Positions 1-64,000 of a stretch of DNA of 64,000 bases are shown one piece after another. The DNA is taken from positions 62,001 to 126,000 of the forward strand of contig MERU01000006.1 of assembly GCA_001770725.1 (NCBI GenBank). The letters are read 5' to 3'. The position numbers and the translations under genes were made by a program. Numbering within the stretch: the first letter of the stretch is position 1; every line of letters begins with the position of its first letter. Source of the stretch: Burkholderiales bacterium RIFCSPHIGHO2_01_FULL_63_240. Lineage in GTDB: Bacteria > Pseudomonadota > Gammaproteobacteria > Burkholderiales > Burkholderiaceae_C. Below the pieces are notes generated by a model. That model was not told where the DNA came from. It searched no databases and saw nothing but the letters and a program-made list of their open reading frames with translations.

Positions 1-2
1 GC

Positions 3-86
3 CGCCTGCGCCTGAGCCTGACCGGCCCCCAGGTGATCGAACGGAACCCGAAGTCGGCGCAGTCCCGGCGGGGACGAAAGGAATGA
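3..86 (+). CDS. C-terminal tail of an upstream pilus gene, possibly MshK (partial)
   Basis: An open frame enters from the left edge and stops with TGA at 84-86, giving 27 residues that begin RLRLSLTGPQVIERNPK. The stop overlaps the first ATG of the secretin gene as ATGA, the usual sign of a translationally coupled operon. In MSHA loci the gene before mshL is mshK, a small protein whose end is a short beta-rich segment, and the residues here would fit such an end. The identification rests on position and a few residues, so it is tentative. Confidence 0.45.
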   Translation, partial: RLRLSLTGPQVIERNPKSAQSRRGRKE

Positions 87-1987
87 ACATGATCCGTACC
101 TGCATCCTGGTGATGGTCAGCGGTGCCCTGGTCTGCCCGCCGGCGGGCGCCAGCACGTCCACGCACCCCTGGCATCGCAGCAAATCCTCGCTCAAGGGCG
201 CGCCTTCGATGCGCGTGACGCACGAAGCCCTCGCCGACATCGACTGGGACCGCCTGCCTCCGACCGGGGCAGGGGTGGCGCCCGCCGAAGCGAGCTCGCG
301 CATGACGCTCACCCTTGCGTCGCTGGGGCCGGTGCATGCGCCGACCCAGCAGGTGGCTCAGGCTTCGGCCTCGACCGCCGTGCCCGCGGCCGCACCGGCA
401 CCAGCCCCCCAGGCTCGGCCCGCACCCCTGGCCCCTGTTGCCGCACCTGTTGTCGCGCCCACTGTCACGCCCGTGTACGCCGCCAGCGCCGCCCCGGCTC
501 CGCGTGGCTTCGAGCCCCGCTTCGACCTGTCGGTCAACAACGCGCCCGCCGCGCAGGTCTTCCTGCAGTTGGGGGTGAACACGCCGTACAACATCCTGGT
601 TTCGCCGGAGATCGCCGGCAACGTCACCCTGTCGCTCAAGCAGACCACGGTGCCCGAGGCGCTGGAGACGCTGCGCGAGCTCTTTGGCTACGACTTCCGC
701 ATGGCCTCGGGCAACCGCGTCTTCGTCTACCCGAACACGGTGCAGACGCGGCTGTACAAGATCAACTACCTGCCTGGGCGCCGCCAGGGGGCTTCTGACC
801 TGCGTGTCAGTTCCAGCTCCATCGGCCAGTCCAGTGGTGGCGGTGGCACGACCACAGGCACCGGTTCGACGTCGGGCTCGTCGGGGGCCTCCCTCACGCG
901 TGGGCAGGACACCTCGTCGGTGCGCATGACCTCGGACACCGACTTCTGGCGCGAGGTGCAGGACGCGCTGAACAACCTCGTGGGCAAGGAAGCGGGCCGC
1001 AACGTCACGCTCAACCCTGGCGCTGGCGTGATCGTCGTGCGCGCCACCCCGGCCGAGTTGCGCCAGGTGGCCGACTACCTGCGCGCCATCCAGCTGACCA
1101 TCGAGCGCCAGGTGATGCTCGAAGCCAAGATCGTCGAAATCAAGCTCAGCAAGGGCTCCGAGACCGGCGTGAACTGGACGGCCTTCCGCGGCATCAACAG
1201 CGGCTCGACCAAGGTCGGTGGCATCGGCATGGCGCCGGGCGTGTCGCTGACCAACACGGGCGCGCTCAAGGACGCCAACTTGACCGTCACGCCGGGCGTG
1301 TCTGCCGCGGCCGAGGCGCTGGGCAAGGGCTTTTATGGCCTGGCCTTCCAGTCGGCCAACTTCGCGGCGCTGCTGTCCTTCCTGGAAACGCAGGGTGACG
1401 TGAAGGTGCTCTCGAGCCCGCGCATCGCCACGCTCAACAACCAGAAGGCCGTGCTCAAGGTGGGCAGCGACGAGCTGTTCGTCACCGGCGTGTCGACCAC
1501 GCAGACCAGCACCGGCAGCACCACCACCAGCTCGCCGACCCTGTCGCTGCAGCCCTTCTTCAGCGGCATCTCGCTGGACGTGACGCCGCAGATCGACGAC
1601 ACCGGCACGGTGATGCTGCACGTGCACCCGGCCATCAGCTCGGTGGCCGAAAAGGAAAAGGTCATCGACCTGGGCGAGATGGGCTCGTACCGCCTGCCCC
1701 TGGCCGCCAGCTCCATCAACGAGACCGACAGCATCGTGCGGGTGCGCGACGGACAGATCGTCGCCATCGGTGGCCTGATGCAGCAGAACTCGATCAACGA
1801 CCGCAGTGGCGTGCCTGGCCTGAGCAACATCCCCGGCGTGGGCGGCCTGTTCCGCTACCAGGCCAACAGCGAGACCAAGCACGAGCTGGTCATCCTGATC
1901 AAGCCGACCGTGATCGGGGAAGACGGGCAAGGCTGGCCTTCGGCCGACTCCGCGCTGGCCCGCTTCAACGAAGCGCAGCAGAACTGA
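83..1987 (+). CDS. mshL: MSHA-type pilus secretin MshL
   Basis: This is an outer-membrane secretin through which the pilus leaves the cell. It has an N-terminal signal segment (about residues 3-24), a long Ala/Pro-rich linker (about 90-135), and a secretin N-terminal fold (about 143-220, with motif FDLSVNNAPAAQVFLQL). A Ser/Gly/Thr-rich spacer follows (about 245-275), then the C-terminal secretin channel domain with VLSSPRIATLNNQKAVLKVG and the late motif VPGLSNIPGVGGLF. At 634 residues the length suits MshL/PilQ-like secretins. Two starts are close together: ATG at 83 overlaps the upstream stop, while ATG at 89 sits 6 nt after the AAAGGA at 77-82 and may be the main start. It is followed at once by mshE and mshG. 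Confidence 0.9.
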   Translation: MNMIRTCILVMVSGALVCPPAGASTSTHPWHRSKSSLKGAPSMRVTHEALADIDWDRLPPTGAGVAPAEASSRMTLTLASLGPVHAPTQQVAQASASTAVPAAAPAPAPQARPAPLAPVAAPVVAPTVTPVYAASAAPAPRGFEPRFDLSVNNAPAAQVFLQLGVNTPYNILVSPEIAGNVTLSLKQTTVPEALETLRELFGYDFRMASGNRVFVYPNTVQTRLYKINYLPGRRQGASDLRVSSSSIGQSSGGGGTTTGTGSTSGSSGASLTRGQDTSSVRMTSDTDFWREVQDALNNLVGKEAGRNVTLNPGAGVIVVRATPAELRQVADYLRAIQLTIERQVMLEAKIVEIKLSKGSETGVNWTAFRGINSGSTKVGGIGMAPGVSLTNTGALKDANLTVTPGVSAAAEALGKGFYGLAFQSANFAALLSFLETQGDVKVLSSPRIATLNNQKAVLKVGSDELFVTGVSTTQTSTGSTTTSSPTLSLQPFFSGISLDVTPQIDDTGTVMLHVHPAISSVAEKEKVIDLGEMGSYRLPLAASSINETDSIVRVRDGQIVAIGGLMQQNSINDRSGVPGLSNIPGVGGLFRYQANSETKHELVILIKPTVIGEDGQGWPSADSALARFNEAQQN

Positions 1988-2008
1988 CCGCCCCTCGGAG
2001 AGCGCACC

Positions 2009-3718
2009 ATGTCCCGCCCCCAGCGTTTTCGCCTCGGTGACCTGCTTGTGCAGGACGCCCTGATCTCCACCGAACAGCTGGAGCAGGCGCTGTCCGAGCA
2101 GCGCAGCAGTGGCCGCAAGCTGGGCCAGGTGCTCATCGACCACGGCTGGATCACCGAAGCGCAGATCGCCAAGGCGGTGGCGCGCCAGCTGCGCGCGCCC
2201 TACATCGACCTGGTGCATTTCCCGATCCGGCCCGAGCTGGCCCAGACCCTGCCCGAGGCCCACGCACGACGCCTGCACGCCATCGTGCTGGAGGACACGC
2301 CCTCCGGCTTGATGGTGGGCATGGCCGACCCGACCGACATCTACGCCTACGACGAGATCGGCCGCCTGCTGCGCCGCTCGATCGACATGGCGGTGGTCAC
2401 CGACAGCCACCTGCAAGCCGCGCTGGACCGCGTCTACCACTCCAAGCAGGAGATCGAAGGCCTGGCCCGCGAGCTGACCACCGAGCTGGCCAGCCTGGAG
2501 ACCGACCTGGGCGACCTGCTGGGCATGGACACCACCAGCAACGAAGACGCCCCCGTGGTGCGCCTGCTGTACTCGGTGTTCGAGCAGGCGCTGCGCCTGC
2601 GCGCCTCCGACATCCACATCGAGCCGCAGGAAAAGCAGCTGCGCATCCGCTTTCGCATCGACGGCGTGCTGCACGTGCAGACCGAGGCCGACGCCAAGAT
2701 CGCCTCGGCCGTGGCCCTGCGCCTCAAGCTCATGTCGGGCCTCGACATCTCTGAAAAGCGCCTGCCGCAGGACGGCCGCTTCGCGGTGCGCCTCAAAGAC
2801 GGCAACGTCGATGTGCGGATCTCGACCCTGCCGTCGCAGCATGGCGAGTCGGTGGTCATGCGCTTGCTCAGCCAGAGCGCCGGCATGCTCGACCTCGACC
2901 GCCTGAAGCTGCCGCCGGCCATGCGCGATGCCTTCTACCGCGCCATCGACAAGCCCAGTGGCCTGATCCTGGTCACCGGCCCCACCGGCTCGGGCAAGAC
3001 GACGACCCTGTACGGCGCGCTCAACGCCCTCAACAGCACCGAGCGCAAGATCATCACCGTCGAAGACCCGGTCGAGTACCGCCTGCCTGGCCTGAACCAG
3101 GTGCAGGTGATGGACAAGATCGACCTGACCTTCGAGAAGGTGCTGCGCTCGGCCTTGCGCCAGGACCCGGACGTCATCCTCGTGGGCGAAATGCGCGACC
3201 GCGAAACCGCCGAAATCGGCATGCGCGCGGCCATGACGGGCCACCTGGTGCTCTCGACGCTGCACACCAACGACTCGATCTCCACGCCCGCTCGCCTGAT
3301 GGACATGGGCGTGCCCTCGTGGATGGTGGCCATGTCGCTGCAGCTGGTGGTGGCCCAGCGCCTGGTGCGCACCATCTGCCAGAACTGCTCGGCCCCGCAC
3401 GACCCCACCGACCAGGAGATCGCGATGCTGCACCGCCTGGCCGGCCCCGACGCCGACCTCACCCGGTTGCGCAAGGGCAAAGGCTGCCCCGACTGCAGCC
3501 AGACGGGCTTCCGGGGCCGCACCGGCGTGTACGAGTTCCTGGAGATGACGCTGCCGCTGATCGACGCCATCACCCACCCGCAGGCCGGCGTGTTCACGCA
3601 GAAGGCGCGCGAACAGATGGCCGGCCAGACCTTGCGCCGCGATGCCGTGCGCCTGGTGATGGAGGGCCTGACCACGGTGGACGAAGCCATGCGCGTGAGC
3701 GCGGAAATCGAAGCCTGA
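2009..3718 (+). CDS. mshE: MSHA pilus extension ATPase MshE with c-di-GMP-binding type N-terminus
   Basis: This is the GspE/PilB-family ATPase that powers pilus assembly at the inner membrane. The N-terminus carries two consecutive copies of the MshEN pattern: RLGDLLVQDALISTEQL followed by a Gln at about residues 8-31, and KLGQVLIDHGWITEAQI followed by a Gln at about 37-60. In the family this tandem motif binds cyclic di-GMP. The ATPase core has Walker A GPTGSGKTT near residue 325, an Asp box, the Walker B region ILVGEMRDRETAEIG near 390, and the late tetracysteine CQNC...CPDC that holds zinc. It begins 21 nt after mshL and ends 7 nt before mshG. Length (569) is normal for MshE. Confidence 0.93.
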   Translation: MSRPQRFRLGDLLVQDALISTEQLEQALSEQRSSGRKLGQVLIDHGWITEAQIAKAVARQLRAPYIDLVHFPIRPELAQTLPEAHARRLHAIVLEDTPSGLMVGMADPTDIYAYDEIGRLLRRSIDMAVVTDSHLQAALDRVYHSKQEIEGLARELTTELASLETDLGDLLGMDTTSNEDAPVVRLLYSVFEQALRLRASDIHIEPQEKQLRIRFRIDGVLHVQTEADAKIASAVALRLKLMSGLDISEKRLPQDGRFAVRLKDGNVDVRISTLPSQHGESVVMRLLSQSAGMLDLDRLKLPPAMRDAFYRAIDKPSGLILVTGPTGSGKTTTLYGALNALNSTERKIITVEDPVEYRLPGLNQVQVMDKIDLTFEKVLRSALRQDPDVILVGEMRDRETAEIGMRAAMTGHLVLSTLHTNDSISTPARLMDMGVPSWMVAMSLQLVVAQRLVRTICQNCSAPHDPTDQEIAMLHRLAGPDADLTRLRKGKGCPDCSQTGFRGRTGVYEFLEMTLPLIDAITHPQAGVFTQKAREQMAGQTLRRDAVRLVMEGLTTVDEAMRVSAEIEA

Positions 3719-3725
3719 GGACCGC

Positions 3726-4958
3726 ATGAGCCGCTTTCATTACACCGCTCGAGGACCCCATGGCCCCGTGCAGGGCACGCTGGAAGGGGCGTCGGCCGCC
3801 GCCGTGGCCGACGAGCTGCGCGTCAAAGGCTGGGTGCCGCTGACGATCAAGGCCGATGCGCCCGTGGCCCCGAAGGGCCTGAGCGCGCCTGTGGCCCAGC
3901 CCAGCTGGATGGCCCCCAAGGTGCAGCCGCAGGACGTGATGCTGTTCAGCAAGCAGCTGTTCACCCTGATCAAGGCGGGTGTGCCGCTGTTGCGCGCGCT
4001 CAACGGGCTGCAGGAAACGGCCATCAACCCCACCTTCAAGACCGTGGTGGGCGACTTGCGCCGCAGCCTGGAGGCCGGTGTGGACCTGTCTGCTGCGATG
4101 GCGCAGCACCCCAAGGTGTTCGACAACTTCTACGTCTCGATGGTGCGCGTGGGCGAGGCCTCGGGCCAGCTCGAAGAGGTGTTCAGGCGCCTGGCCGAGC
4201 ACCTGCTTTTCGAAGCGAGCATGCGCCAGCAGGTCAAATCGGCCATGCGCTACCCCAGCTTCGTGGTCATGGCCATGGCCGGCGCCATCGGTGTCATCAA
4301 CGTGATGGTGATCCCTTCCTTCGCTGGCGTGTTCAAGAGCATGGGGGCGGAACTGCCGATCCTCACCAAGCTGCTGGTGGCCACCTCCGATTTCACCGTC
4401 AACAATGGCGGCACCCTGATGGGCGCGGTGTCGGTGCTGTTCATGTTGTGGCGGCACTGGAAGAAAAGCCCGCAAGGCCGCCCCATCTGGGATCGCATGG
4501 TGCTGAGCTTTCCGTTGGTCGGCCCCATCGTGACCAAGGCGGCGCTGTCGCGGTTCGCTCGCTCCTTCTCCCTTTCCTTGCGCAGTGGCGTGCCGATGGA
4601 GCGGGCTTTGGTGGGGGTGGCGCAGACCGCCGACAACGCGCACCTGTCGGCGGCCATCGAGTCGATGAAAGACCGCGTCATGCGCGGCGAATCTCTGGCG
4701 TCTTCCGCGGCCAGCACGGGGGTGTTCACCCCCATGGCGGTGCAGATGATCGCCATCGGGGAGGAGACAGGCATGCTCGACGACCTCCTCGACGAGGTGG
4801 GCGAGATGTACAACAACGACGTGCAGTACGCGCTCAAGACGCTGTCTCAGCAGATCGAGCCGATCCTGGTCGTCTTCATGGGGGGGCTGGTGCTCGTGCT
4901 GGCCCTGGGTGTGTTTCTTCCGATGTGGAATTTGGGGCAGGTCACCCTCAAGCATTGA
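3726..4958 (+). CDS. mshG: MSHA pilus inner-membrane platform protein MshG
   Basis: This is a GspF/PilC-family polytopic membrane protein that forms the platform on which the ATPase acts. It shows two T2SSF repeats (about residues 70-195 and 275-395). Both carry the family pattern: FSKQLFTLIKAGVPLLRAL in the first, and FARSFSLSLRSGVPMERAL in the second. Hydrophobic segments lie near 175-195, 225-245 and 375-400, the last one being VVFMGGLVLVLALGVFLPM. The start ATG is 7 nt after the mshE stop, with GAGG just upstream. Length 410 matches the family. Confidence 0.92.
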   Translation: MSRFHYTARGPHGPVQGTLEGASAAAVADELRVKGWVPLTIKADAPVAPKGLSAPVAQPSWMAPKVQPQDVMLFSKQLFTLIKAGVPLLRALNGLQETAINPTFKTVVGDLRRSLEAGVDLSAAMAQHPKVFDNFYVSMVRVGEASGQLEEVFRRLAEHLLFEASMRQQVKSAMRYPSFVVMAMAGAIGVINVMVIPSFAGVFKSMGAELPILTKLLVATSDFTVNNGGTLMGAVSVLFMLWRHWKKSPQGRPIWDRMVLSFPLVGPIVTKAALSRFARSFSLSLRSGVPMERALVGVAQTADNAHLSAAIESMKDRVMRGESLASSAASTGVFTPMAVQMIAIGEETGMLDDLLDEVGEMYNNDVQYALKTLSQQIEPILVVFMGGLVLVLALGVFLPMWNLGQVTLKH

Positions 4959-4975
4959 GGACAACTGCCGAAACA

Positions 4976-4996
4976 GCACGTGAACGTGCAACTTTT
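4976..4996 (+). terminator. Small hairpin between mshG and the first pilin gene
   Basis: GCACG (4976-4980) and CGTGC (4985-4989) pair around a TGAA loop and are followed by AACTTTT. This is a weak terminator-like or attenuator-like hairpin. It sits where expression of the abundant pilin would need to be uncoupled from the assembly genes. The function is inferred and the stem is short. Confidence 0.3.
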
Positions 4997-5044
4997 ACCG
5001 CCGGTCAGCAGGGCATCCGGCGTCCTTCGCAGAAAGAGGTCATC

Positions 5045-5503
5045 ATGAAATCGTCGATCCGTTCCATTTCTCGCCGCGCCCAGGCCGGCTTCACGATGAT
5101 CGAGCTGATCGTCGTCATCGTGATCCTGGGCATCCTGGCCGCCACGGCCTTGCCCCGTTTCATCGACCTGCGGGCCGATGCCACGCAGGCCGCCATCGAT
5201 GGCGTGGCCGGCAACCTGGGCAGCGCCATGTCGGTGAACTACGCTGGCTGTTCTGCCAACCAGAACGTCGCGGCAGCCAACCGATGCATCCAGGTCAACA
5301 ATTGCCGTGATGGCATCAGCCTGCTGCAGGGTGTGTCCAACGAAGATGTGGCCGCTGGCACGTTCAACTTGGGCAGCACGGCTTACTCGATCGACGACGG
5401 GGCCATTGCAGCCAACGGCAACACCGCCAACTGCACCGTGCGAACCGGCACGGGCGGCAACGCCGTGAACGCCGTCTTCGCTGGCATCGGCGCAGCAATC
5501 TGA
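5045..5503 (+). CDS. mshA: Type IV prepilin, MSHA major pilin type (MshA/MshB), copy 1
   Basis: This prepilin of 152 residues begins MKSSIRSISRRAQAG and is cut by prepilin peptidase before FTMIELIVVIVILGILAAT. It keeps the Glu at mature position 5 and the hydrophobic N-terminal helix. The globular part has four cysteines (in GCSAN, NRCIQ, NNCRD and ANCTV) that could form two disulfides. The start ATG is preceded by AGAAAGAGG at 5032-5040. A longer in-frame reading upstream overlaps mshG and is not credible. The second pilin gene follows after 72 nt. Which of the two is the main structural subunit (MshA) and which is MshB cannot be told from sequence alone. Confidence 0.85.
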   Translation: MKSSIRSISRRAQAGFTMIELIVVIVILGILAATALPRFIDLRADATQAAIDGVAGNLGSAMSVNYAGCSANQNVAAANRCIQVNNCRDGISLLQGVSNEDVAAGTFNLGSTAYSIDDGAIAANGNTANCTVRTGTGGNAVNAVFAGIGAAI

Positions 5504-5509
5504 TGAACT

Positions 5510-5540
5510 GGCTTCGCCGACCCGATGGTTTGGCGAAGCC
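5510..5540 (+). other. Intercistronic hairpin between the two pilin genes
   Basis: GGCTTCGCC (5510-5518) and GGCGAAGCC (5532-5540) are perfect 9-bp arms around a 13-nt loop, placed 6 nt after the stop of the first pilin. No T-run follows, so a simple intrinsic terminator is unlikely. A 3'-end stabilising or processing hairpin that lets the first pilin mRNA accumulate would fit the setting. Confidence 0.55.
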
Positions 5541-5575
5541 GATGTGCAGCTGATGTCCCCAGGGTGCGTGAAGCC

Positions 5576-6007
5576 ATGGCTCGCGGCTCAAGCGGCTTCA
5601 CGATGATCGAATTGATCGTCGTCATCGTGATCCTGGGCATCTTGGGTGCGGTGGCCTTGCCAAGGATCGTTGACCTCGGGACCGAGGCTCGGCACGAAGC
5701 CGCCCAGGGCATGGCCGGTACCCTCAGCAGCGCCATGTCGGTGAACTACGGCGGCTGCTCGGCCACAGGGCACAGCACCGCCGGTGCCAGCGCCGACCGG
5801 TGCCGGCAGGTGAGCGACTGCACCGACGGGGCCTTGCTCCTGATGGGGGTCTCGGCCAACCCGTTCACGCAGGCCGGCACGACCTACACGATCACCGCGA
5901 CAGCCCTCGGGGCCAACGGCTCGACCGCCTCTTGCGAGCTGACGGCGTCCCGGGCGGGTGGTGGGGCCGAGGTCACGCACTTCGTCGGCGTCTCCGCTGG
6001 CAACTGA
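5576..6007 (+). CDS. Type IV prepilin, MSHA major pilin type, copy 2
   Basis: This prepilin of 143 residues has a very short leader (MARGSSG) before FTMIELIVVIVILGILGAV. It is a diverged tandem duplicate of the preceding gene: the DNA for the N-terminal helix is nearly identical, SAMSVNYGGC mirrors SAMSVNYAGC, and the four-cysteine pattern is kept (GCSAT, DRCRQ, SDCTD, ASCEL). The ATG at 5576 is preferred because it gives a normal short leader. Upstream in-frame starts (GTG 5564, ATG 5525) would extend it into the hairpin region. The Shine-Dalgarno is weak, so translation may depend partly on the upstream gene. Confidence 0.8.
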   Translation: MARGSSGFTMIELIVVIVILGILGAVALPRIVDLGTEARHEAAQGMAGTLSSAMSVNYGGCSATGHSTAGASADRCRQVSDCTDGALLLMGVSANPFTQAGTTYTITATALGANGSTASCELTASRAGGGAEVTHFVGVSAGN

Positions 6008-6194
6008 TTCCCCACGGCCTGGCTGCAGGCGTTATCGGGGGCGAACCCTGCTCACCGGCCTGGTCGCCGGCGGCAGGGCGCGTGACTTTCTGCACCGCTT
6101 TTAGCCGGACGTGAGCCATCGGCCTCAAGTCCGAAATTGTGTGGGCCGAAAATGTGACAAACGCATCCCCGATGTTGCAGCCGGAGTCACACCC

Positions 6195-9100
6195 ATGCCC
6201 CACTTCACCCGGTTTCGCACCTGCCGTGCCTGGCTCACCGCCTGGCTGCTGGCTTGTGCCTTCCCGGCCATGGCAGGCCTGTCCGTCTACACCAGCTGGA
6301 GCACGCTGCCGCCGGTGAGCGCGGCCAACCAGCGCTCCATCGATTTCAGCACCACCACGCTGGCCGGCGAAGGGGCTTCGCGCCTGTCGTATTCGTCCTC
6401 CGGCGACACCTGCCCGAAGTTGTTCGGCATCTGCCTGCTCGGCACGTCTTCAGGCGGCATCAACCTGACTTCGGTGGTCACCGGCCTGCTGGGCTTCAGC
6501 GGCAACACGCTGGGCATCGACTCCGGGCACAACGCGGGCGGCTCTTCGGCCCAGACCACGATCAACTTCGTGAACCCAACGCCTTACGTCGGATTCATGT
6601 GGGATGCGCAGTTCGTCTCGGAAAGCACCCAGCTCGTCAACCTCACGCTGGAAGACAACAGCATCGTCACGCTGAAAAACTGCCGCTCGAGCGCGAACCC
6701 GCAGTGCGTGGGCGCCTATGTGTCGCCGAGTTGGATCACGGATGTCTACAACGTGCTCCTGGGGTGGGTGCTGGGTGACATCGTCACCACTTACCCGCTG
6801 TACGTCATGTACCAGCCCAGCGATGGCAAGAAAATCAAGTCGGTGCAGTTCGTGAGCAAGGAGTGCGTGGGTTGCGGCTTCCTGTCATCGAGCACGGCGC
6901 AGACCACGCACATCGACCAACTCACCTACGTCGATGCCGCCGTGGTGCCTCACCACCTGCGCGTGAGCGCCAACTCCAACGCCAAGTCAGCCAACGAGGA
7001 CGTGGGCTACACGGTGACCGCCTGCGGCAACGCCGACTGCAGCCTGCCCTGGACGTCCGGCGTCACGGGCACGCTGACCTTCAGTGGCGCTTCGCCATCG
7101 ACCGCCAGCCAGGGCTTTTCGATCCCCGCCGGCCCGACCAACAGCACCACGGTGACGATGCAGTACACAGGCTCGGGCACGGGCACCGTGGCCATGTCCG
7201 CCTACAGCCCCACGCCCAGCAACACGCCCAAGGTGTTCTGCGGCATGGGCGCGACCCCGACCGGCGGCGGCAGTTGCGCGATCACGGTCACGCCACCTGT
7301 CGATCATTTCCAGGTGACCACGCCCGCTTCCAACGGGCTGACTTGCGAGACCGTGACCTACACCATCAAGGCCTGCTCCAACGCCACCTGCTCGACGGTG
7401 CTGACCACCGGTGCCAGCGGCACGCTGAGCCTGGCCGGCGCCACGCCGGTCAACAGCGCCGGATTCACCACGAACGCTTCGGGCATCGCCACAGTGACCG
7501 TGCGCACCACCACGATCGGCAACGTGACCGCCAGCATCACCGGTGCCTCGCCAGCGCCTCAGAACGCCCTTCGCTGCGGCATGGGGGTGAGCGCCGGCGC
7601 CGGCAACAGTTGCGTCTACGAGGCCAAGCAGAGCAAGTTCAAGTTCGATGTGCCGCACCACGTTGGCGGCGTGGTGCAGTCGGTGGTCATCAACGCGATC
7701 AAGTCTTCCGAAGACGGCAGCCGCTGCGGCGCGGCGTTTGCCGCCACCGAGAAAAGCGTGATGTTCACCTGCACGTCGGCCAGCCACAGTGGCCTGACGG
7801 GCTCGGTGGCCTTGCAGGGCAATGGCACCGGCGCCGCGATGGGCGTCTGCAACGGGGCGGCCAAGTCGCACACGCTCAAGTTCGACGCCAACGGTCAGGC
7901 CTCGATGAACCTGAGCTACGCCGAAGCCGGCGAAACCAACGTCCTGGCCAGCTACACCGGCACGGGCGCCGAATCCGGCCTGAGCATGAGCGGCGACGAC
8001 AGCTTCATCACCGTGCCCAAAACGTTGTCGATGGTGGCGACCGGCCCTTATGTCGCCGGCACCACGGCCATCACTTCGCCGGCGGCACTGACCGTGACCG
8101 CGTTGAACAACAACGACCAGGTCATGACCGCCTTCGGCAACGAAGTGAACAACCCCGCGCGCATCACTGTGAGCAAGGCGGGACAGTCTCCCACGGGGGC
8201 GGATGCCAACGTGGTGGCGCCGAGCATCGCCATGAACAACATGGCCTCCGGTCTGGCCACGGGCACCCTGCGTTGGGCCGAGGTGGGCACCTTGAGCCTG
8301 GCGGCATCCTTGAATGCGGGATCGGTCTACAACAACGCAGGCATCCCTGTCAGCGGCAGCGTCTCATCGGTCGGGCCGTTCATTCCCCATCACTTCGATG
8401 TCGAGGTCACCCAGGGCAGCTCGGACCTTTGCACGCAGGTCTTCACCTACAGCGGAGAGAGCTTCAAGACACAGGTGACGGCCCAAAACGCCGATGGCGC
8501 GAAGACGGTCAACTACGACGGCCGCAGCACCATGTCGGCCTATTTCGCCAAGGCGGTCACCTTGTCGGGCACCTCGTCCACCGGGTCGAGCGGCAGCCTG
8601 ACTGGCTCGGCCATTGCGGCCTCCGATTTCGCCAAGGGCGTTGCCACCGTGAGGCCTGTCTACGCGTTCTCGGCCAAGGCCACCGCGCCGGCCAGCATCA
8701 CCGTGAGCGCGGCCGAAAACGCGCCGGGCACGGTGAACTCGTCGGCAGGCAGCGCCGGGGTGGCCAAGGTGCGCAGTGGCCGCCTGTTCCTGTCCAATGC
8801 ATTCGGCTCGGGCCGAACCATCCTCAGGGTGCCTGCACAGCTTCAGTACTGGAGCGGCAAGGCCTGGGTGCTCAATGGCGATGACAACTGCAGCGTGATC
8901 CCCAACAACGCGGTGATCCTGGCGCGCTACTTGGACAGCCGGGGCGTGGTGTCTGGGGCTCCCTGGGGCAACGTGACCGCCACCGGTTTCACCGCCTCCG
9001 CCGGCCAGGGAAGCATCACCCTGTCGGCGCCCGCAAACGGGGCCACCGGCAGCATCGACCTTGCAGTCAACCTGGGTGACACCAGCACCGATTCGTCCTG

Positions 9101-9263
9101 CCTGGTCTCGCACCCCAGCGGAGGCAATGCTCAGCGCGCCTGGTTGCGCGGGCCGCATGGCGCGTGCTCCGGGACCGGCCCCTTCGACCCCTCCGCGCGG
9201 GCTTCGATGGGGGTGTTCGCGCCCGAGACCACGCGGGTGATGCACGCTCAGGACATGTATTGA
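6195..9263 (+). CDS. mshQ: MshQ-like large secreted protein, copy 1 (DUF6701 type C-terminus)
   Basis: This exported protein of 1022 residues has a signal peptide (MPHFTRFRTCRAWLTAWL..., cut after AFPAMA). An N-terminal domain (about 29-250) is followed by two related Ig-like modules of about 110 residues, each opening with a V-x-H-x-x-V pattern and holding paired cysteines (TACGNADCS, KACSNATCS). A long C-terminal half contains FDVPHHVGG, RSGRLFLSNAFGS and the ending MGVFAPETTRVMHAQDMY. This C-terminal half is shared with the larger paralog at 15290, and the family is MshQ/DUF6701. The start at 6195 has GGAG at 6183-6186. Its place between the pilins and mshC differs from the usual mshQ-last order. 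A tip adhesin or surface role is inferred. Confidence 0.75.
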   Translation: MPHFTRFRTCRAWLTAWLLACAFPAMAGLSVYTSWSTLPPVSAANQRSIDFSTTTLAGEGASRLSYSSSGDTCPKLFGICLLGTSSGGINLTSVVTGLLGFSGNTLGIDSGHNAGGSSAQTTINFVNPTPYVGFMWDAQFVSESTQLVNLTLEDNSIVTLKNCRSSANPQCVGAYVSPSWITDVYNVLLGWVLGDIVTTYPLYVMYQPSDGKKIKSVQFVSKECVGCGFLSSSTAQTTHIDQLTYVDAAVVPHHLRVSANSNAKSANEDVGYTVTACGNADCSLPWTSGVTGTLTFSGASPSTASQGFSIPAGPTNSTTVTMQYTGSGTGTVAMSAYSPTPSNTPKVFCGMGATPTGGGSCAITVTPPVDHFQVTTPASNGLTCETVTYTIKACSNATCSTVLTTGASGTLSLAGATPVNSAGFTTNASGIATVTVRTTTIGNVTASITGASPAPQNALRCGMGVSAGAGNSCVYEAKQSKFKFDVPHHVGGVVQSVVINAIKSSEDGSRCGAAFAATEKSVMFTCTSASHSGLTGSVALQGNGTGAAMGVCNGAAKSHTLKFDANGQASMNLSYAEAGETNVLASYTGTGAESGLSMSGDDSFITVPKTLSMVATGPYVAGTTAITSPAALTVTALNNNDQVMTAFGNEVNNPARITVSKAGQSPTGADANVVAPSIAMNNMASGLATGTLRWAEVGTLSLAASLNAGSVYNNAGIPVSGSVSSVGPFIPHHFDVEVTQGSSDLCTQVFTYSGESFKTQVTAQNADGAKTVNYDGRSTMSAYFAKAVTLSGTSSTGSSGSLTGSAIAASDFAKGVATVRPVYAFSAKATAPASITVSAAENAPGTVNSSAGSAGVAKVRSGRLFLSNAFGSGRTILRVPAQLQYWSGKAWVLNGDDNCSVIPNNAVILARYLDSRGVVSGAPWGNVTATGFTASAGQGSITLSAPANGATGSIDLAVNLGDTSTDSSCLVSHPSGGNAQRAWLRGPHGACSGTGPFDPSARASMGVFAPETTRVMHAQDMY

Positions 9264-9420
9264 CACGCCTGGTGGTTGCCCGGCACAGGCTGTCGCCGCG
9301 TGAAATTTGGCCGGCAAACGCCCCCTTCCATGCTCGATCCGGCCTGGCGGGGCTCCGCAAAATGGTGCCAGAAGAGGCCTGTGCCCTGGGCCGTCCTCCT
9401 TCACCCGGTTGCATCCACCC

Positions 9421-9936
9421 ATGTCCAGCCTGACCGATCCCCCTCGCGCCCGCGGCGTCAGCCAGCGGGGTTTCACGATGAACGAGCTCGTCATGGTTCT
9501 CGTCATCGGCGGGATCCTTGCTGCCTACGTGGTGCCGCGGCTTGCCACCTTCTCGGGTGTGCGGGATGGCGCGTGGCGTGACGCGCTGGCCAGTTCCATG
9601 CGCATGGCCCAGAAGTTCGCCGTGGGGCACCGGCGGCTGGTCTGTGCCACCGTCACCAACACCACGGTGTCCCTGCGCATCGCCAGTGCGAACCCGGCGA
9701 CAGCGTGCGACACCGACCTGCCGGGCCCAGATGGCAGTGCCGTCTTCGCCCGCGCGAGCAACAACCAAGCCACCACGGTGGTGAGCGCAGGAAACACGCC
9801 CGCTGGCGTGCTTTTCTTCCAGCCGGATGGCCGGGTCACCGTCGATGGCGCCGGCGCAACGGCTGTTGACTGGACCATCACCCCCACGGCAGCGGCGGTC
9901 ATCAGCATCTTCGGGGAGACCGGTCATGTCGAGTGA
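9421..9936 (+). CDS. mshC: MSHA minor prepilin MshC (GspH/FimT-like)
   Basis: This 171-residue prepilin has the leader MSSLTDPPRARGVSQRG before FTMNELVMVLVIGGILAAY. It has Glu at mature position 5 and a soluble domain with two cysteines (LVCAT, TACDT). GspH/FimT-like minor pilins have this size and late layout (FFQPDGRVTV). The stop overlaps the start of the next prepilin by 11 nt, so the two are likely translationally coupled. The order C-D-O-P that follows is the classic MSHA minor-pilin series. The start ATG at 9421 was chosen over upstream in-frame codons because it gives a normal leader. Confidence 0.8.
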   Translation: MSSLTDPPRARGVSQRGFTMNELVMVLVIGGILAAYVVPRLATFSGVRDGAWRDALASSMRMAQKFAVGHRRLVCATVTNTTVSLRIASANPATACDTDLPGPDGSAVFARASNNQATTVVSAGNTPAGVLFFQPDGRVTVDGAGATAVDWTITPTAAAVISIFGETGHVE

Positions 9937-10402
9937 TCGCCGGCCCCGCTCCAGGGCGCGTGGTTTCACGTTGCTCGAAACCGTCATGGCCATCGTCATC
10001 ATCGGCGTGGGTGTGGCCGGTGTGCTGTCGGTGTTCAACGTGAACGTGCGCCACAGCGCCGATCCGGTCGTGCGCAAGCAACTCATGGCCATCGCCGAAG
10101 AGATGCTCGAAGAGATCGCCCTGCGGCCGTTTGTCGGCCCCACCCTCGAGACCTCTGCTGCATGCGGGCGGGCCAACTTCGATGACCTGGGGGACTACCA
10201 CCTCTACCCCGCCAACCACCGGGTGTGCGACGTCGAAGGCGTTCCCATCGCAGCCCTGGCCAATTACTGGATGGAGGTGCGGGTCACCAATGCGACGCTG
10301 GACACCGTGCCTGCGCGGCGCATCGAGGTCGAGGTGCGCCAGGGCACCGAAACGGTCACCCTGGTGACCTGGCGCACGAACTTTGCCGAGACGACGCCGT
10401 GA
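9926..10402 (+). CDS. mshD: MSHA minor prepilin MshD
   Basis: This 158-residue prepilin has the leader MSSDRRPRSRARG before FTLLETVMAIVIIGVGVAG, which is the GspI/PilV-like pattern with Glu at mature position 5. Two cysteines (AACGR, RVCDV) lie in the globular part. Its start lies inside the end of mshC, and its TGA is shared with the GTG start of mshO (GTGA). MshD belongs to the minor-pilin set that primes pilus assembly. Confidence 0.8.
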   Translation: MSSDRRPRSRARGFTLLETVMAIVIIGVGVAGVLSVFNVNVRHSADPVVRKQLMAIAEEMLEEIALRPFVGPTLETSAACGRANFDDLGDYHLYPANHRVCDVEGVPIAALANYWMEVRVTNATLDTVPARRIEVEVRQGTETVTLVTWRTNFAETTP

Positions 10403-11250
10403 CAAGCCTTCAACGACGCTCCGCGGGGTTCACGCTGATCGAGTTGATCTTCGTGCTGGTGCTGACCACCATCATTGGCGGGACGGTGGCTGTTTTCGTG
10501 CGGCCTGCGATCAGAGGCTACACCGACACCCGGGACCGCTCTGTCCTTGGGGACATGGGCGACACGGCCTTGCGCCGCATGGTGCGCGACATCCGCATGG
10601 CCGTGCCCAACTCGCTGCGCACCCCCAACGAGGCCTGTTTCGAGTTGGTGCCCACGGTGGCCGGAGGTCGCTACCGCATGGGGCCGAACACCGCCAACGA
10701 TGCCTGGTGGGTCGACACCTCGCAGGCCACGACGGGCTTTGATGTGTTGTCGACGCTCTCGCGTCAGCCGGCGGTCGGTGACTTCGTCGTCATCAACAAC
10801 CAGAACGGCAACGACGTCTACAGCGCAACGAACCGAGCCACGATCAGTGCCGTGGCCACGCCAACGGCCACCCAAGGCACGCTGCGGCTGACCATCTCTT
10901 CGCTGCAGGTCTCTCCTGGCTATGACGGCGGTCGCTTTCAGGTGGTCAATCAGAACGAGCGATCGGTGTTCTACGTCTGTGACGGTGCCGGCTTGAGTGC
11001 AGACGGCCTGACCGGCACCGGCGTGTTGTGGCGCATCCGGCGTGATTTCAATGCCACTTACCCGACGGCGTGTCCGGGCACGGGTGGTGGCACGGTGCTG
11101 GCTCGCAACATCCGCAGTTGTCGCTTCGTCTACAGCCCCAACCAGGGTGCCACGCAGCAAAGCGGTTTCGTCTACCTGGAGCTGGCCATCACCCGCAACG
11201 GCGAGACGGCCACGCTCACCCACGGCGCTCACGTGCTCAATGCGCCATGA
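10399..11250 (+). CDS. mshO: MSHA minor prepilin MshO
   Basis: This 283-residue GspJ/PilW-like prepilin starts with GTG overlapping the stop of mshD by 4 nt. A short leader (VTSLQRRSAG) precedes FTLIELIFVLVLTTIIGGT. The soluble part is long, as in MshO, and includes an early charged helix (GDMGDTALRRMVRDIRMA) and several cysteines. Its TGA overlaps an ATG that could start mshP. The GTG is preferred because no other in-frame start gives a short leader. Confidence 0.8.
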   Translation: MTSLQRRSAGFTLIELIFVLVLTTIIGGTVAVFVRPAIRGYTDTRDRSVLGDMGDTALRRMVRDIRMAVPNSLRTPNEACFELVPTVAGGRYRMGPNTANDAWWVDTSQATTGFDVLSTLSRQPAVGDFVVINNQNGNDVYSATNRATISAVATPTATQGTLRLTISSLQVSPGYDGGRFQVVNQNERSVFYVCDGAGLSADGLTGTGVLWRIRRDFNATYPTACPGTGGGTVLARNIRSCRFVYSPNQGATQQSGFVYLELAITRNGETATLTHGAHVLNAP

Positions 11251-11261
11251 AGGGGTCGCCA

Positions 11262-11750
11262 ATGCCGGATCGGTTGAAAAAGCAGTTTGGCCTGGGTGCT
11301 GTGGCGGCGCTGTTCGTGCTCGTGGTGCTCAGCGTGATTGGCGCTGCCATCGCTCGCCTGGGCTGGAGTCAGCAAATTGGCTCTGTTCAGGACATGGAGG
11401 GCGCTCGTGCTCAGCGGGCGGCCAACTCCGGGGCGGAGTGGGGGCTCTTCCAGGCCTTGACCGCGGCGGGGATCTGGCGGAACTGCAATGGTGCGACCCA
11501 GACCCTGACGGGCATGCGTGCTGACCTGGGCATGAACGTGACCGTGACTTGCAACAGCACCGTGTACATCGAAGGTCAGACGGGGACAGGCGCCACGCCC
11601 GTCTTCACCGACGTGCCCGTCAGGGTCTATCGCATCGATGCGGTGGCCTGCAATGCCTCGAACGACACGATGACCTGCCCCGACGCCGCCCGCGTCGGCT
11701 CCATCGGCTACATCGAACGCCGCCGCCAGGTCCAGGCCACCGACCGGTGA
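11262..11750 (+). CDS. mshP: MSHA biogenesis protein MshP
   Basis: This 162-residue PilX-like minor pilus protein has the N-terminus MPDRLKKQFGLGAVAALFVLVVLSVIGAA. It lacks a full prepilin leader with Glu-5, as is usual for MshP. It has cysteines in paired positions (WRNCNG, VTCNS, VACNA, MTCPD). ATG at 11262 is preferred because AAGGGG (11250-11255) lies 6 nt upstream. An in-frame ATG at 11247 overlaps the mshO stop and would add five residues. It is the last gene of this run, and its stop lies 3 nt from the end of the convergent GGDEF-EAL gene. Confidence 0.75.
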   Translation: MPDRLKKQFGLGAVAALFVLVVLSVIGAAIARLGWSQQIGSVQDMEGARAQRAANSGAEWGLFQALTAAGIWRNCNGATQTLTGMRADLGMNVTVTCNSTVYIEGQTGTGATPVFTDVPVRVYRIDAVACNASNDTMTCPDAARVGSIGYIERRRQVQATDR

Positions 11751-11753
11751 GTC

Positions 11754-14700
11754 TCAGCGGTCCGTCACCGGCTGGTGGCTGACCTGCTCGATCGGTCTCA
11801 TGGACCGGGCGTGCGCTTGCAGCATGTCGGCGAAGGCCGCGGCCGGCATGGGCCGTCCCAGGTGGTAGCCCTGCACCTCGTCGCAACCGTGGTCGCGCAG
11901 GAACTGGGCCTGGTCCTCGGTCTCCACTCCCTCGGCCACGATGCCGACCTCCAGTCGGTGTCCCATGGCGATGAGTGCGGCAACCAGGCGGCTGTCGCCC
12001 TGGCTTTGCGGCACGGAGCTCAGGAAGCTGCGGTCGAGCTTGAATCGGTCCACCGGCAACTCGCGCAGGTAGGAGAAGGACGAATAGCCCACACCGAAAT
12101 CGTCGATGGCGATGCCCACGCCCAACGCACGCAACTGCGCCAGCACGTCGGCCGCGCGCAGCGACTCGCGCACCACGATGCTTTCGGTGATCTCCAGCTC
12201 CAGCGCGGTCGCGGGCAGACCGGTGTCGCGCAGCGCGCGTGAGACGGTTTCGATCAGGTCGGGTCGGTCCAGTTGCAGTGCCGACAGGTTCACCGCGATG
12301 CGCAGTGGCCAGCCGCTGAACTCTCGCCAGCGCTGGGCGGTCTCGCAGGCCTGGCGCAGCACCCACTCTCCCATCGGCACGATCAGGCCGGTCTCCTCGG
12401 CCAGCGGGATGAACTCCGAAGGCGGCACCAGGCGACCGTTGTGCTCCCAGCGAAGAAGTGCCTCTGCGCCGGTGATGTGGCCGCTGCGGCAGTCGAACTG
12501 AGGCTGGTAGTGCAGGCGCAGTTCCTGTCGTTCCAGCGCGTGGTACAGGTCGTTCTCCAGCACCAGGGTGTCGACGCTGGGCGCGTCCATCTGGTCGCTG
12601 TAGACCTGCACCCGGTTGCGCCCCTTGTTCTTGGCCTGGTACATGGCCAGGTCGGCGTGGCGCATCAGGGTGATGGCGTCGGTGCCGTGCGTGGGGTACA
12701 GCGCCAGGCCGATGCTGGGCGTCACGCGAAGCTCGTGCGGGCCGATGCGGATCGGGTCGGCGAACAACTCCAGCAGCTTGGCCGCCACGCGCTCGCCATC
12801 GGCAACCTCTCCCAGGCTGGTCAGCAGGATCACGAACTCGTCGCCGCCCAGTCGGGCCACGATGTCGGAGGTGCGCATGGCCTCGCGCAGGCGACGGCCG
12901 ACCTCGATGATGACGCTGTCGCCGATGTGGTGGCCCAGTGTGTCGTTGATCTTCTTGAAGCGGTCCAGGTCCAGGAACATCATGGCCATGGCGCGCTGCT
13001 CGCGTTCGGCCGACACCAGGCTCAAACGCAGCTGCTCCTGCAGCATGTTGCGGTTGGGCAGGGCCGTCAGCGCATCGTGCATGGCCATGTGCTGAACCTG
13101 GTCCTCGGCTTCGCGGCGCGATGTCACGTCATAGGCCATCGCCACGTAGCCGGTCAGCGAGCTGAACTCGTTGCTGATCTCGGTGACCAGCAGCTCTGCC
13201 ACCAGCTGAGAGCCATCCTTGCGGTGCAGCACCCACTCGGTGGGCACGCTCGACGTGGCCCGCGCCAGATGAACCAGCACCTCCGTGGGTGTGATCTGCT
13301 CGCCCAGTCGCATCGACAGCAGTTGCGCGCGTTCGCGCAGTTGCTCTTCGTCGAAGAAGTGTTGTGCCGAGCAGCGTCCCACCAGTTCGTTGGCCTTGAA
13401 TCCGAGCAGGCGCTCGCCCGCCGGGTTGACCGTCTGGATCACGCCTTGCAAGTTCAGCACGAAGATGGCGTACGGCGCGTTGTGCACGATGACTCGGCGC
13501 ATCTCGTCGACTTCGTTGAGCTGCTTGTGGGCCTCGACGATGGCGCGCTCGGCCGCCTGCTGGGCGCTGAGGTCTCGCACGATGCCGATGTATTGCTTGC
13601 GGCCCTCGTGCTCCATGCAACTGATGGCCAGGTCAAGAGGGAAGCTTTGGCCATTCGACCTTTGGCCCTCCGTTCGTCGGCCCAGTCCTGCCATGCCCAC
13701 AGGCTGGCTCTGCAGGAAGGCCTCGACCCCCTGGCCTCCGTGGGCTTCGTTCGCGCCCGGCAGCAGCAGCCCCAGGTGCTGGCCGATCATGGCCGATTCG
13801 GGGTGACCGAAGATGCGGCAAACGGCCTGGTTGACGCTGAGGATGGTGCCAGACGGGCTGACGGTGAGGATGCCGTCGATGGTGTGGTCCACCACCGAGC
13901 GCAGGCGGGCCTCGCTGTCGCGGGCCTGCTTGCTCAGGCTTGCGGCCATGGCGGCGGCTCGGGCGTGGCGCGAGGCCGCAGCCTGCAACAGTGCAAAGAG
14001 GGCGCCGCTGCCCAGCAAGCCGCCGATCAGCAGTGCCAGCGGGAAGGGCTGGGTCAGCGCTGCCACGGGCTGGCGCGTGTAGGTCAATGTCCAGTGCCGG
14101 CTGCCAACGTTCAGGCTGGCGTTGCGCTGGTCGATGGCGTCCGTGTGGGGCGGCGGTTGGAAGGCGCGTGGCGAGGGGCCGCGGGCGCTGTCGTACAGCT
14201 CTGAGTGGTCCGTGGCCAGCGTGTCGTCGATGCGCAGGTGCAGGTCGGCCCAGTCCTGCCCTGCCTGGGCCACCAGGTCGGAGATGCGGATCACCCCGCT
14301 GACCACGCCGGCGAAAGCGGCGCGGCGCTCTGCCTCGGTGTCGATCGGGGCGCCGTGGCGGTAGAGCGGCAGGCGCACCAGCACGGCCAGGGGTTCGTTG
14401 CCGCCCTGGATGAGGCGGATCGGGGGTGAAACCTGGGGCCTGCCGCTGTCGCGGGCATCTTCCATCACCCGGCGGCGCACCGGCTCGAACGCCATGTCGT
14501 ATCCGAAGGCCGCCTGGTTGCCTGCCATGGGCAGGTTGTAGGTCACGGGCAGGTAGAACTCCCGCTCGCCTTCGGGCACGAGGCGGTAGTGCGGGTAAAG
14601 CTTGCGCATCTGGTGCATGAAAGCGTCGCGCTCGCCATGCGAGACCAGCGGTGCGTACTGCACGGCTTGCAGAGCGGGGTATTCGTGGGCCACCTGCAGG

Positions 14701-14984
14701 GCCTGGTGGTGCGCCTGGAAGGTGGACAGGTCGACGTGGCCGTTGACGCGAAACATGGCCTGGAAGCTCACCAGCACGTCCACGTGGTGATCCACCACCT
14801 GCATGAGGTGGTGGGTGTAGGCGCGCGTGCGCCCCTCGAAAGCCAGGTCGGCTTCCGTCTGAATGCGCTGTCCGGCATTCATCCAGCTCCACAGGCTCAG
14901 CAACACGCCCGCCAGCAGGACCCCCCACGAGGCCTGTTTCAGGCGCGTGGAGTCACGGCGGGTTTCTTGGACATCAGACTGCAT
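11754..14984 (-). CDS. CHASE-PAS-PAS-GGDEF-EAL membrane c-di-GMP enzyme
   Basis: This is a 1076-residue sensor and c-di-GMP turnover protein. A membrane segment (about 18-36) is followed by a periplasmic CHASE domain (about 75-300), a second membrane segment (about 312-332) and two PAS domains (about 360-480 and 490-625). A GGDEF domain follows, with the motif [11 protein letters not shown] near 710, and then an EAL domain with [11 protein letters not shown] near 841, [13 protein letters not shown] and the late [12 protein letters not shown]. Both catalytic signatures look intact, so it could act as cyclase, phosphodiesterase or both. AAGGA lies before the ATG. It is convergent with the pilus operon and divergent from the second mshQ-like gene, so control of MshE is a reasonable inference. 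Confidence 0.9.
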
Positions 14985-15289
14985 CCGGTTCCTTGTTGAG
15001 CGGCCACGCGGGAATTCGCCACGCGGCGCATGTCGGGCTATCGGCGTGTCTGCTGCCTGCTTGATGCCTCGGCTCAGGGGGGATGCCCTTGTGAAGGCGG
15101 GAACGTGCGGTGGATGTGGACTGCGTCACGGATCGCTTGATTCCGGCATCGGCCGAACGTCCGGGGCCTTGCGTGAAAAAAGCCCGCTCAAATTCGGTAA
15201 ATACGCATTTCGTGAAATGCGCTCCGGTATATCCTGGGTTCATCGTGACCGGCTGTCGAGGTCACACAGTGCGACGAGAGGGCGGCTGC
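14985..15289. promoter_or_regulatory. Divergent intergenic region with two inverted repeats before the second mshQ-like gene
   Basis: This 305-bp gap separates the GGDEF-EAL gene from the mshQ-like gene at 15290 and has no credible coding sequence. It holds a near-palindrome, CGCATTTC (15204-15211), GT, GAAATGCG (15214-15221). It also holds an inverted repeat, GTGACC (15245-15250) and GGTCAC (15260-15265), 25 nt before the ATG. The first looks like an operator, because a 2-nt gap makes an RNA hairpin awkward. The second could be a leader hairpin. A locally AT-richer stretch near 15185-15235 may contain the promoter, but no clean -35/-10 pair was found. Confidence 0.5.
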
Positions 15290-18200
15290 ATGGCTGTTGT
15301 TTCATGGGGTTCGCGCACCCGCCGCCCGGGTGCCTGGGCCTGGCAAAAACGAGCGGGGGTCATCCTCGGCTTGTGTTGGCCGCTGCTGGGGCAGGCGGCG
15401 GCTTACCTGTTTCCGGGCAACCTGCCATCGGGTTGCAGCGGCAGCGCGGGGACCTACACCTGTGGCGCGGTCACGCTGGCCGCGGGCGACACGCTCAACA
15501 TCGTCGCCACGCCCACCACCATCTCCTTTACCTCGCTGAACGTCGGCAGCGCCAGCATCAACGCAGCGGGCTCGGCCTCGAACCTGACGCTCAATGTCAG
15601 CGGCATGCTGTCTGCCTCGGCGGGCGCGATCGTCAAAGCCAACGTCAACGCGGGCAGCGTTTCCAGCACGGGGGCGGTCAGCTATGGCGGCTCGCTCTCC
15701 ACCACCACCGGGGCGGTGTCGCTGGGTGCGGGCACCACGGTCACGGGCGCCCTGACCACCACCACGGGCGCCATCACGCTGCTCACCGGCACGGCCGTGA
15801 CCTACACCACCGTGGGCAGCATCTCGTCGGGCGGCACCGTCACCCTGAACTCGTACAACAGCGTCAACGGCGACCTCGTTGGCTACCTCGTGTCGGCCGC
15901 GGGCCACAACAACTTCGGCGGCTCGATCACGTCAACGACCACCTATGTCAGCCTGGGCGGCTATGCGACGGTGGCGGGCAGCATCTACGCACAGACCTAT
16001 GTCGACACGGGCGGCAACAGCAGCATCGGTGGCTCCATCACCTCCGCGACGTCCTACATCGACACGGGTGCGGCCACTTCGGTTGGCGGCTCGCTGGCGG
16101 CTCTGGGCACCTACGTGGACATCCATGGCAGCGCGACCGTGGGCGGCTCCATCAAGGCCGCTTCGTATGTGAGCATGACCACCAACAGCAGCGTGGGCGG
16201 CAACATCACGGCGCAGACCACGGTCCACATGGGCACGGGCAGCACCGCCGGCAAGTGCGTGCGTTCTCAGGGCTCGGGTTCGATCACGTTGCCCTCGGCC
16301 ACGGCGGTGGGCGGCGCCTGCTGCGGCGTGGGCAGCACCTGCAGCAACACCTGCGTGGTGGGCTCGCCAAAACCCCCGGCCTGCGCCTGGCCTTCGAGTG
16401 GCCTGGTCGCGGAGTACCTGTTCGAGGAGAGCAGCTACAACGGCACGCATGGCGAGGTCAAGGACACCTCGGGCAGCAAGCGCCACGGCACCATGCTCGG
16501 TGGTGTCGCCTCCACGGCCAGCGGCCGGGTCTGCCGGGGCATGCAGGTGCCTCAGAACACCAGCGCCACCGTACAGGCCTTCGACACCGGTCTGGACGTC
16601 AACGCCATCGGCAACGTTGGCACCATCTCTTTTTGGTACAAGTCGATTGCCACCGGGACCGAGCACCGCATGCTGTTCGATGCCACCGAATCGGCTTCGG
16701 GCAAGTTCTACCTGTACCGCGATGACTCGGGCAGTGGTGTGGACCTCAACGGCCACATCACCGACAGCGGCGGCACCGTGCGCGACGTCGACAAGCTCAA
16801 CACCGTCACGGACGGGGCCTGGGCCCACATCGTGCTGACCTGGCAGTTCAAGTCGGGTGGCGGGCCCATGAAGCTGTATGTCGATGGCAGCCTCCAGGAC
16901 TCGCAGACCTACTCGTCCACCGCCATCAACAACGCCATTGGCAAGCTGGTGTTCGGTGACAACCGCAGCTCGTCGTCCGTCGAAATCAACTCGGCTTACG
17001 GCACGATAGACCAGGTCCGCATCTACGACGCCGAACTGACCGCGGCCGAAGTCTCGGCGCTTTACGCCGAGTCCACCACCTGCACCGCCGCCACGCTGCA
17101 CCACGTCGAGGTGACGATGAACAGCGCCTCGGGCGTGACCTGCAAGGCCGAGACGATCACCGTCAAAGCCTGCGCCAACGCCGACTGCTCCACCCCCTAC
17201 ACCGGCGGGCTCAACGGCACCGTGAGCTTCACCGGCACACCCACGGTGACGGGCACGAAGACGTTCTCCATCGCATCGGGCAGCAGCTCGACCACGGTGT
17301 CGGTGCAGGTCACGACCCCGGGGTGGGTCACGCTCGGCTTGAGCGGCCTGTCCACCGCGCCCTCGGCCGGCAGCACGCCCTACTGTGGCCTGGGCACCGC
17401 GGCCGCAGCGGGCGGCAGCTGCGTGTTCACCTCGGCCGACACGGGCCTGATCTTCGACGTGCCGCACCACGTTGCGGGCGACACCCAGTCGGTCACCGTC
17501 AGCGCCGTTCGCAAGTCGGACAACAGCCTGATGTGCACGCCGGCCTTCGCCAGCGTCAGCAAGAACATCCAGTTCAGCTGTTCATACAGCAACCCCACGA
17601 CGGGCTTCGTGCCCGTGCGTGTGGCGGGCACCGCACTCAACGCGGGCAACAACGCCGCTGCGGCGTGTGATGGCACGAATCGCAGCGTGTCGCTGGCCTT
17701 CAACGCCAGCGGGGTGGCCACAGCGAGCTTTGATTACGCCGATGCGGGCCAGGTGAACCTGGCCGCCACCTACACCGGTTCAGGCAGTGACGCCGGCCTG
17801 AGCATGACGGGTTCGGACACCTTCATCGCCGTGCCCGCGAACTTTGCGTTCAGTGGCGTGACGGCTGGCCCGATCAAGGCGGGAGCGACTTTTTCGGCCA
17901 CGGTGACGGCGCGCAACCGTGGCAACGCGGCCACGCCCAACTTCGGTCGCGAAACCCCTGCGGTCACTCCCACGCTGAGTTTCACCAAGCGCCAGCCAAC
18001 GGGTGGAGGCAGCCAGTCGGGCACCTTCTCGGGCAGCCTGGGCTCGTTCAGCAATGGCGTGGCCTCGGCCTCGGCCCTGAGCTGGACCGAGGTGGGCAAT
18101 GGCGACCTGGCGCTCAATCAGGCCAGCTACCTGGGTTCGGGCATCGACGTCAGCGGCACCACCGGCAGCGGCGCGGTGGGCAACGTCGGCCCCTTCATCC

Positions 18201-19066
18201 CTTCTCACTTCACGGTGGAGGCCACGCAGGCCTGCACCTCGGTCTCGCCCTTCACCTACAGCGCTCAGCCCTTCAACATGACCGTGAGGGCACGCAACCT
18301 GGCTGGCGACGTGACCCGGAACTACGATGGAACGGGCGGCATGTCGCCAAGCTTTGCCAGGACCACGGGCCTGAGCGCCGTCACCAATGGTGGGTTGGGC
18401 TCCCTGGCGATCACCAGCCTCACGCCAGCGGCCTTCGCCGCCGGCGAAGCCGCCTTGACCACGCAGAGCTTCACCTACACCAACAAGCTCACGCCACCCG
18501 CCGCGGTGGTGCTGCGCGCCATCGACAGCGATGGCGTCACGTCTGAAAACAAGACCGAGCAGGGCCCGAACGTGCGCAGCGGACGGCTGCAGGTCTCCAA
18601 CGCTTTTGGCTCCGTCAGAAACACCTTGCAGGTGCCCGTGTCGACCCAATACTGGTCGGGCAGGGCCTGGGTGATCAACGACGCCGACAGCGGTTGCACC
18701 GTGCTGCCCGCGGCCTCCGTGGTCAGAGCCACATACCTGGACAGCAAGGGTGCGCCAACCAACGCCTGGACGACCTCCGTCTCAGGCGCGGTGACGCTGA
18801 GCAACGGACGAAGCAGCATCGTGCTGACGGCCCCGACCAACGGCGGAACGGGATCCGTGGACCTGAGCGTGAACCTGGGGACGACCACCTCGGACCAATC
18901 CTGCCTGAGCGCGCATCCCGCCAGCGTTGGGGCACAGCAGCCCTGGTTGCGCTCGCTCAACGGCAGCTGCGCCGCCACCTATGACCGCGACCCCACGGCT
19001 CGCGCCACCTTCGGTGTTTTCTCCCCGGAGACCCAGCGCATCATCCACACGCGCGACTTGTTCTGA
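15290..19066 (+). CDS. MshQ-like large secreted protein, copy 2, with LamG-like domain
   Basis: This 1258-residue exported protein starts MAVVSWGSRTRR and has a hydrophobic signal core ending near GQAAA. Residues about 40-340 are Ser/Thr/Gly-rich short repeats of the type VGGSI or VSLGG, suggesting a beta-helix-like stalk. Residues about 368-595 form a LamG/concanavalin-like domain (LVAEYLFEES, GTISFWYKS, MKLYVDGSLQDS, GTIDQVRIYDAELTAAEV). The rest matches the copy at 6195: Cys-paired Ig-like module, FDVPHHVAGD, RSGRLQVSNAFGS, and the ending FGVFSPETQRIIHTRDLF. LamG in an MSHA adhesin is typical of full-length MshQ. It ends 11 nt from the convergent htpX. Confidence 0.78.
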   Translation: MAVVSWGSRTRRPGAWAWQKRAGVILGLCWPLLGQAAAYLFPGNLPSGCSGSAGTYTCGAVTLAAGDTLNIVATPTTISFTSLNVGSASINAAGSASNLTLNVSGMLSASAGAIVKANVNAGSVSSTGAVSYGGSLSTTTGAVSLGAGTTVTGALTTTTGAITLLTGTAVTYTTVGSISSGGTVTLNSYNSVNGDLVGYLVSAAGHNNFGGSITSTTTYVSLGGYATVAGSIYAQTYVDTGGNSSIGGSITSATSYIDTGAATSVGGSLAALGTYVDIHGSATVGGSIKAASYVSMTTNSSVGGNITAQTTVHMGTGSTAGKCVRSQGSGSITLPSATAVGGACCGVGSTCSNTCVVGSPKPPACAWPSSGLVAEYLFEESSYNGTHGEVKDTSGSKRHGTMLGGVASTASGRVCRGMQVPQNTSATVQAFDTGLDVNAIGNVGTISFWYKSIATGTEHRMLFDATESASGKFYLYRDDSGSGVDLNGHITDSGGTVRDVDKLNTVTDGAWAHIVLTWQFKSGGGPMKLYVDGSLQDSQTYSSTAINNAIGKLVFGDNRSSSSVEINSAYGTIDQVRIYDAELTAAEVSALYAESTTCTAATLHHVEVTMNSASGVTCKAETITVKACANADCSTPYTGGLNGTVSFTGTPTVTGTKTFSIASGSSSTTVSVQVTTPGWVTLGLSGLSTAPSAGSTPYCGLGTAAAAGGSCVFTSADTGLIFDVPHHVAGDTQSVTVSAVRKSDNSLMCTPAFASVSKNIQFSCSYSNPTTGFVPVRVAGTALNAGNNAAAACDGTNRSVSLAFNASGVATASFDYADAGQVNLAATYTGSGSDAGLSMTGSDTFIAVPANFAFSGVTAGPIKAGATFSATVTARNRGNAATPNFGRETPAVTPTLSFTKRQPTGGGSQSGTFSGSLGSFSNGVASASALSWTEVGNGDLALNQASYLGSGIDVSGTTGSGAVGNVGPFIPSHFTVEATQACTSVSPFTYSAQPFNMTVRARNLAGDVTRNYDGTGGMSPSFARTTGLSAVTNGGLGSLAITSLTPAAFAAGEAALTTQSFTYTNKLTPPAAVVLRAIDSDGVTSENKTEQGPNVRSGRLQVSNAFGSVRNTLQVPVSTQYWSGRAWVINDADSGCTVLPAASVVRATYLDSKGAPTNAWTTSVSGAVTLSNGRSSIVLTAPTNGGTGSVDLSVNLGTTTSDQSCLSAHPASVGAQQPWLRSLNGSCAATYDRDPTARATFGVFSPETQRIIHTRDLF

Positions 19067-19077
19067 CGAATCGGCCT

Positions 19078-19926
19078 TCAGCCTCCGCGGGCCATCGCCA
19101 TCAGGCGGGCGATGCGCTCTTCGGTGGACGGGTGTGTCGAGAACAGGCCGCGCAGGCCACCGCCTGACAGCGGGTTCATGATCATCATCTGGGCCGTCTC
19201 GGGGTGGGCCTCGGCCGCGTGCAGCGGGATGCCCTGCGCGTAGCGGTGGATCTTGTCGAGCGCGCTGGCGAGGGCCGCCGGGTCGCCCGAGATCTCGGCG
19301 CCGCCGCGGTCGGCCTCGAACTCGCGTGCGCGGCTGATGGCCATCTGGATCACGCTGGCAGCCAGCGGGGCCAGGATGGCCACGGCGATGCCGGCGATCG
19401 GGTTGGCCGGGCGGCCTTCCGAATCACGCCCGCCAAAGAACGCGGCGAAGTTCGCCAGCATCGAGATCGCACCGGCCATGGTGGCGCTGATGGTGCTGAT
19501 GAGGATGTCGCGGTGCTTGACGTGGGCCAGCTCGTGCGCCATCACGCCGCGCAGCTCGCGCTCGCTCAGCACATTGAGGATGCCGGTGGTCGCGGCCACG
19601 GCGGCGTGCTCGGGGTTGCGACCGGTGGCAAATGCGTTGGGCGCGGCTTCGTCGATCAGGTAGACCTTGGGCATGGGCAGCTGGGCACGCTGGGCCAGCT
19701 CGCGCACCATGCCGTAAAAGCGCGGCGCCGAGGTCTCATCGACCTCGCGGGCGTTGTACATCTTCAGCACCATCTTGTCGGAGAACCAGTAGCTGAAGAA
19801 ATTCATGCCGACGGCCACGACCAGGGCCAGCATCATGCCGGCGCGACCGCCCAGCATGCTGCCGATGGCCATGAACAGCGCGGTGATCGCCGCCATCAGG
19901 ACGGCGGTTTTCATCATGTTGAACAT
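19078..19926 (-). CDS. htpX: Zinc metalloprotease HtpX
   Basis: This 282-residue inner-membrane protease (M48 family) takes part in membrane protein quality control. Two N-terminal membrane segments (about 7-24 and 30-47) precede the zinc-binding HELAH in [13 protein letters not shown] (about 137). Two more hydrophobic segments follow, then the third zinc ligand Glu in [14 protein letters not shown]. The ending [12 protein letters not shown] is typical. AGGAGG precedes the ATG. It lies downstream of def and fmt on the same strand. Confidence 0.95.
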
Positions 19927-20012
19927 CGTTGCGGGCCTCCTGACCCGTCAGGCAAATGAAGACACCACCCCATGGTGGCACGGTTGACATGTGCGGATGC
20001 TGCCGCAGGCTT

Positions 20013-20975
20013 TCAAGCCAATGAAGCGGGCAGGGGGCAGCTTTGCAGAAATTCACGCGTGGCCACGCGTTTGCCGCCCGGGCGTTGCAGGGTGTGCAAG
20101 GCCAGGGCCTGCTCACCACAGGCCACCACGAGGGTGTCGCCCTGGGCGTGCAGCACCTCGCCGGGCGAGCCGCTGGCCGGCACCACGCTGGCGCGCCACA
20201 GCTTGACCACCTCGGCGCCCTTGTCGGTGGGCAGCGTGAAGGTGCAGCCCGGGAAGGGGTCGAAGGCACGCACGCGGCGCTCGATCGCGGCCGCCGGCTG
20301 CGACCAGTCGATGGCGGCTTCGGCCTTCTCGATTTTGTGGGCGTAGTTCACGCCTTCGGTCGGCTGAGGTGTGCGCACCAGGGCGCCGGCCTGGGCCAGC
20401 GCCGCCACGATGAGTCGGCCGCCCAGCGCAGCCAGGCGGTCATGCAGCACCGCGGTGGTGTCGCCCTCGCGGATGGGCTCGGCGCCGATCAGCAGCATGT
20501 CGCCCGTGTCCAGGCCCGCGTCCATCTGCATGATGGTGATGCCCGTCTCGGCGTCACCGGCCTCGATGGCGCGGTGGATGGGCGCCGCCCCGCGCCAGCG
20601 CGGCAGCAGCGAGCCGTGGATGTTCAGGCAGCCCAGGCGCGGCAGGTCCAGCGTCCACTGCGGCAGGATCAGGCCGTAGGCGGCCACCACCATCACGTCG
20701 GGCTGCGCGGCCAGCAGGGCGTCGCGCGCGGCGGCGGCCTCATCCGGGTACTTGCCATCGAGCCGCAGGCTGTGCGGCTGCGCCACCGGCAGGCCATGCT
20801 GCTGCGCGAGCTGCTTGACGGGCGAGGCCTGCAGCTTCATGCCGCGCCCGGCGGGGCGGTCGGGCTGGGTCAGCACCAGGGGCACGGTGTGGCCCGCCGC
20901 CAGGATGGCGTCGAGCGCCACGGCGGCGAATTCGGGCGTGCCGGCGAAGGCCACGCGCAGCGGGGTGGTGGTCAT
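20013..20975 (-). CDS. fmt: Methionyl-tRNA formyltransferase
   Basis: This 320-residue enzyme formylates initiator Met-tRNA using 10-formyl-tetrahydrofolate. The N-terminus [19 protein letters not shown], the catalytic Asn/His in [17 protein letters not shown] and the catalytic Asp in [12 protein letters not shown] are all present. A C-terminal tRNA-binding domain follows. It begins 10 nt after the def stop, the usual def-fmt operon, with htpX behind. Confidence 0.96.
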
Positions 20976-20985
20976 CGGCGTGGCG

Positions 20986-21492
20986 TCACTCGTCGTCGCG
21001 GGCGCGCTTGACCAGCTTGGTCTTGATGCGGTTGCGCTTGAGCGGCGAGAGGTATTCCACGAAGACCTTGCCCAGCAGGTGGTCGAGCTCGTGCTGCACG
21101 CACACGGCCAGCAGCTCGTCGCCTTCGAATTCGTAGGTCTGGCCGTTGCGGTCGAGGGCGCGCACCTTCACGCGGGCGTGGCGGTCGACCTTGTCGTAGA
21201 TGGTGGGCACCGACAGGCAGCCTTCTTCCCAGACGATCATCTCGTCGCTGGCCCAGGTGATCTCGGGGTTGATCAGCACGCGCGGCTCGTTGCGCTCTTC
21301 GCTGGTGTCGATGACGACCACGCGCACGTGGCGGTCGACCTGCGTGGCGGCCAGGCCCACGCCCTTGGCGTCGTACATGGTTTCCAGCATGTCGTCGACC
21401 AGCTGTTTGATGGTGTCGTCGACTTCGGCCACGGGTTTGGCAACCGTGTGCAGGCGCGGATCGGGGTAGCGGAGGATGGGCAGCAGGGCCAT
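20986..21492 (-). CDS. def: Peptide deformylase
   Basis: This 168-residue metalloenzyme removes the formyl group from nascent proteins. All three family motifs are intact: [15 protein letters not shown] (metal-ligand Cys) and HELDHL (metal-ligand His residues and catalytic Glu). The start was placed at the ATG giving [14 protein letters not shown]. The open frame extends further upstream, but those residues do not resemble the family. It is divergent from the LysM gene, with a 228-bp gap that must hold both promoters. Confidence 0.95.
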
Positions 21493-21720
21493 GAAAAAGG
21501 GTTCGTCCAGAGGAGGGAAGGCCCGGAGGCCAATGTGGGAGCAGCGCAACGAGGGCGTCGCCGAAGGGCGCGCCACCCGGGGTAACACGGCGCAATTTCC
21601 ATTGCGACCGTGCGACTTTTGCGGGCAGAATCCTTCGATCCAGGGGTGGATTTTGCCGAATCCCGAGCCCCACTGTCCACGTCAAGGCCGAATTCAAGGC
21701 TGTCCATGGAGGCTGTTTCG

Positions 21721-22902
21721 ATGTCCCAGCGTTCGCTGTCCCCGCGTTTGTCCATTCGCCGCGAGACGTTCGCACCGCTGGCCGCGGCCGCCGCCCTGTG
21801 CCTTGGCGTGTTGACCCACACCGCTTCGGCCGAGCCCAACTTCCCCATCACGGCCAAGCAGAAGGCCACCGCCCAGCAGGTCGCCGAAGCCGGCGTGCCG
21901 CTGTCCGAGCTCTCGCCCAACGCCCCAGACAGCCACACCGTCAAGCGCGGCGACACCCTGTGGGGCATCTCGGGCCTGTTCCTGAAGTCACCCTGGCGCT
22001 GGCCCGAGCTGTGGGGCATGAACCTGCAGCAGATCCGCAACCCGCACCTCATCTTCCCCGGCCAGGTGCTCTACCTGGACAAGAGCAACGGCCGTGCCCG
22101 CCTGCGCCTGGGGCAGCCCGTCAGCGGCGACGCCAAGCTCTCGCCACGCGTGCGCGAAGGCAGCCTCGACGACGCCATCGCCACGGTGCCCATCCACCTG
22201 CTCGAGCCTTTCTTCAACGAAGCGGTCATCTTCGAGTCTTCCGACGAACTGCTGACCGCGCCCCGCGTGGTCGCCACCCAGGAAGGCCGCGTCATGCTGG
22301 GTCGGGGCGAAACCGCCTACGTCCGCGGCAACCTCGAAGGCCGCCGCGACTGGCGTCTGTTCCGCCAGCCCAAGCCGCTGCGCGACCCGAGCACCCGCGA
22401 GGTCCTGGGTTACGAAGCCGCTTACGTGGGCACCATGACGCTGACCCGCGAAGGCGCCGAGGGCACGGGCGCCGACGGCAAGCCGCTGGTCATCCCGTCC
22501 ACCTTCACCGTCACCAGCATCCGCCAGGAAGCCGGCACGGGTGACCGCCTGGCCCCTGTGCCGCCACGCGAGTTCGACAACATCGCGCCGCACGCCCCGA
22601 AGGACCCGGTGGGTGGCCAGATCGTGTCCATCTATGGCGACGCCCTGACCGCCGGCCAGAACCAGATCGTGGCGCTCAACCGCGGCAGCCGCGACGGCCT
22701 GGACCGGGGCACCGTGCTGGCCCTGTGGCGCGATGGCGCCACCGTGCGCGACACCACCACCGAGAGCAAGGAGCTCATCAAGCTGCCCGACGAGCGCCAT
22801 GGCCTGTTGTTCGTCTTCCGGGTGTTCGAGCGCATGTCCTACGCCCTGATCCTGAACGTGCAGGAGCCGGTCAAGGCAGGTGACCGCTTCACCCAGCCCT
22901 GA
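21721..22902 (+). CDS. LysM-domain exported protein upstream of dprA
   Basis: This 393-residue protein has a signal peptide (hydrophobic core LAAAAALCLGVL, cut near TASA). It has one LysM peptidoglycan-binding domain at about 60-115 (HTVKRGDTLWGISGLFL, MNLQQIRNPHLIFPGQVLYL). The rest is a conserved C-terminal region of unknown fold. GGAGG (21708-21712) lies 8 nt before ATG 21721. An in-frame ATG at 21706 is possible but overlaps this site. Proteins of this kind commonly sit between def and dprA in Burkholderiales, and a role at the cell wall is inferred. A terminator follows. Confidence 0.85.
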   Translation: MSQRSLSPRLSIRRETFAPLAAAAALCLGVLTHTASAEPNFPITAKQKATAQQVAEAGVPLSELSPNAPDSHTVKRGDTLWGISGLFLKSPWRWPELWGMNLQQIRNPHLIFPGQVLYLDKSNGRARLRLGQPVSGDAKLSPRVREGSLDDAIATVPIHLLEPFFNEAVIFESSDELLTAPRVVATQEGRVMLGRGETAYVRGNLEGRRDWRLFRQPKPLRDPSTREVLGYEAAYVGTMTLTREGAEGTGADGKPLVIPSTFTVTSIRQEAGTGDRLAPVPPREFDNIAPHAPKDPVGGQIVSIYGDALTAGQNQIVALNRGSRDGLDRGTVLALWRDGATVRDTTTESKELIKLPDERHGLLFVFRVFERMSYALILNVQEPVKAGDRFTQP

Positions 22903-22954
22903 CCGCCTGCCACGCACCTGCCCCGGGTGCGGCGCTTGAAGTTGGAGGCCGCCC

Positions 22955-22990
22955 CGGTGTCCGCCCGGACACCGCCGGGCGCTTTTTTTT
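22955..22990 (+). terminator. Intrinsic terminator after the LysM gene
   Basis: CGGTGTCC (22955-22962) and GGACACCG (22967-22974) form a perfect stem around GCCC. A short GC-rich stretch follows, then eight T at 22983-22990. It lies about 50 nt after the LysM stop and just before dprA, so dprA probably has its own promoter or relies on read-through. Confidence 0.75.
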
Positions 22991-23001
22991 GATCCTCCGA
23001 C

Positions 23002-24177
23002 GTGTCTCCCGATTTCGATGAACTGGGCGCCTGGTTGCGCCTGCTGTTGGTGCCCGGCCTGGGGCCTGCACCGGCGCGCCGCCTGCTGGCGGCCTTTGGT
23101 TCGCCCCAGGCGGTGTTCGCCGCCCAGCCCGATGCCGTGCGCGCGGTGCTGCCGCGTTTCGCCCCCGATGCGCTGCAGGCGGACACGGGCTGGCAGCCTG
23201 AACTCGAGCGCACCTGGGCCTGGTTGCAATCCGCTCAAGCCGAGGCGCCTCGGGCCGTGCTCACCCTGGCCGATGCGGCCTACCCCGCGCCCCTGCTCGA
23301 AGCGGTCGACCCGCCCCTGGTGCTCTTCGCCGAGGGCGACCTGAACCGCTGGCGTCGCCCGGCGGTGGCCATCGTCGGCAGCCGCAACCCCACGGTGCAG
23401 GGTGCCGAGAACGCCGAGGCCTTCGCCCGCGCACTCAGCGAGGCCGGCGTGGTGGTCGTGTCGGGCCTGGCGCGTGGGGTCGATGCCGCCGCGCACGACG
23501 GCGCCCTGCAACCCATCGAGTCCGGCGACATGCCCGCGGCTGGCGGCACCATCGCCGTGCTGGGCACGGGCTTGAACGAGGTCTACCCCAAGGGGCACAA
23601 GCCCCTGGCTCGCCGCGTGGCCCGCAACGGCCTGGTGCTGTCGGAGTTCACGCTGCACACGCCGCCGCTGCCCGCCAACTTCCCGCGCCGCAACCGCATC
23701 GTGGCGGCGCTGTCGCGAGGCACGCTGGTGGTCGAGGCGGCGGTGCAGTCGGGCTCGCTCATCACGGCCCGGCTGGCCAACGAGATGGGGCGCGAGGTGC
23801 TGGCCATCCCGGGCTCCATCCACTCGCCGCAATCGAAGGGCTGCCACGCGCTCATCAAGCAGGGCGCCAAGCTGGTCGAGACCGCGCAGGACGTGCTCGA
23901 AGAGCTGCGCCTGGGGACGGCGATGGCGGGCGATGCGCCTGCGGCACCTGCCGTGACGGCCCTGTCGCCCGATGGCGAGGCGCTGTCCGATGCTCAGGCC
24001 GGCGATGAAGACCCCGTCCTGCGCGCCATGGGCCACGACCCAGTCGGGCAGGACGCCCTGTCGGCGCGCACCGGCCTGGGTCCCGCCGAGCTGGGCGCAC
24101 GCCTGCTGGAACTTGAACTCATGGGGCAGGTGGCGCGCCTGCCTGGGGCCTTGTTCCAGCGCCTGGCGCGCGCTTGA
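23002..24177 (+). CDS. dprA: DNA processing protein DprA
   Basis: This 391-residue protein loads RecA on incoming single-stranded DNA during natural transformation. The Rossmann-like core shows GSRNPT, SGLARGVDAAAH, GTGLNEVYPKGH, FPRRNRIVAALS and SGSLITARLANEMGREV. A C-terminal winged-helix-like segment (about 330-390) ends it. The start is GTG at 23002 with no strong Shine-Dalgarno. The retained gene is consistent with natural competence, which also depends on type IV pilus machinery, though MSHA pili are not normally the DNA-uptake pili. Confidence 0.93.
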   Translation: MSPDFDELGAWLRLLLVPGLGPAPARRLLAAFGSPQAVFAAQPDAVRAVLPRFAPDALQADTGWQPELERTWAWLQSAQAEAPRAVLTLADAAYPAPLLEAVDPPLVLFAEGDLNRWRRPAVAIVGSRNPTVQGAENAEAFARALSEAGVVVVSGLARGVDAAAHDGALQPIESGDMPAAGGTIAVLGTGLNEVYPKGHKPLARRVARNGLVLSEFTLHTPPLPANFPRRNRIVAALSRGTLVVEAAVQSGSLITARLANEMGREVLAIPGSIHSPQSKGCHALIKQGAKLVETAQDVLEELRLGTAMAGDAPAAPAVTALSPDGEALSDAQAGDEDPVLRAMGHDPVGQDALSARTGLGPAELGARLLELELMGQVARLPGALFQRLARA

Positions 24178-24198
24178 GGCGGCGGAGCCCACAGGGGC

Positions 24199-25524
24199 TC
24201 AAAGCCCCAGGTTCACGAACAACAGGTCCGAGAACTGCTTGTACAGCCAGTCGACCACCGGGCGCTTGGGCGCCTGGGATTGCTCGAAAGCCCGCATCGG
24301 CGTGCCTTGCCCGTCCAGCAGGTTGTCGACGAAAGACGTCACGCCGTCGATCCCCTGCTCCGGGATGCCGGTGTGATCGAAGGTGAACATGGTCGTGGAA
24401 TGCGAATGGAACACCGATGGCCTGGCGTGGGGGATGTAGTAGCCCACATTGGGTCGGGTCTGCAGGGTGCTCAGCCACGGCCCCAGTTCCTGCTGCCATT
24501 TGTTCAGGCGGATCGCGTTGCGAGCCTGGATGCTGGTTTCCTTGCCGATTTCCGGGAAGAACTTGTCGTACGAGTACGCGGCGAAGACGACGTCCGTTTG
24601 CAGCAAGGTGTGGCCCATGCGGTCTTGCGGGAACACGCTGGCCAGGGCCGTGTTGAGCGAGCCCAGGTTGTCCGGGTTGCCCAGCCCCGGGTACTGCGCC
24701 ATCAGGCGGGTCACGATCCCCTTGGGGCCGTCCAGCCCCCAGGCGCCGCGGATGCGGGTGTGCAGGGGCAGTGAAGGTTGCTGCTCGGGCGAGCCCCCGC
24801 GGTCGGCTTCGAACAAGGGGCCCGAGTCGGCCAGCATGGCGGACTTGACGGGCCGGATCGCGTTGCGGAAGTCGGCGTAGTGCGCGTTCACGCCGATGGC
24901 CCCGGCAGAAAAGCCGTACATCAGCAGGTGGGCCGGGCGGGGCATGTTGGCCGCGATCCACTTCGCGACCTCCTGCGAGTTGACGTCGCCTCGGTGGAAA
25001 TAGGTCAGCGGCTTGGCCGGGTCGGCGTCTGCGTACACGTTGACCTGGTTGCCGGTGTAGACGTCACCGGTGCACTGGGGCATGTACACGATGTTCCAGC
25101 TTTGCGTCTGAACCTTGCTGGCGCTCATGCGGGCCGCGAAAGGGGTCAGGCCCAAGGCGCCCTGGTTGATCACGGCGAAGGGCGATCCCGAGGTGTTCGG
25201 CAGGTTCGACAGCAGGCCGGACATGTAGTTGGTGGCGATGCCGTTGGAATTGCTGCCGCCGAAGAAGCTGCCTTTCCAGAGGCAGGCGTTCTGGTCGAAG
25301 CAAGCCCCTCCGCCCTCCATGATGACGATGGTCTTGGTGGTGAAGGGGGTGCGGTTGACGAAGAACCGATAAGGGCTGCCGTTGCCACACGAGGCGCCGC
25401 TGGCCACCGGCAGGTCGACCCGGTTCCAGGTGAAGTAAGTGCCCGCTTGCGATGCCAGGGATGCGGTCAGGAGTGCCCCCGTCAGCGCGAGCCTGCGCCA
25501 GTTTGATGCGATGTGATGGTTCAT
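24199..25524 (-). CDS. Pectinacetylesterase-family secreted hydrolase, paralog 1
   Basis: This 441-residue exported protein has a signal peptide (hydrophobic core LALTGALLTASLASQA). Family signs are GGGACFDQNACLW, the Ser nucleophile region MYGFSAGAIGVNAHY near residue 206, and a late His in HSTTMFTFDHTG. Pectinacetylesterase/Notum-type enzymes are alpha/beta-hydrolase relatives that remove acetyl or acyl esters. The true substrate here is unknown. GGAGG lies upstream of the ATG. It is divergent from a TetR regulator, and an inverted repeat (25539-25554) lies 15 bp before its start. A second paralog lies at 37948. Confidence 0.8.
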   Translation of the reverse strand: MNHHIASNWRRLALTGALLTASLASQAGTYFTWNRVDLPVASGASCGNGSPYRFFVNRTPFTTKTIVIMEGGGACFDQNACLWKGSFFGGSNSNGIATNYMSGLLSNLPNTSGSPFAVINQGALGLTPFAARMSASKVQTQSWNIVYMPQCTGDVYTGNQVNVYADADPAKPLTYFHRGDVNSQEVAKWIAANMPRPAHLLMYGFSAGAIGVNAHYADFRNAIRPVKSAMLADSGPLFEADRGGSPEQQPSLPLHTRIRGAWGLDGPKGIVTRLMAQYPGLGNPDNLGSLNTALASVFPQDRMGHTLLQTDVVFAAYSYDKFFPEIGKETSIQARNAIRLNKWQQELGPWLSTLQTRPNVGYYIPHARPSVFHSHSTTMFTFDHTGIPEQGIDGVTSFVDNLLDGQGTPMRAFEQSQAPKRPVVDWLYKQFSDLLFVNLGL

Positions 25525-25538
25525 GCCGATCCTCCGTT

Positions 25539-25554
25539 AACTACAGGTGTAGTT
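25539..25554. promoter_or_regulatory. Inverted repeat, likely TetR operator
   Basis: AACTACA (25539-25545), GG, TGTAGTT (25548-25554) are perfect 7-bp arms. They lie in the 156-bp gap between the esterase (minus strand) and the TetR gene (plus strand), just upstream of the esterase Shine-Dalgarno. This is the usual place and form for the operator of a divergent TetR repressor. The assignment is inferred. Confidence 0.6.
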
Positions 25555-25680
25555 GATTCTGGCGAATGAAGGCGTTTGGTCGATGCGGGGAAACCAGGTT
25601 GTTGGCATGCCGGGCCCCCTGTCGGAGACAATGCGGGCCTGCCGGCTCGCGCGGCCTCAGCCCGCCCACACCCCGCCACC

Positions 25681-26250
25681 GTGAGTTCAGAACGCAAGAA
25701 CACCATCGCCGACGCCGCTTTGTCGCTGTTGTCCACCCGCGGGGCCCGGGGCCTGACCCACCGCGCCGTTGACGCCCTGGCGGGGTTGCCCGCGGGCTCG
25801 ACCTCGTCGTGTTGTCGCAGCAGGTTGGACCTGTTGACCCTGGCCCTGCATCGCCACGCGTCGCGCAACCTGCAGGACCTTCAGGCCGATGCGTCGAGGC
25901 TGGCGGCGCAGGAGCCATCCCTGGACCGGTTCATCGACTCGCTTGCCGAGCGCATCGAAGACTGGACATCCCCGGCCAAACGCGATCGGGTGGTGGCGCA
26001 GATCGAGATCTTCCTCATTGCTTCTCGTGAGCCTTCTCTGGAGTTGGTGGTCAGGCAGGTCCACCAGGGCTTTGTCGATGCCACGACGGCCGCGTTGGCT
26101 CGACTGGGCATTGGCTCGCCAGAAGAGGTGGCCATCGGGCTGATCGCCACGGTGGACGGCATCCTGTTCGGGCAGGTGGTCAACAGCCACCTGCGGCCTG
26201 ATCGCCAGGCCTGCCGCGCCATCCTGATGCGCGCGGTTCGGGTCGACTGA
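25681..26250 (+). CDS. TetR-family transcriptional regulator next to the esterase
   Basis: This 189-residue regulator starts with GTG (VSSERKNTIADAAL). A TetR N-terminal helix-turn-helix occupies about 8-55 (LLSTRGARGLTHRAVDALAG), though part of the recognition-helix region (STSSCCRSRLDLL) departs from the usual YxHFxSK pattern. The ligand-binding half is helical. No clear Shine-Dalgarno is seen. Extending the frame upstream to 25576 gives a non-family sequence, so GTG 25681 is preferred. It probably controls the divergent esterase and itself through the inverted repeat at 25539. Confidence 0.75.
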   Translation: MSSERKNTIADAALSLLSTRGARGLTHRAVDALAGLPAGSTSSCCRSRLDLLTLALHRHASRNLQDLQADASRLAAQEPSLDRFIDSLAERIEDWTSPAKRDRVVAQIEIFLIASREPSLELVVRQVHQGFVDATTAALARLGIGSPEEVAIGLIATVDGILFGQVVNSHLRPDRQACRAILMRAVRVD

Positions 26251-26289
26251 GGCGGCTGCGTTGGTCGCCATCGGTGGTAAAACCGCCAG

Positions 26290-26973
26290 GTGACCACGCT
26301 GAAGAACCTGGGCCTGGCGCCCTACGAACCCACCATGCGTGCGATGCAGGATTTCACCGAGCAGCGCACCGACGACACCCCTGACGAGATCTGGGTCTGC
26401 CAGCACCCGCCGGTCTTCACGCAGGGCCTGGCCGGCAAGGCCGAGCACGTGCTGCTCAACCCGCCCGGGCCGGGCCACATCCCCGTGGTGCAGACCAACC
26501 GGGGCGGGCAGGTGACGTACCACGGGCCAGGCCAGGTGGTGGCCTACCCGCTGCTCGATTTGCGCCGGCGCGGCTACTTTGTCAAGGAATACGTCTACCG
26601 CGTGGAGCAGGCGGTGCTGCGCACCTTGCAGGACCTGGGCGTGACCGGCCACCGCGTGGCGGGCGCCCCCGGCATCTACGTGCGACTGGACGACCCGTTC
26701 GCGCACGCCGCGCTCACGGGCCCCGCCGACCCTTCAGACCCGTTCCGGGGCCTGGGCAAGGTGGCCGCCATCGGCATCAAGGTCACGCGCCATTGCACTT
26801 ACCACGGTGTTGCGCTGAACGTGGACATGGACCTGGCGCCGTATGGCCGCATCAACCCCTGCGGCTACAACGGCCTGAAAACGGTGGACCTGGCCAGCCT
26901 GGGTGTGCAGGTGGGCTGGGACGAGGCCGCGGCGCGCCTCGTGCATCACCTGGACGTGCAACTGGCGCCCTGA
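26290..26973 (+). CDS. lipB: Octanoyltransferase LipB
   Basis: This 227-residue enzyme transfers octanoate from acyl carrier protein to lipoyl domains. Motifs include [12 protein letters not shown], the catalytic Lys region [18 protein letters not shown], and the catalytic Cys in NPCGYNGL. The start is GTG at 26290 ([14 protein letters not shown]), which aligns with family N-termini. LipA, the next step in the pathway, follows 62 nt downstream but is disrupted. Confidence 0.94.
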
Positions 26974-27035
26974 GCCCAGGGCGTTGCGGCCGGCCACATG
27001 GCGTCTGCCGGGCCGATGGGCTACAGTTTCGGGAT

Positions 27036-28065
27036 ATGTCCGAGTCCACCACGTCCCCTTCGACCCCGGCCGCGCCACAAGCGCCTGCCACCGGGGCGGC
27101 CGCTGCCTCCGCACCCGTGAGCGCATCGCCTTCCAGCGCATCCCCCACCGCCTACAACCCTTCCGCCAAGCAGAAGGCCCAGGCCAAGACCGCGCGCATC
27201 CCCATCAAGATCGTGCCGGCCGGCGAGCACGCGCTTCTACGAGATCAAGAACATCCTGCGCGAGCACAAGCTGCACACGGTGTGCGAAGAGGCCTCGTGC
27301 CCCAACATCGGTGAATGCTTCGGCCACGGCACGGCCACGTTCATGATCATGGGCGACAAGTGCACGCGCCGCTGCCCCTTCTGCGACGTGGGCCACGGCC
27401 GCCCCGACCCGCTGGACGTCAACGAGCCGGCCAACCTGGCCAAGACGATTGCGGCGCTCAAGCTCAAGTACGTGGTCATCACCTCGGTGGACCGCGACGA
27501 CCTGCGCGACGGCGGCGCCGGCCACTTCGTCGAGTGCATCAAGCAGGTTCGCGAGCAGTCGCCGGCCACGCGCATCGAGATCCTGGTGCCCGACTTCCGC
27601 GGCCGCGACGAGCGCGCTCTCGAGATCCTCAAGGCCGCGCCGCCCGACGTGATGAACCACAACCTGGAGACCGCGCCGCGCCTGTACAAGGAAGCGCGCC
27701 CGGGTTCGGACTACCAGTTCAGCCTGAACCTGCTCAAGAAGTTCAAGGCCCTGCACCCCGACGTGCCGACCAAGAGCGGCATCATGGTCGGCCTGGGCGA
27801 GACCGACGAAGAGGTTTACCAAGTGATGCGCGACATGCGCGAGCACGGCATCGACATGATCACCATCGGCCAGTACCTGGCGCCTTCAGGCCACCACCTG
27901 CCGGTGCGCCGCTACGTGCACCCGGACACCTTCAAGGCGTTCGAGGAAGAGGCCAAGCGCCTGGGCTTCACGCATGCGGCGGTGGGGGCGATGGTCAGGT
28001 CCTCGTACCACGCAGACCAGCAGGCGATGCAGGCCGGTGTGGCGGTCGATGGCCAGGCATGCTGA
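27036..28065 (+). pseudogene. lipA: Lipoyl synthase LipA, with internal deletion and frameshift
   Basis: The gene opens at ATG 27036 (MSESTTSPSTPAAP...) and runs to [12 protein letters not shown] at about 27218. The frame then breaks: the continuation [17 protein letters not shown] is read one register away from 27232 to the stop at 28063-28065. Family members have about 20 residues (around KKPxWIRVKAGSP) between these two parts. Only 16 nt remain here, so about 44 nt are missing. The downstream part is otherwise complete: the auxiliary cluster motif [12 protein letters not shown], the radical-SAM motif CTRRCPFC, and an intact C-terminus. Without frameshifting, no full-length LipA can be made. 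A start inside the second frame (GTG 27280) would lose the N-terminal domain. Sequencing or assembly error remains possible. Confidence 0.8.
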
Positions 28066-28076
28066 CACGATCTGCC

Positions 28077-28355
28077 ATGCGTCGCTGGCTGGTCCTGATG
28101 GCCCTGTTCCTGGCCGCGTGGCAGGTCGTTGCGCCTGCGCAGGCAACCCCATCCATGATTCACCCCTGTTGCGACACCACGTGCGACCAGGCCATGCCCT
28201 GCGGCCTGGCCGGCTGCCAGGTGTGCGCTGACAGGGCGCTGGAGGCGACGCCGGCGCTCGCCTCCCTGGTGCCGGTTGCCGATGTTTGTCCGCTTGCAAG
28301 TCACTTCTTGGTTTGGCCCACACCCGTGGAGACCATCTGGAAGCCCCCAAGGTGA
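28077..28355 (+). CDS. Small exported Cys-rich protein of unknown function
   Basis: This 92-residue protein has a clear signal peptide (MRRWLVLMALFLAAWQVV, cut after AQA) and a compact cysteine cluster, HPCCDTTCDQAMPCGLAGC plus QVCAD. The tail is rather hydrophobic. An in-frame ATG at 28059 overlaps the lipA stop, but ATG 28077 gives a better signal peptide. The spacing of Cys and His suggests metal binding or disulfides in the periplasm. I do not recognise the family. A second, smaller Cys-rich secreted peptide follows 49 nt downstream. Confidence 0.6.
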   Translation: MRRWLVLMALFLAAWQVVAPAQATPSMIHPCCDTTCDQAMPCGLAGCQVCADRALEATPALASLVPVADVCPLASHFLVWPTPVETIWKPPR

Positions 28356-28404
28356 AAGTGCTGACGAGAAACAGCCTCTTCACATCCACTTTGGAGTTTT
28401 CAAC

Positions 28405-28536
28405 ATGAGCAAAAAACTGACGAAACTGTTCGCGGCATTCGGCCTGATGGGCCTGAGCGCTGCCGTCTGGGCCTCTGAGGCCTGTTGCGGCGACCTGGCT
28501 TGTTGCCTGGAGCGCCTGGCGTGCTGCCTGAACTGA
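28405..28536 (+). CDS. 43-residue secreted peptide with three Cys-Cys pairs
   Basis: GGAG lies 9 nt before ATG 28405. The product starts MSKKLTKLFAAFGLMGL, has a signal-peptide cleavage site after VWA (residue 23), and leaves a mature peptide of 20 residues. That peptide holds six cysteines as three adjacent pairs at 27-28, 33-34 and 40-41 (CC, four residues, CC, five residues, CC). The pattern suggests a tiny metal-binding or disulfide-rich periplasmic peptide. It has its own strong terminator 30 nt downstream. The family is not recognised. The signal peptide, ribosome site and terminator together make it a convincing gene. Confidence 0.7.
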   Translation: MSKKLTKLFAAFGLMGLSAAVWASEACCGDLACCLERLACCLN

Positions 28537-28566
28537 TGCGGCCTTGACCGCAGTGTGAGCACGAAG

Positions 28567-28596
28567 GGGTCACCCGGTAACGGGTGACCCTTTTTT
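28567..28596 (+). terminator. Strong intrinsic terminator after the Cys-pair peptide gene
   Basis: GGGTCACCCG (28567-28576) and CGGGTGACCC (28581-28590) form a perfect 10-bp stem with a GTAA loop, followed directly by six T (28591-28596). It ends the lipB/Cys-rich gene run before the hydrolase at 28710. Confidence 0.9.
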
Positions 28597-28709
28597 GTCT
28601 CCGGGGTTCTTGGGATGACGCCCCGGACTGGCGCGGCCTTCTGTGGCCTGCAGAACAGACGCCTTGCGCCCTGGCTGCGAGCATGCATCTCTTCACACAG
28701 GAGACAGAC

Positions 28710-29876
28710 ATGCCCCCATCCACCCAGGCGTTTGCCATCAGGACCCGCCCCGACGAAGACCTGACGGATCAGGCCCGGTCCGGTCACGGTGTTCCGTCGC
28801 AGGACCCGAACCCCGCCGCTCAATTCGCCCTTGATCCGCGGGAAGCGGAGCGCGAGGGCCACTCGGTGTTGATGGCCGGGGCGATGGTCGCCGGCATGGT
28901 CGCGGGGGCCGCGATCGGTGTCTCGGTCGCCGGGGCGGTCGGGGTGGTGGTCGGCGCGCCCATGGGCGCCGTCGCTGGTGCATTGGGCGGCGCTGCCGCC
29001 GGCGGCGTCGGGCGTTCGCTCGATCCGGAAGGTGCGTCAGGCGCCGGCTCCGCAGGTGGCCCGTCGCCCGCGAGCGCTGTGCGTCTGCACATCGACGACA
29101 CCCAAGGCAGTGGGCGCGCGGTGGTGCTGATCCATGGTTGGCCCTTGTCGGCGCAGGCATGGGCGTTGCAGACCGCGGTGCTCCAGGCAGCCGGGCATCG
29201 CGTGGTGGCCTACGACCGCCGGGGCTTTGGTCGTTCGGACAAGCCCCCTTCCGGGTACGGCTACGACGAACTGGCCGATGACCTGGAACGGGTCATGGAC
29301 CAGTGTGGTCTGCAGGACGTGACGCTGGTCGGTTTCTCGATGGGTGGGGGCGAGGTGGCGCGCTACATCGGCCGCCACGGCCAGTCCCGCTTGCGCAGCG
29401 TCGTGTTCGCCGCCGCCGTGACACCCTGCTTGATGAATGGGGACGACAATCCCGAAGGGCCCCTCACCGCGGAGACGGCTCAAGCCAAGACGCAGGCGCT
29501 TGAGCGAGACCGAAACGCCTATTTCGATGAGTTCATCACGGCTTTCTTCTCGGCCCATGGCGTGTTGCAGGTCACCGAGGCGCAGCGTGGCGAGGCCATT
29601 GCCCTTTGCCACCAGTCGGCGCAACACGCGGCGCTGGCCTGCATGGCGTCTTTCAGCACGACCGATTTCCGGGAGGACCTGATGAAGATCAGCGTGCCCA
29701 CGCTGGTGATCCATGGCGATCAGGATGCGATCGTGCCCATCGAAGGCTCGGGGCTGCGCACCCACCGCGCCGTTCGCCACAGCCAGTTGGTGAGGGTCGG
29801 CGGCGCGCCGCACGGGCTGAACGTGTCACACCCGCAGGTGTTCAACGAGGCGTTGCTGTCGTTCTTGCGGACCTGA
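28710..29876 (+). CDS. Alpha/beta hydrolase (haloperoxidase-like) fused to a glycine-zipper segment
   Basis: This 388-residue protein has a polar N-terminus (1-48). A Gly/Ala-rich hydrophobic stretch follows at about 50-105 (GAMVAGMVAGAAIGVSVAGA and more), resembling glycine-zipper membrane segments. Then comes a complete alpha/beta hydrolase at about 130-388 with HGWPLS, the nucleophile in LVGFSMGGGE (near 208), the acid in HGDQDAIVP and the His in GGAPHGLN. The hydrolase half resembles non-haem chloroperoxidase or esterase-type enzymes. AGGAGA lies 5 nt before ATG 28710. The fusion suggests a membrane-attached hydrolase. The substrate is unknown. Confidence 0.75.
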   Translation: MPPSTQAFAIRTRPDEDLTDQARSGHGVPSQDPNPAAQFALDPREAEREGHSVLMAGAMVAGMVAGAAIGVSVAGAVGVVVGAPMGAVAGALGGAAAGGVGRSLDPEGASGAGSAGGPSPASAVRLHIDDTQGSGRAVVLIHGWPLSAQAWALQTAVLQAAGHRVVAYDRRGFGRSDKPPSGYGYDELADDLERVMDQCGLQDVTLVGFSMGGGEVARYIGRHGQSRLRSVVFAAAVTPCLMNGDDNPEGPLTAETAQAKTQALERDRNAYFDEFITAFFSAHGVLQVTEAQRGEAIALCHQSAQHAALACMASFSTTDFREDLMKISVPTLVIHGDQDAIVPIEGSGLRTHRAVRHSQLVRVGGAPHGLNVSHPQVFNEALLSFLRT

Positions 29877-29894
29877 GCGACGGACCGTGTCGCC

Positions 29895-30671
29895 TCACAC
29901 CAAGTACTTGCGCAGCGCCTGCTGCGTGGACCAGTTGCTGGTGTTGGTGCCCGTGCTGGCGCTCGCCTGAGAGGACATCTGGGTGGCGGCCTCCAGCAAG
30001 CGGGTCTGCTGTTGCTTGAGCTGGGTGGTCTTGCCGCTGAACAGGCTGGTGGCGGTGGCCAGCCGGCTGCTGCTGGCGAGTTCGTTGTCGGCGCGCTTGC
30101 CGATGGCCTTGCCCAGTTGGGCCAGGGTGCTCAGGCCGGTTCCGCCTGTGGCGGCGGTGCCTGTGCTGGCACCCGCTGTCAAGGCCTTGTTGAGCGCCGC
30201 GGTGTCGAGCTTGAGCGTGCCATCGGCTTGCCGAGACAGGCCCAGCTTGGCCAGTTGCGAGCGACTGGTGTCAGCGGAGGCGTTCGTCAGGGCGCGGCGC
30301 GACGAGGCCAGCGTGCTGCTCGCCTCGCTCGATGTGTCGGGGCGCGAGGCCGTGATCGCCTGGTTGTAGGCGGTCACGAAGCGCTCGACGACCTTGGCCT
30401 GGTCGGCCACGCTGCCGGTGCCGGTGCCGGTGCCGCTGCCCAGCTGGCTCAGCGCCTGGGCGGCGCTGGCGAGGTCTGCGACGGTGGCCTTGTACTTGCC
30501 CAGCTGAGACAGCGACGTCGAGTCGCTTTGAAGCTGGGACTGCACGCGCCCGTGGGCCTTGCCCAAAGCGGGCGAGATCTTGTTGAGCGCAGCGGTGGTC
30601 GGGTCTTCCTGCGCCGCAGCGGTGGTGGTGGGGCTTCCCAGCGCCACGCTTGACGACATCGATACGGCCAT
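29895..30671 (-). CDS. Hypothetical protein with weak FliD-like features
   Basis: This 258-residue protein is rich in Ala, Ser, Thr and Gln, with no signal peptide, no cysteine and predicted helical stretches. Segments such as VERFVTAYNQAI and RQADGTLKLDTAALNKAL recall the flagellar cap protein FliD and related hook-associated proteins, but the length is far below FliD. AGGAGA precedes the ATG. No flagellar gene is nearby. It is convergent with the hydrolase at 28710, 18 nt apart. Confidence 0.55.
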   Translation of the reverse strand: MAVSMSSSVALGSPTTTAAAQEDPTTAALNKISPALGKAHGRVQSQLQSDSTSLSQLGKYKATVADLASAAQALSQLGSGTGTGTGSVADQAKVVERFVTAYNQAITASRPDTSSEASSTLASSRRALTNASADTSRSQLAKLGLSRQADGTLKLDTAALNKALTAGASTGTAATGGTGLSTLAQLGKAIGKRADNELASSSRLATATSLFSGKTTQLKQQQTRLLEAATQMSSQASASTGTNTSNWSTQQALRKYLV

Positions 30672-30794
30672 CGCGGCTCTCCTGTGTGTGGGTGCGGCAC
30701 TTCAGGGTGTGCCTCAGGCGCAGTGTCGCGGATCTGTGTGCGCTCCCAAGGCCTGATCAACGGGGGCTTGCCGTGGCAATTGTCTGCGGTGGCC

Positions 30795-31925
30795 TCAGCC
30801 CCTTTTGCGTCTGACGCACCAGCGCAGCCACCCTGTGATGAACAAGGCCGCCGGCACCAGGCCCACCAGCGCCACCAGCCCCCGAAGCCCCAGTCCGCCC
30901 ACCGAGGCGTCGTGCAGGGGGTGCAGCCAGTTGTTGATGCGGCTGGTGGTGCCCAAGCGCTGGCGATCGTGGACAGCCAGCACCGCGCCGCTGTGCTGGT
31001 CCAGGTAGACGTGGCTGTGCGGGAAGCGGTGGCTGGGGTCGCCCGGTTGCTGCACGCGCACCATCACCACGCCAGTGGGTTGGCCTGGGGCCTCGACCCA
31101 GGCCAGGCGAGCCTGTGGCAACACGCGGTGGGCGTTGGCCAGGGCCTGCCTCAGAGGCATGCGCGGTGCGGAAGCGGACGATGCGGCGCCCTCGGGCGGC
31201 AACGTCGAGCGAACCACCGGGGGCTTGTTCACCGGCCCGGTCCATCGGCTCAGCACGGCATTGCTTTCGTCGGGCAGGGCCAGCATCACGCCGGTTCCCA
31301 CCAGCATCAGCAGCAAAGGCAAGCCCATCAGCCCGCTGAGCTTGTGGATGTCGTAGAGGCGTCGCGAGGCCACGGCTTCGCGCTTGAAGTGCAGGGCCTG
31401 GCGCCAGCTGCCACGAGGCCACCAGGCCCACAGGCCGGACAGCAGCAGCACCAGCGTGGCCAGGCCCGACCAGCCCACGAAGGCGCGGCCAGGGGCATGC
31501 AGCAGCAGATCCTTGTGCAGGTCGTACAGCCAGGTCATGAGGTAGCTGCCCCATTCGGCTTCGCGCAGCACCTGCCTGCCGTCGGGGCTCAGCCAGACCA
31601 TGATGCGCTGTCCGTGGTGGCCGACACCCGGCGGTTGGTAGCGAGCGGGCAGGGCACCTGACTCACCGGTGGCCTCGAAGCGCCAGGCGCCGGCTCGCTC
31701 GGGCCAGCGCGTCCTCACGGTGGCCAGGGCCTGGTCCCAAACGGGGGAGTCCCAGCCGGGGGCGGGCAGCGAGGTGCTCACGCGCACCTCGGGGTGAAGC
31801 CAGGCATCGACTTCCTGGTAGAACACCAGGGCCGAGCCCGTCAGGCCCATCACGGCGAACAGCGCACCCAGGCTCAGGCCCAGCCAAAGGTGCACGCGGC
31901 GAACGAAGCGGCGCAGGCGAGGCAT
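30795..31925 (-). CDS. PepSY-domain membrane protein (iron-uptake reductase type)
   Basis: This 376-residue protein has four likely membrane segments (about 15-35, 140-160, 190-215 and 345-365). His-containing family patterns include RRVHLWLGLSLGALFAVMGL, YDLHKDLLLHAPG and YDIHKLSGLMGLPLLLML. This is the PepSY-TM family, often encoded beside TonB-dependent siderophore receptors and thought to help reduce or release the metal in the periplasm. GAGGG lies before the ATG, 14 nt after the receptor stop. A much longer frame running back into the receptor gene is an overlap shadow. Confidence 0.85.
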   Translation of the reverse strand: MPRLRRFVRRVHLWLGLSLGALFAVMGLTGSALVFYQEVDAWLHPEVRVSTSLPAPGWDSPVWDQALATVRTRWPERAGAWRFEATGESGALPARYQPPGVGHHGQRIMVWLSPDGRQVLREAEWGSYLMTWLYDLHKDLLLHAPGRAFVGWSGLATLVLLLSGLWAWWPRGSWRQALHFKREAVASRRLYDIHKLSGLMGLPLLLMLVGTGVMLALPDESNAVLSRWTGPVNKPPVVRSTLPPEGAASSASAPRMPLRQALANAHRVLPQARLAWVEAPGQPTGVVMVRVQQPGDPSHRFPHSHVYLDQHSGAVLAVHDRQRLGTTSRINNWLHPLHDASVGGLGLRGLVALVGLVPAALFITGWLRWCVRRKRG

Positions 31926-31939
31926 GGCGTGGCCCTCGC

Positions 31940-34141
31940 TCAGAAGTGCACCAGCAGCGCGACCTCGAAGCTGCGCGGCGCACCGATGTAGACGTTGGTG
32001 CTCGGGTAGCCCGAGTACTCGGCGTAGAACTGGTCGGTGAGGTTGCGCCCGCGCAGGGTCAGCGTGGCCGACTTGTCCACCTTCCAGGCCACGGCGGCGT
32101 CGTACGTGGTGCGGCCGTTGACGTGGATGGTGTTGGCCGTGTCGGTGTAGAAGCCCGAGACGTGGTGGGCAAAGCCGCTGACCGTCACCGGCGTGCCGGG
32201 GATGGCGTAGCTGGCCCAGGCGTTGGCGGTGTGCTCTGGCGTGTTGATGGGGCGGTTGCCCGTGCGCACCGCACCGCCGGCTTCGATGAGCTCGTCGTAC
32301 TTCGCGCGCGTGGTGCCGATGTTGGCGCCGAGGTTCAGGCTCGCCGTCACCTTGGCCGCGAGGTTGAGTTCCACCCCCTGTGAAGACTGCTTGCCTCCTT
32401 GCACCGTCAGCGCGGGGTTGGCCGGATCGCGCGTGAGGATGTCGTCCTGCTTGACCTGGTAGACGGCGCCCGTGAGGGTCACGCGGCGGTCGAGCGCCCA
32501 CAGCTTGATGCCCGCTTCGGTGGCACGGCCCTTGGTCAGCCTGAAGCTGGTGTTGGCGATCGATTGCAGCAGCATCGACGACACCGGTGTGGTCGCGGTG
32601 GTGTGCTGCGCGTACAGCGTGGTGTCGGCGTCGAGGTCAAAGGTGGTGCCGGCCCGCCATGACAGCGGGTGGTAGCGCGGGTTGGCGCGCTGAACGGTGT
32701 TCGGCGTCACGGTGAAATTGGTCACGGCACGCTCGAGGTCGATGTCGTCGTGGCGCAGTCCGGCCACCAGCAGCCACGCGGGCGTGAGGTTGAGCGCGTC
32801 TTCCAGGAACACCGACTGCGTGGTCAGGCGCGAGTCGAAGTTGACATTGCCTGCCGTGTAGGCGCTGTCGGCCTTGGGCACCGTGCCCACCACGGGCTGG
32901 TAGGGGTCAACGCGTGAGACCAGGGTGTTGGAGGAGGTCTGGCGCAGGCTGGCCAGGCGGGTGTGGTTGCGCTCGAGCCCCACCGTGAAGCGGTTGCGCA
33001 GGCCGGCCAGGGTCGCGTCGTTGCTCAGCGCTGCGCGGGCGTTCCAGAAGCGGTGGTCATGGTAGAAGCGCTGCAGCGTGCGCACGAAGCTGCCTTGCGG
33101 GTAGCCGGCGGTCGGGGCGGCGTAAGCCTGGGTGTCGCTGAGCACGAAGGCGCGATCGGCGGTGTAGGCCGTGAGGTCTGTGGCCAGGCTCCAGCCCTGT
33201 TGCAGCCGCCAGTCGATGCGCGAGCGCAGCGTGGTTTCATCGGCGCCTGAATAGCCGCCATCGGGGTTGTAGTTCTGGTGGCGCAGGGCTTTGTCGACCA
33301 CCAGGCCGTTCTTGCTTTGCAGGATGTCGCTCGGGTCTCGGGCCGTGGCGGCCTGCACCAGCGGCAGGCCCTGGTAGGTGGTCTCGTACAGGTCGTTGTA
33401 ATGGTCGAGCGCCACCAGCACCGAGAGGTCGCTGTTGGGCTTGAGCAGCACGCTGGCGGTCAGGCCGCGCGAGCGCGTGTCGTTGCGGTCGACGTCGTAC
33501 AGGCTGTCCGACTGGAGCTGGCTGGCGTCGATGCGCACGGCCGCCGTGTCGGAGAGCTGGAAGTTGGCGCCCGCCGCCAGCGTGGTGGTGTTGAAGCTGC
33601 CGTGGCTGATCAGCGCATCGAACTCGTTGCCCTCGAAGGTGGGTTTGCGCGTGACCTTGTTGATGACGCCGCCCAGGGCGCCTTCGCCATGCAGCACGGA
33701 GGCCGGGCCCTTGATGACCTCGATGCGCTCGAAGTGCCAGGTGTTGGTGTCGCGCTGAACCACGGTGGAGGTGGACACGCGCACGCCGTCCTGCAGGATG
33801 GACACGGCGTTGCCCGAGAACCCCCGCATCATCACGGCGGCGGGGTTGCCAGGCACGTTGCCCGAGATCACGCCCGGGATGTCGGCGAAGGCCTCGCGCG
33901 CGGTGCGCAGGCCCCTGGTCTGCATCTCCTGCTGGGTGATGGCCTGCACGGTGGCGGGCGTTTCGCGGGCGGTCAGCCCCAGGCGGCTGGCGGCGCTGTT
34001 GGCTTCGTTGAGCTGCAGTCGGTCTCGAGAGCCTTTGACGACCACCTCGTTGAGCGTGGGTGCGTCGGGGGATTCTTGGGCGAAGGCGGAGGCGGCCATC
34101 AGCAGGGCTGCGGCCGAAATGGCGGAGCGAGAGCAATGCAT
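31940..34141 (-). CDS. TonB-dependent siderophore receptor
   Basis: This 733-residue outer-membrane receptor has a signal peptide (MHCSRSAISAAALLMAASAFA). A plug domain (about 45-155) carries RETPATVQAITQQEM, RGFSGNAVSILQDGVRV and the EVIKGPASVLHGEGALGGV segment. A 22-strand barrel ends in the aromatic residue of FEVALLVHF. Overall it resembles the FpvA/FhuE/FecA ferric-siderophore group. No signalling domain is seen before the plug, so it is probably a transducer-free receptor. It is followed by the PepSY protein and preceded by a DUF2946-type protein, forming a metal-uptake operon. The ligand cannot be named from sequence. Confidence 0.9.
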   Translation of the reverse strand: MHCSRSAISAAALLMAASAFAQESPDAPTLNEVVVKGSRDRLQLNEANSAASRLGLTARETPATVQAITQQEMQTRGLRTAREAFADIPGVISGNVPGNPAAVMMRGFSGNAVSILQDGVRVSTSTVVQRDTNTWHFERIEVIKGPASVLHGEGALGGVINKVTRKPTFEGNEFDALISHGSFNTTTLAAGANFQLSDTAAVRIDASQLQSDSLYDVDRNDTRSRGLTASVLLKPNSDLSVLVALDHYNDLYETTYQGLPLVQAATARDPSDILQSKNGLVVDKALRHQNYNPDGGYSGADETTLRSRIDWRLQQGWSLATDLTAYTADRAFVLSDTQAYAAPTAGYPQGSFVRTLQRFYHDHRFWNARAALSNDATLAGLRNRFTVGLERNHTRLASLRQTSSNTLVSRVDPYQPVVGTVPKADSAYTAGNVNFDSRLTTQSVFLEDALNLTPAWLLVAGLRHDDIDLERAVTNFTVTPNTVQRANPRYHPLSWRAGTTFDLDADTTLYAQHTTATTPVSSMLLQSIANTSFRLTKGRATEAGIKLWALDRRVTLTGAVYQVKQDDILTRDPANPALTVQGGKQSSQGVELNLAAKVTASLNLGANIGTTRAKYDELIEAGGAVRTGNRPINTPEHTANAWASYAIPGTPVTVSGFAHHVSGFYTDTANTIHVNGRTTYDAAVAWKVDKSATLTLRGRNLTDQFYAEYSGYPSTNVYIGAPRSFEVALLVHF

Positions 34142-34216
34142 GGAAAAACTCGTTGTCTTGTGTCACGGGGGCGCCTGGCGGCGTGCTGACACGTCGCCTT
34201 GGGCGATGGCGGTGGC

Positions 34217-34606
34217 TCAGGACAAGCGAGGTGGGGCGCGAGGCTGGGTGCCTCGCCACGCGTGCAGGGTGCGCGGTGCGTGCAGGAAGGCCCGTGGCAG
34301 GGCGTGCGTGGTTTCACGCAGCCAGCTCATGTCGAGTCCGGCGGGCGGCAGCCCCAGCGTCGGGGCGTGGTGGGCGCACCAGGGGCAGTGCTGGGCGGAG
34401 TGCTCGGCCGCTGGCTGATCGGCGGGGGCGTCGGTCGACACGCTCACCCAGCGCGTGCCCTGGGCCGAGCAGACCTCGGTCAGCGTCAGCCGAGCGGGGG
34501 TGTCGGCGTGCCAGGCCCGCACCAGCGTCGGCGCCAACAGCAGCATCAGGATGGCCACGATGGCGATCCAGCTGAAGGTTTGACGGTGGCGACGCAAGGC
34601 ATTCAC
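34217..34606 (-). CDS. DUF2946-type small membrane protein
   Basis: This 129-residue protein starts with GTG (VNALRRHRQTFSW) and has one N-terminal membrane segment (IAIVAILMLLLAPTLVRA). It carries the family-type cysteine motif AQHCPWCAHH and an earlier single cysteine. DUF2946 proteins are frequently next to TonB-dependent copper or iron receptors and are thought to handle metal in the periplasm. It lies 75 nt upstream of the receptor on the same strand. Confidence 0.7.
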   Translation of the reverse strand: MNALRRHRQTFSWIAIVAILMLLLAPTLVRAWHADTPARLTLTEVCSAQGTRWVSVSTDAPADQPAAEHSAQHCPWCAHHAPTLGLPPAGLDMSWLRETTHALPRAFLHAPRTLHAWRGTQPRAPPRLS

Positions 34607-34696
34607 GGTGAGGCATTGTAGGCAGGCTGTTGGCGCCGGGGTTGCGCCACATCCAAGGGGCCGTTGCCAGCGCCTCCGGCGAGGGCGATCAGCCTG

Positions 34697-35959
34697 TCAC
34701 AGCAACCTGAACGCCGCCGCCGCCACGCAGGTCGGCACCAGGGCCGCCGCGGCCAACCCCAGCGCCGACACCGACTCGTTGTCGAAGTGCCGCTTGAGGA
34801 TGGCGATGCCAGCGGGGTTGGGTGCGTTGGCGATGATGGTCAGGCCCCCGCCCGTCACGGCGCCCGCCACCAGCGCGAGCTTGAATTCATCGGACAGGCC
34901 CGGCACCAGCGAGCCCAGGTAGGTCAGCGCCGCGTTGTCGGTGAAGGCCGTCAGCGCGGTGGCGCCGTAGAACACGGCCTCGCTGCTCATGCCCAACAGC
35001 ACGGGCTCGAGCCACCAGCGCTGCTGCCCGCCCAGCACCACCAGCCCGGCCAGGAAGAAGGCCACCAGCAGGCCCTCGCGCAAGATGAGCCGGCCCTGGT
35101 GCTGCGGGTAGGCCGTGGCCACGCCCATGAACAGCAGGAACAGGCCCATGAACATGGCCGGGTGGTGCGCGAAGGTCACGACGCCCGCCAACAGCAGCAG
35201 GTGGATGGCGGTCAGCAGCAGCGGCACGGGGCCTTCGGTCACCGAGCGGGTGGGTGGGCGCAGGGCGATCAATTCTTTGCGAAACAGCAGCGTCACGCCC
35301 AGCGCGTTGATGGCCACCGCGATGGCCGCCTTCCAGCCGAAGTTCTGCAGCATGAAGGGCAGGTCCCAGCCCCAGGCCGCGGCCACCATCAGCACGGGCG
35401 GCGCGGCATAGGGCGTGAGCGTGCCCCCGATCGACACGTTGACGAACAGCACCCCCAGCGTCGCGTACTTCAGCTTTTGCGACACGCGCTGGGACAGCAC
35501 CCGCTCGCCCAGGATCAGCGCGGCCAGCGTCATCGCCGCTGGCTCGGTGATGAACGAGCCCAGCAGCGGCACCAGCAGCATCACCGTCAGGTAAAAGCCC
35601 ACCTCGCCGGGCAGCGGCAGCAGTTTCGCCACGAAGCCGATGAGCGACTTGGCCGCCTGCAGCACCGCGCGCGTGGCGGCGATCACCATGATGGCGAAGA
35701 CGAACAGCGGCTCGGTGAAGTTGCGCGAGTCCACGTACTCGACCGCCACCTGCTTGCCTCCCACGGCGAACATGAATCCCACCAGCACGATGGCCCAGAA
35801 GCCGAACACCACCTCGACCTCGGCCAGCAGGTGCCACACGCCCGCGTGACGGGGGCGGCTGTGGGCCAGGCGCTCGAAGATGCCGGTGGCGAAGGTGTGG
35901 GCGATGGCCAGCGCGAACAGCGCCGCGCCGATGAGTTCGATCTGGGTGGGGTGGTTCAA
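34697..35959 (-). CDS. Putative Na+/H+ antiporter (Na_H_antiport_3 type)
   Basis: This 420-residue polytopic membrane protein has about 10-12 hydrophobic segments. Conserved patterns include LLGSFITEPAAMTLAALIL, FVNVSIGGTLTPYAAPPVLM, and FTDNAALTYLGSLVPG in the second half. This layout belongs to the putative Na+/H+ antiporter family related to NhaD-type ion transporters. The start appears to be TTG at 35959, since the next in-frame ATG is far inside. A regulator resembling NhaR lies 0.9 kb upstream, divergent, which supports a sodium role. Confidence 0.8.
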   Translation of the reverse strand: MNHPTQIELIGAALFALAIAHTFATGIFERLAHSRPRHAGVWHLLAEVEVVFGFWAIVLVGFMFAVGGKQVAVEYVDSRNFTEPLFVFAIMVIAATRAVLQAAKSLIGFVAKLLPLPGEVGFYLTVMLLVPLLGSFITEPAAMTLAALILGERVLSQRVSQKLKYATLGVLFVNVSIGGTLTPYAAPPVLMVAAAWGWDLPFMLQNFGWKAAIAVAINALGVTLLFRKELIALRPPTRSVTEGPVPLLLTAIHLLLLAGVVTFAHHPAMFMGLFLLFMGVATAYPQHQGRLILREGLLVAFFLAGLVVLGGQQRWWLEPVLLGMSSEAVFYGATALTAFTDNAALTYLGSLVPGLSDEFKLALVAGAVTGGGLTIIANAPNPAGIAILKRHFDNESVSALGLAAAALVPTCVAAAAFRLL

Positions 35960-36019
35960 AGGTCGGTCTCTCTGAAAGGAGGTGAGGTGCGCGCCAGGCC
36001 TGGGCTGCCTGCGCCGAGT

Positions 36020-36826
36020 TCAGGCAGCGAGCAACTGCCCGCGCATGACCCCGGCGATCAGCTCTTCCATCGTGTAGAAGCCCGCTTCGCGTTGACGCAG
36101 CTCGCGCAGCGCGAAGGACGCGCCGGTGCCGAACGCTTCGCGACGGATCGAATCATGCGTCAAGCGCACCGTCTGGTGCGGGAAACCGAACACGACCTCG
36201 TGGTGCCCGACGATGCCGCCCAGGCGCAACGAGGTGATGCGCGCCTCGTCCAGGTCCAGCGTGCGCGCCATGCGCCGCGCCGTGCCCGAGACCTCGGGCT
36301 TGTCGCGGAAGTGCTGTTCGATGATCTCGATGTCGGCCTGCGGCGCGATGGTGCGCAACAGGCGCGCCGCCACGATCAGGAAGTTGATGCCCACGGTGAT
36401 GTTGGGCGAACACATGACGCGGCAGGTGTCGGCCAGCGCGCGGATCGCGGCGAGCTGCTGTGGCGCGTAGCTGGAGACGGCGCTGACCAGCATCAGGCGG
36501 TGTCGGCGCACGGCATCGAGGTAGTGCGACGCCGAATCGGCCGACGAGAAGTCGACCAGCGCGTCGATGGGGCGGTGCGAGATCAGTTCGTCCAGCGCGT
36601 CGCCGCCCGTGGCGATCACGGGCACCTGGGTGCCGGGCAGGTGGTCCAGGCTGTCGGGTGGCAGGTGGCGGCGGGCGACCCAGCGCAGGTCGATCAGTGG
36701 GTCGGCCAGCAGGGCCTGGGCCACGGCCTGGCCGGCGCGGCCATGGCCCAGCAGGCCGACGCGGGTGCGGGGGGTGGGTGTGCGGTTGGGGTGCGTGTGA
36801 ACTTGGGGGTGAACTTGGGTCAGCAT
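36020..36826 (-). CDS. DapB-like dinucleotide-binding reductase
   Basis: This 268-residue protein has an N-terminal Rossmann motif (VGLLGHGRAGQAVAQALL) and a dihydrodipicolinate-reductase-like C-terminal domain. That domain includes SPNITVGINFLI and EQHFRDKPEVSGTA. In true DapB the latter is a HHxxK motif followed by a PSGT segment. Here a HxxxK spacing is kept, but the second His is Phe and one residue is lost before SGT. It is therefore a paralog with perhaps a different substrate. The ATG at 36826 is preferred over GTG 36832. It is divergent from the nhaR-like gene and in line with the antiporter gene. Confidence 0.7.
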   Translation of the reverse strand: MLTQVHPQVHTHPNRTPTPRTRVGLLGHGRAGQAVAQALLADPLIDLRWVARRHLPPDSLDHLPGTQVPVIATGGDALDELISHRPIDALVDFSSADSASHYLDAVRRHRLMLVSAVSSYAPQQLAAIRALADTCRVMCSPNITVGINFLIVAARLLRTIAPQADIEIIEQHFRDKPEVSGTARRMARTLDLDEARITSLRLGGIVGHHEVVFGFPHQTVRLTHDSIRREAFGTGASFALRELRQREAGFYTMEELIAGVMRGQLLAA

Positions 36827-36900
36827 CCGCACAGGTTAGGCGCAAGCATTGATCAGGTAAAGTCGAATATCCCGCTTCAAATCATCGGCTGAGGTTGCGA

Positions 36901-37827
36901 ATGTCGAGCCTGAACTTCAAGCACTTGCGCTACTTCCTGCAGGTGGCCGACACCGGCAGCATCGCGCGCGCCAGCGAGCAGTTGCACATCAGCCCGCAGA
37001 CCATCAGCGAGCAGCTGCAGCAGCTCGAGGACCAGCTGGGCGGAGGGCTCTTCAACCGCCAGGGCCGCCGCCTGGCGCTGACCGACAAGGGGCGCATGGC
37101 CCAAGGCTACGCCCGCGAGATCTTCGCGCTGGGCACCGAGCTGCAAGCCAGCGCACGCAACAAGGCGCAGGCGCAGCAGCGCATCGAGTTCCGCGTCGGC
37201 GTGGCCGATGCCGTGCCCAAGTCGGTCGCGTACCGGCTGCTGGCGCCGGTGCTGCGCATGGGCGAGCACGTGCACCTGGTCTGCCGCGAATGGCGCCTCG
37301 ACCGCCTGCTGGCGCAGCTGGCCCTGCACGAGCTCGACCTCGTCATCGCCGATGCGCCGCTGCCGCGCTCGGCCGGCGTGCGTGCGCAAAGCCACCCGGT
37401 GGGCGACGAGCCGGTGAGCTTCTACGCCGCCCCCTCCTTGCTGGCCGACCGGGCGCGGTCTTTCCCGGACTGCCTGGATGGCGCCCCCATGCTCATGCCC
37501 GGTGAGGACGCCGTGATGGGCCATCAACTGCGCGCCTGGTTCGACACCCACGGCGTGCACCCCCGCGTGGTGGCCGAGCTCGACGACACCGCGCTGACCC
37601 ACGAATTCGGCCGCCACGGCGAGGGCTACTTCGTGGCCCCCAGCGCCATGGCCGCCGAGTTGGCGAGCCGCCTTGGCGTGTTGTGCGTGGGCGAGGCCGA
37701 TGGCGTGCGCGAGCAGTACCACGCCATCGCCGTGGCGCGGCGCGTGCAGCACCCCTGCGTGGCCGTGCTGACCCGAGCGGGGGCGGCTGGCAACGGTCGC
37801 AAACGTCGCCCCTCGGCCCCCGGATGA
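36901..37827 (+). CDS. nhaR: NhaR-like LysR-family regulator
   Basis: This 308-residue regulator has the winged helix-turn-helix LNFKHLRYFLQVADTGSIA...SPQTISEQLQQLEDQLGG. Its effector domain follows NhaR closely: FRVGVADAVPKSVAYRLL, LHELDLVIADAPLP, PVSFYAAPSLL, GHQLRAWFDTHGVHPRVV and YHAIAVARRVQHP. In Escherichia coli NhaR senses Na+ and activates an antiporter gene. GAGG lies 6 nt before ATG 36901. It is divergent from the DapB-like gene, with the antiporter gene just beyond. Confidence 0.85.
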   Translation: MSSLNFKHLRYFLQVADTGSIARASEQLHISPQTISEQLQQLEDQLGGGLFNRQGRRLALTDKGRMAQGYAREIFALGTELQASARNKAQAQQRIEFRVGVADAVPKSVAYRLLAPVLRMGEHVHLVCREWRLDRLLAQLALHELDLVIADAPLPRSAGVRAQSHPVGDEPVSFYAAPSLLADRARSFPDCLDGAPMLMPGEDAVMGHQLRAWFDTHGVHPRVVAELDDTALTHEFGRHGEGYFVAPSAMAAELASRLGVLCVGEADGVREQYHAIAVARRVQHPCVAVLTRAGAAGNGRKRRPSAPG

Positions 37828-37833
37828 TCCCGT

Positions 37834-37847
37834 CCTCCATGTGGAGG
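37834..37847. promoter_or_regulatory. Inverted repeat downstream of the nhaR-like gene
   Basis: CCTCCA (37834-37839), TG, TGGAGG (37842-37847) form a perfect 14-bp near-palindrome in the 120-bp gap before the second esterase. No T-run follows. It may be an operator for the esterase or a weak 3' hairpin. Function is unknown. Confidence 0.3.
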
Positions 37848-37947
37848 GGTGGGGTGGCCTTCACCGGGTTAACGCGGTTCATCCAATGGGTTTCGGGCGG
37901 CACGATGGCGCGCAAAATCAGATGCCTCTCCCTCAGGAGCCCCGCTC

Positions 37948-39231
37948 ATGCGCCAAGCCTTCCAACGCACCGCCTTGCTGGCCACCCTCGCATTCGGCCT
38001 GCCCACCCTGGCCCAGGCCGCCGTCGAGTACTACAAGTGGACCCCGGTGACCCTGCCCGTCGCGTCGGGCGCTTCCTGCGGCAACGGCACCCCCGCGCGC
38101 GTCTTCGTCAACCGCACCCCGATGACCACCAAGACGCTGGTGTACTTCGAGGGCGGTGGCGCGTGCTGGAACCAAAAGAGCTGCCAGGGCAAGGGCAAGC
38201 TCTCCGAGGTGGCGTCCAACCCCAATGGCGTGCCCGAGAACTACTTCAGCCAGGTCAACATCGCGGCCTTCGGCATGGGCACGCCGCTGATGACGCGCAC
38301 GCCCTTGCTGGGCAAGATCTACACCCAGAGCTGGAACATCGTCTACGTGCCCTACTGCACGGGTGACGTGCACGCCGGCGTCAGCGTGCAGACCTACAGC
38401 GATGCCGACCCGGCCCACCCGACCGTCTACCACCACCGTGGTTACAAGAACGCCAAGGCGCTGTCGGCCTGGATGGCCGCCAACATGCCGCGCCCCGAGC
38501 AACTGCTGGTGTCGGGCTCCTCTGCCGGGGGCGTGGGCTCGACGGCCAACTACGGCATCCTGCGCCTGGCGCTCAAGCCGCTGAAGTCCGCCCTGGCGGC
38601 CGACTCGGGCCCGCTGTTCCCGGCGCCGCAGAACGGCACCGCCGCCCAGTACCCTTCGCTGCCGCTGCAGAACAAGGTGCGCAGTCTCTGGGGCGTGGAC
38701 CGTGCGGATGGCGTGGCCTCCGAGCTCATCGCGATGTACCCCGAGGCGGGAGACGTCTCCGACCTGTCGACCCTCAACAGCGGCCTGCCCAAGGTCTTCC
38801 CCAAGGACCGCTTCGGTTACATGACCTTCCAGGAGGACGGTGTCTTCTCGGCCTTCTCGTACGTCAGCTTCTATCCGGAGATCGCGGCGCTGACGGGCAA
38901 GGCACGGGACGAAGCCCTCAACGTGCTGTGGCGCAAAGACCTGGCGAACTGGAAGTCGCAACTCGACAAGACGCCGTCGACCGTGGGCTATTACTTCCCG
39001 ACCTGGCGGCCTTTCCTGAAGGCGCACACGCTGGCGACCATGGACTTCACAGGCACGGGCATCGAAGAGTCGGGCATCAAGAGCGTGGTCAGCTTCTACG
39101 AGAACCTGATCGACGAGTCCAAGCCCGTCATGCGGGTGCAGGAGCAGGACCAGGTGGGTGACCACAAGCGCGTGCTGTCGGTCAACCCACTGCAGTGGCT
39201 GGTGGCCCTGTTCGAAGGCTTCTTCCTCTGA
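37948..39231 (+). CDS. Pectinacetylesterase-family secreted hydrolase, paralog 2
   Basis: This 427-residue exported protein has a signal peptide (MRQAFQRTALLATLAFGLP, cut after AQA). It shares the family features of the gene at 24199: VASGASCGNG, VNRTPMTTKTLVYFEGGGAC, the nucleophile region SGSSAGGVGSTANY near residue 190, and a late acid/His segment. CAGGAG lies before the ATG. The natural substrate is not known. Notum/pectinacetylesterase-type enzymes act on acyl or acetyl esters. It ends 8 nt from the convergent metE. Confidence 0.82.
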   Translation: MRQAFQRTALLATLAFGLPTLAQAAVEYYKWTPVTLPVASGASCGNGTPARVFVNRTPMTTKTLVYFEGGGACWNQKSCQGKGKLSEVASNPNGVPENYFSQVNIAAFGMGTPLMTRTPLLGKIYTQSWNIVYVPYCTGDVHAGVSVQTYSDADPAHPTVYHHRGYKNAKALSAWMAANMPRPEQLLVSGSSAGGVGSTANYGILRLALKPLKSALAADSGPLFPAPQNGTAAQYPSLPLQNKVRSLWGVDRADGVASELIAMYPEAGDVSDLSTLNSGLPKVFPKDRFGYMTFQEDGVFSAFSYVSFYPEIAALTGKARDEALNVLWRKDLANWKSQLDKTPSTVGYYFPTWRPFLKAHTLATMDFTGTGIEESGIKSVVSFYENLIDESKPVMRVQEQDQVGDHKRVLSVNPLQWLVALFEGFFL

Positions 39232-39239
39232 TCCAGCGA

Positions 39240-41531
39240 TCAGGCGGCCTGACGCAGGGCTTTGGCCGCAGCGACCATGTTGGTCAGGGCCGGGATCACT
39301 TCCGGCCACTGACGGGTCTTGAGGCCGCAGTCCGGGTTCACCCACAAGCGCTCTGCGGGCACTCGCTCGGCGGCCTTCTTCATCAGCTGGACGATGTGCT
39401 CCTGCGACGGGATGTTGGGCGAGTGGATGTCGTAGACGCCCGGGCCAATCTCGTTGGGGTACTTGAAGTGGTCGAAGGCGTCGAGCAGCTCCATGTCCGA
39501 GCGAGAGGTCTCGATGGTGATCACGTCGGCGTCCATCTCGGCGATCGACGCGATGATGTCGTTGAACTCCGAATAGCACATGTGGGTGTGGATCTGGGTC
39601 TCATCCTCCACGCCGTTGGCGGCGATGCGGAATGACTCGATGGCCCAAGCCAGGTAGGTGCCCCATTGGGCTTTGCGCAGCGGCAGGCCCTCGCGCAAAG
39701 CCGCTTCGTCAATCTGGATCACGCGCACGCCGGCTTTCTCCAGGTCCAGCACCTCTTGGCGGATGGCGAGTGCCAGCTGGTAGCAGGACACCGCACGTGG
39801 CTGGTCATCACGCACGAAGGACCAGTTCAGGATGGTGACAGGTCCTGTCAGCATGCCCTTCATGGGACGGTGCGTCAGTGATTGCGCGTACTGGGTCCAG
39901 GCCACCGTCATGGCTTTCGGGCGGCTGATGTCGCCGAACAGGATGGGCGGCTTCACACAGCGGGAACCGTACGACTGCACCCAGCCAAACTGGCTGAAGG
40001 CGTAGCCATCCAGTTGTTCACCAAAGTACTCGACCATGTCGTTGCGCTCGGCTTCGCCGTGCACCAGCACGTCCAGGTCCAGGGCCTCCTGCTCGCGCAC
40101 GCTGCGTTCGATCTCTGCCTTCATGGCCCGCTGGTAGCCGGCTTCATCCAGGCGACCTGCCTTGTGTTCGCTGCGGGCGTGGCGGATGTCGGCCGTCTGC
40201 GGAAACGAGCCGATGGTGGTGGTGGGGTAGGCCGGCAGCTTCAACAGGGCGGCTTGTTTGGGGGCGCGCTGGGCATAGGGGGACTTGCGCTGCCCCAGCT
40301 CGGCGTCCAGCTTGGCCACGGCGGCCTTGACGAGCGGGTTGTTCACGCGCGGGGAGTTGCGGCGGGCGTTGATGGCGGCCTGGTTCGCATCGAGCTCGGC
40401 CCTCACCGAGTCGCGGCCGTTCTGCAGCGCGGCGGCCAGCACCTGCAGTTCGTCCAGCTTTTGCAGGGCGTAGGCCAGCCATGATTTCACCTCGGCATCG
40501 AGCTGGACCTCGCTGCCCAGGTCGACCGGCACGTGCAGCAGCGAGCACGACGGAGCGATCCACAGGCGTTCGCCGAGCCGTTGCGCCACGGGCTCCAACC
40601 AGTCGAGCGTGGCGTTCAGGTCGGTTTTCCAGATGTTGCGGCCGTTGATCACGCCCAGCGACAGCACCTTGTGCGAAGGCAGGAGGTTCAACAGGGGCCG
40701 GATGTCGTCCTGGCCGTTGATCGCGTCGATGTGCAGGCCGGCCACGGGCAGGTTGGCGGCCAGGTGCAGGTTCTCCTGCAGTTGGCCGAAGTAGGTGGTC
40801 AGCAGCAGCTTGGCCTTGCTGGCCTTGAGCTGGTGGTAGGCCGTGTTGAAGGCGTGCTTCCAGTCCGCATCCAGCTCGGTCACGAGGATGGGCTCGTCGA
40901 CCTGCACCCACTCGATGCCTTGAGCGACGAGGGTGTCGAGCAGTTCTGCATACGCGGGCAGCAGGCGCTCGAGCAGGTCCAGCTTGTTTGAGTGGTCTTT
41001 GGCCTTGCCCAGGGACAGGTAGGTCACGGGGCCGATGATCACGGGCTTGGCTTTGACTCCCTGATCTCGGGCTTCGGCCAGTTGATCCAGCAGGCGTGAG
41101 GCGTCCAGCTGGAAGGTGGTGTCTGCGGTGAACTCCGGCACGATGTAGTGGTAGTTGGTGTCGAACCACTTGGTCATTTCGCCTGCGGCCACACCCGCGC
41201 CGCAACATGCGGCGTGTTCTGCGTTCAGCGCGGAGCGGCCTCGGGCCACGCGGAAGTAGTTGTCCAGCACGTCGCCTTCGAAGCCTTTGACGCGCTCGGG
41301 CAGGTTGCCCAATGTGAAGCTCATGTCCAGCACCTGGTCGTAGAAGGCGAAATCGCCCACAGGCACCAGATCGAGGCTGGCCTGGTTGCGCCAGTGACGG
41401 CGCCGCAGCTCGGCGCCCTGAGCCTTGAGGGCGTCGCGCGTGGACTCGCCCTTCCAGTACGACTCCAGCGCGAACTTCAGTTCGCGTTTGGCGCCGATGC
41501 GGGGGAAGCCCAGGTTGTGTGTCGTGGTCAT
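39240..41531 (-). CDS. metE: Cobalamin-independent methionine synthase MetE
   Basis: This 763-residue enzyme transfers methyl from 5-methyltetrahydropteroyl-triglutamate to homocysteine. The N-terminus [17 protein letters not shown], the linker region [12 protein letters not shown], and the zinc ligands in [13 protein letters not shown] (His, Cys) and [11 protein letters not shown] (Cys) are all present. Length is normal. It is divergent from the metR gene, 107 bp apart, the standard MetR-controlled arrangement. Confidence 0.97.
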
Positions 41532-41638
41532 GGAATGGTCCGGTCTCGGGAATCAACGATGAGGCGCGAGGTTACGGATCCATTGGCATGAAGTAAAATG
41601 GTATTAATTCAGTAAACCATCAATTTGGCTCATGAATC
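41532..41638. promoter_or_regulatory. metE-metR divergent control region
   Basis: This 107-bp gap turns AT-rich near 41588-41640, in contrast to its surroundings. TGAA (41589-41592) and TTCA (41608-41611) occur in opposite orientation, but with 15 nt between them rather than the 5 of the enterobacterial MetR site, so the exact MetR site is uncertain. The region should hold the metE promoter and the MetR binding sites. Confidence 0.5.
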
Positions 41639-42532
41639 ATGTTGGAGCGCACGCACCTGACCATCGTCCAGGAAGTTGAAAAGCAGGGCTCGCTGACGGC
41701 CGCGGCCCATGTGCTGTGCCTGACGCAATCCGCCCTGAGCCACAGCATCAAGAAGCTGGAGCAGCAACTCGGCACCGACATCTGGCTGCGCGAGGGGCGC
41801 AGCTTGCGGCTGACGCAGGCAGGGCAGTACGTGCTGGCCGTGGCCAACCGTGTGCTGCCGCAACTGTCGCTGGCTGAAGAGCGGCTGCGCCAGTTCGCGC
41901 AGGGCGAGCGCGGCACCCTGCGCATCGGCATGGAGTGCCACCCTTGCTACCAGTGGCTGCTGAAAATCGTGTCACCCTACCTGGCCGCCTGGCCCGACGT
42001 GGAGGTGGACGTGAAGCAGAAGTTCCAGTTCGGGGGCATCGGCGCGCTGTTCGGCTACGAGATCGACATGCTGGTCACGCCCGACCCGCTCTACAAGCCC
42101 GGCCTGCATTTCGAGCCAGTGTTCGACTACGAGCAGGTGCTGGTGGTCAACCGTGAGCACCCCCTGGCTGGCGTGGCGCATGTCAAGCCGAAGCAACTGG
42201 CGCACGAGGTGCTGATCACCTACCCGGTGCCGACCGACCGGCTCGACATCTACACGCAGTTCCTGATGCCGGCGGGCATCTCGCCCAGGCAGCACAAGAC
42301 CATCGAGACCACCGACATCATGGTGCAGATGGTGGCCAGCGGTCGGGGCGTGGCCGCGCTGCCGCGCTGGCTGGTGCAGGAGTACGCCGACAAGATGAAC
42401 GTGGTGCCTGTGCGCGTGGGGCCCAAGGGCATTGCCAAGCAGATCCACCTGGGCGCCCGCGAAGCCGACATCGACATCGATTACCTCAAGGCCTTCGTGG
42501 AGCTGGCGCGCGCCTCGGCCACGATGGCCTGA
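41639..42532 (+). CDS. metR: LysR-family regulator MetR
   Basis: This 297-residue regulator has an N-terminal helix-turn-helix (LTIVQEVEKQGSLTAAAHVL, SALSHSIKKLEQQLG). The effector domain is typical of MetR, with IGMECHPCYQWLLKI, DVEVDVKQKF and VAALPRWLV. In the family it activates metE with homocysteine as co-effector. ATG 41639 directly opens the family N-terminus, and no strong Shine-Dalgarno is seen. Confidence 0.92.
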   Translation: MLERTHLTIVQEVEKQGSLTAAAHVLCLTQSALSHSIKKLEQQLGTDIWLREGRSLRLTQAGQYVLAVANRVLPQLSLAEERLRQFAQGERGTLRIGMECHPCYQWLLKIVSPYLAAWPDVEVDVKQKFQFGGIGALFGYEIDMLVTPDPLYKPGLHFEPVFDYEQVLVVNREHPLAGVAHVKPKQLAHEVLITYPVPTDRLDIYTQFLMPAGISPRQHKTIETTDIMVQMVASGRGVAALPRWLVQEYADKMNVVPVRVGPKGIAKQIHLGAREADIDIDYLKAFVELARASATMA

Positions 42533-42544
42533 GGGGTGGCGCGT

Positions 42545-43267
42545 TCAGGCCGTCTTGCGCTGGGCGGCCTGGGTCCGGTCGAGTTCTTCAAGTTGAAGGC
42601 GCGCGTACGCGATGCAGGCCTTGAACAGGCCCAGCAGGTTGCGCAGCACGTCTTCGAGCGGGGTCTGGCAGCGGTCGGCCACCCATTGCGTGGCGATGCG
42701 CGTGTTGGCGCCCACCAGGCCGTTGGACAGCGTCAGGGCGTCCAGGCCCAGCTCGGGCAGGCGCGGGAACATCTGCTGCATGAAGCCGGCGATCAGGTGA
42801 GCGAAGTCCTTCGAGGCCTGCTCGGCCAGCATGTTCATGCCTTCGCCTGCGTTGACGGCGTCGATCAGGGCCACGCGGGCGCGGTGCGGGTCGTCGCGGA
42901 TGTATTCGAGGAAGGTGCGCAGGGCGGCTTCGGCGAGCTTTTCCGGCTCGGGTTGGCAGGCCGCCAGCGACAGGATGGTCGCCTGCATCAGGTTGCGGTT
43001 GACGTCGGAGTAGACGGCGCGGAAGAGGTCTTCCATGCTGTCGAAGGACTCGTAGAAGTAGCGCGAGGTGAGCTGCGCCTGACGGCAGACGTCTCGCACC
43101 GTGGCCTGGTGGTAGCCGCGTTCCCCGAAGACGGCCAGGCCCGCTTCGATCAGGCGGGAGCGCCGCTGGCGCTGGCGCTCCTGCGAATCGACCCCGCCAT
43201 AGCGGCGACCCGAGGCCCCCGGGGTGGAGGGGGTTTCGGGGTTAACCCTTTGTCTGGAAACGGCCAT
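42545..43267 (-). CDS. TetR-family regulator divergent from the SDR/hydrolase pair
   Basis: This 240-residue regulator has a short polar N-terminal extension before RRYGGVDSQERQRQRRSRL. The helix-turn-helix follows (VFGERGYHQATVRDVC, LTSRYFYESFDSMEDLF), then a helical ligand domain. ATG 43267 is preferred over an in-frame TTG at 43273. Its N-terminal region is clearly related to the TetR protein at 53443, which shares the RRYGG and QER pattern. It probably represses the divergent SDR and hydrolase genes. Confidence 0.82.
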   Translation of the reverse strand: MAVSRQRVNPETPSTPGASGRRYGGVDSQERQRQRRSRLIEAGLAVFGERGYHQATVRDVCRQAQLTSRYFYESFDSMEDLFRAVYSDVNRNLMQATILSLAACQPEPEKLAEAALRTFLEYIRDDPHRARVALIDAVNAGEGMNMLAEQASKDFAHLIAGFMQQMFPRLPELGLDALTLSNGLVGANTRIATQWVADRCQTPLEDVLRNLLGLFKACIAYARLQLEELDRTQAAQRKTA

Positions 43268-43596
43268 TGTCAAATACCATTCTGAAATTGACGATTGTCA
43301 AAATGCATCGATGCGAACTGTGTTCCGACCGGGCAGGTGCCTGGGTTCAGGCGACGCGGGGAGGGGCGGTGCGCACCTCGGATTTTCTCATTGATGCGTG
43401 CCTGCGCGACAAAAAAGGCATCCGAGGCGACATTTTCGCTGGGAAGTGGCCATCCATGGTGCCCCAGTCCAGGGGGGCGAGCCAAGGCGGGAAAGCGCCT
43501 GTGGCCGCCAGCCGAGGGCGATGGAGCGTCAACCACTCCGATCCGACAACCAGGCGGACCCGATGGGGCCGTTTTTTGGGGCCATCAGAGAGCACG
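43268..43596. promoter_or_regulatory. Divergent control region between TetR and SDR genes
   Basis: This 329-bp gap has no convincing gene. Near the TetR end are two copies of ATTGTCAAA (starting at 43266 and 43294) and an inverted repeat TTGAC (43288-43292), GATT, GTCAA (43297-43301). One strand of this repeat gives a TTGACA -35-like hexamer pointing to the TetR gene. These are candidate operator and promoter elements. An open frame crosses the gap in phase with the SDR, but its residues do not look like protein. Confidence 0.4.
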
Positions 43597-44439
43597 ATGA
43601 AAGACTTCAAGAACAAGGTCGCGGCCATCACCGGCGCCGCATCCGGCATGGGCCGCACCCTGGCCCTCGAACTCGCCCGCCGTGGCTGCCACCTCGCGCT
43701 CAGCGACGTCAATGAAAAGGGCCTGGCCGAAACCGCCGCCCTGGCGGGCAAGTTCGGCGTCAAGGTCACGACCACCAAGGTCAACGTGGCCAGCCGCGAC
43801 GAGGTGTACGCCTGGGCCGATCAGGTCGTGCGCGACCACGGCAAGGTCAACCTGATCTTCAACAACGCCGGCGTGGCGCTCGGAGCCTTCCTCGAAACCG
43901 TCAAGGCTTCGGACTTCGAGTGGATCATGGGCATCAACTTCTGGGGTGTGGTGTGGGGCACGCAAGCCTTCCTGCCGCACCTGAAGAAGGCCGGTGAGGG
44001 CCACATCATCAACACCTCGAGCCTGTTCGGTTTGCTGTCGGTGCCCACCAACGGCACTTACAACGCCAGCAAGTTCGCGGTGCGCGGCTACACCGAAGCG
44101 CTGCGCCAGGAGCTCGACATGGCCGCCTGCGGCGTGAGCGCGACCTGCGTGCACCCGGGCGGCATCCGCACCAACATCGCTCGCACGGCCAAGATGGACG
44201 AGAGCATCGACCGCGCCACCGGTGGCAAGACCGAGCAGGCCCGCGCCAACTTCGACAAGCTGCTCAACACCACCACCGCCGAGAGCGCCGCGCTGCAGAT
44301 CCTGCGCGCCGTCGAGGGTAACAAGCGCCGCGTGCTCGTCGGGCTGGACGCCAAGTTCCTCGACAAGCTGGTGCGCGTGCTGGGCTCGTGGTATCAACCG
44401 CTGACCACGCTGTTTGCCAAACGTGATTTGAAGGGTTGA
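43597..44439 (+). CDS. Short-chain dehydrogenase/reductase
   Basis: This 280-residue classical SDR has the cofactor motif TGAASGMGRTLALEL, the NNAG motif in LIFNNAGVALG, a Ser in INTSSLFGLLS, and the catalytic YNASK. The substrate is unknown. It is the first gene downstream of the TetR divergent region and is followed after 50 nt by an HSL-type hydrolase. The pair suggests breakdown of a lipid, terpenoid or ester. The start MKDFKNKVAAITGA fits the family, and the longer in-frame extension was not accepted. Confidence 0.88.
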   Translation: MKDFKNKVAAITGAASGMGRTLALELARRGCHLALSDVNEKGLAETAALAGKFGVKVTTTKVNVASRDEVYAWADQVVRDHGKVNLIFNNAGVALGAFLETVKASDFEWIMGINFWGVVWGTQAFLPHLKKAGEGHIINTSSLFGLLSVPTNGTYNASKFAVRGYTEALRQELDMAACGVSATCVHPGGIRTNIARTAKMDESIDRATGGKTEQARANFDKLLNTTTAESAALQILRAVEGNKRRVLVGLDAKFLDKLVRVLGSWYQPLTTLFAKRDLKG

Positions 44440-44489
44440 GCGGGCACCTCGTTGCCTGGCGCTCGCCACTGCACCGCAAGGACCGCCCC

Positions 44490-45473
44490 ATGTCTGCCGT
44501 CATGAACAACGAATCCACTTCTTCGCCCTCGACCGCGCCCATCCAGCGCACCTACGAGCCGGTGCCCGGCCTGCGCGAGAGCATCGTCTCGACCTTGATG
44601 CGCGCCAGCCTGCGCTTTCTGTTCAAGCCGGTGATCAAGCCGCCGATGCCGGTGGGCCTGCAGCGCGCCGTGCTGCACACGCTGTCGGTGTCGATGCCGC
44701 CCGGTGGCGGCGTGAAGGTCGAGCACGTGAAGGTGGGCAACATGACGGCCGAGCGCATCACGCCCAAGGCCACGCCCCAGCCGAAGCACGCCATGCTGTA
44801 CCTGCACGGCGGCGCGTTCTGCGCCGGCAGCCCGCGCAGCCACCGCAGCATCACCACGCGCCTGAGCCGACTGGCCAACTGCGAGGTGCTGGCCATCCAC
44901 TACCGCCGCGTGCCGGAGCACCCCTTCCCGGCGCAGATCGAGGATTCGGTCGAGGGTTTCAAGGACCTGCTCAAGCGCGGCTACAAGCCCGAGAACATCG
45001 CCGTGGGCGGCGACTCGGCGGGTGGCACGCTGACCCTGCTGGTCTTCAAGGCCCTGGAGCTCGAAGGCCTGCCCACGCCCAAGTGCCTGGTGATGATGTC
45101 GCCCGCTTTTGACGCCAAACTCAACAGCGACAGCGTCAAGAAGTACAAGAAGCTCGACCCGATGATCAACATCGAGTGGGGCATGCAGGGCTTCGCCTGG
45201 TACCGCCCGCGCCACGACCACACGCTGGCCTTCCCCAAGCGCCAGGACCTGAGCACCTTGCCGCCCACGCTGGTGCAGGTTGGCGAGATCGAGGTGTTGC
45301 ACGACGACTCGGTGTGGCTGCTGCACGCTTCCAAGCGCTTTGATCGGCACGTGGAGCTGGAGGTCTACAAGGACCGCTGGCACGTGTTCCAGATCCATGC
45401 TGGCTTGATGCCGAGTGCGACGAAGGCGCTTGAGCGGCAGGCTGCGTTCATGAAGCAGCATTGGGGTGTGTGA
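44490..45473 (+). CDS. HSL-type alpha/beta hydrolase (esterase/lipase)
   Basis: This 327-residue esterase of the hormone-sensitive-lipase group has an HGGAF oxyanion motif (LYLHGGAFCAGSPRSH) and the nucleophile in VGGDSAGGTL. The acid lies in EIEVLHDDS, and the His in DRWHVFQIH. It has no signal peptide, so it is probably cytoplasmic. AAGGA lies 7 nt before ATG 44490. It is probably co-transcribed with the SDR upstream and followed by a repeat-rich, gene-free stretch. Confidence 0.88.
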   Translation: MSAVMNNESTSSPSTAPIQRTYEPVPGLRESIVSTLMRASLRFLFKPVIKPPMPVGLQRAVLHTLSVSMPPGGGVKVEHVKVGNMTAERITPKATPQPKHAMLYLHGGAFCAGSPRSHRSITTRLSRLANCEVLAIHYRRVPEHPFPAQIEDSVEGFKDLLKRGYKPENIAVGGDSAGGTLTLLVFKALELEGLPTPKCLVMMSPAFDAKLNSDSVKKYKKLDPMINIEWGMQGFAWYRPRHDHTLAFPKRQDLSTLPPTLVQVGEIEVLHDDSVWLLHASKRFDRHVELEVYKDRWHVFQIHAGLMPSATKALERQAAFMKQHWGV

Positions 45474-45478
45474 TTTTT

Positions 45479-45663
45479 GTGCGCGCTGGTTGGGGCGTGG
45501 TTCGGTGGGTGAGGGGCGTGTGATCCGGCCCTGCGCGGGGCACCACCGAGCTGGTTGAGCCGTCACCCCTTGAACACCGGCCTGGTGGTTGCCGAGTCAG
45601 GACACCGCACATGTCGGGCCGGCTCACACGCCCCTCACCCACCGAACCCGAACCACCGCGCAC
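45479..45663. repeat. Palindromic cassette 1: core with terminal inverted repeats
   Basis: The arms at 45500-45530 and 45617-45647 are 31-bp inverted repeats with one mismatch. Weaker matching continues outward to about 45479 and 45663. Between them lies a core of about 80 bp (45534-45613) that begins CGCGGGGCACCACCG and ends CAGGACACCGC. A related core lies in reverse orientation in cassette 2. It looks like a structured, non-coding repeat. No open frame of note is inside. See cassette 2 and the terminator between them. Confidence 0.75.
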
Positions 45664-45675
45664 GGCCTGGTTGGT

Positions 45676-45715
45676 GGAAGAAAAAGGGCGACGCAAGCGT
45701 CGCCCTTTTTCTTCC
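45676..45715. terminator. Bidirectional terminator with perfect 19-bp arms
   Basis: GGAAGAAAAAGGGCGACGC (45676-45694), AA, and its exact complement (45697-45715) form a long hairpin with an A-run on one side and a T-run on the other. It can therefore end transcription from both directions. It lies between the convergent hydrolase (plus) and fadD (minus) and exactly between the two palindromic cassettes. Confidence 0.9.
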
Positions 45716-45724
45716 TTCTCCGCC

Positions 45725-45905
45725 TGCCACGGTGTGTCGCGGGATGGGGGCCAGGGGGGCCTGCGCAGGGCCCATTCGCGGTGTCCTGGCTCGGCCACCA
45801 CTTGGTCGGTGTTCAAGAGGTGACGCATGCAGTGCGCGGTGGTGCCCCGCGAGCGAGGTCCCGGAGCAGGCCCCCCTGGCCCCCATCCCGCGACACACCG
45901 TGGCA
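45725..45905. repeat. Palindromic cassette 2: core with perfect 40-bp terminal inverted repeats
   Basis: 45725-45764 and 45866-45905 are perfect 40-bp inverted repeats, starting TGCCACGGTGTGTCGCGGGA. They are unrelated to the arms of cassette 1. The core (45773-45851) is an inverted, diverged copy of the core of cassette 1. Both share the 15-base CGCGGGGCACCACCG and the longer GTCACC...CTTGAACACCG...GCCGAG...CAGGACACCGC series when read in the same direction. As RNA or single-stranded DNA each cassette would fold into a long stem capped by the core. Confidence 0.78.
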
Positions 45906-45942
45906 AGCCCACCCCCCAAAACCACTCCCCTCACGCACCAAC

Positions 45943-45966
45943 AAAAAAGCCACCCCAGGGGATGGC
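45943..45966 (-). terminator. Intrinsic terminator of fadD
   Basis: Read on the minus strand, GCCATCCCC is followed by TGGGGTGGC and six T. The stem has a single bulge. It lies about 45 nt downstream of the fadD stop, so it should end the fadD transcript before it enters the palindromic cassettes. Confidence 0.75.
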
Positions 45967-46008
45967 TTCCGAATCACGCCTCGCAGCAGGCGACCAGGCC
46001 TCAGCCCA

Positions 46009-47736
46009 TCAAGCCGCCTTCTTGCGCGCCTGAGCCGCCAGCCGCGCCAGCTCCTCATCGCGCAAATCCTTGCGCAGGATCTTGCCCACGTTGCTCATCG
46101 GCAGGTCCTCGCGGAACTCGATGTGGCGGGGCCGCTTGTAGCCCGTGAGCTGCTCCTTGCAGTACTCGGCGATGTCGGCCTCGGACAGGCTGTAGTCCTT
46201 GCGCACCACGAACAGCTTGACCGCCTCGCCCGACTTCTCGTCCGGCACCCCGATGGCGCAGCACTCGGTCACGCCCGGGTGCAGGCTCACCACCTGCTCG
46301 ATCTCGTTGGGGTACACGTTGAAGCCCGAGACCAGGATCATGTCCTTCTTGCGGTCGACGATCTTGAACAGGCCGTCGGCCGACATCACGCCCACGTCGC
46401 CGGTGCGGAAGAAGCCGTCGGCCGTCATGACCTTGGCGGTCTCTTCGGGGCGCTGCCAGTAGCCGGCCATCACCTGCGGGCCACGCACCGCGATCTCGCC
46501 GGGCTCGCCCTGGGCCACGGGCTGGCCGTTGTCGTCGAGCAGCACCACTTCGGTGGAGGGCAGCGGGTAGCCGATGGCGGCGTTGTAGCCCATGTTGTCC
46601 AGGCGGTTGACCGTCACCACGGGCGAGGTCTCGGACAGGCCGTAGCCTTCGACGATGGGCACGCCGGTGATGCGGTGCCAGGCCTCGGCGGTTGATTGCT
46701 GAACGGCCATGCCGCCGCCGTTGCACACCTTCAGGCGCGAGAAGTCGAGCTGTGCGAAATCGGGCTCTTCCACCAGGGCGTTGTAGAGCGTGTTGACCGC
46801 CGGGAACTGCGTGACCTTGAAGGGCTTGAGCGTCTCGATCAGCTTGCCGATGTTGCGGGCGTTGTCGATCATGACGTTGAGCGTGCCCATGCGCGCGCTC
46901 AGGAAGAAGCACACCGTCAGCGCGAACACGTGGTAGAGCGGCAAGGCCACCACGTTGACCAGCTGGCCCTCGACCTTCGAGAGCTCGGGCTTGAACCAGG
47001 CCTCGCACTGCAGGATGTTGGCCACCAGGTTGCGGTGCGTGAGCGTGGCGCCCTTGGAGACGCCCGTGGTGCCACCGGTGTACTGCAGGAAGGCGACGTC
47101 GCTGCCCTTGAGGGCCGGGCGCTGGAAGGGCAGGGACTTGCCCTGCTTGAGCGCGGCCTTGAAGGGCGTGACGCGGCAGCGGCCGTTGTCGGGCAGCTTG
47201 AAGTCGATGACGTGCTTGTCGACGTTGCGCGACTTGTACGTGACCCAGGGGCCCTTGATGGCGCCGAACACGTCGCCCAGCGAGGCCAGCAGGATGTGCT
47301 TGACCGGCGTGCGCTCGATGACTTCCTGCACCGTGGGGCCGAAGTACTCCAGCACGATGATGACCTCGGCGCCCGAGTCGACCAGCTGGTGCTCGAGCTC
47401 ACGCGGCGTGTACATCGGGTTGACGTTGACGACCACGTGGCCGGCGCGCAGCACGCCGGCGATGGCCACGGCGTAGTGCGGCACGTTGGGCATCATCACG
47501 GCGACGCGGCTGCCCTTGGGCAGCTTCTGCGCCTGCAGCCAGGCGGCCAGCTGCAGCGACTGGCGGTCCACGTCGGCGAACGTCCAGCGCGAACCCAGGT
47601 AGGCCATCGAGTCGGCCTTGGCGTGGGTGCGAAAGGCCTCTTCCAGCAACTCGACCAGCGAGGGGTAGGCGTCGGGGTTGACCTCGGCCGGGACGCCTTG
47701 ACCGTACTGCTGCAACCAGGGTTTGACGTTCGTCAT
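46009..47736 (-). CDS. fadD: Long-chain fatty-acid-CoA ligase
   Basis: This 575-residue AMP-forming ligase activates fatty acids for beta-oxidation. Its motifs are YTGGTTGVSKGATLTH (P-loop), VEGYGLSETSP, GFFRTGDVG and VDRKKDMILVSGFNVYPNE. The C-terminal Lys region is PMSNVGKILRKDLRDEE. GGAAG lies before ATG 47736. The open frame continues further upstream through the neighbouring ABC gene, but only by chance in GC-rich DNA. A terminator follows. Confidence 0.94.
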   Translation of the reverse strand: MTNVKPWLQQYGQGVPAEVNPDAYPSLVELLEEAFRTHAKADSMAYLGSRWTFADVDRQSLQLAAWLQAQKLPKGSRVAVMMPNVPHYAVAIAGVLRAGHVVVNVNPMYTPRELEHQLVDSGAEVIIVLEYFGPTVQEVIERTPVKHILLASLGDVFGAIKGPWVTYKSRNVDKHVIDFKLPDNGRCRVTPFKAALKQGKSLPFQRPALKGSDVAFLQYTGGTTGVSKGATLTHRNLVANILQCEAWFKPELSKVEGQLVNVVALPLYHVFALTVCFFLSARMGTLNVMIDNARNIGKLIETLKPFKVTQFPAVNTLYNALVEEPDFAQLDFSRLKVCNGGGMAVQQSTAEAWHRITGVPIVEGYGLSETSPVVTVNRLDNMGYNAAIGYPLPSTEVVLLDDNGQPVAQGEPGEIAVRGPQVMAGYWQRPEETAKVMTADGFFRTGDVGVMSADGLFKIVDRKKDMILVSGFNVYPNEIEQVVSLHPGVTECCAIGVPDEKSGEAVKLFVVRKDYSLSEADIAEYCKEQLTGYKRPRHIEFREDLPMSNVGKILRKDLRDEELARLAAQARKKAA

Positions 47737-47767
47737 GACACGCTTCCGAAAGAAAAGACGAGAATCT

Positions 47768-47781
47768 ATCTGAAAACAGAT
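47768..47781. promoter_or_regulatory. Inverted repeat upstream of fadD
   Basis: ATCTG (47768-47772), AAAA, CAGAT (47777-47781) lie 32 bp before the fadD start, in a 119-bp gap after the ABC exporter gene. The surrounding stretch is AT-richer and may hold the fadD promoter. A regulator site is possible but short. Confidence 0.3.
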
Positions 47782-47855
47782 CGTGTCATTTTGCGTGCAA
47801 CCCGGGAATCCGGCCATCCCCGGGGTGTGTGCGTTCGCGTGCGACGGGGTGTCGT

Positions 47856-50078
47856 TCAGCCTTCCCTTGGCGCTGGCACGTCCGCCGGGTCGATCAGCTT
47901 GCCTTGCCACAGCACGCGCACCGCGTCGCCCTCGCGCAGCGAATGCTCGCGGTGGGTGATGATGAAGCGCCCGCAGCCCAGCGCGTTGATGGCGTCCTGC
48001 ACGCGCTTTTCGGTGGCGAAGTCCAGGTGGCTGGTGTACTCGTCGAGCAGCAGGAAGCGCGGCCGCTTGTAGAGCGCACGCGCCAGCAGGATGCGCTGCT
48101 TTTGTCCGCCCGAGAGCGTGGCGCCCATGCTGCCCACCAGCGTCTGGTAGCCCATGGGCATGCGCGCGATGTCCTCGTGCACGCAGGCCAGGGCGGCGGC
48201 GGCTTCGACCTTCTCGGCGCTGGCCTCGGCGTCGTTCATGGCGATGTTGTCGTGGATGCTGCACGAGAACAGCTGGTCGTCCTGGAAGACGGTGCCCAGC
48301 ACCGAGCGGAAGGCTTCGGCGCCCAGCGAGGCCATGGGCACGCCGTTGAGCAGCACCTCGCCCGCCTCGGGCGTGACCTGCCCGCACAGGATCTTCATCA
48401 GCGTGGACTTGCCGCAACCTGAAGGGCCGAGCACGGCCACCGCCTGCCCGGTGTGCAGGGTCAGGCTGACGTGGTCGAGCACCGGCGCCTCGTCGCGCGC
48501 ATAGCGGAAGACGACGTCGCGCAGGCTCAGGGTCATGGGCTCTGGCTCGCCGGTGGGGGCCCCCTGGCTGCCGTGAGCCGACTGCGTGGACAAGGCCTGC
48601 AGCCCCGCGCGGTGCCCCGCCTGCGCTGGCGAGGCCGGCTCCGTCGGCGTGAGCACGATGTCGGCCAGCCGGTCGCCCTGCAGGCGCAACAGCCGCAGGC
48701 TGATGACGCGCTCGATGAGGTCGTTGGCGCGCTGCAGGAACTGCCCCTTGTAGGCCATGAAGGCCACCAGCATGCCGATGGAGAACTGCTCGGCGATGAT
48801 CATCTGCGCGGCCAGGTAGAGCACCAGCGCCTGCTCGATGGCGCCGATCACGCCGTTGACGCCCTGGTGCAGCAGGTTGATGCGCTCTTGCTTGACGCGG
48901 GCGTTGACCATGCTGGCCTGCTGGTTCATCCAGCCGGCCACGCGCCAGCCGGGTCGCGAGAAGAACTTGATGGCGTTCATGCCGCGCAGCGTCTCCATCA
49001 GGAAGGTCTGCGCTTGCGCCTCGCGCACGATGAGCTCTTCCGAGGCCCGGCGGAATGGCCCGAACACCGCCAGCCGCACCAGCAGGTACAGCGTGGCCAC
49101 GACCAGCACGATGGCCGCGAGTTTCGGGCTGTAGGCGAACATCAGGCCCAGCGTCACCAGGCTGACGGCGCCGTCGAGCACGGCTTCGACCAGCTCGCGC
49201 GTGAGCGTGTCCTGGATGGTGTCGACCGAAGCGAAGCGCGACATGACGTCGCCCGTGTGGCGCTTGTCGAAGTAGGACAGCGGCAGGCGGATGAGGTGGC
49301 GAAAGACCTGAGTGCTGCTGTTGAGCTTCCAGCTCAGGCTGGTGCCCAGCACGACCCAGCTGCGCATCAGCCGCGTCAGCAGCGACATCAGCGCCAGCAG
49401 GCCCAGCGAGGTCGCCAGCACCGCCAGCAATGGCGTGTCGCGGCTGACGATGACGTCGTCGATGACCCACTGGCTGAGCATCGGCATGAGGATGGCGAAG
49501 ACCTCCAGCACCAGCGAGAGCACGGCCATCTGCGAGAAGGCCCGCCACAGGCCGGGCTGACCCTTGAAGAGCGAGCGCAGCTTCCAGTCGCTGCGCTCCT
49601 TGCGCGGGCGAAAGCCAGGTGCCGGCGCCAACTCCAGCGCCACGCCAGTGAAGTGCGGGCTGGCCTCCTTGAGCGTCAGCTTGCGCTCGCCCATGGCCGG
49701 GTCGTGAATGGTGATGCTTCGGGCGTCGGCGCGCACCAGCACCACGAAGTGGTTGAGGTCCCAGTGCAGCAGGCAGGGCGTGCGCAGCTCGGGCAGCTCT
49801 TGCAGCTCCAGGCGCAACGCCCGGTTGGACAGGCCCATCTGCTCGGCGATGTCCATGAGTTGCGCCAGCGTGGCCCCGCGCGACGACAGCTCGAAGCGCT
49901 GGCGCAGGCTCGCCAGGTCGGTGTCGAGGCCGTGGGCACCGGCCACCATGGCCAGGCAGGCCAGGCCGCACTCGGCGGCTTCCGACTGAAGGATCAGGGG
50001 CACGCGCTGGCGTGGCCACAGCTTGAAGGGGCTGAAGGTGGCGGGCGCTTGAGGCGAGGACGAGGGCGAGGCTGCCAT
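47856..50078 (-). CDS. Peptidase-containing ABC exporter (C39 peptidase, bacteriocin type)
   Basis: This 740-residue exporter cleaves double-glycine leaders and pumps the peptide across the inner membrane. The N-terminal C39 domain has oxyanion Gln31 and catalytic Cys37 (QSEAAECGLACLAM), His110 (HWDLNHFVVLV) and Asp126 (ITIHDPAMGE). A six-helix membrane domain spans about 170-450. The nucleotide-binding domain has GPSGCGKST, LSGGQKQR and LLLDEYTSHLD. It is the last gene of the tolC-hlyD-exporter run, 12 nt after hlyD. The likely substrate is the peptide encoded at 53138. Confidence 0.93.
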   Translation of the reverse strand: MAASPSSSPQAPATFSPFKLWPRQRVPLILQSEAAECGLACLAMVAGAHGLDTDLASLRQRFELSSRGATLAQLMDIAEQMGLSNRALRLELQELPELRTPCLLHWDLNHFVVLVRADARSITIHDPAMGERKLTLKEASPHFTGVALELAPAPGFRPRKERSDWKLRSLFKGQPGLWRAFSQMAVLSLVLEVFAILMPMLSQWVIDDVIVSRDTPLLAVLATSLGLLALMSLLTRLMRSWVVLGTSLSWKLNSSTQVFRHLIRLPLSYFDKRHTGDVMSRFASVDTIQDTLTRELVEAVLDGAVSLVTLGLMFAYSPKLAAIVLVVATLYLLVRLAVFGPFRRASEELIVREAQAQTFLMETLRGMNAIKFFSRPGWRVAGWMNQQASMVNARVKQERINLLHQGVNGVIGAIEQALVLYLAAQMIIAEQFSIGMLVAFMAYKGQFLQRANDLIERVISLRLLRLQGDRLADIVLTPTEPASPAQAGHRAGLQALSTQSAHGSQGAPTGEPEPMTLSLRDVVFRYARDEAPVLDHVSLTLHTGQAVAVLGPSGCGKSTLMKILCGQVTPEAGEVLLNGVPMASLGAEAFRSVLGTVFQDDQLFSCSIHDNIAMNDAEASAEKVEAAAALACVHEDIARMPMGYQTLVGSMGATLSGGQKQRILLARALYKRPRFLLLDEYTSHLDFATEKRVQDAINALGCGRFIITHREHSLREGDAVRVLWQGKLIDPADVPAPREG

Positions 50079-50090
50079 GGTGGGTGGGGA

Positions 50091-51350
50091 TCAGAGGCGG
50101 CCGCTGAAGGCGAACAGGGGGTCGAGCATCCAGCGCAGCAGCGAGCGGCGGTCGAGCTCGATGTCGGCGCTCAGCGTGTGGCCCGGGCGCAGGGGGATGT
50201 CGGTGTCGTAGGCGCGCACGGTGCTGCGCTCCAGCGTCACGCGCACCAGGAAGATGGCGCGGCGGTCGCCTTGCTCGCGGGCGCCCTGCGGCACGGGCAC
50301 GTCGGACTGCGACACCGAGCGCACCACGCCGCGGTGTTGGCCGAAGCGCTGGTAGGGGAAGGCGTCGTAGGCGATGCGCACCACCTGGCCGGCGCGGATG
50401 AAGCCCATGGCGGTGCTGGGCACGTGCAGCACCGCTTCGAGCGGTGAGTCGTCGGGGACGATGCTCAGCATCGGGGCGGCCGGGCTCACGGTCTGCCCGA
50501 CGCCGGCTTGCAGCCCGGTGACGGTGCCGCTCACGGGCGCTTTCAGCCAGCTCAGCTGCTGGCTGCGTTGTTGGGCCGATTCACGCTGAAGCGAGAGGCG
50601 GTCGCGCTCGAGGCCGGCCTGGCTGACGCGGTGCTCAGCCTGCAGGCGCGATTGTTCTTCGCGCGCCTGGGCCCACTCGCTGCGGGCCGCGCTGAGTTGC
50701 CGCTGCAGCCCTTGCAGCCGCGCGGTGTGGTCCAGCAGCGACTGGCGTTGCTGCTCGTACTGCAGTTGCGAGACGATGCGCTCTTCCAGCAGCGGGGCCA
50801 TCTGGTCGAGCACCTTGCGCACCGAGGCGATCTGCTCCTGTTGCAAGGCGATGTCGGTCTGCAGCGACTGGGCGTCCTGCTGGTGGCGCAAGGTCTGCTG
50901 GTTGAGCGCATCCAGGCGCGCGCGCAGGGCCAGGGTTTGCGCTTCGGCCTGGTCGGTGATCCGCTCGCGCTGGCCTTGCAGGCTCGATTCGATCTGTCCT
51001 GAAGCGCTGCCGCCGTCGGTGAAGCGCTCCTGGCGCAACTCCGCCACCACGTCTCCGGCGCGCACGTGCTGTCCTTCCTGAACCCGCAGGCGGTGCAGCA
51101 CCGCGGTCTGGTCGGGGGTGAGCAAGGCCACGCCGTTGCGCGGCTGCAGGCTGCCCGAGACGCGTTCCTTCTTGGTGTGTTGCCCGAACGCCAGCACCAG
51201 CACGACGGCCAGGCACAGCGTGGCGGCGAACAGCGTGAGCGCGCCACCACCGACGGGCTGGATGTGCAGGGGCGCGCCATCGGCGGTGTGGCTGCGCGCC
51301 TGGAGCACCTCGGGGCGAAAGAGGGGGGTGTCGTCGTGTGGCTCGCTCAT
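50091..51350 (-). CDS. HlyD-family periplasmic adaptor of the peptide exporter
   Basis: This 419-residue membrane-fusion protein has one N-terminal membrane segment (about 39-58, LTLFAATLCLAVVLVLAFG). A biotinyl-lipoyl half motif (LRVQEGQHVRAGDVVAEL) precedes a long coiled-coil hairpin (about 120-270). The second half of the lipoyl domain is APVSGTVTGLQAGVGQTV, and the C-terminus is beta-rich. It links the ABC exporter to the outer-membrane channel. Its ATG overlaps the stop of the tolC-like gene as ATGA. Confidence 0.9.
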   Translation of the reverse strand: MSEPHDDTPLFRPEVLQARSHTADGAPLHIQPVGGGALTLFAATLCLAVVLVLAFGQHTKKERVSGSLQPRNGVALLTPDQTAVLHRLRVQEGQHVRAGDVVAELRQERFTDGGSASGQIESSLQGQRERITDQAEAQTLALRARLDALNQQTLRHQQDAQSLQTDIALQQEQIASVRKVLDQMAPLLEERIVSQLQYEQQRQSLLDHTARLQGLQRQLSAARSEWAQAREEQSRLQAEHRVSQAGLERDRLSLQRESAQQRSQQLSWLKAPVSGTVTGLQAGVGQTVSPAAPMLSIVPDDSPLEAVLHVPSTAMGFIRAGQVVRIAYDAFPYQRFGQHRGVVRSVSQSDVPVPQGAREQGDRRAIFLVRVTLERSTVRAYDTDIPLRPGHTLSADIELDRRSLLRWMLDPLFAFSGRL

Positions 51351-52816
51351 GGTGATGGGGGGGCGAGGAGAGAAGGGGAGGCGTCAAACAGGCCCTGCCA
51401 TGGCGCCACGTGGACGGCGTCGAGCTGCCCCAGCAGGGCCAGGGCATCGCAGCCAGCCTGGAGCGCGGCCACCCGGGCGCTGGCCCAGGCCATGCGTGCG
51501 TCGTGAACCCGTTGCTGGGCGTCGAGCAGGTCGGTCGTGCTGCGCAGGCCCGCCAGCCAGGCCTTCTGGATGGCCTCCAGCGTGGCCTGCGAGCTCGCCA
51601 CCACGGATTCCTGGCGCGCCTGGTGGCGCAGCGCCTGTTCATGGCGCTGGTAGGCGTCCTGCAATTCGGTGCTCACACGCGATTCGGCTTCGTCGAGCTG
51701 GGCCTGTGCGGCGCTGAGCAGGGCGGCGGCTTCACGCTGGCGGGCGTCTTGCAGGCCCGAGGTGAACAGCGGCCAGTTCAGCACCAGGCCCACGGCGTCG
51801 GTGCGGACGTCCTGGCGGTCGCTCTGGCCTTCGAAGCGCTGGGTCTGGCGGGTGCGGCCGCGGCTGGCGGTGGCGTCGAGCGTTGGTTGCCATCGCTCGG
51901 CGTCGCGCGAGCGCAGCGTCTCCAGGCTGGCGCGCACACCCGCTCGCGCGTCCAGCACCTCGGGGTGTTGGGCCAGGGCTTGCGCCAGCGCGTCGGGCAG
52001 GCTGGGCAAGGCCAGGGCGACGGCGCTGGAGGCCTGTGGGTTCAGGCCCTCGGGCGGGACCACGCTCAGGCCGCTGAGCCGCTCCAAGGTCAAGGTGTGG
52101 GTGCGCAGCCGCGAGCGAAGTTGGTCGCGCTGAGCCAGTGCTTGCGCCTGCCTGGCTTGTGTCTCCAGCGTGTCGAGCACCGTGCCCAGCCCAGCCCGCA
52201 ACCGTTTGTCGTGGGCGAGGGCCTGTTGGTCGAGGGCGCTGAGGTGGGTGAGGGTCAGCCGGGTGTGCTCGGCGGCTTCGGCGGCGGCCAGGTAGCTCTG
52301 GCTGAGCTCGCGCGCCAGCGTTTGCCGACGCAGTCCGAGTTGCCACTGGGCTTGCTCCGCCAAGGCGCCTTGGGCACGGGCCTCGGCGCGTTCGGCCGGT
52401 CGCCACAGGGGCAGGGTGGCCTGCAGGGAGGCCGCCGAGCTGGGGGTGCGCGAGGCGATGCCGTTGTAGCGTTGGCGTTGCTCGTCGGTGCGCAGGCTGG
52501 CGTCCAGTCGGGGCAGCCAGGCACGGGCCTGACCCTGTTGGCGAAGGGCTTCGCTGGCATCGGCCCGCGCACGGGCTTGCGTCACGCCGTGGGCCTGATC
52601 GAGTTGCCCGAGCAGGGTCACCCAGCTGGTGGCGGCCGCGCCTTCGGCCGGAGGTGGCGGCGGGGGTTCCTTGACAGCGGGGGCGGCCGTGGGCCAGCTC
52701 AAGTGCTGGCTGAGGGTCAGGGCGTGGGCGGCAGGCCAGCCGGCCGAGGCCATGACCAGGGCCAGGCACAACCGAAGCGGAGCGCCGAGCCGGCCGGGGT
52801 GAAGCTCATGGGGCAC
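51347..52816 (-). CDS. TolC-family outer-membrane channel of the peptide exporter
   Basis: This 489-residue outer-membrane efflux protein has a signal peptide (LCLALVMASAGWPAAHA). It has two homologous coiled-coil repeats (about 75-265 and 280-470), with typical patterns such as GLRSTTDLLDAQQRVHDARM near the end. It appears to start with GTG at 52816, since no in-frame ATG precedes the signal peptide. It is the first gene of the export operon, 321 bp from the divergent peptide gene. Confidence 0.88.
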   Translation of the reverse strand: MPHELHPGRLGAPLRLCLALVMASAGWPAAHALTLSQHLSWPTAAPAVKEPPPPPPAEGAAATSWVTLLGQLDQAHGVTQARARADASEALRQQGQARAWLPRLDASLRTDEQRQRYNGIASRTPSSAASLQATLPLWRPAERAEARAQGALAEQAQWQLGLRRQTLARELSQSYLAAAEAAEHTRLTLTHLSALDQQALAHDKRLRAGLGTVLDTLETQARQAQALAQRDQLRSRLRTHTLTLERLSGLSVVPPEGLNPQASSAVALALPSLPDALAQALAQHPEVLDARAGVRASLETLRSRDAERWQPTLDATASRGRTRQTQRFEGQSDRQDVRTDAVGLVLNWPLFTSGLQDARQREAAALLSAAQAQLDEAESRVSTELQDAYQRHEQALRHQARQESVVASSQATLEAIQKAWLAGLRSTTDLLDAQQRVHDARMAWASARVAALQAGCDALALLGQLDAVHVAPWQGLFDASPSLLAPPSP

Positions 52817-53137
52817 GGGAAGTCGGCCAATGGATGCGGGCTGAGAAGACGAGCTTGCATTTTCCTCGGCGGGTCGGCCCGGTATGGGCCCTTTGATTCA
52901 TTTGCTTGCCGTCACCGGGAATCAATTGCGAATTTTTTGGTTCTTGACCCGCATTCAAATGGCGCGATAACCCGGTGGTTAACCATTTATGGTGATATGT
53001 CATTCCATCTGTCTTTCTGGTTTGACTGATGAATGAAATTGGGTGGGTTATTCCCGTTTCGGTAAATGGGCTGCGATAAGAAAATTCGTTGGTGGGTTCA
53101 TCAATATCCACATCTCAAACCGATATAGGAAAAAATC
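52817..53137. promoter_or_regulatory. AT-rich divergent region upstream of the peptide gene, with promoter candidate
   Basis: This 321-bp gap is clearly richer in A and T than the rest of the window. A sigma70-like promoter reads toward the peptide gene: TTGACC (52944-52949), 16 bp, GATAAC (52966-52971). The 10-bp palindrome TGGTTAACCA (52976-52985) begins 5 bp after the -10 and could be an operator. The leader to the peptide start is then about 160 nt. A promoter for the tolC-like gene must lie here too, but none stands out. Confidence 0.5.
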
Positions 53138-53323
53138 ATGAAAATCCTGAACGCGCAAGAAATCAAGCAAGTCAGCGGTGGCGCCCTGGACCCTGAGCTG
53201 GGTCTGTTCAAGCGCACGGGCATCGCCCTGATCGACGCCATCCACAAGAACGAGTGGAACACCTACGGCCGCCCCCTGTACAACACGTTCGCCGTGCTGC
53301 TGGGCTTCCCCAAGGCCCCTTGA
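53138..53323 (+). CDS. Double-glycine-leader secreted peptide (bacteriocin-like precursor)
   Basis: This is a 61-residue precursor with AGGA 7 nt before the ATG. The leader MKILNAQEIKQVSGG fits the C39-exporter pattern: hydrophobic residues at -12 (Leu4), -7 (Ile9) and -4 (Val12), Glu at -8, and Gly-Gly at -2/-1. The mature part would be 46 residues starting ALDPELGLFKRTG. It has no cysteine, has amphipathic or hydrophobic stretches (TGIALIDAIHKN, LYNTFAVLLGFP) and ends in PKAP. The divergent exporter operon lies next door and a strong terminator follows. A killing role would normally need an immunity gene, and none is visible nearby, so signalling or another role is also possible. Confidence 0.82.
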   Translation: MKILNAQEIKQVSGGALDPELGLFKRTGIALIDAIHKNEWNTYGRPLYNTFAVLLGFPKAP

Positions 53324-53376
53324 TCGCTGATTCGGCCGGGGTGCCCGCCACCCCTCGCTGATCTCGGTCACACGCG

Positions 53377-53412
53377 AAAAGGCCGCCTCCTGTCACCAGG
53401 GGCGGCCTTTTT
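53377..53412 (+). terminator. Intrinsic terminator after the secreted peptide gene
   Basis: AAAAGGCCGCC (53377-53387) pairs with GGCGGCCTTTT (53401-53411), with an inner CCTG/CAGG pairing in the loop and a T-run at 53408-53412. The A- and T-runs make it usable from both sides. It lies between the peptide gene and the convergent TetR gene. Confidence 0.85.
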
Positions 53413-53442
53413 CATGGTGTTTTTGGCCGGATTTTGTGGGTT

Positions 53443-54105
53443 TTACCCTGCCGCGGCATTCAGTTGCGTCATCCAGCTGTCCAGCCCCATCCATGCATAA
53501 TGGGTGTGATCCACCACCGTCTCGATCGGGTCTGAAAAATCGCGCTCGATCCAGCGCATGGCGGTGTTGATGATCATGCCCATGCAGCCCAGCACCACAT
53601 ATTCCATGTTGGGTTTGTTGTAGGCGTTGGGGTATCGCTGCCTGAACCTGGATTTCAGCAGTTCGATGACAAAGGCATATTGCTCGTCGATGCGCTGTTG
53701 GGCGTTCAGCCCGCTGGCAGACGAGTCAAGGATCAGGATGCGCGCGCGACGCGGGTCGGAGCGGATGTGTTCAAAAAAGGCGGTGAGGCCGCCTCGAGCC
53801 CGAAGCAGCAGATCGCCAGGCAGGCTGCGGATGGCCATTTCAACCACTTGAGCGGCTTCCAGGCAAGCCTGGGTGTGCACCGCCACGTAACAGTCGTGGG
53901 TGCTGCCGAAGTGCTCGTAGAAATAGCGGTCGGCCAGTCGCGCTTGCGCGCAGATCAGCCTCATCGTGGTCTGCCGGTAACCCTGCTGACCGAAGACCTC
54001 GAAGGCCGCGGTCATCAGGCGCTGGCGCCGTTCCTCGGCACGCTCCTGTGCGGAGGCCCCGCCATAACGGCGGGCGGCCGCAGCAGGAGCGTGTGAGGTG
54101 GCCAC
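53443..54105 (-). CDS. TetR-family regulator downstream of acyl-CoA dehydrogenase
   Basis: This 220-residue regulator starts with GTG (VATSHAPAAAARRYGG). The helix-turn-helix is VFGQQGYRQTTMRLICAQA...LADRYFYEHFGS, with a helical ligand domain behind. It begins 12 nt after the acyl-CoA dehydrogenase stop on the same strand, so the two are probably co-transcribed. It is a paralog of the TetR protein at 42545. Autoregulation through the two palindromes at 56004-56034 is one possibility. It might also act on the neighbouring peptide locus, but nothing shows this directly. Confidence 0.8.
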   Translation of the reverse strand: MATSHAPAAAARRYGGASAQERAEERRQRLMTAAFEVFGQQGYRQTTMRLICAQARLADRYFYEHFGSTHDCYVAVHTQACLEAAQVVEMAIRSLPGDLLLRARGGLTAFFEHIRSDPRRARILILDSSASGLNAQQRIDEQYAFVIELLKSRFRQRYPNAYNKPNMEYVVLGCMGMIINTAMRWIERDFSDPIETVVDHTHYAWMGLDSWMTQLNAAAG

Positions 54106-54117
54106 GGTTGCTGTCGA

Positions 54118-55938
54118 TCAGTTGAAGCTGAAGTGCTCGTTGCTCATCTGCATGATCGAGCTGGTCGGCGACATCATGGTCTTCTTGTGGCCGTCGGCGC
54201 GGGGCAGCAGGCGCTCGAAGTAGAACTCCGCCGTTTGCAGCTTGGCGGTGTAGAACTCCTTGGAGTCATTGCCGCCCTTGGCCAGCTTCTCGTTGGCGAC
54301 GAGGGCCTGCTTGAGCCAGAAGTGACCCATCATCACGTAGCCCGAGTACATCAGGAAGTCGTTGCAGGCGGCCGAGACCACGTCGCGGTCCTTGTTGGCG
54401 CGCAGCATGATCTGCAGGGTCAGCCACTTCCATTGCAGGGCGCGCTTGAAGCAGGCGCGGGCCATCTTGCCGACCGGGCCACCATCGAGCAGGTGGGGCT
54501 TGGCCTGGGCGATCATCTCGTTGGTGAAGTTGAAGACGCACTTGCCACGCGATTGCAGCAGGGTCTTGCGGCCCAGCAGGTCAAGCGCCTGGATGCCGGT
54601 GGTGCCTTCGTACAGGGTCGAGATGCGCGCGTCACGGGCGATCTGCTCCATGCCGTGCTCCTTGATGTAGCCGTGGCCACCGAAGACCTGCATGCCCAGG
54701 TTGGCGCACTCCAGGCCCAGCTCGGTGATGAAGCCCTTGAGGATCGGGGTGTAGAAGCCCAGGCGGTCGTCGTACTCTTCGTACTTGGCCTTGTCGCCTT
54801 GGGCGACGCCAGCCACCATGTGGTCGGCCAGCTTGCCAGTGTGGTAGATCATGGCGCGAGCGCCTTCGGCCACGGCCTTTTGCGTCAGCAGCATGCGGCG
54901 CACGTCGGCGTGCCAGATCAGGGCGTCGTTGGGGTGGTCGGCGTCCTTCTTGCCGGTGAGGGCGCGCATCGAGCGGCGTTCCTTGGCATAGGGCAGGGCG
55001 CCCTGGTAGGACAGCTCGGCGTGGGCCAGGCCTTGCACGGCGGTGCCGATGCGGGCGGTGTTCATGAAGGTGAACATGGCTTCGAGGCCCTTGTTGGGCT
55101 CGGCGATCATGTAGCCGATGGCGTCGTCGAAGTTCATCACGCAAGTGGCCGAGGCGCGGATGCCCATCTTGTGCTCGAGCGCGCCGGCCTTGACCGTGTT
55201 GCGCGCACCCAGGCTGCCATCCTTGTTGACCAGGAACTTGGGCACGATGAACAGCGAGATGCCGCGTGTGCCCTTGGGGGCGTCCGGCAGGCGGGCCAGC
55301 ACGATGTGGATGATGTTGTCGGCCAGGTCGTGTTCACCCGAAGAGATGAAGATCTTGGTGCCGGTGAGCTTGTAGGTGCCGTCGCCCACGGGCTCGGCCT
55401 TGGTCTTGACCTGACCCAGGTCGGTGCCGCACTGGGGCTCGGTCAGGCACATGGTGCCGGTCCACTCGCCGCTGACCAGCGGGGGCATGTAGGTGTTCTT
55501 CTGCTCGGTCGAGCCGAACTGGAAGACGGTGTTCATGCAGCCCAGCGACAGGCCGGGGTACATGGTGAACGACCAGTTGGCCGTGCCCATCATCTCGGCC
55601 TTGAGCAGGTTCAGCGACATGGGCAGCTCCTGGCCGCCGTATTCCTTCGGGTGCGACAGGCCTTGCCAGCCGCCAGCCACGTACTCCTTGTAGGCTTCCT
55701 TGAAGCCCTTGGGGGTGGTGACTTCGCCGTCCTGGATGGTGCAGCCTTCCAGGTCGCCGGGCAGGTTCAAGGGGGCCAGCACCTCTTCGCAGAAGGTGGC
55801 GCAACCCTCCAGGATGGCGTCGACCATGTCGGGCGTGGCCTCATCGCCGCCGGGCAGGGCCTTGTAGTGGCCTTCGTAGTCGAAGACTTCGTTGAGCAGG
55901 AAGCGCACGTCGCGCAAAGGAGCCTTGTACTGCGGCAT
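54118..55938 (-). CDS. Acyl-CoA dehydrogenase (long form, about 600 residues)
   Basis: This 606-residue flavoenzyme belongs to the longer acyl-CoA dehydrogenase branch. An N-terminal domain (MPQYKAPLRDVRFLLNEVFDY) is followed by the middle FAD-binding part (MCLTEPQCGTDLGQVKTKA, TKIFISSGEHDL). The C-terminal helical domain (FGGHGYIKEHGMEQIARDAR) is followed by the extra C-terminal segment typical of this branch. It catalyses the first step of beta-oxidation or of a related acyl-CoA pathway. GAGG lies before the ATG. Two PsrA-like palindromes lie about 70-100 bp upstream. Confidence 0.92.
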   Translation of the reverse strand: MPQYKAPLRDVRFLLNEVFDYEGHYKALPGGDEATPDMVDAILEGCATFCEEVLAPLNLPGDLEGCTIQDGEVTTPKGFKEAYKEYVAGGWQGLSHPKEYGGQELPMSLNLLKAEMMGTANWSFTMYPGLSLGCMNTVFQFGSTEQKNTYMPPLVSGEWTGTMCLTEPQCGTDLGQVKTKAEPVGDGTYKLTGTKIFISSGEHDLADNIIHIVLARLPDAPKGTRGISLFIVPKFLVNKDGSLGARNTVKAGALEHKMGIRASATCVMNFDDAIGYMIAEPNKGLEAMFTFMNTARIGTAVQGLAHAELSYQGALPYAKERRSMRALTGKKDADHPNDALIWHADVRRMLLTQKAVAEGARAMIYHTGKLADHMVAGVAQGDKAKYEEYDDRLGFYTPILKGFITELGLECANLGMQVFGGHGYIKEHGMEQIARDARISTLYEGTTGIQALDLLGRKTLLQSRGKCVFNFTNEMIAQAKPHLLDGGPVGKMARACFKRALQWKWLTLQIMLRANKDRDVVSAACNDFLMYSGYVMMGHFWLKQALVANEKLAKGGNDSKEFYTAKLQTAEFYFERLLPRADGHKKTMMSPTSSIMQMSNEHFSFN

Positions 55939-56347
55939 ATGTCACCTCGGTTGGTCTGGGGGCAGGCGGCTTGTGGCCGTTGCGGTCAAAGATGGATAAA
56001 TTCGAACGATCGTTCATTTCAAACGATCGTTTGAGTCAGGCGGGTTTATACCCCATGGCGCGGCGCTTGTGTCAAGGATCTCCGCGAGGGTGGGGCGGTT
56101 TTCGCCCTTGCACGGGGCCAAGCTCCCGCGAACAAGGGGTGTGTCGTGTCTCGTTCCCAGCCTGTGAAAGGGGCCGGTTCAGGGCATTTCCCAGGGTGGT
56201 GGCGCTCACCGGCCCGGTGGTTAGCCCGTTCGTGTTGCGCAATCTCCCCATGGCGTCGTGGCGCGCCGTCTCTCCAGAATGCGCAACCCTGGCGTGTAAC
56301 GCGTGTCGTTTGATGACCGGGGCCCATTCCTCAATCTGGAGAGAGAC
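55939..56347. promoter_or_regulatory. Divergent region between acyl-CoA dehydrogenase and lipase
   Basis: This 409-bp gap carries promoters for both genes. The acyl-CoA dehydrogenase side holds two palindromes (listed separately). The lipase side, from about 56060, is ordinary GC-rich DNA in which I see no clear promoter or coding sequence. Confidence 0.55.
56004..56034. promoter_or_regulatory. Two tandem PsrA/FadR-type palindromes
   Basis: GAACGATCGTTC (56004-56015) and TCAAACGATCGTTTGA (56019-56034) are perfect palindromes whose centres are 17 bp apart. The second contains CAAAC, four bases, GTTTG, which is the binding pattern known for the TetR-family fatty-acid regulator PsrA of pseudomonads. 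Their place upstream of an acyl-CoA dehydrogenase fits fatty-acid control. Confidence 0.7.
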
Positions 56348-58138
56348 ATGCAAACCGTTCGCTTCGTTCTTCGCGCGCTGCCCCTTGCCGCGCTGGTCTG
56401 CGCCCTCGGCACGGCCTCGGCCGCCCCGGTGGAAGGCCCCGCCGACATGCGCTTTTATGACGCCCCCGCTGCGCTCACTGGCCAGCACGGTGACCTGATT
56501 TCCTACCGTGGCACGACCGTCAACCTGGGTGCGGGCTCGCCCACCACCAAGGCCTGGAACGTGATGTACCAGTCGACCGATTCGCGTGGCGCCGCCAACG
56601 TGGTCACGGGCACCGTCATCGTGCCGACCACCGCCTGGACCGGCGGTGGCGAGCGCCCGGTGATCTCCTACGCCGTCGGCACCCACGGCCTGGCCCAGCG
56701 CTGCGCCCCGTCGCTGCAGCTCAGCCAGGGCAAGGACTACGAGGCCGCCAACATCGCTGCCGCGCTCAAGGCCGGCTACGCCGTGCTGGTCTCCGACTAC
56801 CAGGGCTACACCAACGGCGCCACCCCGACCTACCTGGCCGGCGCTTCGCAAGGCAACGCCGTGCTCGACATCGTGCGCGCTGCCACCCAGGTGCCGCTCA
56901 GCGGCATCACCAGCTCGGCCAAAGTCGCCATCTGGGGTTATTCGCAAGGCGGCCAGAGCGCTGCCTGGGCCGCCCAGCGTCAAGCCGCCTACGCGCCCGG
57001 CGTGAAGCTGACGGCCGTGGCCGCCGGTGGCGTGCCCGCCGACTTCCCCGTGACCGCCCGCTACCTCGACGGCAGCACCGGTGCTTCCTTCCTGCTCGGC
57101 GGCGTGATCGGCCTGGCCCAGCAATACCCTGACGCCATCCCCCTAGACACCCTGGCCAACGCCGACGGCAAGGCCACCATCCAGCGCGGCAAGCAGCAGT
57201 GCGTGTTCGAGGCGTTGTTCGATCTGCAGAACGACAAGCTGTCGCAGTACACCGTGGGCAACCAGTCGCTGGACCAGTTGCTGGCCGCCAAGCCCGAGAT
57301 CAACGCGGTGGTGCAGGCGCAGAACCTGGGCGCCGACAAGGTCGGCGTGCCGCTGTACCAGTACCACGGCAAGGCCGACGAGTTCATCCCGCTGGCCCAG
57401 ACCGTGGCGCTCAAGAGGAAGTACTGCAGCAAGTTCTCCAACGTCACCTTTGACACCTACCCCAGCGAGCACATCGCCACGCAGTTCCAGGCCGCACCCT
57501 ATGTGCTGAGCTGGCTGGCCGACCGCTTCGCCGGCAAGACCACCCTGGGCACCTGCCTGACGCTCAATGCCGAGCCGAAGTCGACCGCTTACCCGCCGGG
57601 TGGCAACCTGGTGGTGGGCCTGGACAAGTGGCCGCTGACCGCCTCGGTGGGCCTCAAGACCCTGGGCCAGACGGTGAACCTGCCGGCCGCCTCCACCTTC
57701 ACGGCCGAAGCCGACGTGACCCAGCCGCGCCTGTCGGGCACCCTGAACGTGCCCAACTTCAAGCAGACCATCAGCATCATCGGCCTGCCCATCTCCGTGG
57801 GCCTGCAGATCACGCCGGTCGGCAGCGCCACGGGCACCGTCAACCTCGACACAGAGGGCCAGCTGAAGATCCGCGGCAACGCACAGGCCAACATCACCAT
57901 CACCTCGGTGCTGGGCATCCCGTTTGGCGAGTGCAAGACCGAAAAGCCGGTGGACTTCCCGCTGGTCTTCGACGGTCCGGTCTCGTCGCTGGGCAATGGC
58001 GGCCTGACCTTCCAGGGCACGACCACCTTCCCGCAGATCAAGGGCTGCATGATCTCGGCCATCCTCTCGGCGCTGATGTCCGGCAGTGGTCAGACCTACA
58101 GCTTCACGGTCGCACCGCCCGCACCTGTGCGTTATTGA
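56348..58138 (+). CDS. Secreted lipase (secretory-lipase family) with extra C-terminal beta domain
   Basis: This 596-residue exported protein has a signal peptide (MQTVRFVLRALPLAALVCAL, cut after ASA). An alpha/beta-hydrolase part (about 20-400) resembles the secretory lipase (LIP) family, with VISYAVGTHGLAQRCAPS, the nucleophile in AIWGYSQGGQSAAWA, the acid in YHGKADEFIPL and the His in YPSEHIATQF. A C-terminal part (about 410-596) is beta-rich and not recognised. GGAGAG precedes ATG 56348. The next gene, a membrane-anchored protein, follows after a hairpin. Confidence 0.82.
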   Translation: MQTVRFVLRALPLAALVCALGTASAAPVEGPADMRFYDAPAALTGQHGDLISYRGTTVNLGAGSPTTKAWNVMYQSTDSRGAANVVTGTVIVPTTAWTGGGERPVISYAVGTHGLAQRCAPSLQLSQGKDYEAANIAAALKAGYAVLVSDYQGYTNGATPTYLAGASQGNAVLDIVRAATQVPLSGITSSAKVAIWGYSQGGQSAAWAAQRQAAYAPGVKLTAVAAGGVPADFPVTARYLDGSTGASFLLGGVIGLAQQYPDAIPLDTLANADGKATIQRGKQQCVFEALFDLQNDKLSQYTVGNQSLDQLLAAKPEINAVVQAQNLGADKVGVPLYQYHGKADEFIPLAQTVALKRKYCSKFSNVTFDTYPSEHIATQFQAAPYVLSWLADRFAGKTTLGTCLTLNAEPKSTAYPPGGNLVVGLDKWPLTASVGLKTLGQTVNLPAASTFTAEADVTQPRLSGTLNVPNFKQTISIIGLPISVGLQITPVGSATGTVNLDTEGQLKIRGNAQANITITSVLGIPFGECKTEKPVDFPLVFDGPVSSLGNGGLTFQGTTTFPQIKGCMISAILSALMSGSGQTYSFTVAPPAPVRY

Positions 58139-58145
58139 CGCAAAG

Positions 58146-58191
58146 GCGACAAACCCGATGCCAGCCGTTTGGCTGAATTCGGGTTTGTCGC
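58146..58191 (+). other. Long hairpin between the lipase gene and the next gene
   Basis: GCGACAAACCCGA (58146-58158) and TCGGGTTTGTCGC (58179-58191) are perfect 13-bp arms. An inner stem CAGCC (58162-58166) and GGCTG (58171-58175) adds to it. There is no T-run after it. It may protect the lipase mRNA 3' end or reduce read-through to the downstream gene. Confidence 0.65.
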
Positions 58192-58262
58192 AGAGCCTGC
58201 GACCTCGTCCGGGGTGCACAGTGGTGCATGGCTCGGGTGGGGTCCGGGCTCAGGAGCAACCC

Positions 58263-58991
58263 ATGTCCCAAACCATCTCCGCCGTGCAGCGCTCGTCGCC
58301 TGGACGGATGAAGTGGCGCCTCGCTGGTGGTGCGGTGGTGGCCTTGCTGATCGGTGCCCTGTGGCGCGCCGAAGATGTGCCCCCCATTCCCAGCCACCCG
58401 GACGTCAGCCTCACCGGCTCGGCGCCCGTGACCTTCGCCCCGCCTTCTGCGGGCATGGCGGATGCGTCGACCGAGTTGGCCGCCCTGAAGGCCGAGCTGA
58501 ACACGGCTGCGATGGCCATCGACCAACCTAAGGTGGTGGAGTCCGAAGGCCCCGTTCGCACGCGCCCCGACTACGTCTCCCCCATGGAGTGGATGGTGCT
58601 GCAAGGCGTCGCCAACCAGCACACCAACGCCGAGCGCGAACTCTCTCGCATGGTGCACTTCCTGCGCTTCAACAAACAGCTCGAACGCTGGGAGGGCCTG
58701 AGCGCGGGTGGCGACCCAGCGCTGCGCCACGCCCTGGCGTTTGCGCTCGTCACCGACCTGCCGGCTCGCGTGCGGCAGGGTGACCTGACCGCGTCCGATG
58801 CCCGATCCCTGCTCATGCGCCTGCTCGCCGACGCCGAGCCCAACGCCGCCTTGCGCGAGTCGCGCATGGGCGACACGATGGCGCGCATCGAGGCCGCCTC
58901 CCGCGCGGCCGCCCAGGCCGTGGCCCAGAGCGGCAATGCCGTCGTGCCCGTGGGCAGCGCCCCGGCGGCGACGTCGGCGCCTGCTCGCTGA
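58263..58991 (+). CDS. Membrane-anchored protein of unknown function linked to the lipase
   Basis: This 242-residue protein has an N-terminal membrane anchor (about 16-35, KWRLAGGAVVALLIGALW), a Pro/Ala-rich linker, and a helical periplasmic part. Recognisable stretches are VSPMEWMVLQGVANQHT and MVHFLRFNKQLERWEGL. CAGGAG lies 6 nt before ATG 58263. The single anchor and the place after a secreted lipase recall lipase foldases, but the foldase signature was not found. The role is unknown. An in-frame upstream extension overlaps the hairpin and was rejected. Confidence 0.6.
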   Translation: MSQTISAVQRSSPGRMKWRLAGGAVVALLIGALWRAEDVPPIPSHPDVSLTGSAPVTFAPPSAGMADASTELAALKAELNTAAMAIDQPKVVESEGPVRTRPDYVSPMEWMVLQGVANQHTNAERELSRMVHFLRFNKQLERWEGLSAGGDPALRHALAFALVTDLPARVRQGDLTASDARSLLMRLLADAEPNAALRESRMGDTMARIEAASRAAAQAVAQSGNAVVPVGSAPAATSAPAR

Positions 58992-59128
58992 GCCGCCTTC
59001 ACGCCTGCCGGGTTGAGGGCGCCAGCCCCAACTGACCTGGTTGCGGCCCGGTCGGGGTTGCCCGCCGGCCTCTGCCTTCTTCGCCGCTGACCTTGGCCCG
59101 ATCCGGGCCCGATCAGGCACGCCTTGTG

Positions 59129-59140
59129 CTTGTATACCAG
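59129..59140. promoter_or_regulatory. Possible GntR-type site upstream of the transporter operon
   Basis: CTTGTATACCAG at 59129-59140 is a near-palindrome around GTATAC, a form common among GntR-family operators. It lies about 85 bp before the start of the binding-protein gene, inside the 234-bp gap that must hold the operon promoter. The assignment is weak. Confidence 0.3.
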
Positions 59141-59225
59141 TCAGTACACCAAGACCGAGCGGCGCGCGCCTCGCGCCGGTGCAGTCGGGGTGACATCTGC
59201 AACTGACTGGTGCAAGGAGAAGCGC

Positions 59226-60359
59226 ATGACCGTGGGCCAAGGCAATCGTTCGAGCTGGAATCGTCGGGACTGGATCAAGGGGGTGGGGGCCGGTGGCGCC
59301 GGCCTGGCCCTGGGGGGATGGGGCCCGCTGGCCCTGGCGCAAAAACCCATCACCATCGGCATGATCTACGTCGGCCCCAAGGACGACTTCGGCTACAACC
59401 AGTCGCACTACGAAGCCGCCATGGCCCTCAAGGGCATGCCCGGCGTGAAGATCGTGGGCGAAGAGAATGTGCCCGAGACCCAGGCCGTGCAAAAGACCAT
59501 GCAGGGCATGATCTCGCAGGACGGCGCCACGCTGCTGTTCCCGACCTCGTTCGGCTACTTCAACCCGCACATCCTGGAAGTCGCCAAGAAGAACCCCGAC
59601 GTGCGTTTCTCGCACTGCGGCGGTTTGTGGGACGCGGCCAAGCACCCCAAGAGCGTGGGCAGCTTCTTTGGCTACATCGACGAGTGCCAGTACCTCAACG
59701 GCGTGATCGCCGGGCACATGACGAAGTCCAAGAAGATCGGCTTCATCGCGGCCAAGCCCATCCCGCAGGTGCTGCGCAACATCAACGCCTTCACGCTGGG
59801 CGCCAAGTCGGTCAAGCCCGACATCACCTGCTCGGTGATCTTCACTGGTGACTGGTCGATGCCCGTCAAGGAAGCCGAGGCCACCAACAGCCTGGCCGAC
59901 CAGGGCGTCGATGTGTTCACCATGCACGTCGACGGCCCGAAGGTGATCGTCGAGACGGCGGCGCGCCGTGGCAAGTTCGTCTGCGGCTACCACGCCTCGC
60001 AGGCCAAGCTCGCGCCCAACGCCTACCTGACCGGCGCCGAGTGGAACTGGGTCACCCCCTACAAGCAGATCCTCGAAGCCGCCCAGACCGGCAAACCGCA
60101 CCCCAACTTCATGCGCGGGGGCCTCAAGGAAGGCTATGTGAAGACCTCGCCTTATGGCGCCATGGTGCCCGAGGGGGCGCGCAAGCAGGCCGACGCCATC
60201 AAGGCCGCCATGCTCAAGGACGAGTTCGAGATCTTCAAGGGCGAGATCAAGGACAACACCGGCAAGGTGGTGGTGCCCAAGGGCACGGTCATGAAGCAGA
60301 CCGACGTGGCCCTGGAAGGCATGAACTACCTGGTCGAAGGCGTCATCGGCAAGATCTGA
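59226..60359 (+). CDS. BMP-family ABC transporter substrate-binding protein
   Basis: This 377-residue periplasmic binding protein has a Tat-like signal (SSWNRRDWIKGVGAGGAGLA, cut near ALA). It carries BMP-family patterns: ITIGMIYVGPKDDFGYNQSH, FFGYIDECQYLNGVIAGHM and KIGFIAAKPIPQVLRNINAF. The BMP family usually binds nucleosides or related bases. AAGGAG lies 6 nt before the ATG. The two permeases and two amide hydrolases downstream form one operon with it, suggesting import of a nitrogen-rich small molecule. Confidence 0.9.
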   Translation: MTVGQGNRSSWNRRDWIKGVGAGGAGLALGGWGPLALAQKPITIGMIYVGPKDDFGYNQSHYEAAMALKGMPGVKIVGEENVPETQAVQKTMQGMISQDGATLLFPTSFGYFNPHILEVAKKNPDVRFSHCGGLWDAAKHPKSVGSFFGYIDECQYLNGVIAGHMTKSKKIGFIAAKPIPQVLRNINAFTLGAKSVKPDITCSVIFTGDWSMPVKEAEATNSLADQGVDVFTMHVDGPKVIVETAARRGKFVCGYHASQAKLAPNAYLTGAEWNWVTPYKQILEAAQTGKPHPNFMRGGLKEGYVKTSPYGAMVPEGARKQADAIKAAMLKDEFEIFKGEIKDNTGKVVVPKGTVMKQTDVALEGMNYLVEGVIGKI

Positions 60360-60370
60360 GGTCGCTCACC

Positions 60371-61537
60371 ATGTCCGCACCCGCGGCCTCCGCCGCCACC
60401 TCCAACTCGGTCGCGTTGTTCGACAACGTGATGCTGCCCGTGCTGGCCCTGGCCGGCAGCCTGCTGCTGTTCGGCGGCTTTGTCTGGCTGGGTGGTGCCT
60501 CGCCGGTGGAGGCCTGGGTGCTGCTGTTCAAGGGAGCCTTCGGCGATGCGTTCTCGTGGCAGAACACGCTGCAGCGCGCCGCACCGCTGATGCTGACCGC
60601 GCTGTGCGTGGCCTTGCCCCAGCGGGCCGGGCTGATGGTGATCGGGGGCGAGGGTGCCTTGGTGCTGGGTGGCCTGGCCTGTGCCGGGCTGCCTTACCTG
60701 TTCGCGGTGCCCGACAGCGCCGCGGGCACGGTGATGGTGCTGATCGCCTCGGCGCTGGCTGGTGCGGCCTGGGTCGCGCTGGCGGGCGTGCTGAGGCAAT
60801 ACCGCGGGGTCAACGAAACCATCAGCTCGCTGCTGCTGAGCTACCTGGCCATCGGCCTGTTCAAGCACTGGGTCGAAGGGCCGATGCGCGATCCGGCCAG
60901 CCTCAACAAGCCTTCTACCCAGCCGCTGTCCGAAGGCGTGCTGATGGGCCTGATCCCGGGCTACGAGGTGCATTGGGGCCTGGTCATTGGCGTGGTGGCC
61001 TGCGTGGCCGCGGGGCTGTGGCTGCACGGCTCGACGCACGGTTTTGCCACCCGCGTGGTGGGGGGCAACGCCCGGGCGGCGCGGCTGGTGGGGCTGCCCA
61101 GCCACCGGCTCATCATCACGGCCTGTGCATTGGGCGGGGCCGGGGCCGGGCTGGCTGGCGGCATCGAGGTGGTGGCGGTGCACACCTCGGCCAACGCCTC
61201 CATCATCGTGGGCCTGGGCTACACGGGCATCCTGGTGTCCTTCGTGGCCCGACACAACCCCTGGGCCATCGTGCCGGTGGCCGTGCTCTTCGGGGGCTTT
61301 GGCGCGGCGGGCAGCTTGCTGCAGCGCCGGCTCGACCTGCCCGATGCCTCGGTGATGGTGCTGCAAGGTTTTGCCTTCGTGCTGATCCTGGCGGCCGAAG
61401 CCTGGCGTGGTCGCCTGGGTGGCTGGCTGCAGACGCGCGCCGCGATGGCGCCGAGCAACCCGGGGCACGAGACCAGCCGACAACGTTTGCAACGCGAGGC
61501 CCTCAAGGCGCTGCGCCAAAGCAAGGAGGCCGCATGA
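60371..61537 (+). CDS. ABC transporter permease 1 (BPD_transp_2 type)
   Basis: This 388-residue membrane protein has about 9-10 hydrophobic segments. It shows the family pattern VNETISSLLLSYLAIGLF and the late HTSANASIIVGLGYTGILV. It is the counterpart of YufP-type permeases that work with BMP binding proteins. It starts 11 nt after the binding-protein stop and ends overlapping the next permease start by ATGA. Confidence 0.9.
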   Translation: MSAPAASAATSNSVALFDNVMLPVLALAGSLLLFGGFVWLGGASPVEAWVLLFKGAFGDAFSWQNTLQRAAPLMLTALCVALPQRAGLMVIGGEGALVLGGLACAGLPYLFAVPDSAAGTVMVLIASALAGAAWVALAGVLRQYRGVNETISSLLLSYLAIGLFKHWVEGPMRDPASLNKPSTQPLSEGVLMGLIPGYEVHWGLVIGVVACVAAGLWLHGSTHGFATRVVGGNARAARLVGLPSHRLIITACALGGAGAGLAGGIEVVAVHTSANASIIVGLGYTGILVSFVARHNPWAIVPVAVLFGGFGAAGSLLQRRLDLPDASVMVLQGFAFVLILAAEAWRGRLGGWLQTRAAMAPSNPGHETSRQRLQREALKALRQSKEAA

Positions 61538-62460
61538 GCGCTGAACTTGGCATGTGGGGCGACGTGGCCCTGGCCGTCCTGGGTGGGGCCATCCGCGTGG
61601 GCACGCCCTTCCTCTTCGTGAGCCTGGGCGAATGCCTCACCGAAAAATCCGGCCGCATCAACCTGGGCCTCGAAGGCGTGCTGGTGCTGTCGGCCATGAC
61701 GGGGTTCGCTGGCAGCTACCTCACGGGCTCGGCCTGGCTGGGCGTGCTGGTGGCGGCCTTCGCGGGGGCCTTGCTGGCCATGCTGCACGGCCTGCTGTGT
61801 TCGCTGCCCCGGGTCAACGACATCGCCACCGGCATCGCGCTGATGCTGCTGGGCGCGGGCCTGGCGTTCTACCTGGGCAAGCCCCTGATCCAGCCTCAGG
61901 CGGCGCAACTGCCCGCGCTGGAGTGGGGCGCCTGGAGCGACTCGCCGCAGGTGCAGGCGGCGCTGCGCATCAACGCGCTGTTCCCCATCGGGGTGGTGCT
62001 GGCGGCTTTCATGGCCTGGGCCTTCGCCAACACGCGCTGGGGCCTGATCGTGCGCATGGCCGGCGACAGCAGCGACGCGGCGCGCGCCCTGGGTTACTCC
62101 GTCAACGGCGTGCGCATCTGGGCCACGACGGCGGGCGGCTTCCTGGCCGGCATCGGCGGGGCCTCGCTGTCGCTGTACTACCCGGGCAGCTGGAACGAGG
62201 GCCTGTCCTCGGGGCAGGGGCTCATCGCCGTGGCGCTGGTCATCTTCGCGCGCTGGCGGCCGCTGGCCTGTCTGGGCGCGGCCCTGTTGTTTGGCGGCGC
62301 GGGGGCGTTGGGCCCGGCCTTGCAGTCGGTGGGCATCGGCTGGGGCTACCACCTCTTCAACGCCATGCCTTACGCCTTGACCTTGCTGATCCTGGTGTGG
62401 ACCTGCAGCCCCAAGCGCTCGCTGCAAGGCGCGCCGATGGAGCTGGGTGTGTCGCGCTGA
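61534..62460 (+). CDS. ABC transporter permease 2 (BPD_transp_2 type)
   Basis: This 308-residue permease has about 8 hydrophobic segments and the family motif LTEKSGRINLGLEGVLVLSA. It also has VNDIATGIALMLLGAGLAFY and the late SSGQGLIAVALVIFARWRP. The ATG overlaps the previous stop, with AAGGAGG just upstream. No ATPase subunit is encoded between the binding protein and the permeases or elsewhere in the window. It may lie beyond the right edge. Confidence 0.9.
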   Translation: MSAELGMWGDVALAVLGGAIRVGTPFLFVSLGECLTEKSGRINLGLEGVLVLSAMTGFAGSYLTGSAWLGVLVAAFAGALLAMLHGLLCSLPRVNDIATGIALMLLGAGLAFYLGKPLIQPQAAQLPALEWGAWSDSPQVQAALRINALFPIGVVLAAFMAWAFANTRWGLIVRMAGDSSDAARALGYSVNGVRIWATTAGGFLAGIGGASLSLYYPGSWNEGLSSGQGLIAVALVIFARWRPLACLGAALLFGGAGALGPALQSVGIGWGYHLFNAMPYALTLLILVWTCSPKRSLQGAPMELGVSR

Positions 62461-62490
62461 CTTTGCTTTGACCGTCAAAGGAGCCTGGTG

Positions 62491-63537
62491 ATGAGTGGAC
62501 TCGGTGGCCTGAACAAGACGCCTTCGGGCATGGTGATGGGCCTGGTGCAACTGCAGCTGCCGGTGGTCGAGACCCCGGCGCAACTGGCGTCGCAAACGCA
62601 ACGCATCGTGGACATGGTGGGCAAGGCCCGCCGCAGCTACCCGGGCATGGACCTGGTGGTCTTCCCGGAGTATTCCTTGCACGGCCTGAGCATGAGCACG
62701 GCCGACGAGCTCATGGTCACGCTGAGCGGCCCCGAGGTGGCGGCCTTCAAGGCGGCTTGCGTGGCCAACAGGATCTGGGGTTGCTTCTCGATCATGGAGA
62801 AGAACCCGCATGGCAACCCCTACAACACCGGCCTGATCATCGATGACCAGGGCGAGCTCAAGCTCTACTACCGCAAGTACCACCCCTGGGTGCCGGTCGA
62901 GCCCTGGGAGCCCGGCAACATGGGCATCCCGGTCATCACCGGCCCCAAGGGCGTCAAGCTCGCGCTCATCATCTGCCACGACGGGATGTTCCCCGAGATG
63001 GCCCGTGAGTGCGCCTACCAGGGCGCCGAGCTGATGATCCGCACCGCTGGCTACACGGCCCCCATCCGCCATGCGTGGCAGATCACCAACCAGGCCAACG
63101 CCTTCCAGAACCTGATGGTCACGGCCAGCGTCTGCCTGTGCGGCAGCGACGGCACGTTCGACTCGATGGGCGAGGCCATGGTCTGCAACTTCGACGGCAC
63201 CGTGATGGCGCAAGGTGGCGGCCGCCCCGATGAGATCGTGTGCGCCGAGGTGCGCGCCGACCTGGTCCGCGAGGCCCGCACGCACTGGGGCGTCGAGAAC
63301 AACATCCACCAGTTCTTCCACCGCGGCTACGTGGCCGTCAAAGGCGGGGCGCAGGACTGCCCCTACACCTTCATGCAGGACATGGTGGCCGGCCGTGCTC
63401 GCCTGCCCTGGGAAGACGCCATCGTGCACACCGATGGCACGTCCTGCGGCTTCGCGCCCCCCACGCGCGACTTCCGTGGCGCCGAGCCCAACCTGCTGGC
63501 CCCCTCCATGCCCACCGATCTCAAGGACGCAGCATGA
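62491..63537 (+). CDS. amiF: Formamidase-like nitrilase-superfamily amidohydrolase
   Basis: This 348-residue enzyme has the Glu-Lys-Cys triad: [30 protein letters not shown] and [18 protein letters not shown]. Overall it follows formamidase (AmiF) and closely related aliphatic amidases. It would release ammonia from formamide or a small amide. AAAGGAG lies 7 nt before ATG 62491. Its TGA overlaps the ATG of the next gene. In this operon it may handle a breakdown product of the imported compound. Confidence 0.85.
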
Positions 63538-64000
63538 GCACCCTCACCCACATCGACGCCCAGCCCTACCTGTGGCCCTACAACGGCGACCTGCGCGCGG
63601 CCAACACGGCGCTGATCATCATCGACATGCAGACCGACTTCTGCGGCGAGGGCGGCTACGTCGACAAGATGGGCTACGACATCTCGGCCACGCGCGCGCC
63701 CATCGAGCCGCTCAAGGTGCTGCTGGCCGAAGCCCGCCGCGTCGGCATGCTCGTCATCCACACCCGTGAAGGTCACCGACCCGACCTGAGCGACCTGCCG
63801 GCCAACAAGCGCTGGCGCTCGCGCCAGATCGGCACCAACGGCGTGGGCATCGGCGACGTGGGGCCTTGCGGCCGCATCCTGGTGCGGGGCGAGCCGGGCT
63901 GGGACATCATCCCCGAGCTCTACCCGATCGACGGCGAGCCCATCATCGACAAGCCCGGCAAGGGCTCCTTCTACGCGACCGACCTGGAGCTGGTGTTGCA
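63534..64000 (+). CDS. Biuret-hydrolase-like cysteine hydrolase (isochorismatase fold), partial at right edge
   Basis: The first 155 residues are in the window. The catalytic Asp lies in [20 protein letters not shown] and the catalytic Lys in [19 protein letters not shown]. The catalytic Cys would lie beyond the edge. Stretches such as [31 protein letters not shown] and [20 protein letters not shown] resemble, as I recall it, the biuret hydrolase BiuH of Rhizobium more than plain isochorismatases or RutB. Triuret hydrolase is a close alternative. The ATG overlaps the formamidase stop. Confidence 0.78.

Follow-up and report, generated by a model that had tools for sequence, protein, structure and literature searches.

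Small peptides of Gram-negative bacteria that carry a double-glycine (GG) leader are usually read as microcins. The class II microcins, e.g., microcin V with its CvaAB-TolC system, possess a GG or GA leader of 15 residues and are exported by a peptidase-containing ABC transporter (PCAT) with a Cys-His-Asp triad, a membrane fusion protein, and TolC, and their leaders are similar while the cores vary between kinds. In the available text of a class II microcin survey (PMC9746304), immunity proteins were screened up to 250 aa and three genes on either side, and it is conceded there that perhaps not every microcin has an immunity protein. EbfG1-4/PteB of Synechococcus elongatus, as far as the accessible descriptions go, also comprises several small GG-motif proteins whose secretion is aided by a C39 transporter, and the role reported for it is in biofilm, not killing. 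The Nap peptides of Neisseria gonorrhoeae are likewise microcin-like GG/C39 peptides, for which killing of competitors is described as absent in the available text; they have export parts of their own, a putative immunity gene (napI), and pI values of 9-10. Environmental bacteria offer a setting in which the question of "weapon, word or glue?" can be put to such peptides.

The locus described herein lies in a 64,000-nucleotide stretch of DNA (the window), where a gene with an ATG start (53138..53323, + strand) encodes a precursor of 61 aa, consisting of the leader MKILNAQEIKQVSGG (residues 1-15; 53138..53182, +) and a mature core (residues 16-61; 53183..53320, +). The double-glycine leader proposed by the sequence-only reading was recovered, with L4, I9, and V12 at positions -12, -7, and -4 and G14-G15 at -2/-1, and the double-glycine rule would place the cut after G15; the leader falls under a leader profile (A3) of 22 peptides. 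Translation also confirmed the claimed 46-residue, cysteine-free core, which has a computed average mass of 5142.9 and a computed pI of 8.4. A helix is predicted at precursor residues 29-55 in an AlphaFold2 model from a 20-row alignment (mean pLDDT 81.5, pTM 0.55), and its amphipathicity in the core is within chance, 7-13% of shuffles being as high. The peptide had been called apparently undescribed, and indeed no family name attaches to it in the libraries consulted: Pfam and PADLOC gave no match, NCBIfam gave nothing above cut-off, and a PDB search returned one match at E 1, which was taken as chance. The leader (residues 2-16) aligns with TIGR03949 (class IIb bacteriocin, lactobin A/cerein 7B), but the score of 13 bits stays under the cut-off of 21.5 and the core found no match.

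A chance open reading frame was ruled out, because the gene is kept across species, its core displays a low pN/pS (0.18), a hairpin with a T run follows it, and it is the only strong leader match obtained by the leader profile search in the source genome. This intrinsic terminator (53376..53415, +) contains a 16-pair stem with one bulge and a T run, about 50 nt past the stop codon, and its 51-nt stretch folds at -30.7 kcal/mol (z -5.3; none of 200 shuffled sequences folded as well). A similar hairpin before a T run was observed 3' of eight of the nine A-type copies, the type to which the window peptide belongs, with the shuffle control covering the window only; such a hairpin and T run are present even in G003, where tolC follows in the same orientation. 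An origin from a mobile element was rejected as well, as neither a viral contig nor a plasmid was indicated and one phage match at E 1 was taken as chance. No Rfam family reached its gathering threshold in 45000-57000.

The exporter genes are encoded divergently from the peptide. They comprise a TolC-type outer membrane channel of 489 aa (51347..52816, -, GTG start as listed; Pfam OEP, E 6.8e-44), a HlyD-type membrane fusion protein of 419 aa (50091..51350, -; HlyD_3, E 1.2e-16) whose gene overlaps tolC by 4 bases, and a PCAT of 740 aa (47856..50078, -; Peptidase_C39, E 4.3e-34; ABC_membrane, E 2.8e-40; ABC_tran, E 9.9e-33). TolC scored 169.1 bits with TIGR01844 (cut-off 225) and HlyD 153.2 bits with TIGR01843, both under cut-off, and the PCAT reached 488.6 bits with the NHLP bacteriocin exporter TIGR03796, against a cut-off of 853.3, which was the top among the best 25 of 196 matches; its PDB relatives include HlyB, ComA, and an ABC-type bacteriocin transporter. 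By reading of the sequence, Cys37, His110, and Asp126 are in place in the C39 domain, and their spacings of 73 and 16 equal those of Cys32/His105/Asp121 in CvaB, as given in the available text of PMC9746304. The divergent tolC-hlyD-C39 ABC genes and the integrity of the catalytic residues were thus correctly recognized at the outset; the extent given for the system, 51347-53323, takes in tolC and the peptide and falls short of the whole, which runs from 47856 to about 53415. Judged from its domains, the machinery appears to work like a dedicated type I (PCAT) peptide exporter. Of the class II microcin parts, the GG/GA N-terminal signal, the Cys/His/Asp PCAT, the membrane fusion protein, and TolC are present here, and no cognate immunity protein was found. 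The locus further differs from those systems in that tolC lies inside the cassette, the peptide is divergent from the exporter in some lineages, and the A-type core is conserved across species. In comparison with EbfG, which is likened by description, the HlyD-TolC conduit adjoins the window gene and the core is a predicted helix, while amyloid is reported for EbfG1-3.

The peptide family, with the core motif IDxIHxxE[WY]NxYGxPL, is present in 18 of 42 genomes of Aquabacterium, the genus of the source organism, and no credible member was found beyond this genus in the genomes sampled. With profile A1, the window peptide was its own sole match among 399 genomes of the order. The 399 family genomes yielded it again, together with G014 and two weak matches (frames of 356 and 1190 aa), and the 350 class genomes yielded it along with two weak matches (frames of 330 and 220 aa) and two matches in G926 confined to the leader; none of the weak matches from the family- and class-level searches was counted as a member. 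Homologs lacking the leader or lacking exporters had been named as observations that would speak against the proposal, and neither turned up: the leader ends in GG in 16 of the 20 family copies and in GA in the other 4, and all 18 peptide-bearing genomes hold exporter genes, G039 being counted on tolC and part of hlyD. The expectation that homologs always sit beside a C39 exporter was not upheld, for 11 of the 20 copies adjoin it, seven lie elsewhere in the genome (that of G004, the B-type copies of G002, G008, G015, and G039, and the second copies of G032 and G038), and two (G017 and G041) are not judgeable as their contigs end. Around three of the B copies that lie away from the exporter, genes for EAL, GGDEF, and kinase proteins were seen, of which EAL may be a mere neighbor. 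As to a dedicated receptor of a peptide quorum-sensing system, no kinase adjoins the A-type copies.

Leader-bearing peptides (E below 1e-4) were detected in 27 of 27 Aquabacterium genomes with exporter genes and in none of the 15 without. Profile A3 was built from peptides of the same genomes, so the positives are partly built in, although the matches in G019, G041:C58, and G039:C334 stood outside its input and the 15 negatives are unaffected; eight of these have a completeness of 90% or more and a contamination of 5% or less, and the matches obtained in four of the 15 (E 0.4-0.7, frames of 242-292 aa) were attributed to chance. The Aquabacterium exporters form one clade (25 rows, support 100/100), on which the minimum of eight changes suffices for the nine cargo labels, compared with a mean of 19.2 for shuffled labels. 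In this tree, G015 was labelled B-type even though its peptide is not beside the exporter, G019 was given T5 from another contig end, and G017 was labelled A-type even though its peptide sits at one contig start and its exporter at another. The same exporter adjoins six further kinds of GG-leader cargo, sorted by eye and then by core-versus-core comparison. T2 and T7 may be distantly related, a second peptide of G041 connecting them (E 2e-4 and 0.002-0.004 among the 17 cores compared), and the remaining kinds gave no core-versus-core match below E 0.1 (best 0.16). On these sequence comparisons, the window peptide is no lone orphan but shares a genus-wide exporter clade with several other cargos. 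Together this gives a well-bounded set, spanning 27 genomes and a single exporter clade with at least seven kinds of cargo, in which no immunity gene was found and one cargo is strongly conserved across species.

No recurrent immunity-like small gene goes with any cargo kind around 37 cargo places, a count that covers recurring small genes, with 21 single small genes near cargos lying outside it, and that omits the cargo-like genes of G012 (L101), G008:C42, and G004:C63. Within three genes on either side of the window peptide, the only predicted gene of up to 250 aa encodes a TetR-family regulator (53443..54105, -; TetR_N, E 5.7e-11), whose membership of the system is uncertain. The early remark that no immunity-like small gene is visible nearby therefore holds for the window and the 37 cargo places within the limits of our own gene caller, which may miss a gene, and of cargo kinds confined to single genomes, which cannot show recurrence. 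Three frames, on the strand opposite the peptide gene or within the spacer towards tolC, were tried and discarded, as they are interrupted by stops in some relatives. An immunity gene may lie elsewhere in the genome, encode more than 260 aa, or have been overlooked by the gene caller, or the exporter may itself provide protection.

The leader would be recognized and cut after Gly15 and the peptide threaded out via the neighboring C39-ABC/HlyD/TolC conduit, which, by analogy with the family, is very probable. The released product would have 46 residues and be probably helical and near-neutral to weakly cationic, and once outside the cell it would affect fellow members of the genus non-lethally, its likeliest role, on the model of EbfG/PteB, being that of a signal or a surface/biofilm peptide; lineages would differ in the cargo loaded into the same exporter. 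We give this non-lethal role an even chance. It would explain the missing immunity gene together with the strong conservation of the mature A-type sequence, where pN/pS is 0.18 in the core and 0.58 in the leader (36 pairs, not independent). The cores of the window and G034 share 45 of 46 residues, while identity is 74% for ABC, 53% for HlyD, and 42% for TolC, and recent transfer was ruled out because the peptide pS of this pair (0.36) lies inside the range of neighboring genes (0.28-0.59).

It is somewhat doubtful that the peptide is instead a bacteriocin of the class II microcin kind, lethal to close relatives, whose producer would be protected by an unlinked gene or by its own make-up (a target variant or the exporter). 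The leader and the PCAT-MFP-TolC set match the parts list in the available text of PMC9746304. Cargo changes on a single exporter are also typical of bacteriocin arsenals and count against a non-lethal role, one cargo kind is paired at 3 of 3 places, and the cargos of G011 and G004 are Gly-rich and hydrophobic. Also weighing against that role, B-type cores vary more than their leaders (pN/pS 0.36 versus 0.24), and the A core of G004, the least conserved, retains 39 of 46 residues. On the other side, no immunity candidate recurs, and the A core is nearly identical across several species, whereas cores that spare self yet hit neighbors are expected to vary. A signal or surface peptide is more likely than a microcin since linked immunity and core diversification are both missing, a pattern that favors this side of the original bacteriocin-or-signal alternative without proving it and disfavors a bacteriocin with hidden immunity. 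More tentatively, though still plausibly, Aquabacterium may share a genus-wide peptide exchange, in which one exporter clade carries interchangeable immunity-free GG-leader cargos for communication or for assembling a surface community rather than for killing, and the IDxIHxxEWNxYGxPL peptide would be its most conserved word.

Programmed self-lysis is suggested by the autolysis reported for the Nap peptides (available text of PMC11798529), and is very improbable here: the likeness is one of description, not sequence, and neither the putative immunity gene nor the FapF-type channel of the nap island is seen at the window locus. A link with the neighboring fatty-acid genes (TetR, acyl-CoA dehydrogenase, and acyl-CoA ligase), e.g., as a secreted helper under TetR, is very improbable too. 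TetR is the sole small gene recurring beside the A-type peptide and flanks nine of nine copies, including that of G004, whose exporter lies elsewhere; but B-type copies and other cargos have other neighbors, TetR homologues occur in 41 of 42 genomes, and those of G009, G011, and G019 are 47-49% identical, yet these genomes are without a peptide of the window family. TetR may belong to the acyl-CoA genes instead of the peptide system.

A promoter consensus scan of the locus found none. The spacer between tolC and the peptide holds a candidate operator, the box TAACCCGnTGGTTAACC (TAACC-N4-GGTTA; 52968..52984), which recurs with up to one mismatch in five of nine A-type loci (the window, G001, G014, G017, and G025), and a further box upstream of the peptide, GGGTTATTCCCGTTTCG (53045..53061), is conserved in four of the nine at the same tolerance.

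The window lies on contig 6 of a 4.1-Mb genome, where the peptide gene (53138-53323, 61 codons) encodes the leader MKILNAQEIKQVSGG, whose positions -12, -7 and -4 are L, I and V and whose -2/-1 pair is GG, ahead of a 46-residue core without Cys; the double-glycine (GG) leader and cysteine-free core proposed in the sequence-only reading were both borne out, as were the divergence of tolC, hlyD and the C39-ABC gene from the peptide gene and the presence of the catalytic residues. The C39 triad was placed by reading at C37, H110 and D126, with the spacing quoted for CvaB in excerpts of PMC9746304. The tolC and hlyD reading frames share 4 bases, and 12 bases separate hlyD from the ABC gene. The peptide gene is flanked by spacers of 119 bases to a TetR gene and 321 bases to tolC, the latter carrying two conserved boxes (52968-52984 and 53045-53061), one of which is a palindrome. 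Downstream of the gene stands a strong hairpin and its T run, and similar structures follow 8 of the 9 A-type copies of its family (none was found in G034); the peptide is thus probably encoded on its own transcript. The same genome harbors two more ABC proteins with weak C39 matches, at G000:C12:51139 (L002, 33.8 bits) and G000:C2:761178 (L003, 24.7 bits).

The peptide family is present in 18 of the 42 Aquabacterium genomes (15/31 among good genomes), with twenty full-length copies. These comprise the A-type (61 aa; the window, G001, G003, G004, G005, G014, G017, G025 and G034), the B-type (56-59 aa; G002, G008, G015, G016, G031, G032 and G038 with two each, and G039) and a divergent copy in G041. 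Both types share the core motif IDxIHxxE[WY]NxYGxPL, and comparing A with B cores stripped of their leaders gave 13 or 14 identities in 20 (E 2e-9 and 2e-10, values that hold for a single comparison). Some B-type copies away from the exporter are followed by a membrane EAL protein (L079, L085, L091; assigned from Pfam matches for G008 and G002 and from similarity for G039) or a PEP-CTERM protein (L082, L086; assigned from a Pfam match for G038 and from similarity for G015), and the gene adjoining these copies is presumably metH-like.

No credible member was found outside Aquabacterium in overlapping samples of the family, order and class. A single-sequence search of 299 family genomes matched only the window's own, and a search of 399 order genomes likewise gave that one alone; 399 family genomes yielded four (the window's own, G014 and two weak matches in long frames), and 350 class genomes also four (the window's own plus weak or leader-only matches). 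No viral contig or plasmid was matched, a single phage match standing at E 1. In line with the sequence-only reading of the peptide as apparently undescribed, we did not find a description of the family in the open-licence literature searched; no such paper joined double-glycine leader and Aquabacterium, and none listed for Aquabacterium and bacteriocin named such a peptide by title.

Exporter relatives occur in 26/42 genus genomes, 25 at >=71% identity (G041 counted with part of the exporter only) and G012 at 47%; the best relatives among 299 family genomes outside the genus reach at most 50%. In a 29-row exporter tree with 8 inner forks unresolved, 25 genus rows group together as a single clade (100/100) that excludes G012. 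Recognised by leader pattern, the cargos adjoining the exporter include the window peptide family (A-type and B-type), T2 (TFNLTNPCAPIP...; G008, G002, G039), T3 (...LNGKP...; G022, G023, G030, G028), T4 (GLLGGILNTGAQ...; G011), T5 (two paired peptides; G011, G019), T6 (TLPTVG...; G021, G009) and the cysteine-rich T7 (G004). Only G015 has no cargo seen beside the exporter, G041 not being judgeable, and adjacency in G017 and G019 is inferred across contig ends. The nine cargo labels can be explained by 8 changes on the tree, the minimum possible (shuffled mean 19.2).

Profile A3, built from the first 20 residues of 22 peptides, matched at E below 1e-4 in 27 genus genomes, namely the 26 with exporter relatives and the 53%-complete G039, where tolC and part of hlyD adjoin a T2 cargo; the other 15 gave no match at that threshold. 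The sole strong match in the window's own genome is the window peptide. Given this strict coupling and the family, the leader is very probably recognised by the exporter and cleaved after Gly15, and the core exported via the C39-ABC/HlyD/TolC conduit.

Several cargos occur together in some genomes; G004, for one, combines A-type and T7 with a tandem of two identical T4-like genes and a T5-like pair. At G004:C44 (L166:3242-3765), on a contig other than the exporter's, both members of a tandem gene pair encode the same 59-aa GG-leader peptide. T5 consists of two adjoining GG-leader genes at 3/3 places (L097:10282-10741, L163:3884-4320, L167:3273-3601), resembling two-peptide systems in arrangement. 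At G004:C63 (L168:3005-4220), a weak GG-like leader (E 0.125 against A3) precedes repeats like TTLAIGEEGG; this gene, whose 310-aa neighbour has no Pfam match at E 0.01, resembles one for a graspetide precursor.

Over 36 non-independent pairs, the A-type core gave mean pS 0.335 and pN 0.060 (ratio 0.18; leader 0.58); the B-type ratios were 0.36 for the core and 0.24 for the leader (9 of 10 copies, G002 left out). Of the 46 core residues, 45 are shared with the window peptide in G001 and G034, 44 in G014 and G005, 43 in G017 and G025, 42 in G003 and 39 in G004. The corresponding ABC, HlyD and TolC identities are 74%, 53% and 42% in G034 and 73%, 51% and 35% in G005. Because the A-type peptide pS (0.18-0.57) falls inside the range of neighbour genes, recent exchange was ruled out and the core likeness is attributed to constraint. 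In the AlphaFold2 model (mean pLDDT 81.5), residues 29-55 of the precursor form a single long helix, whose amphipathicity is not above chance.

The absence of an immunity-like small gene, noted earlier at the window locus, was upheld there, where three ORFs beside the peptide, lying antisense to it or in the tolC spacer, are interrupted by stops in some relatives, and around 37 cargo places. Predicted genes of at most 260 aa lying no more than 2.5 kb away were compared all-vs-all; the gene caller was our own and had seven window genes as its training set, the examination covered recurring genes (a further 21 small genes were singletons), and recurrence covered cargo kinds present in more than one genome. 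The groups that recurred were TetR (at all 9 A-type places, plus two other TetR proteins), a four-member group that is presumably DeoR-like, a MarR regulator adjoining 2/4 T3 cargos, genes flanking the B locus, a weak pair at the B places of G016 and G032, and the second T5 peptide; no small gene in this set tracked a cargo kind as immunity would.

Strong cross-species conservation and the lack of linked immunity favour a signal or surface/biofilm peptide over a weapon, and we give such a non-lethal role about even credence. EbfG1-4 with PteB in Synechococcus elongatus (excerpts of PMC4997328 and PMC9981879) set a precedent for such non-weapon use, and the Nap peptides of gonococcus, which like the window peptide combine GG leaders with C39, are reported in excerpts of PMC11798529 as non-lethal to competitors. 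That the peptide is a class II microcin is possible but less likely: of the tested parts outlined in excerpts of PMC9746304 all but immunity are shared, and the conserved A-type product reads more as signal or surface peptide than as weapon. The earlier choice between bacteriocin and signal peptide is thereby tilted to the signal/surface side, with the bacteriocin ranked lower.

Outside the genus, exporter relatives at 47-50% identity (L170-L175, L178, L179; e.g. L173:1505-5978) lie in loci containing a LuxR-type regulator, HlyD, C39 ABC and a short ORF in which GG is followed by the last 6-12 residues, Trp being C-terminal; this ORF was present in 8 of the 10 loci fetched and not found in L176 and L177. 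Among the titles listed in the literature searched, none dealt with such LuxR-linked loci. The regulators carry autoinducer-binding and GerE domains by Pfam in 3/3 tested, and these loci possibly represent a LuxR-linked peptide signal system.
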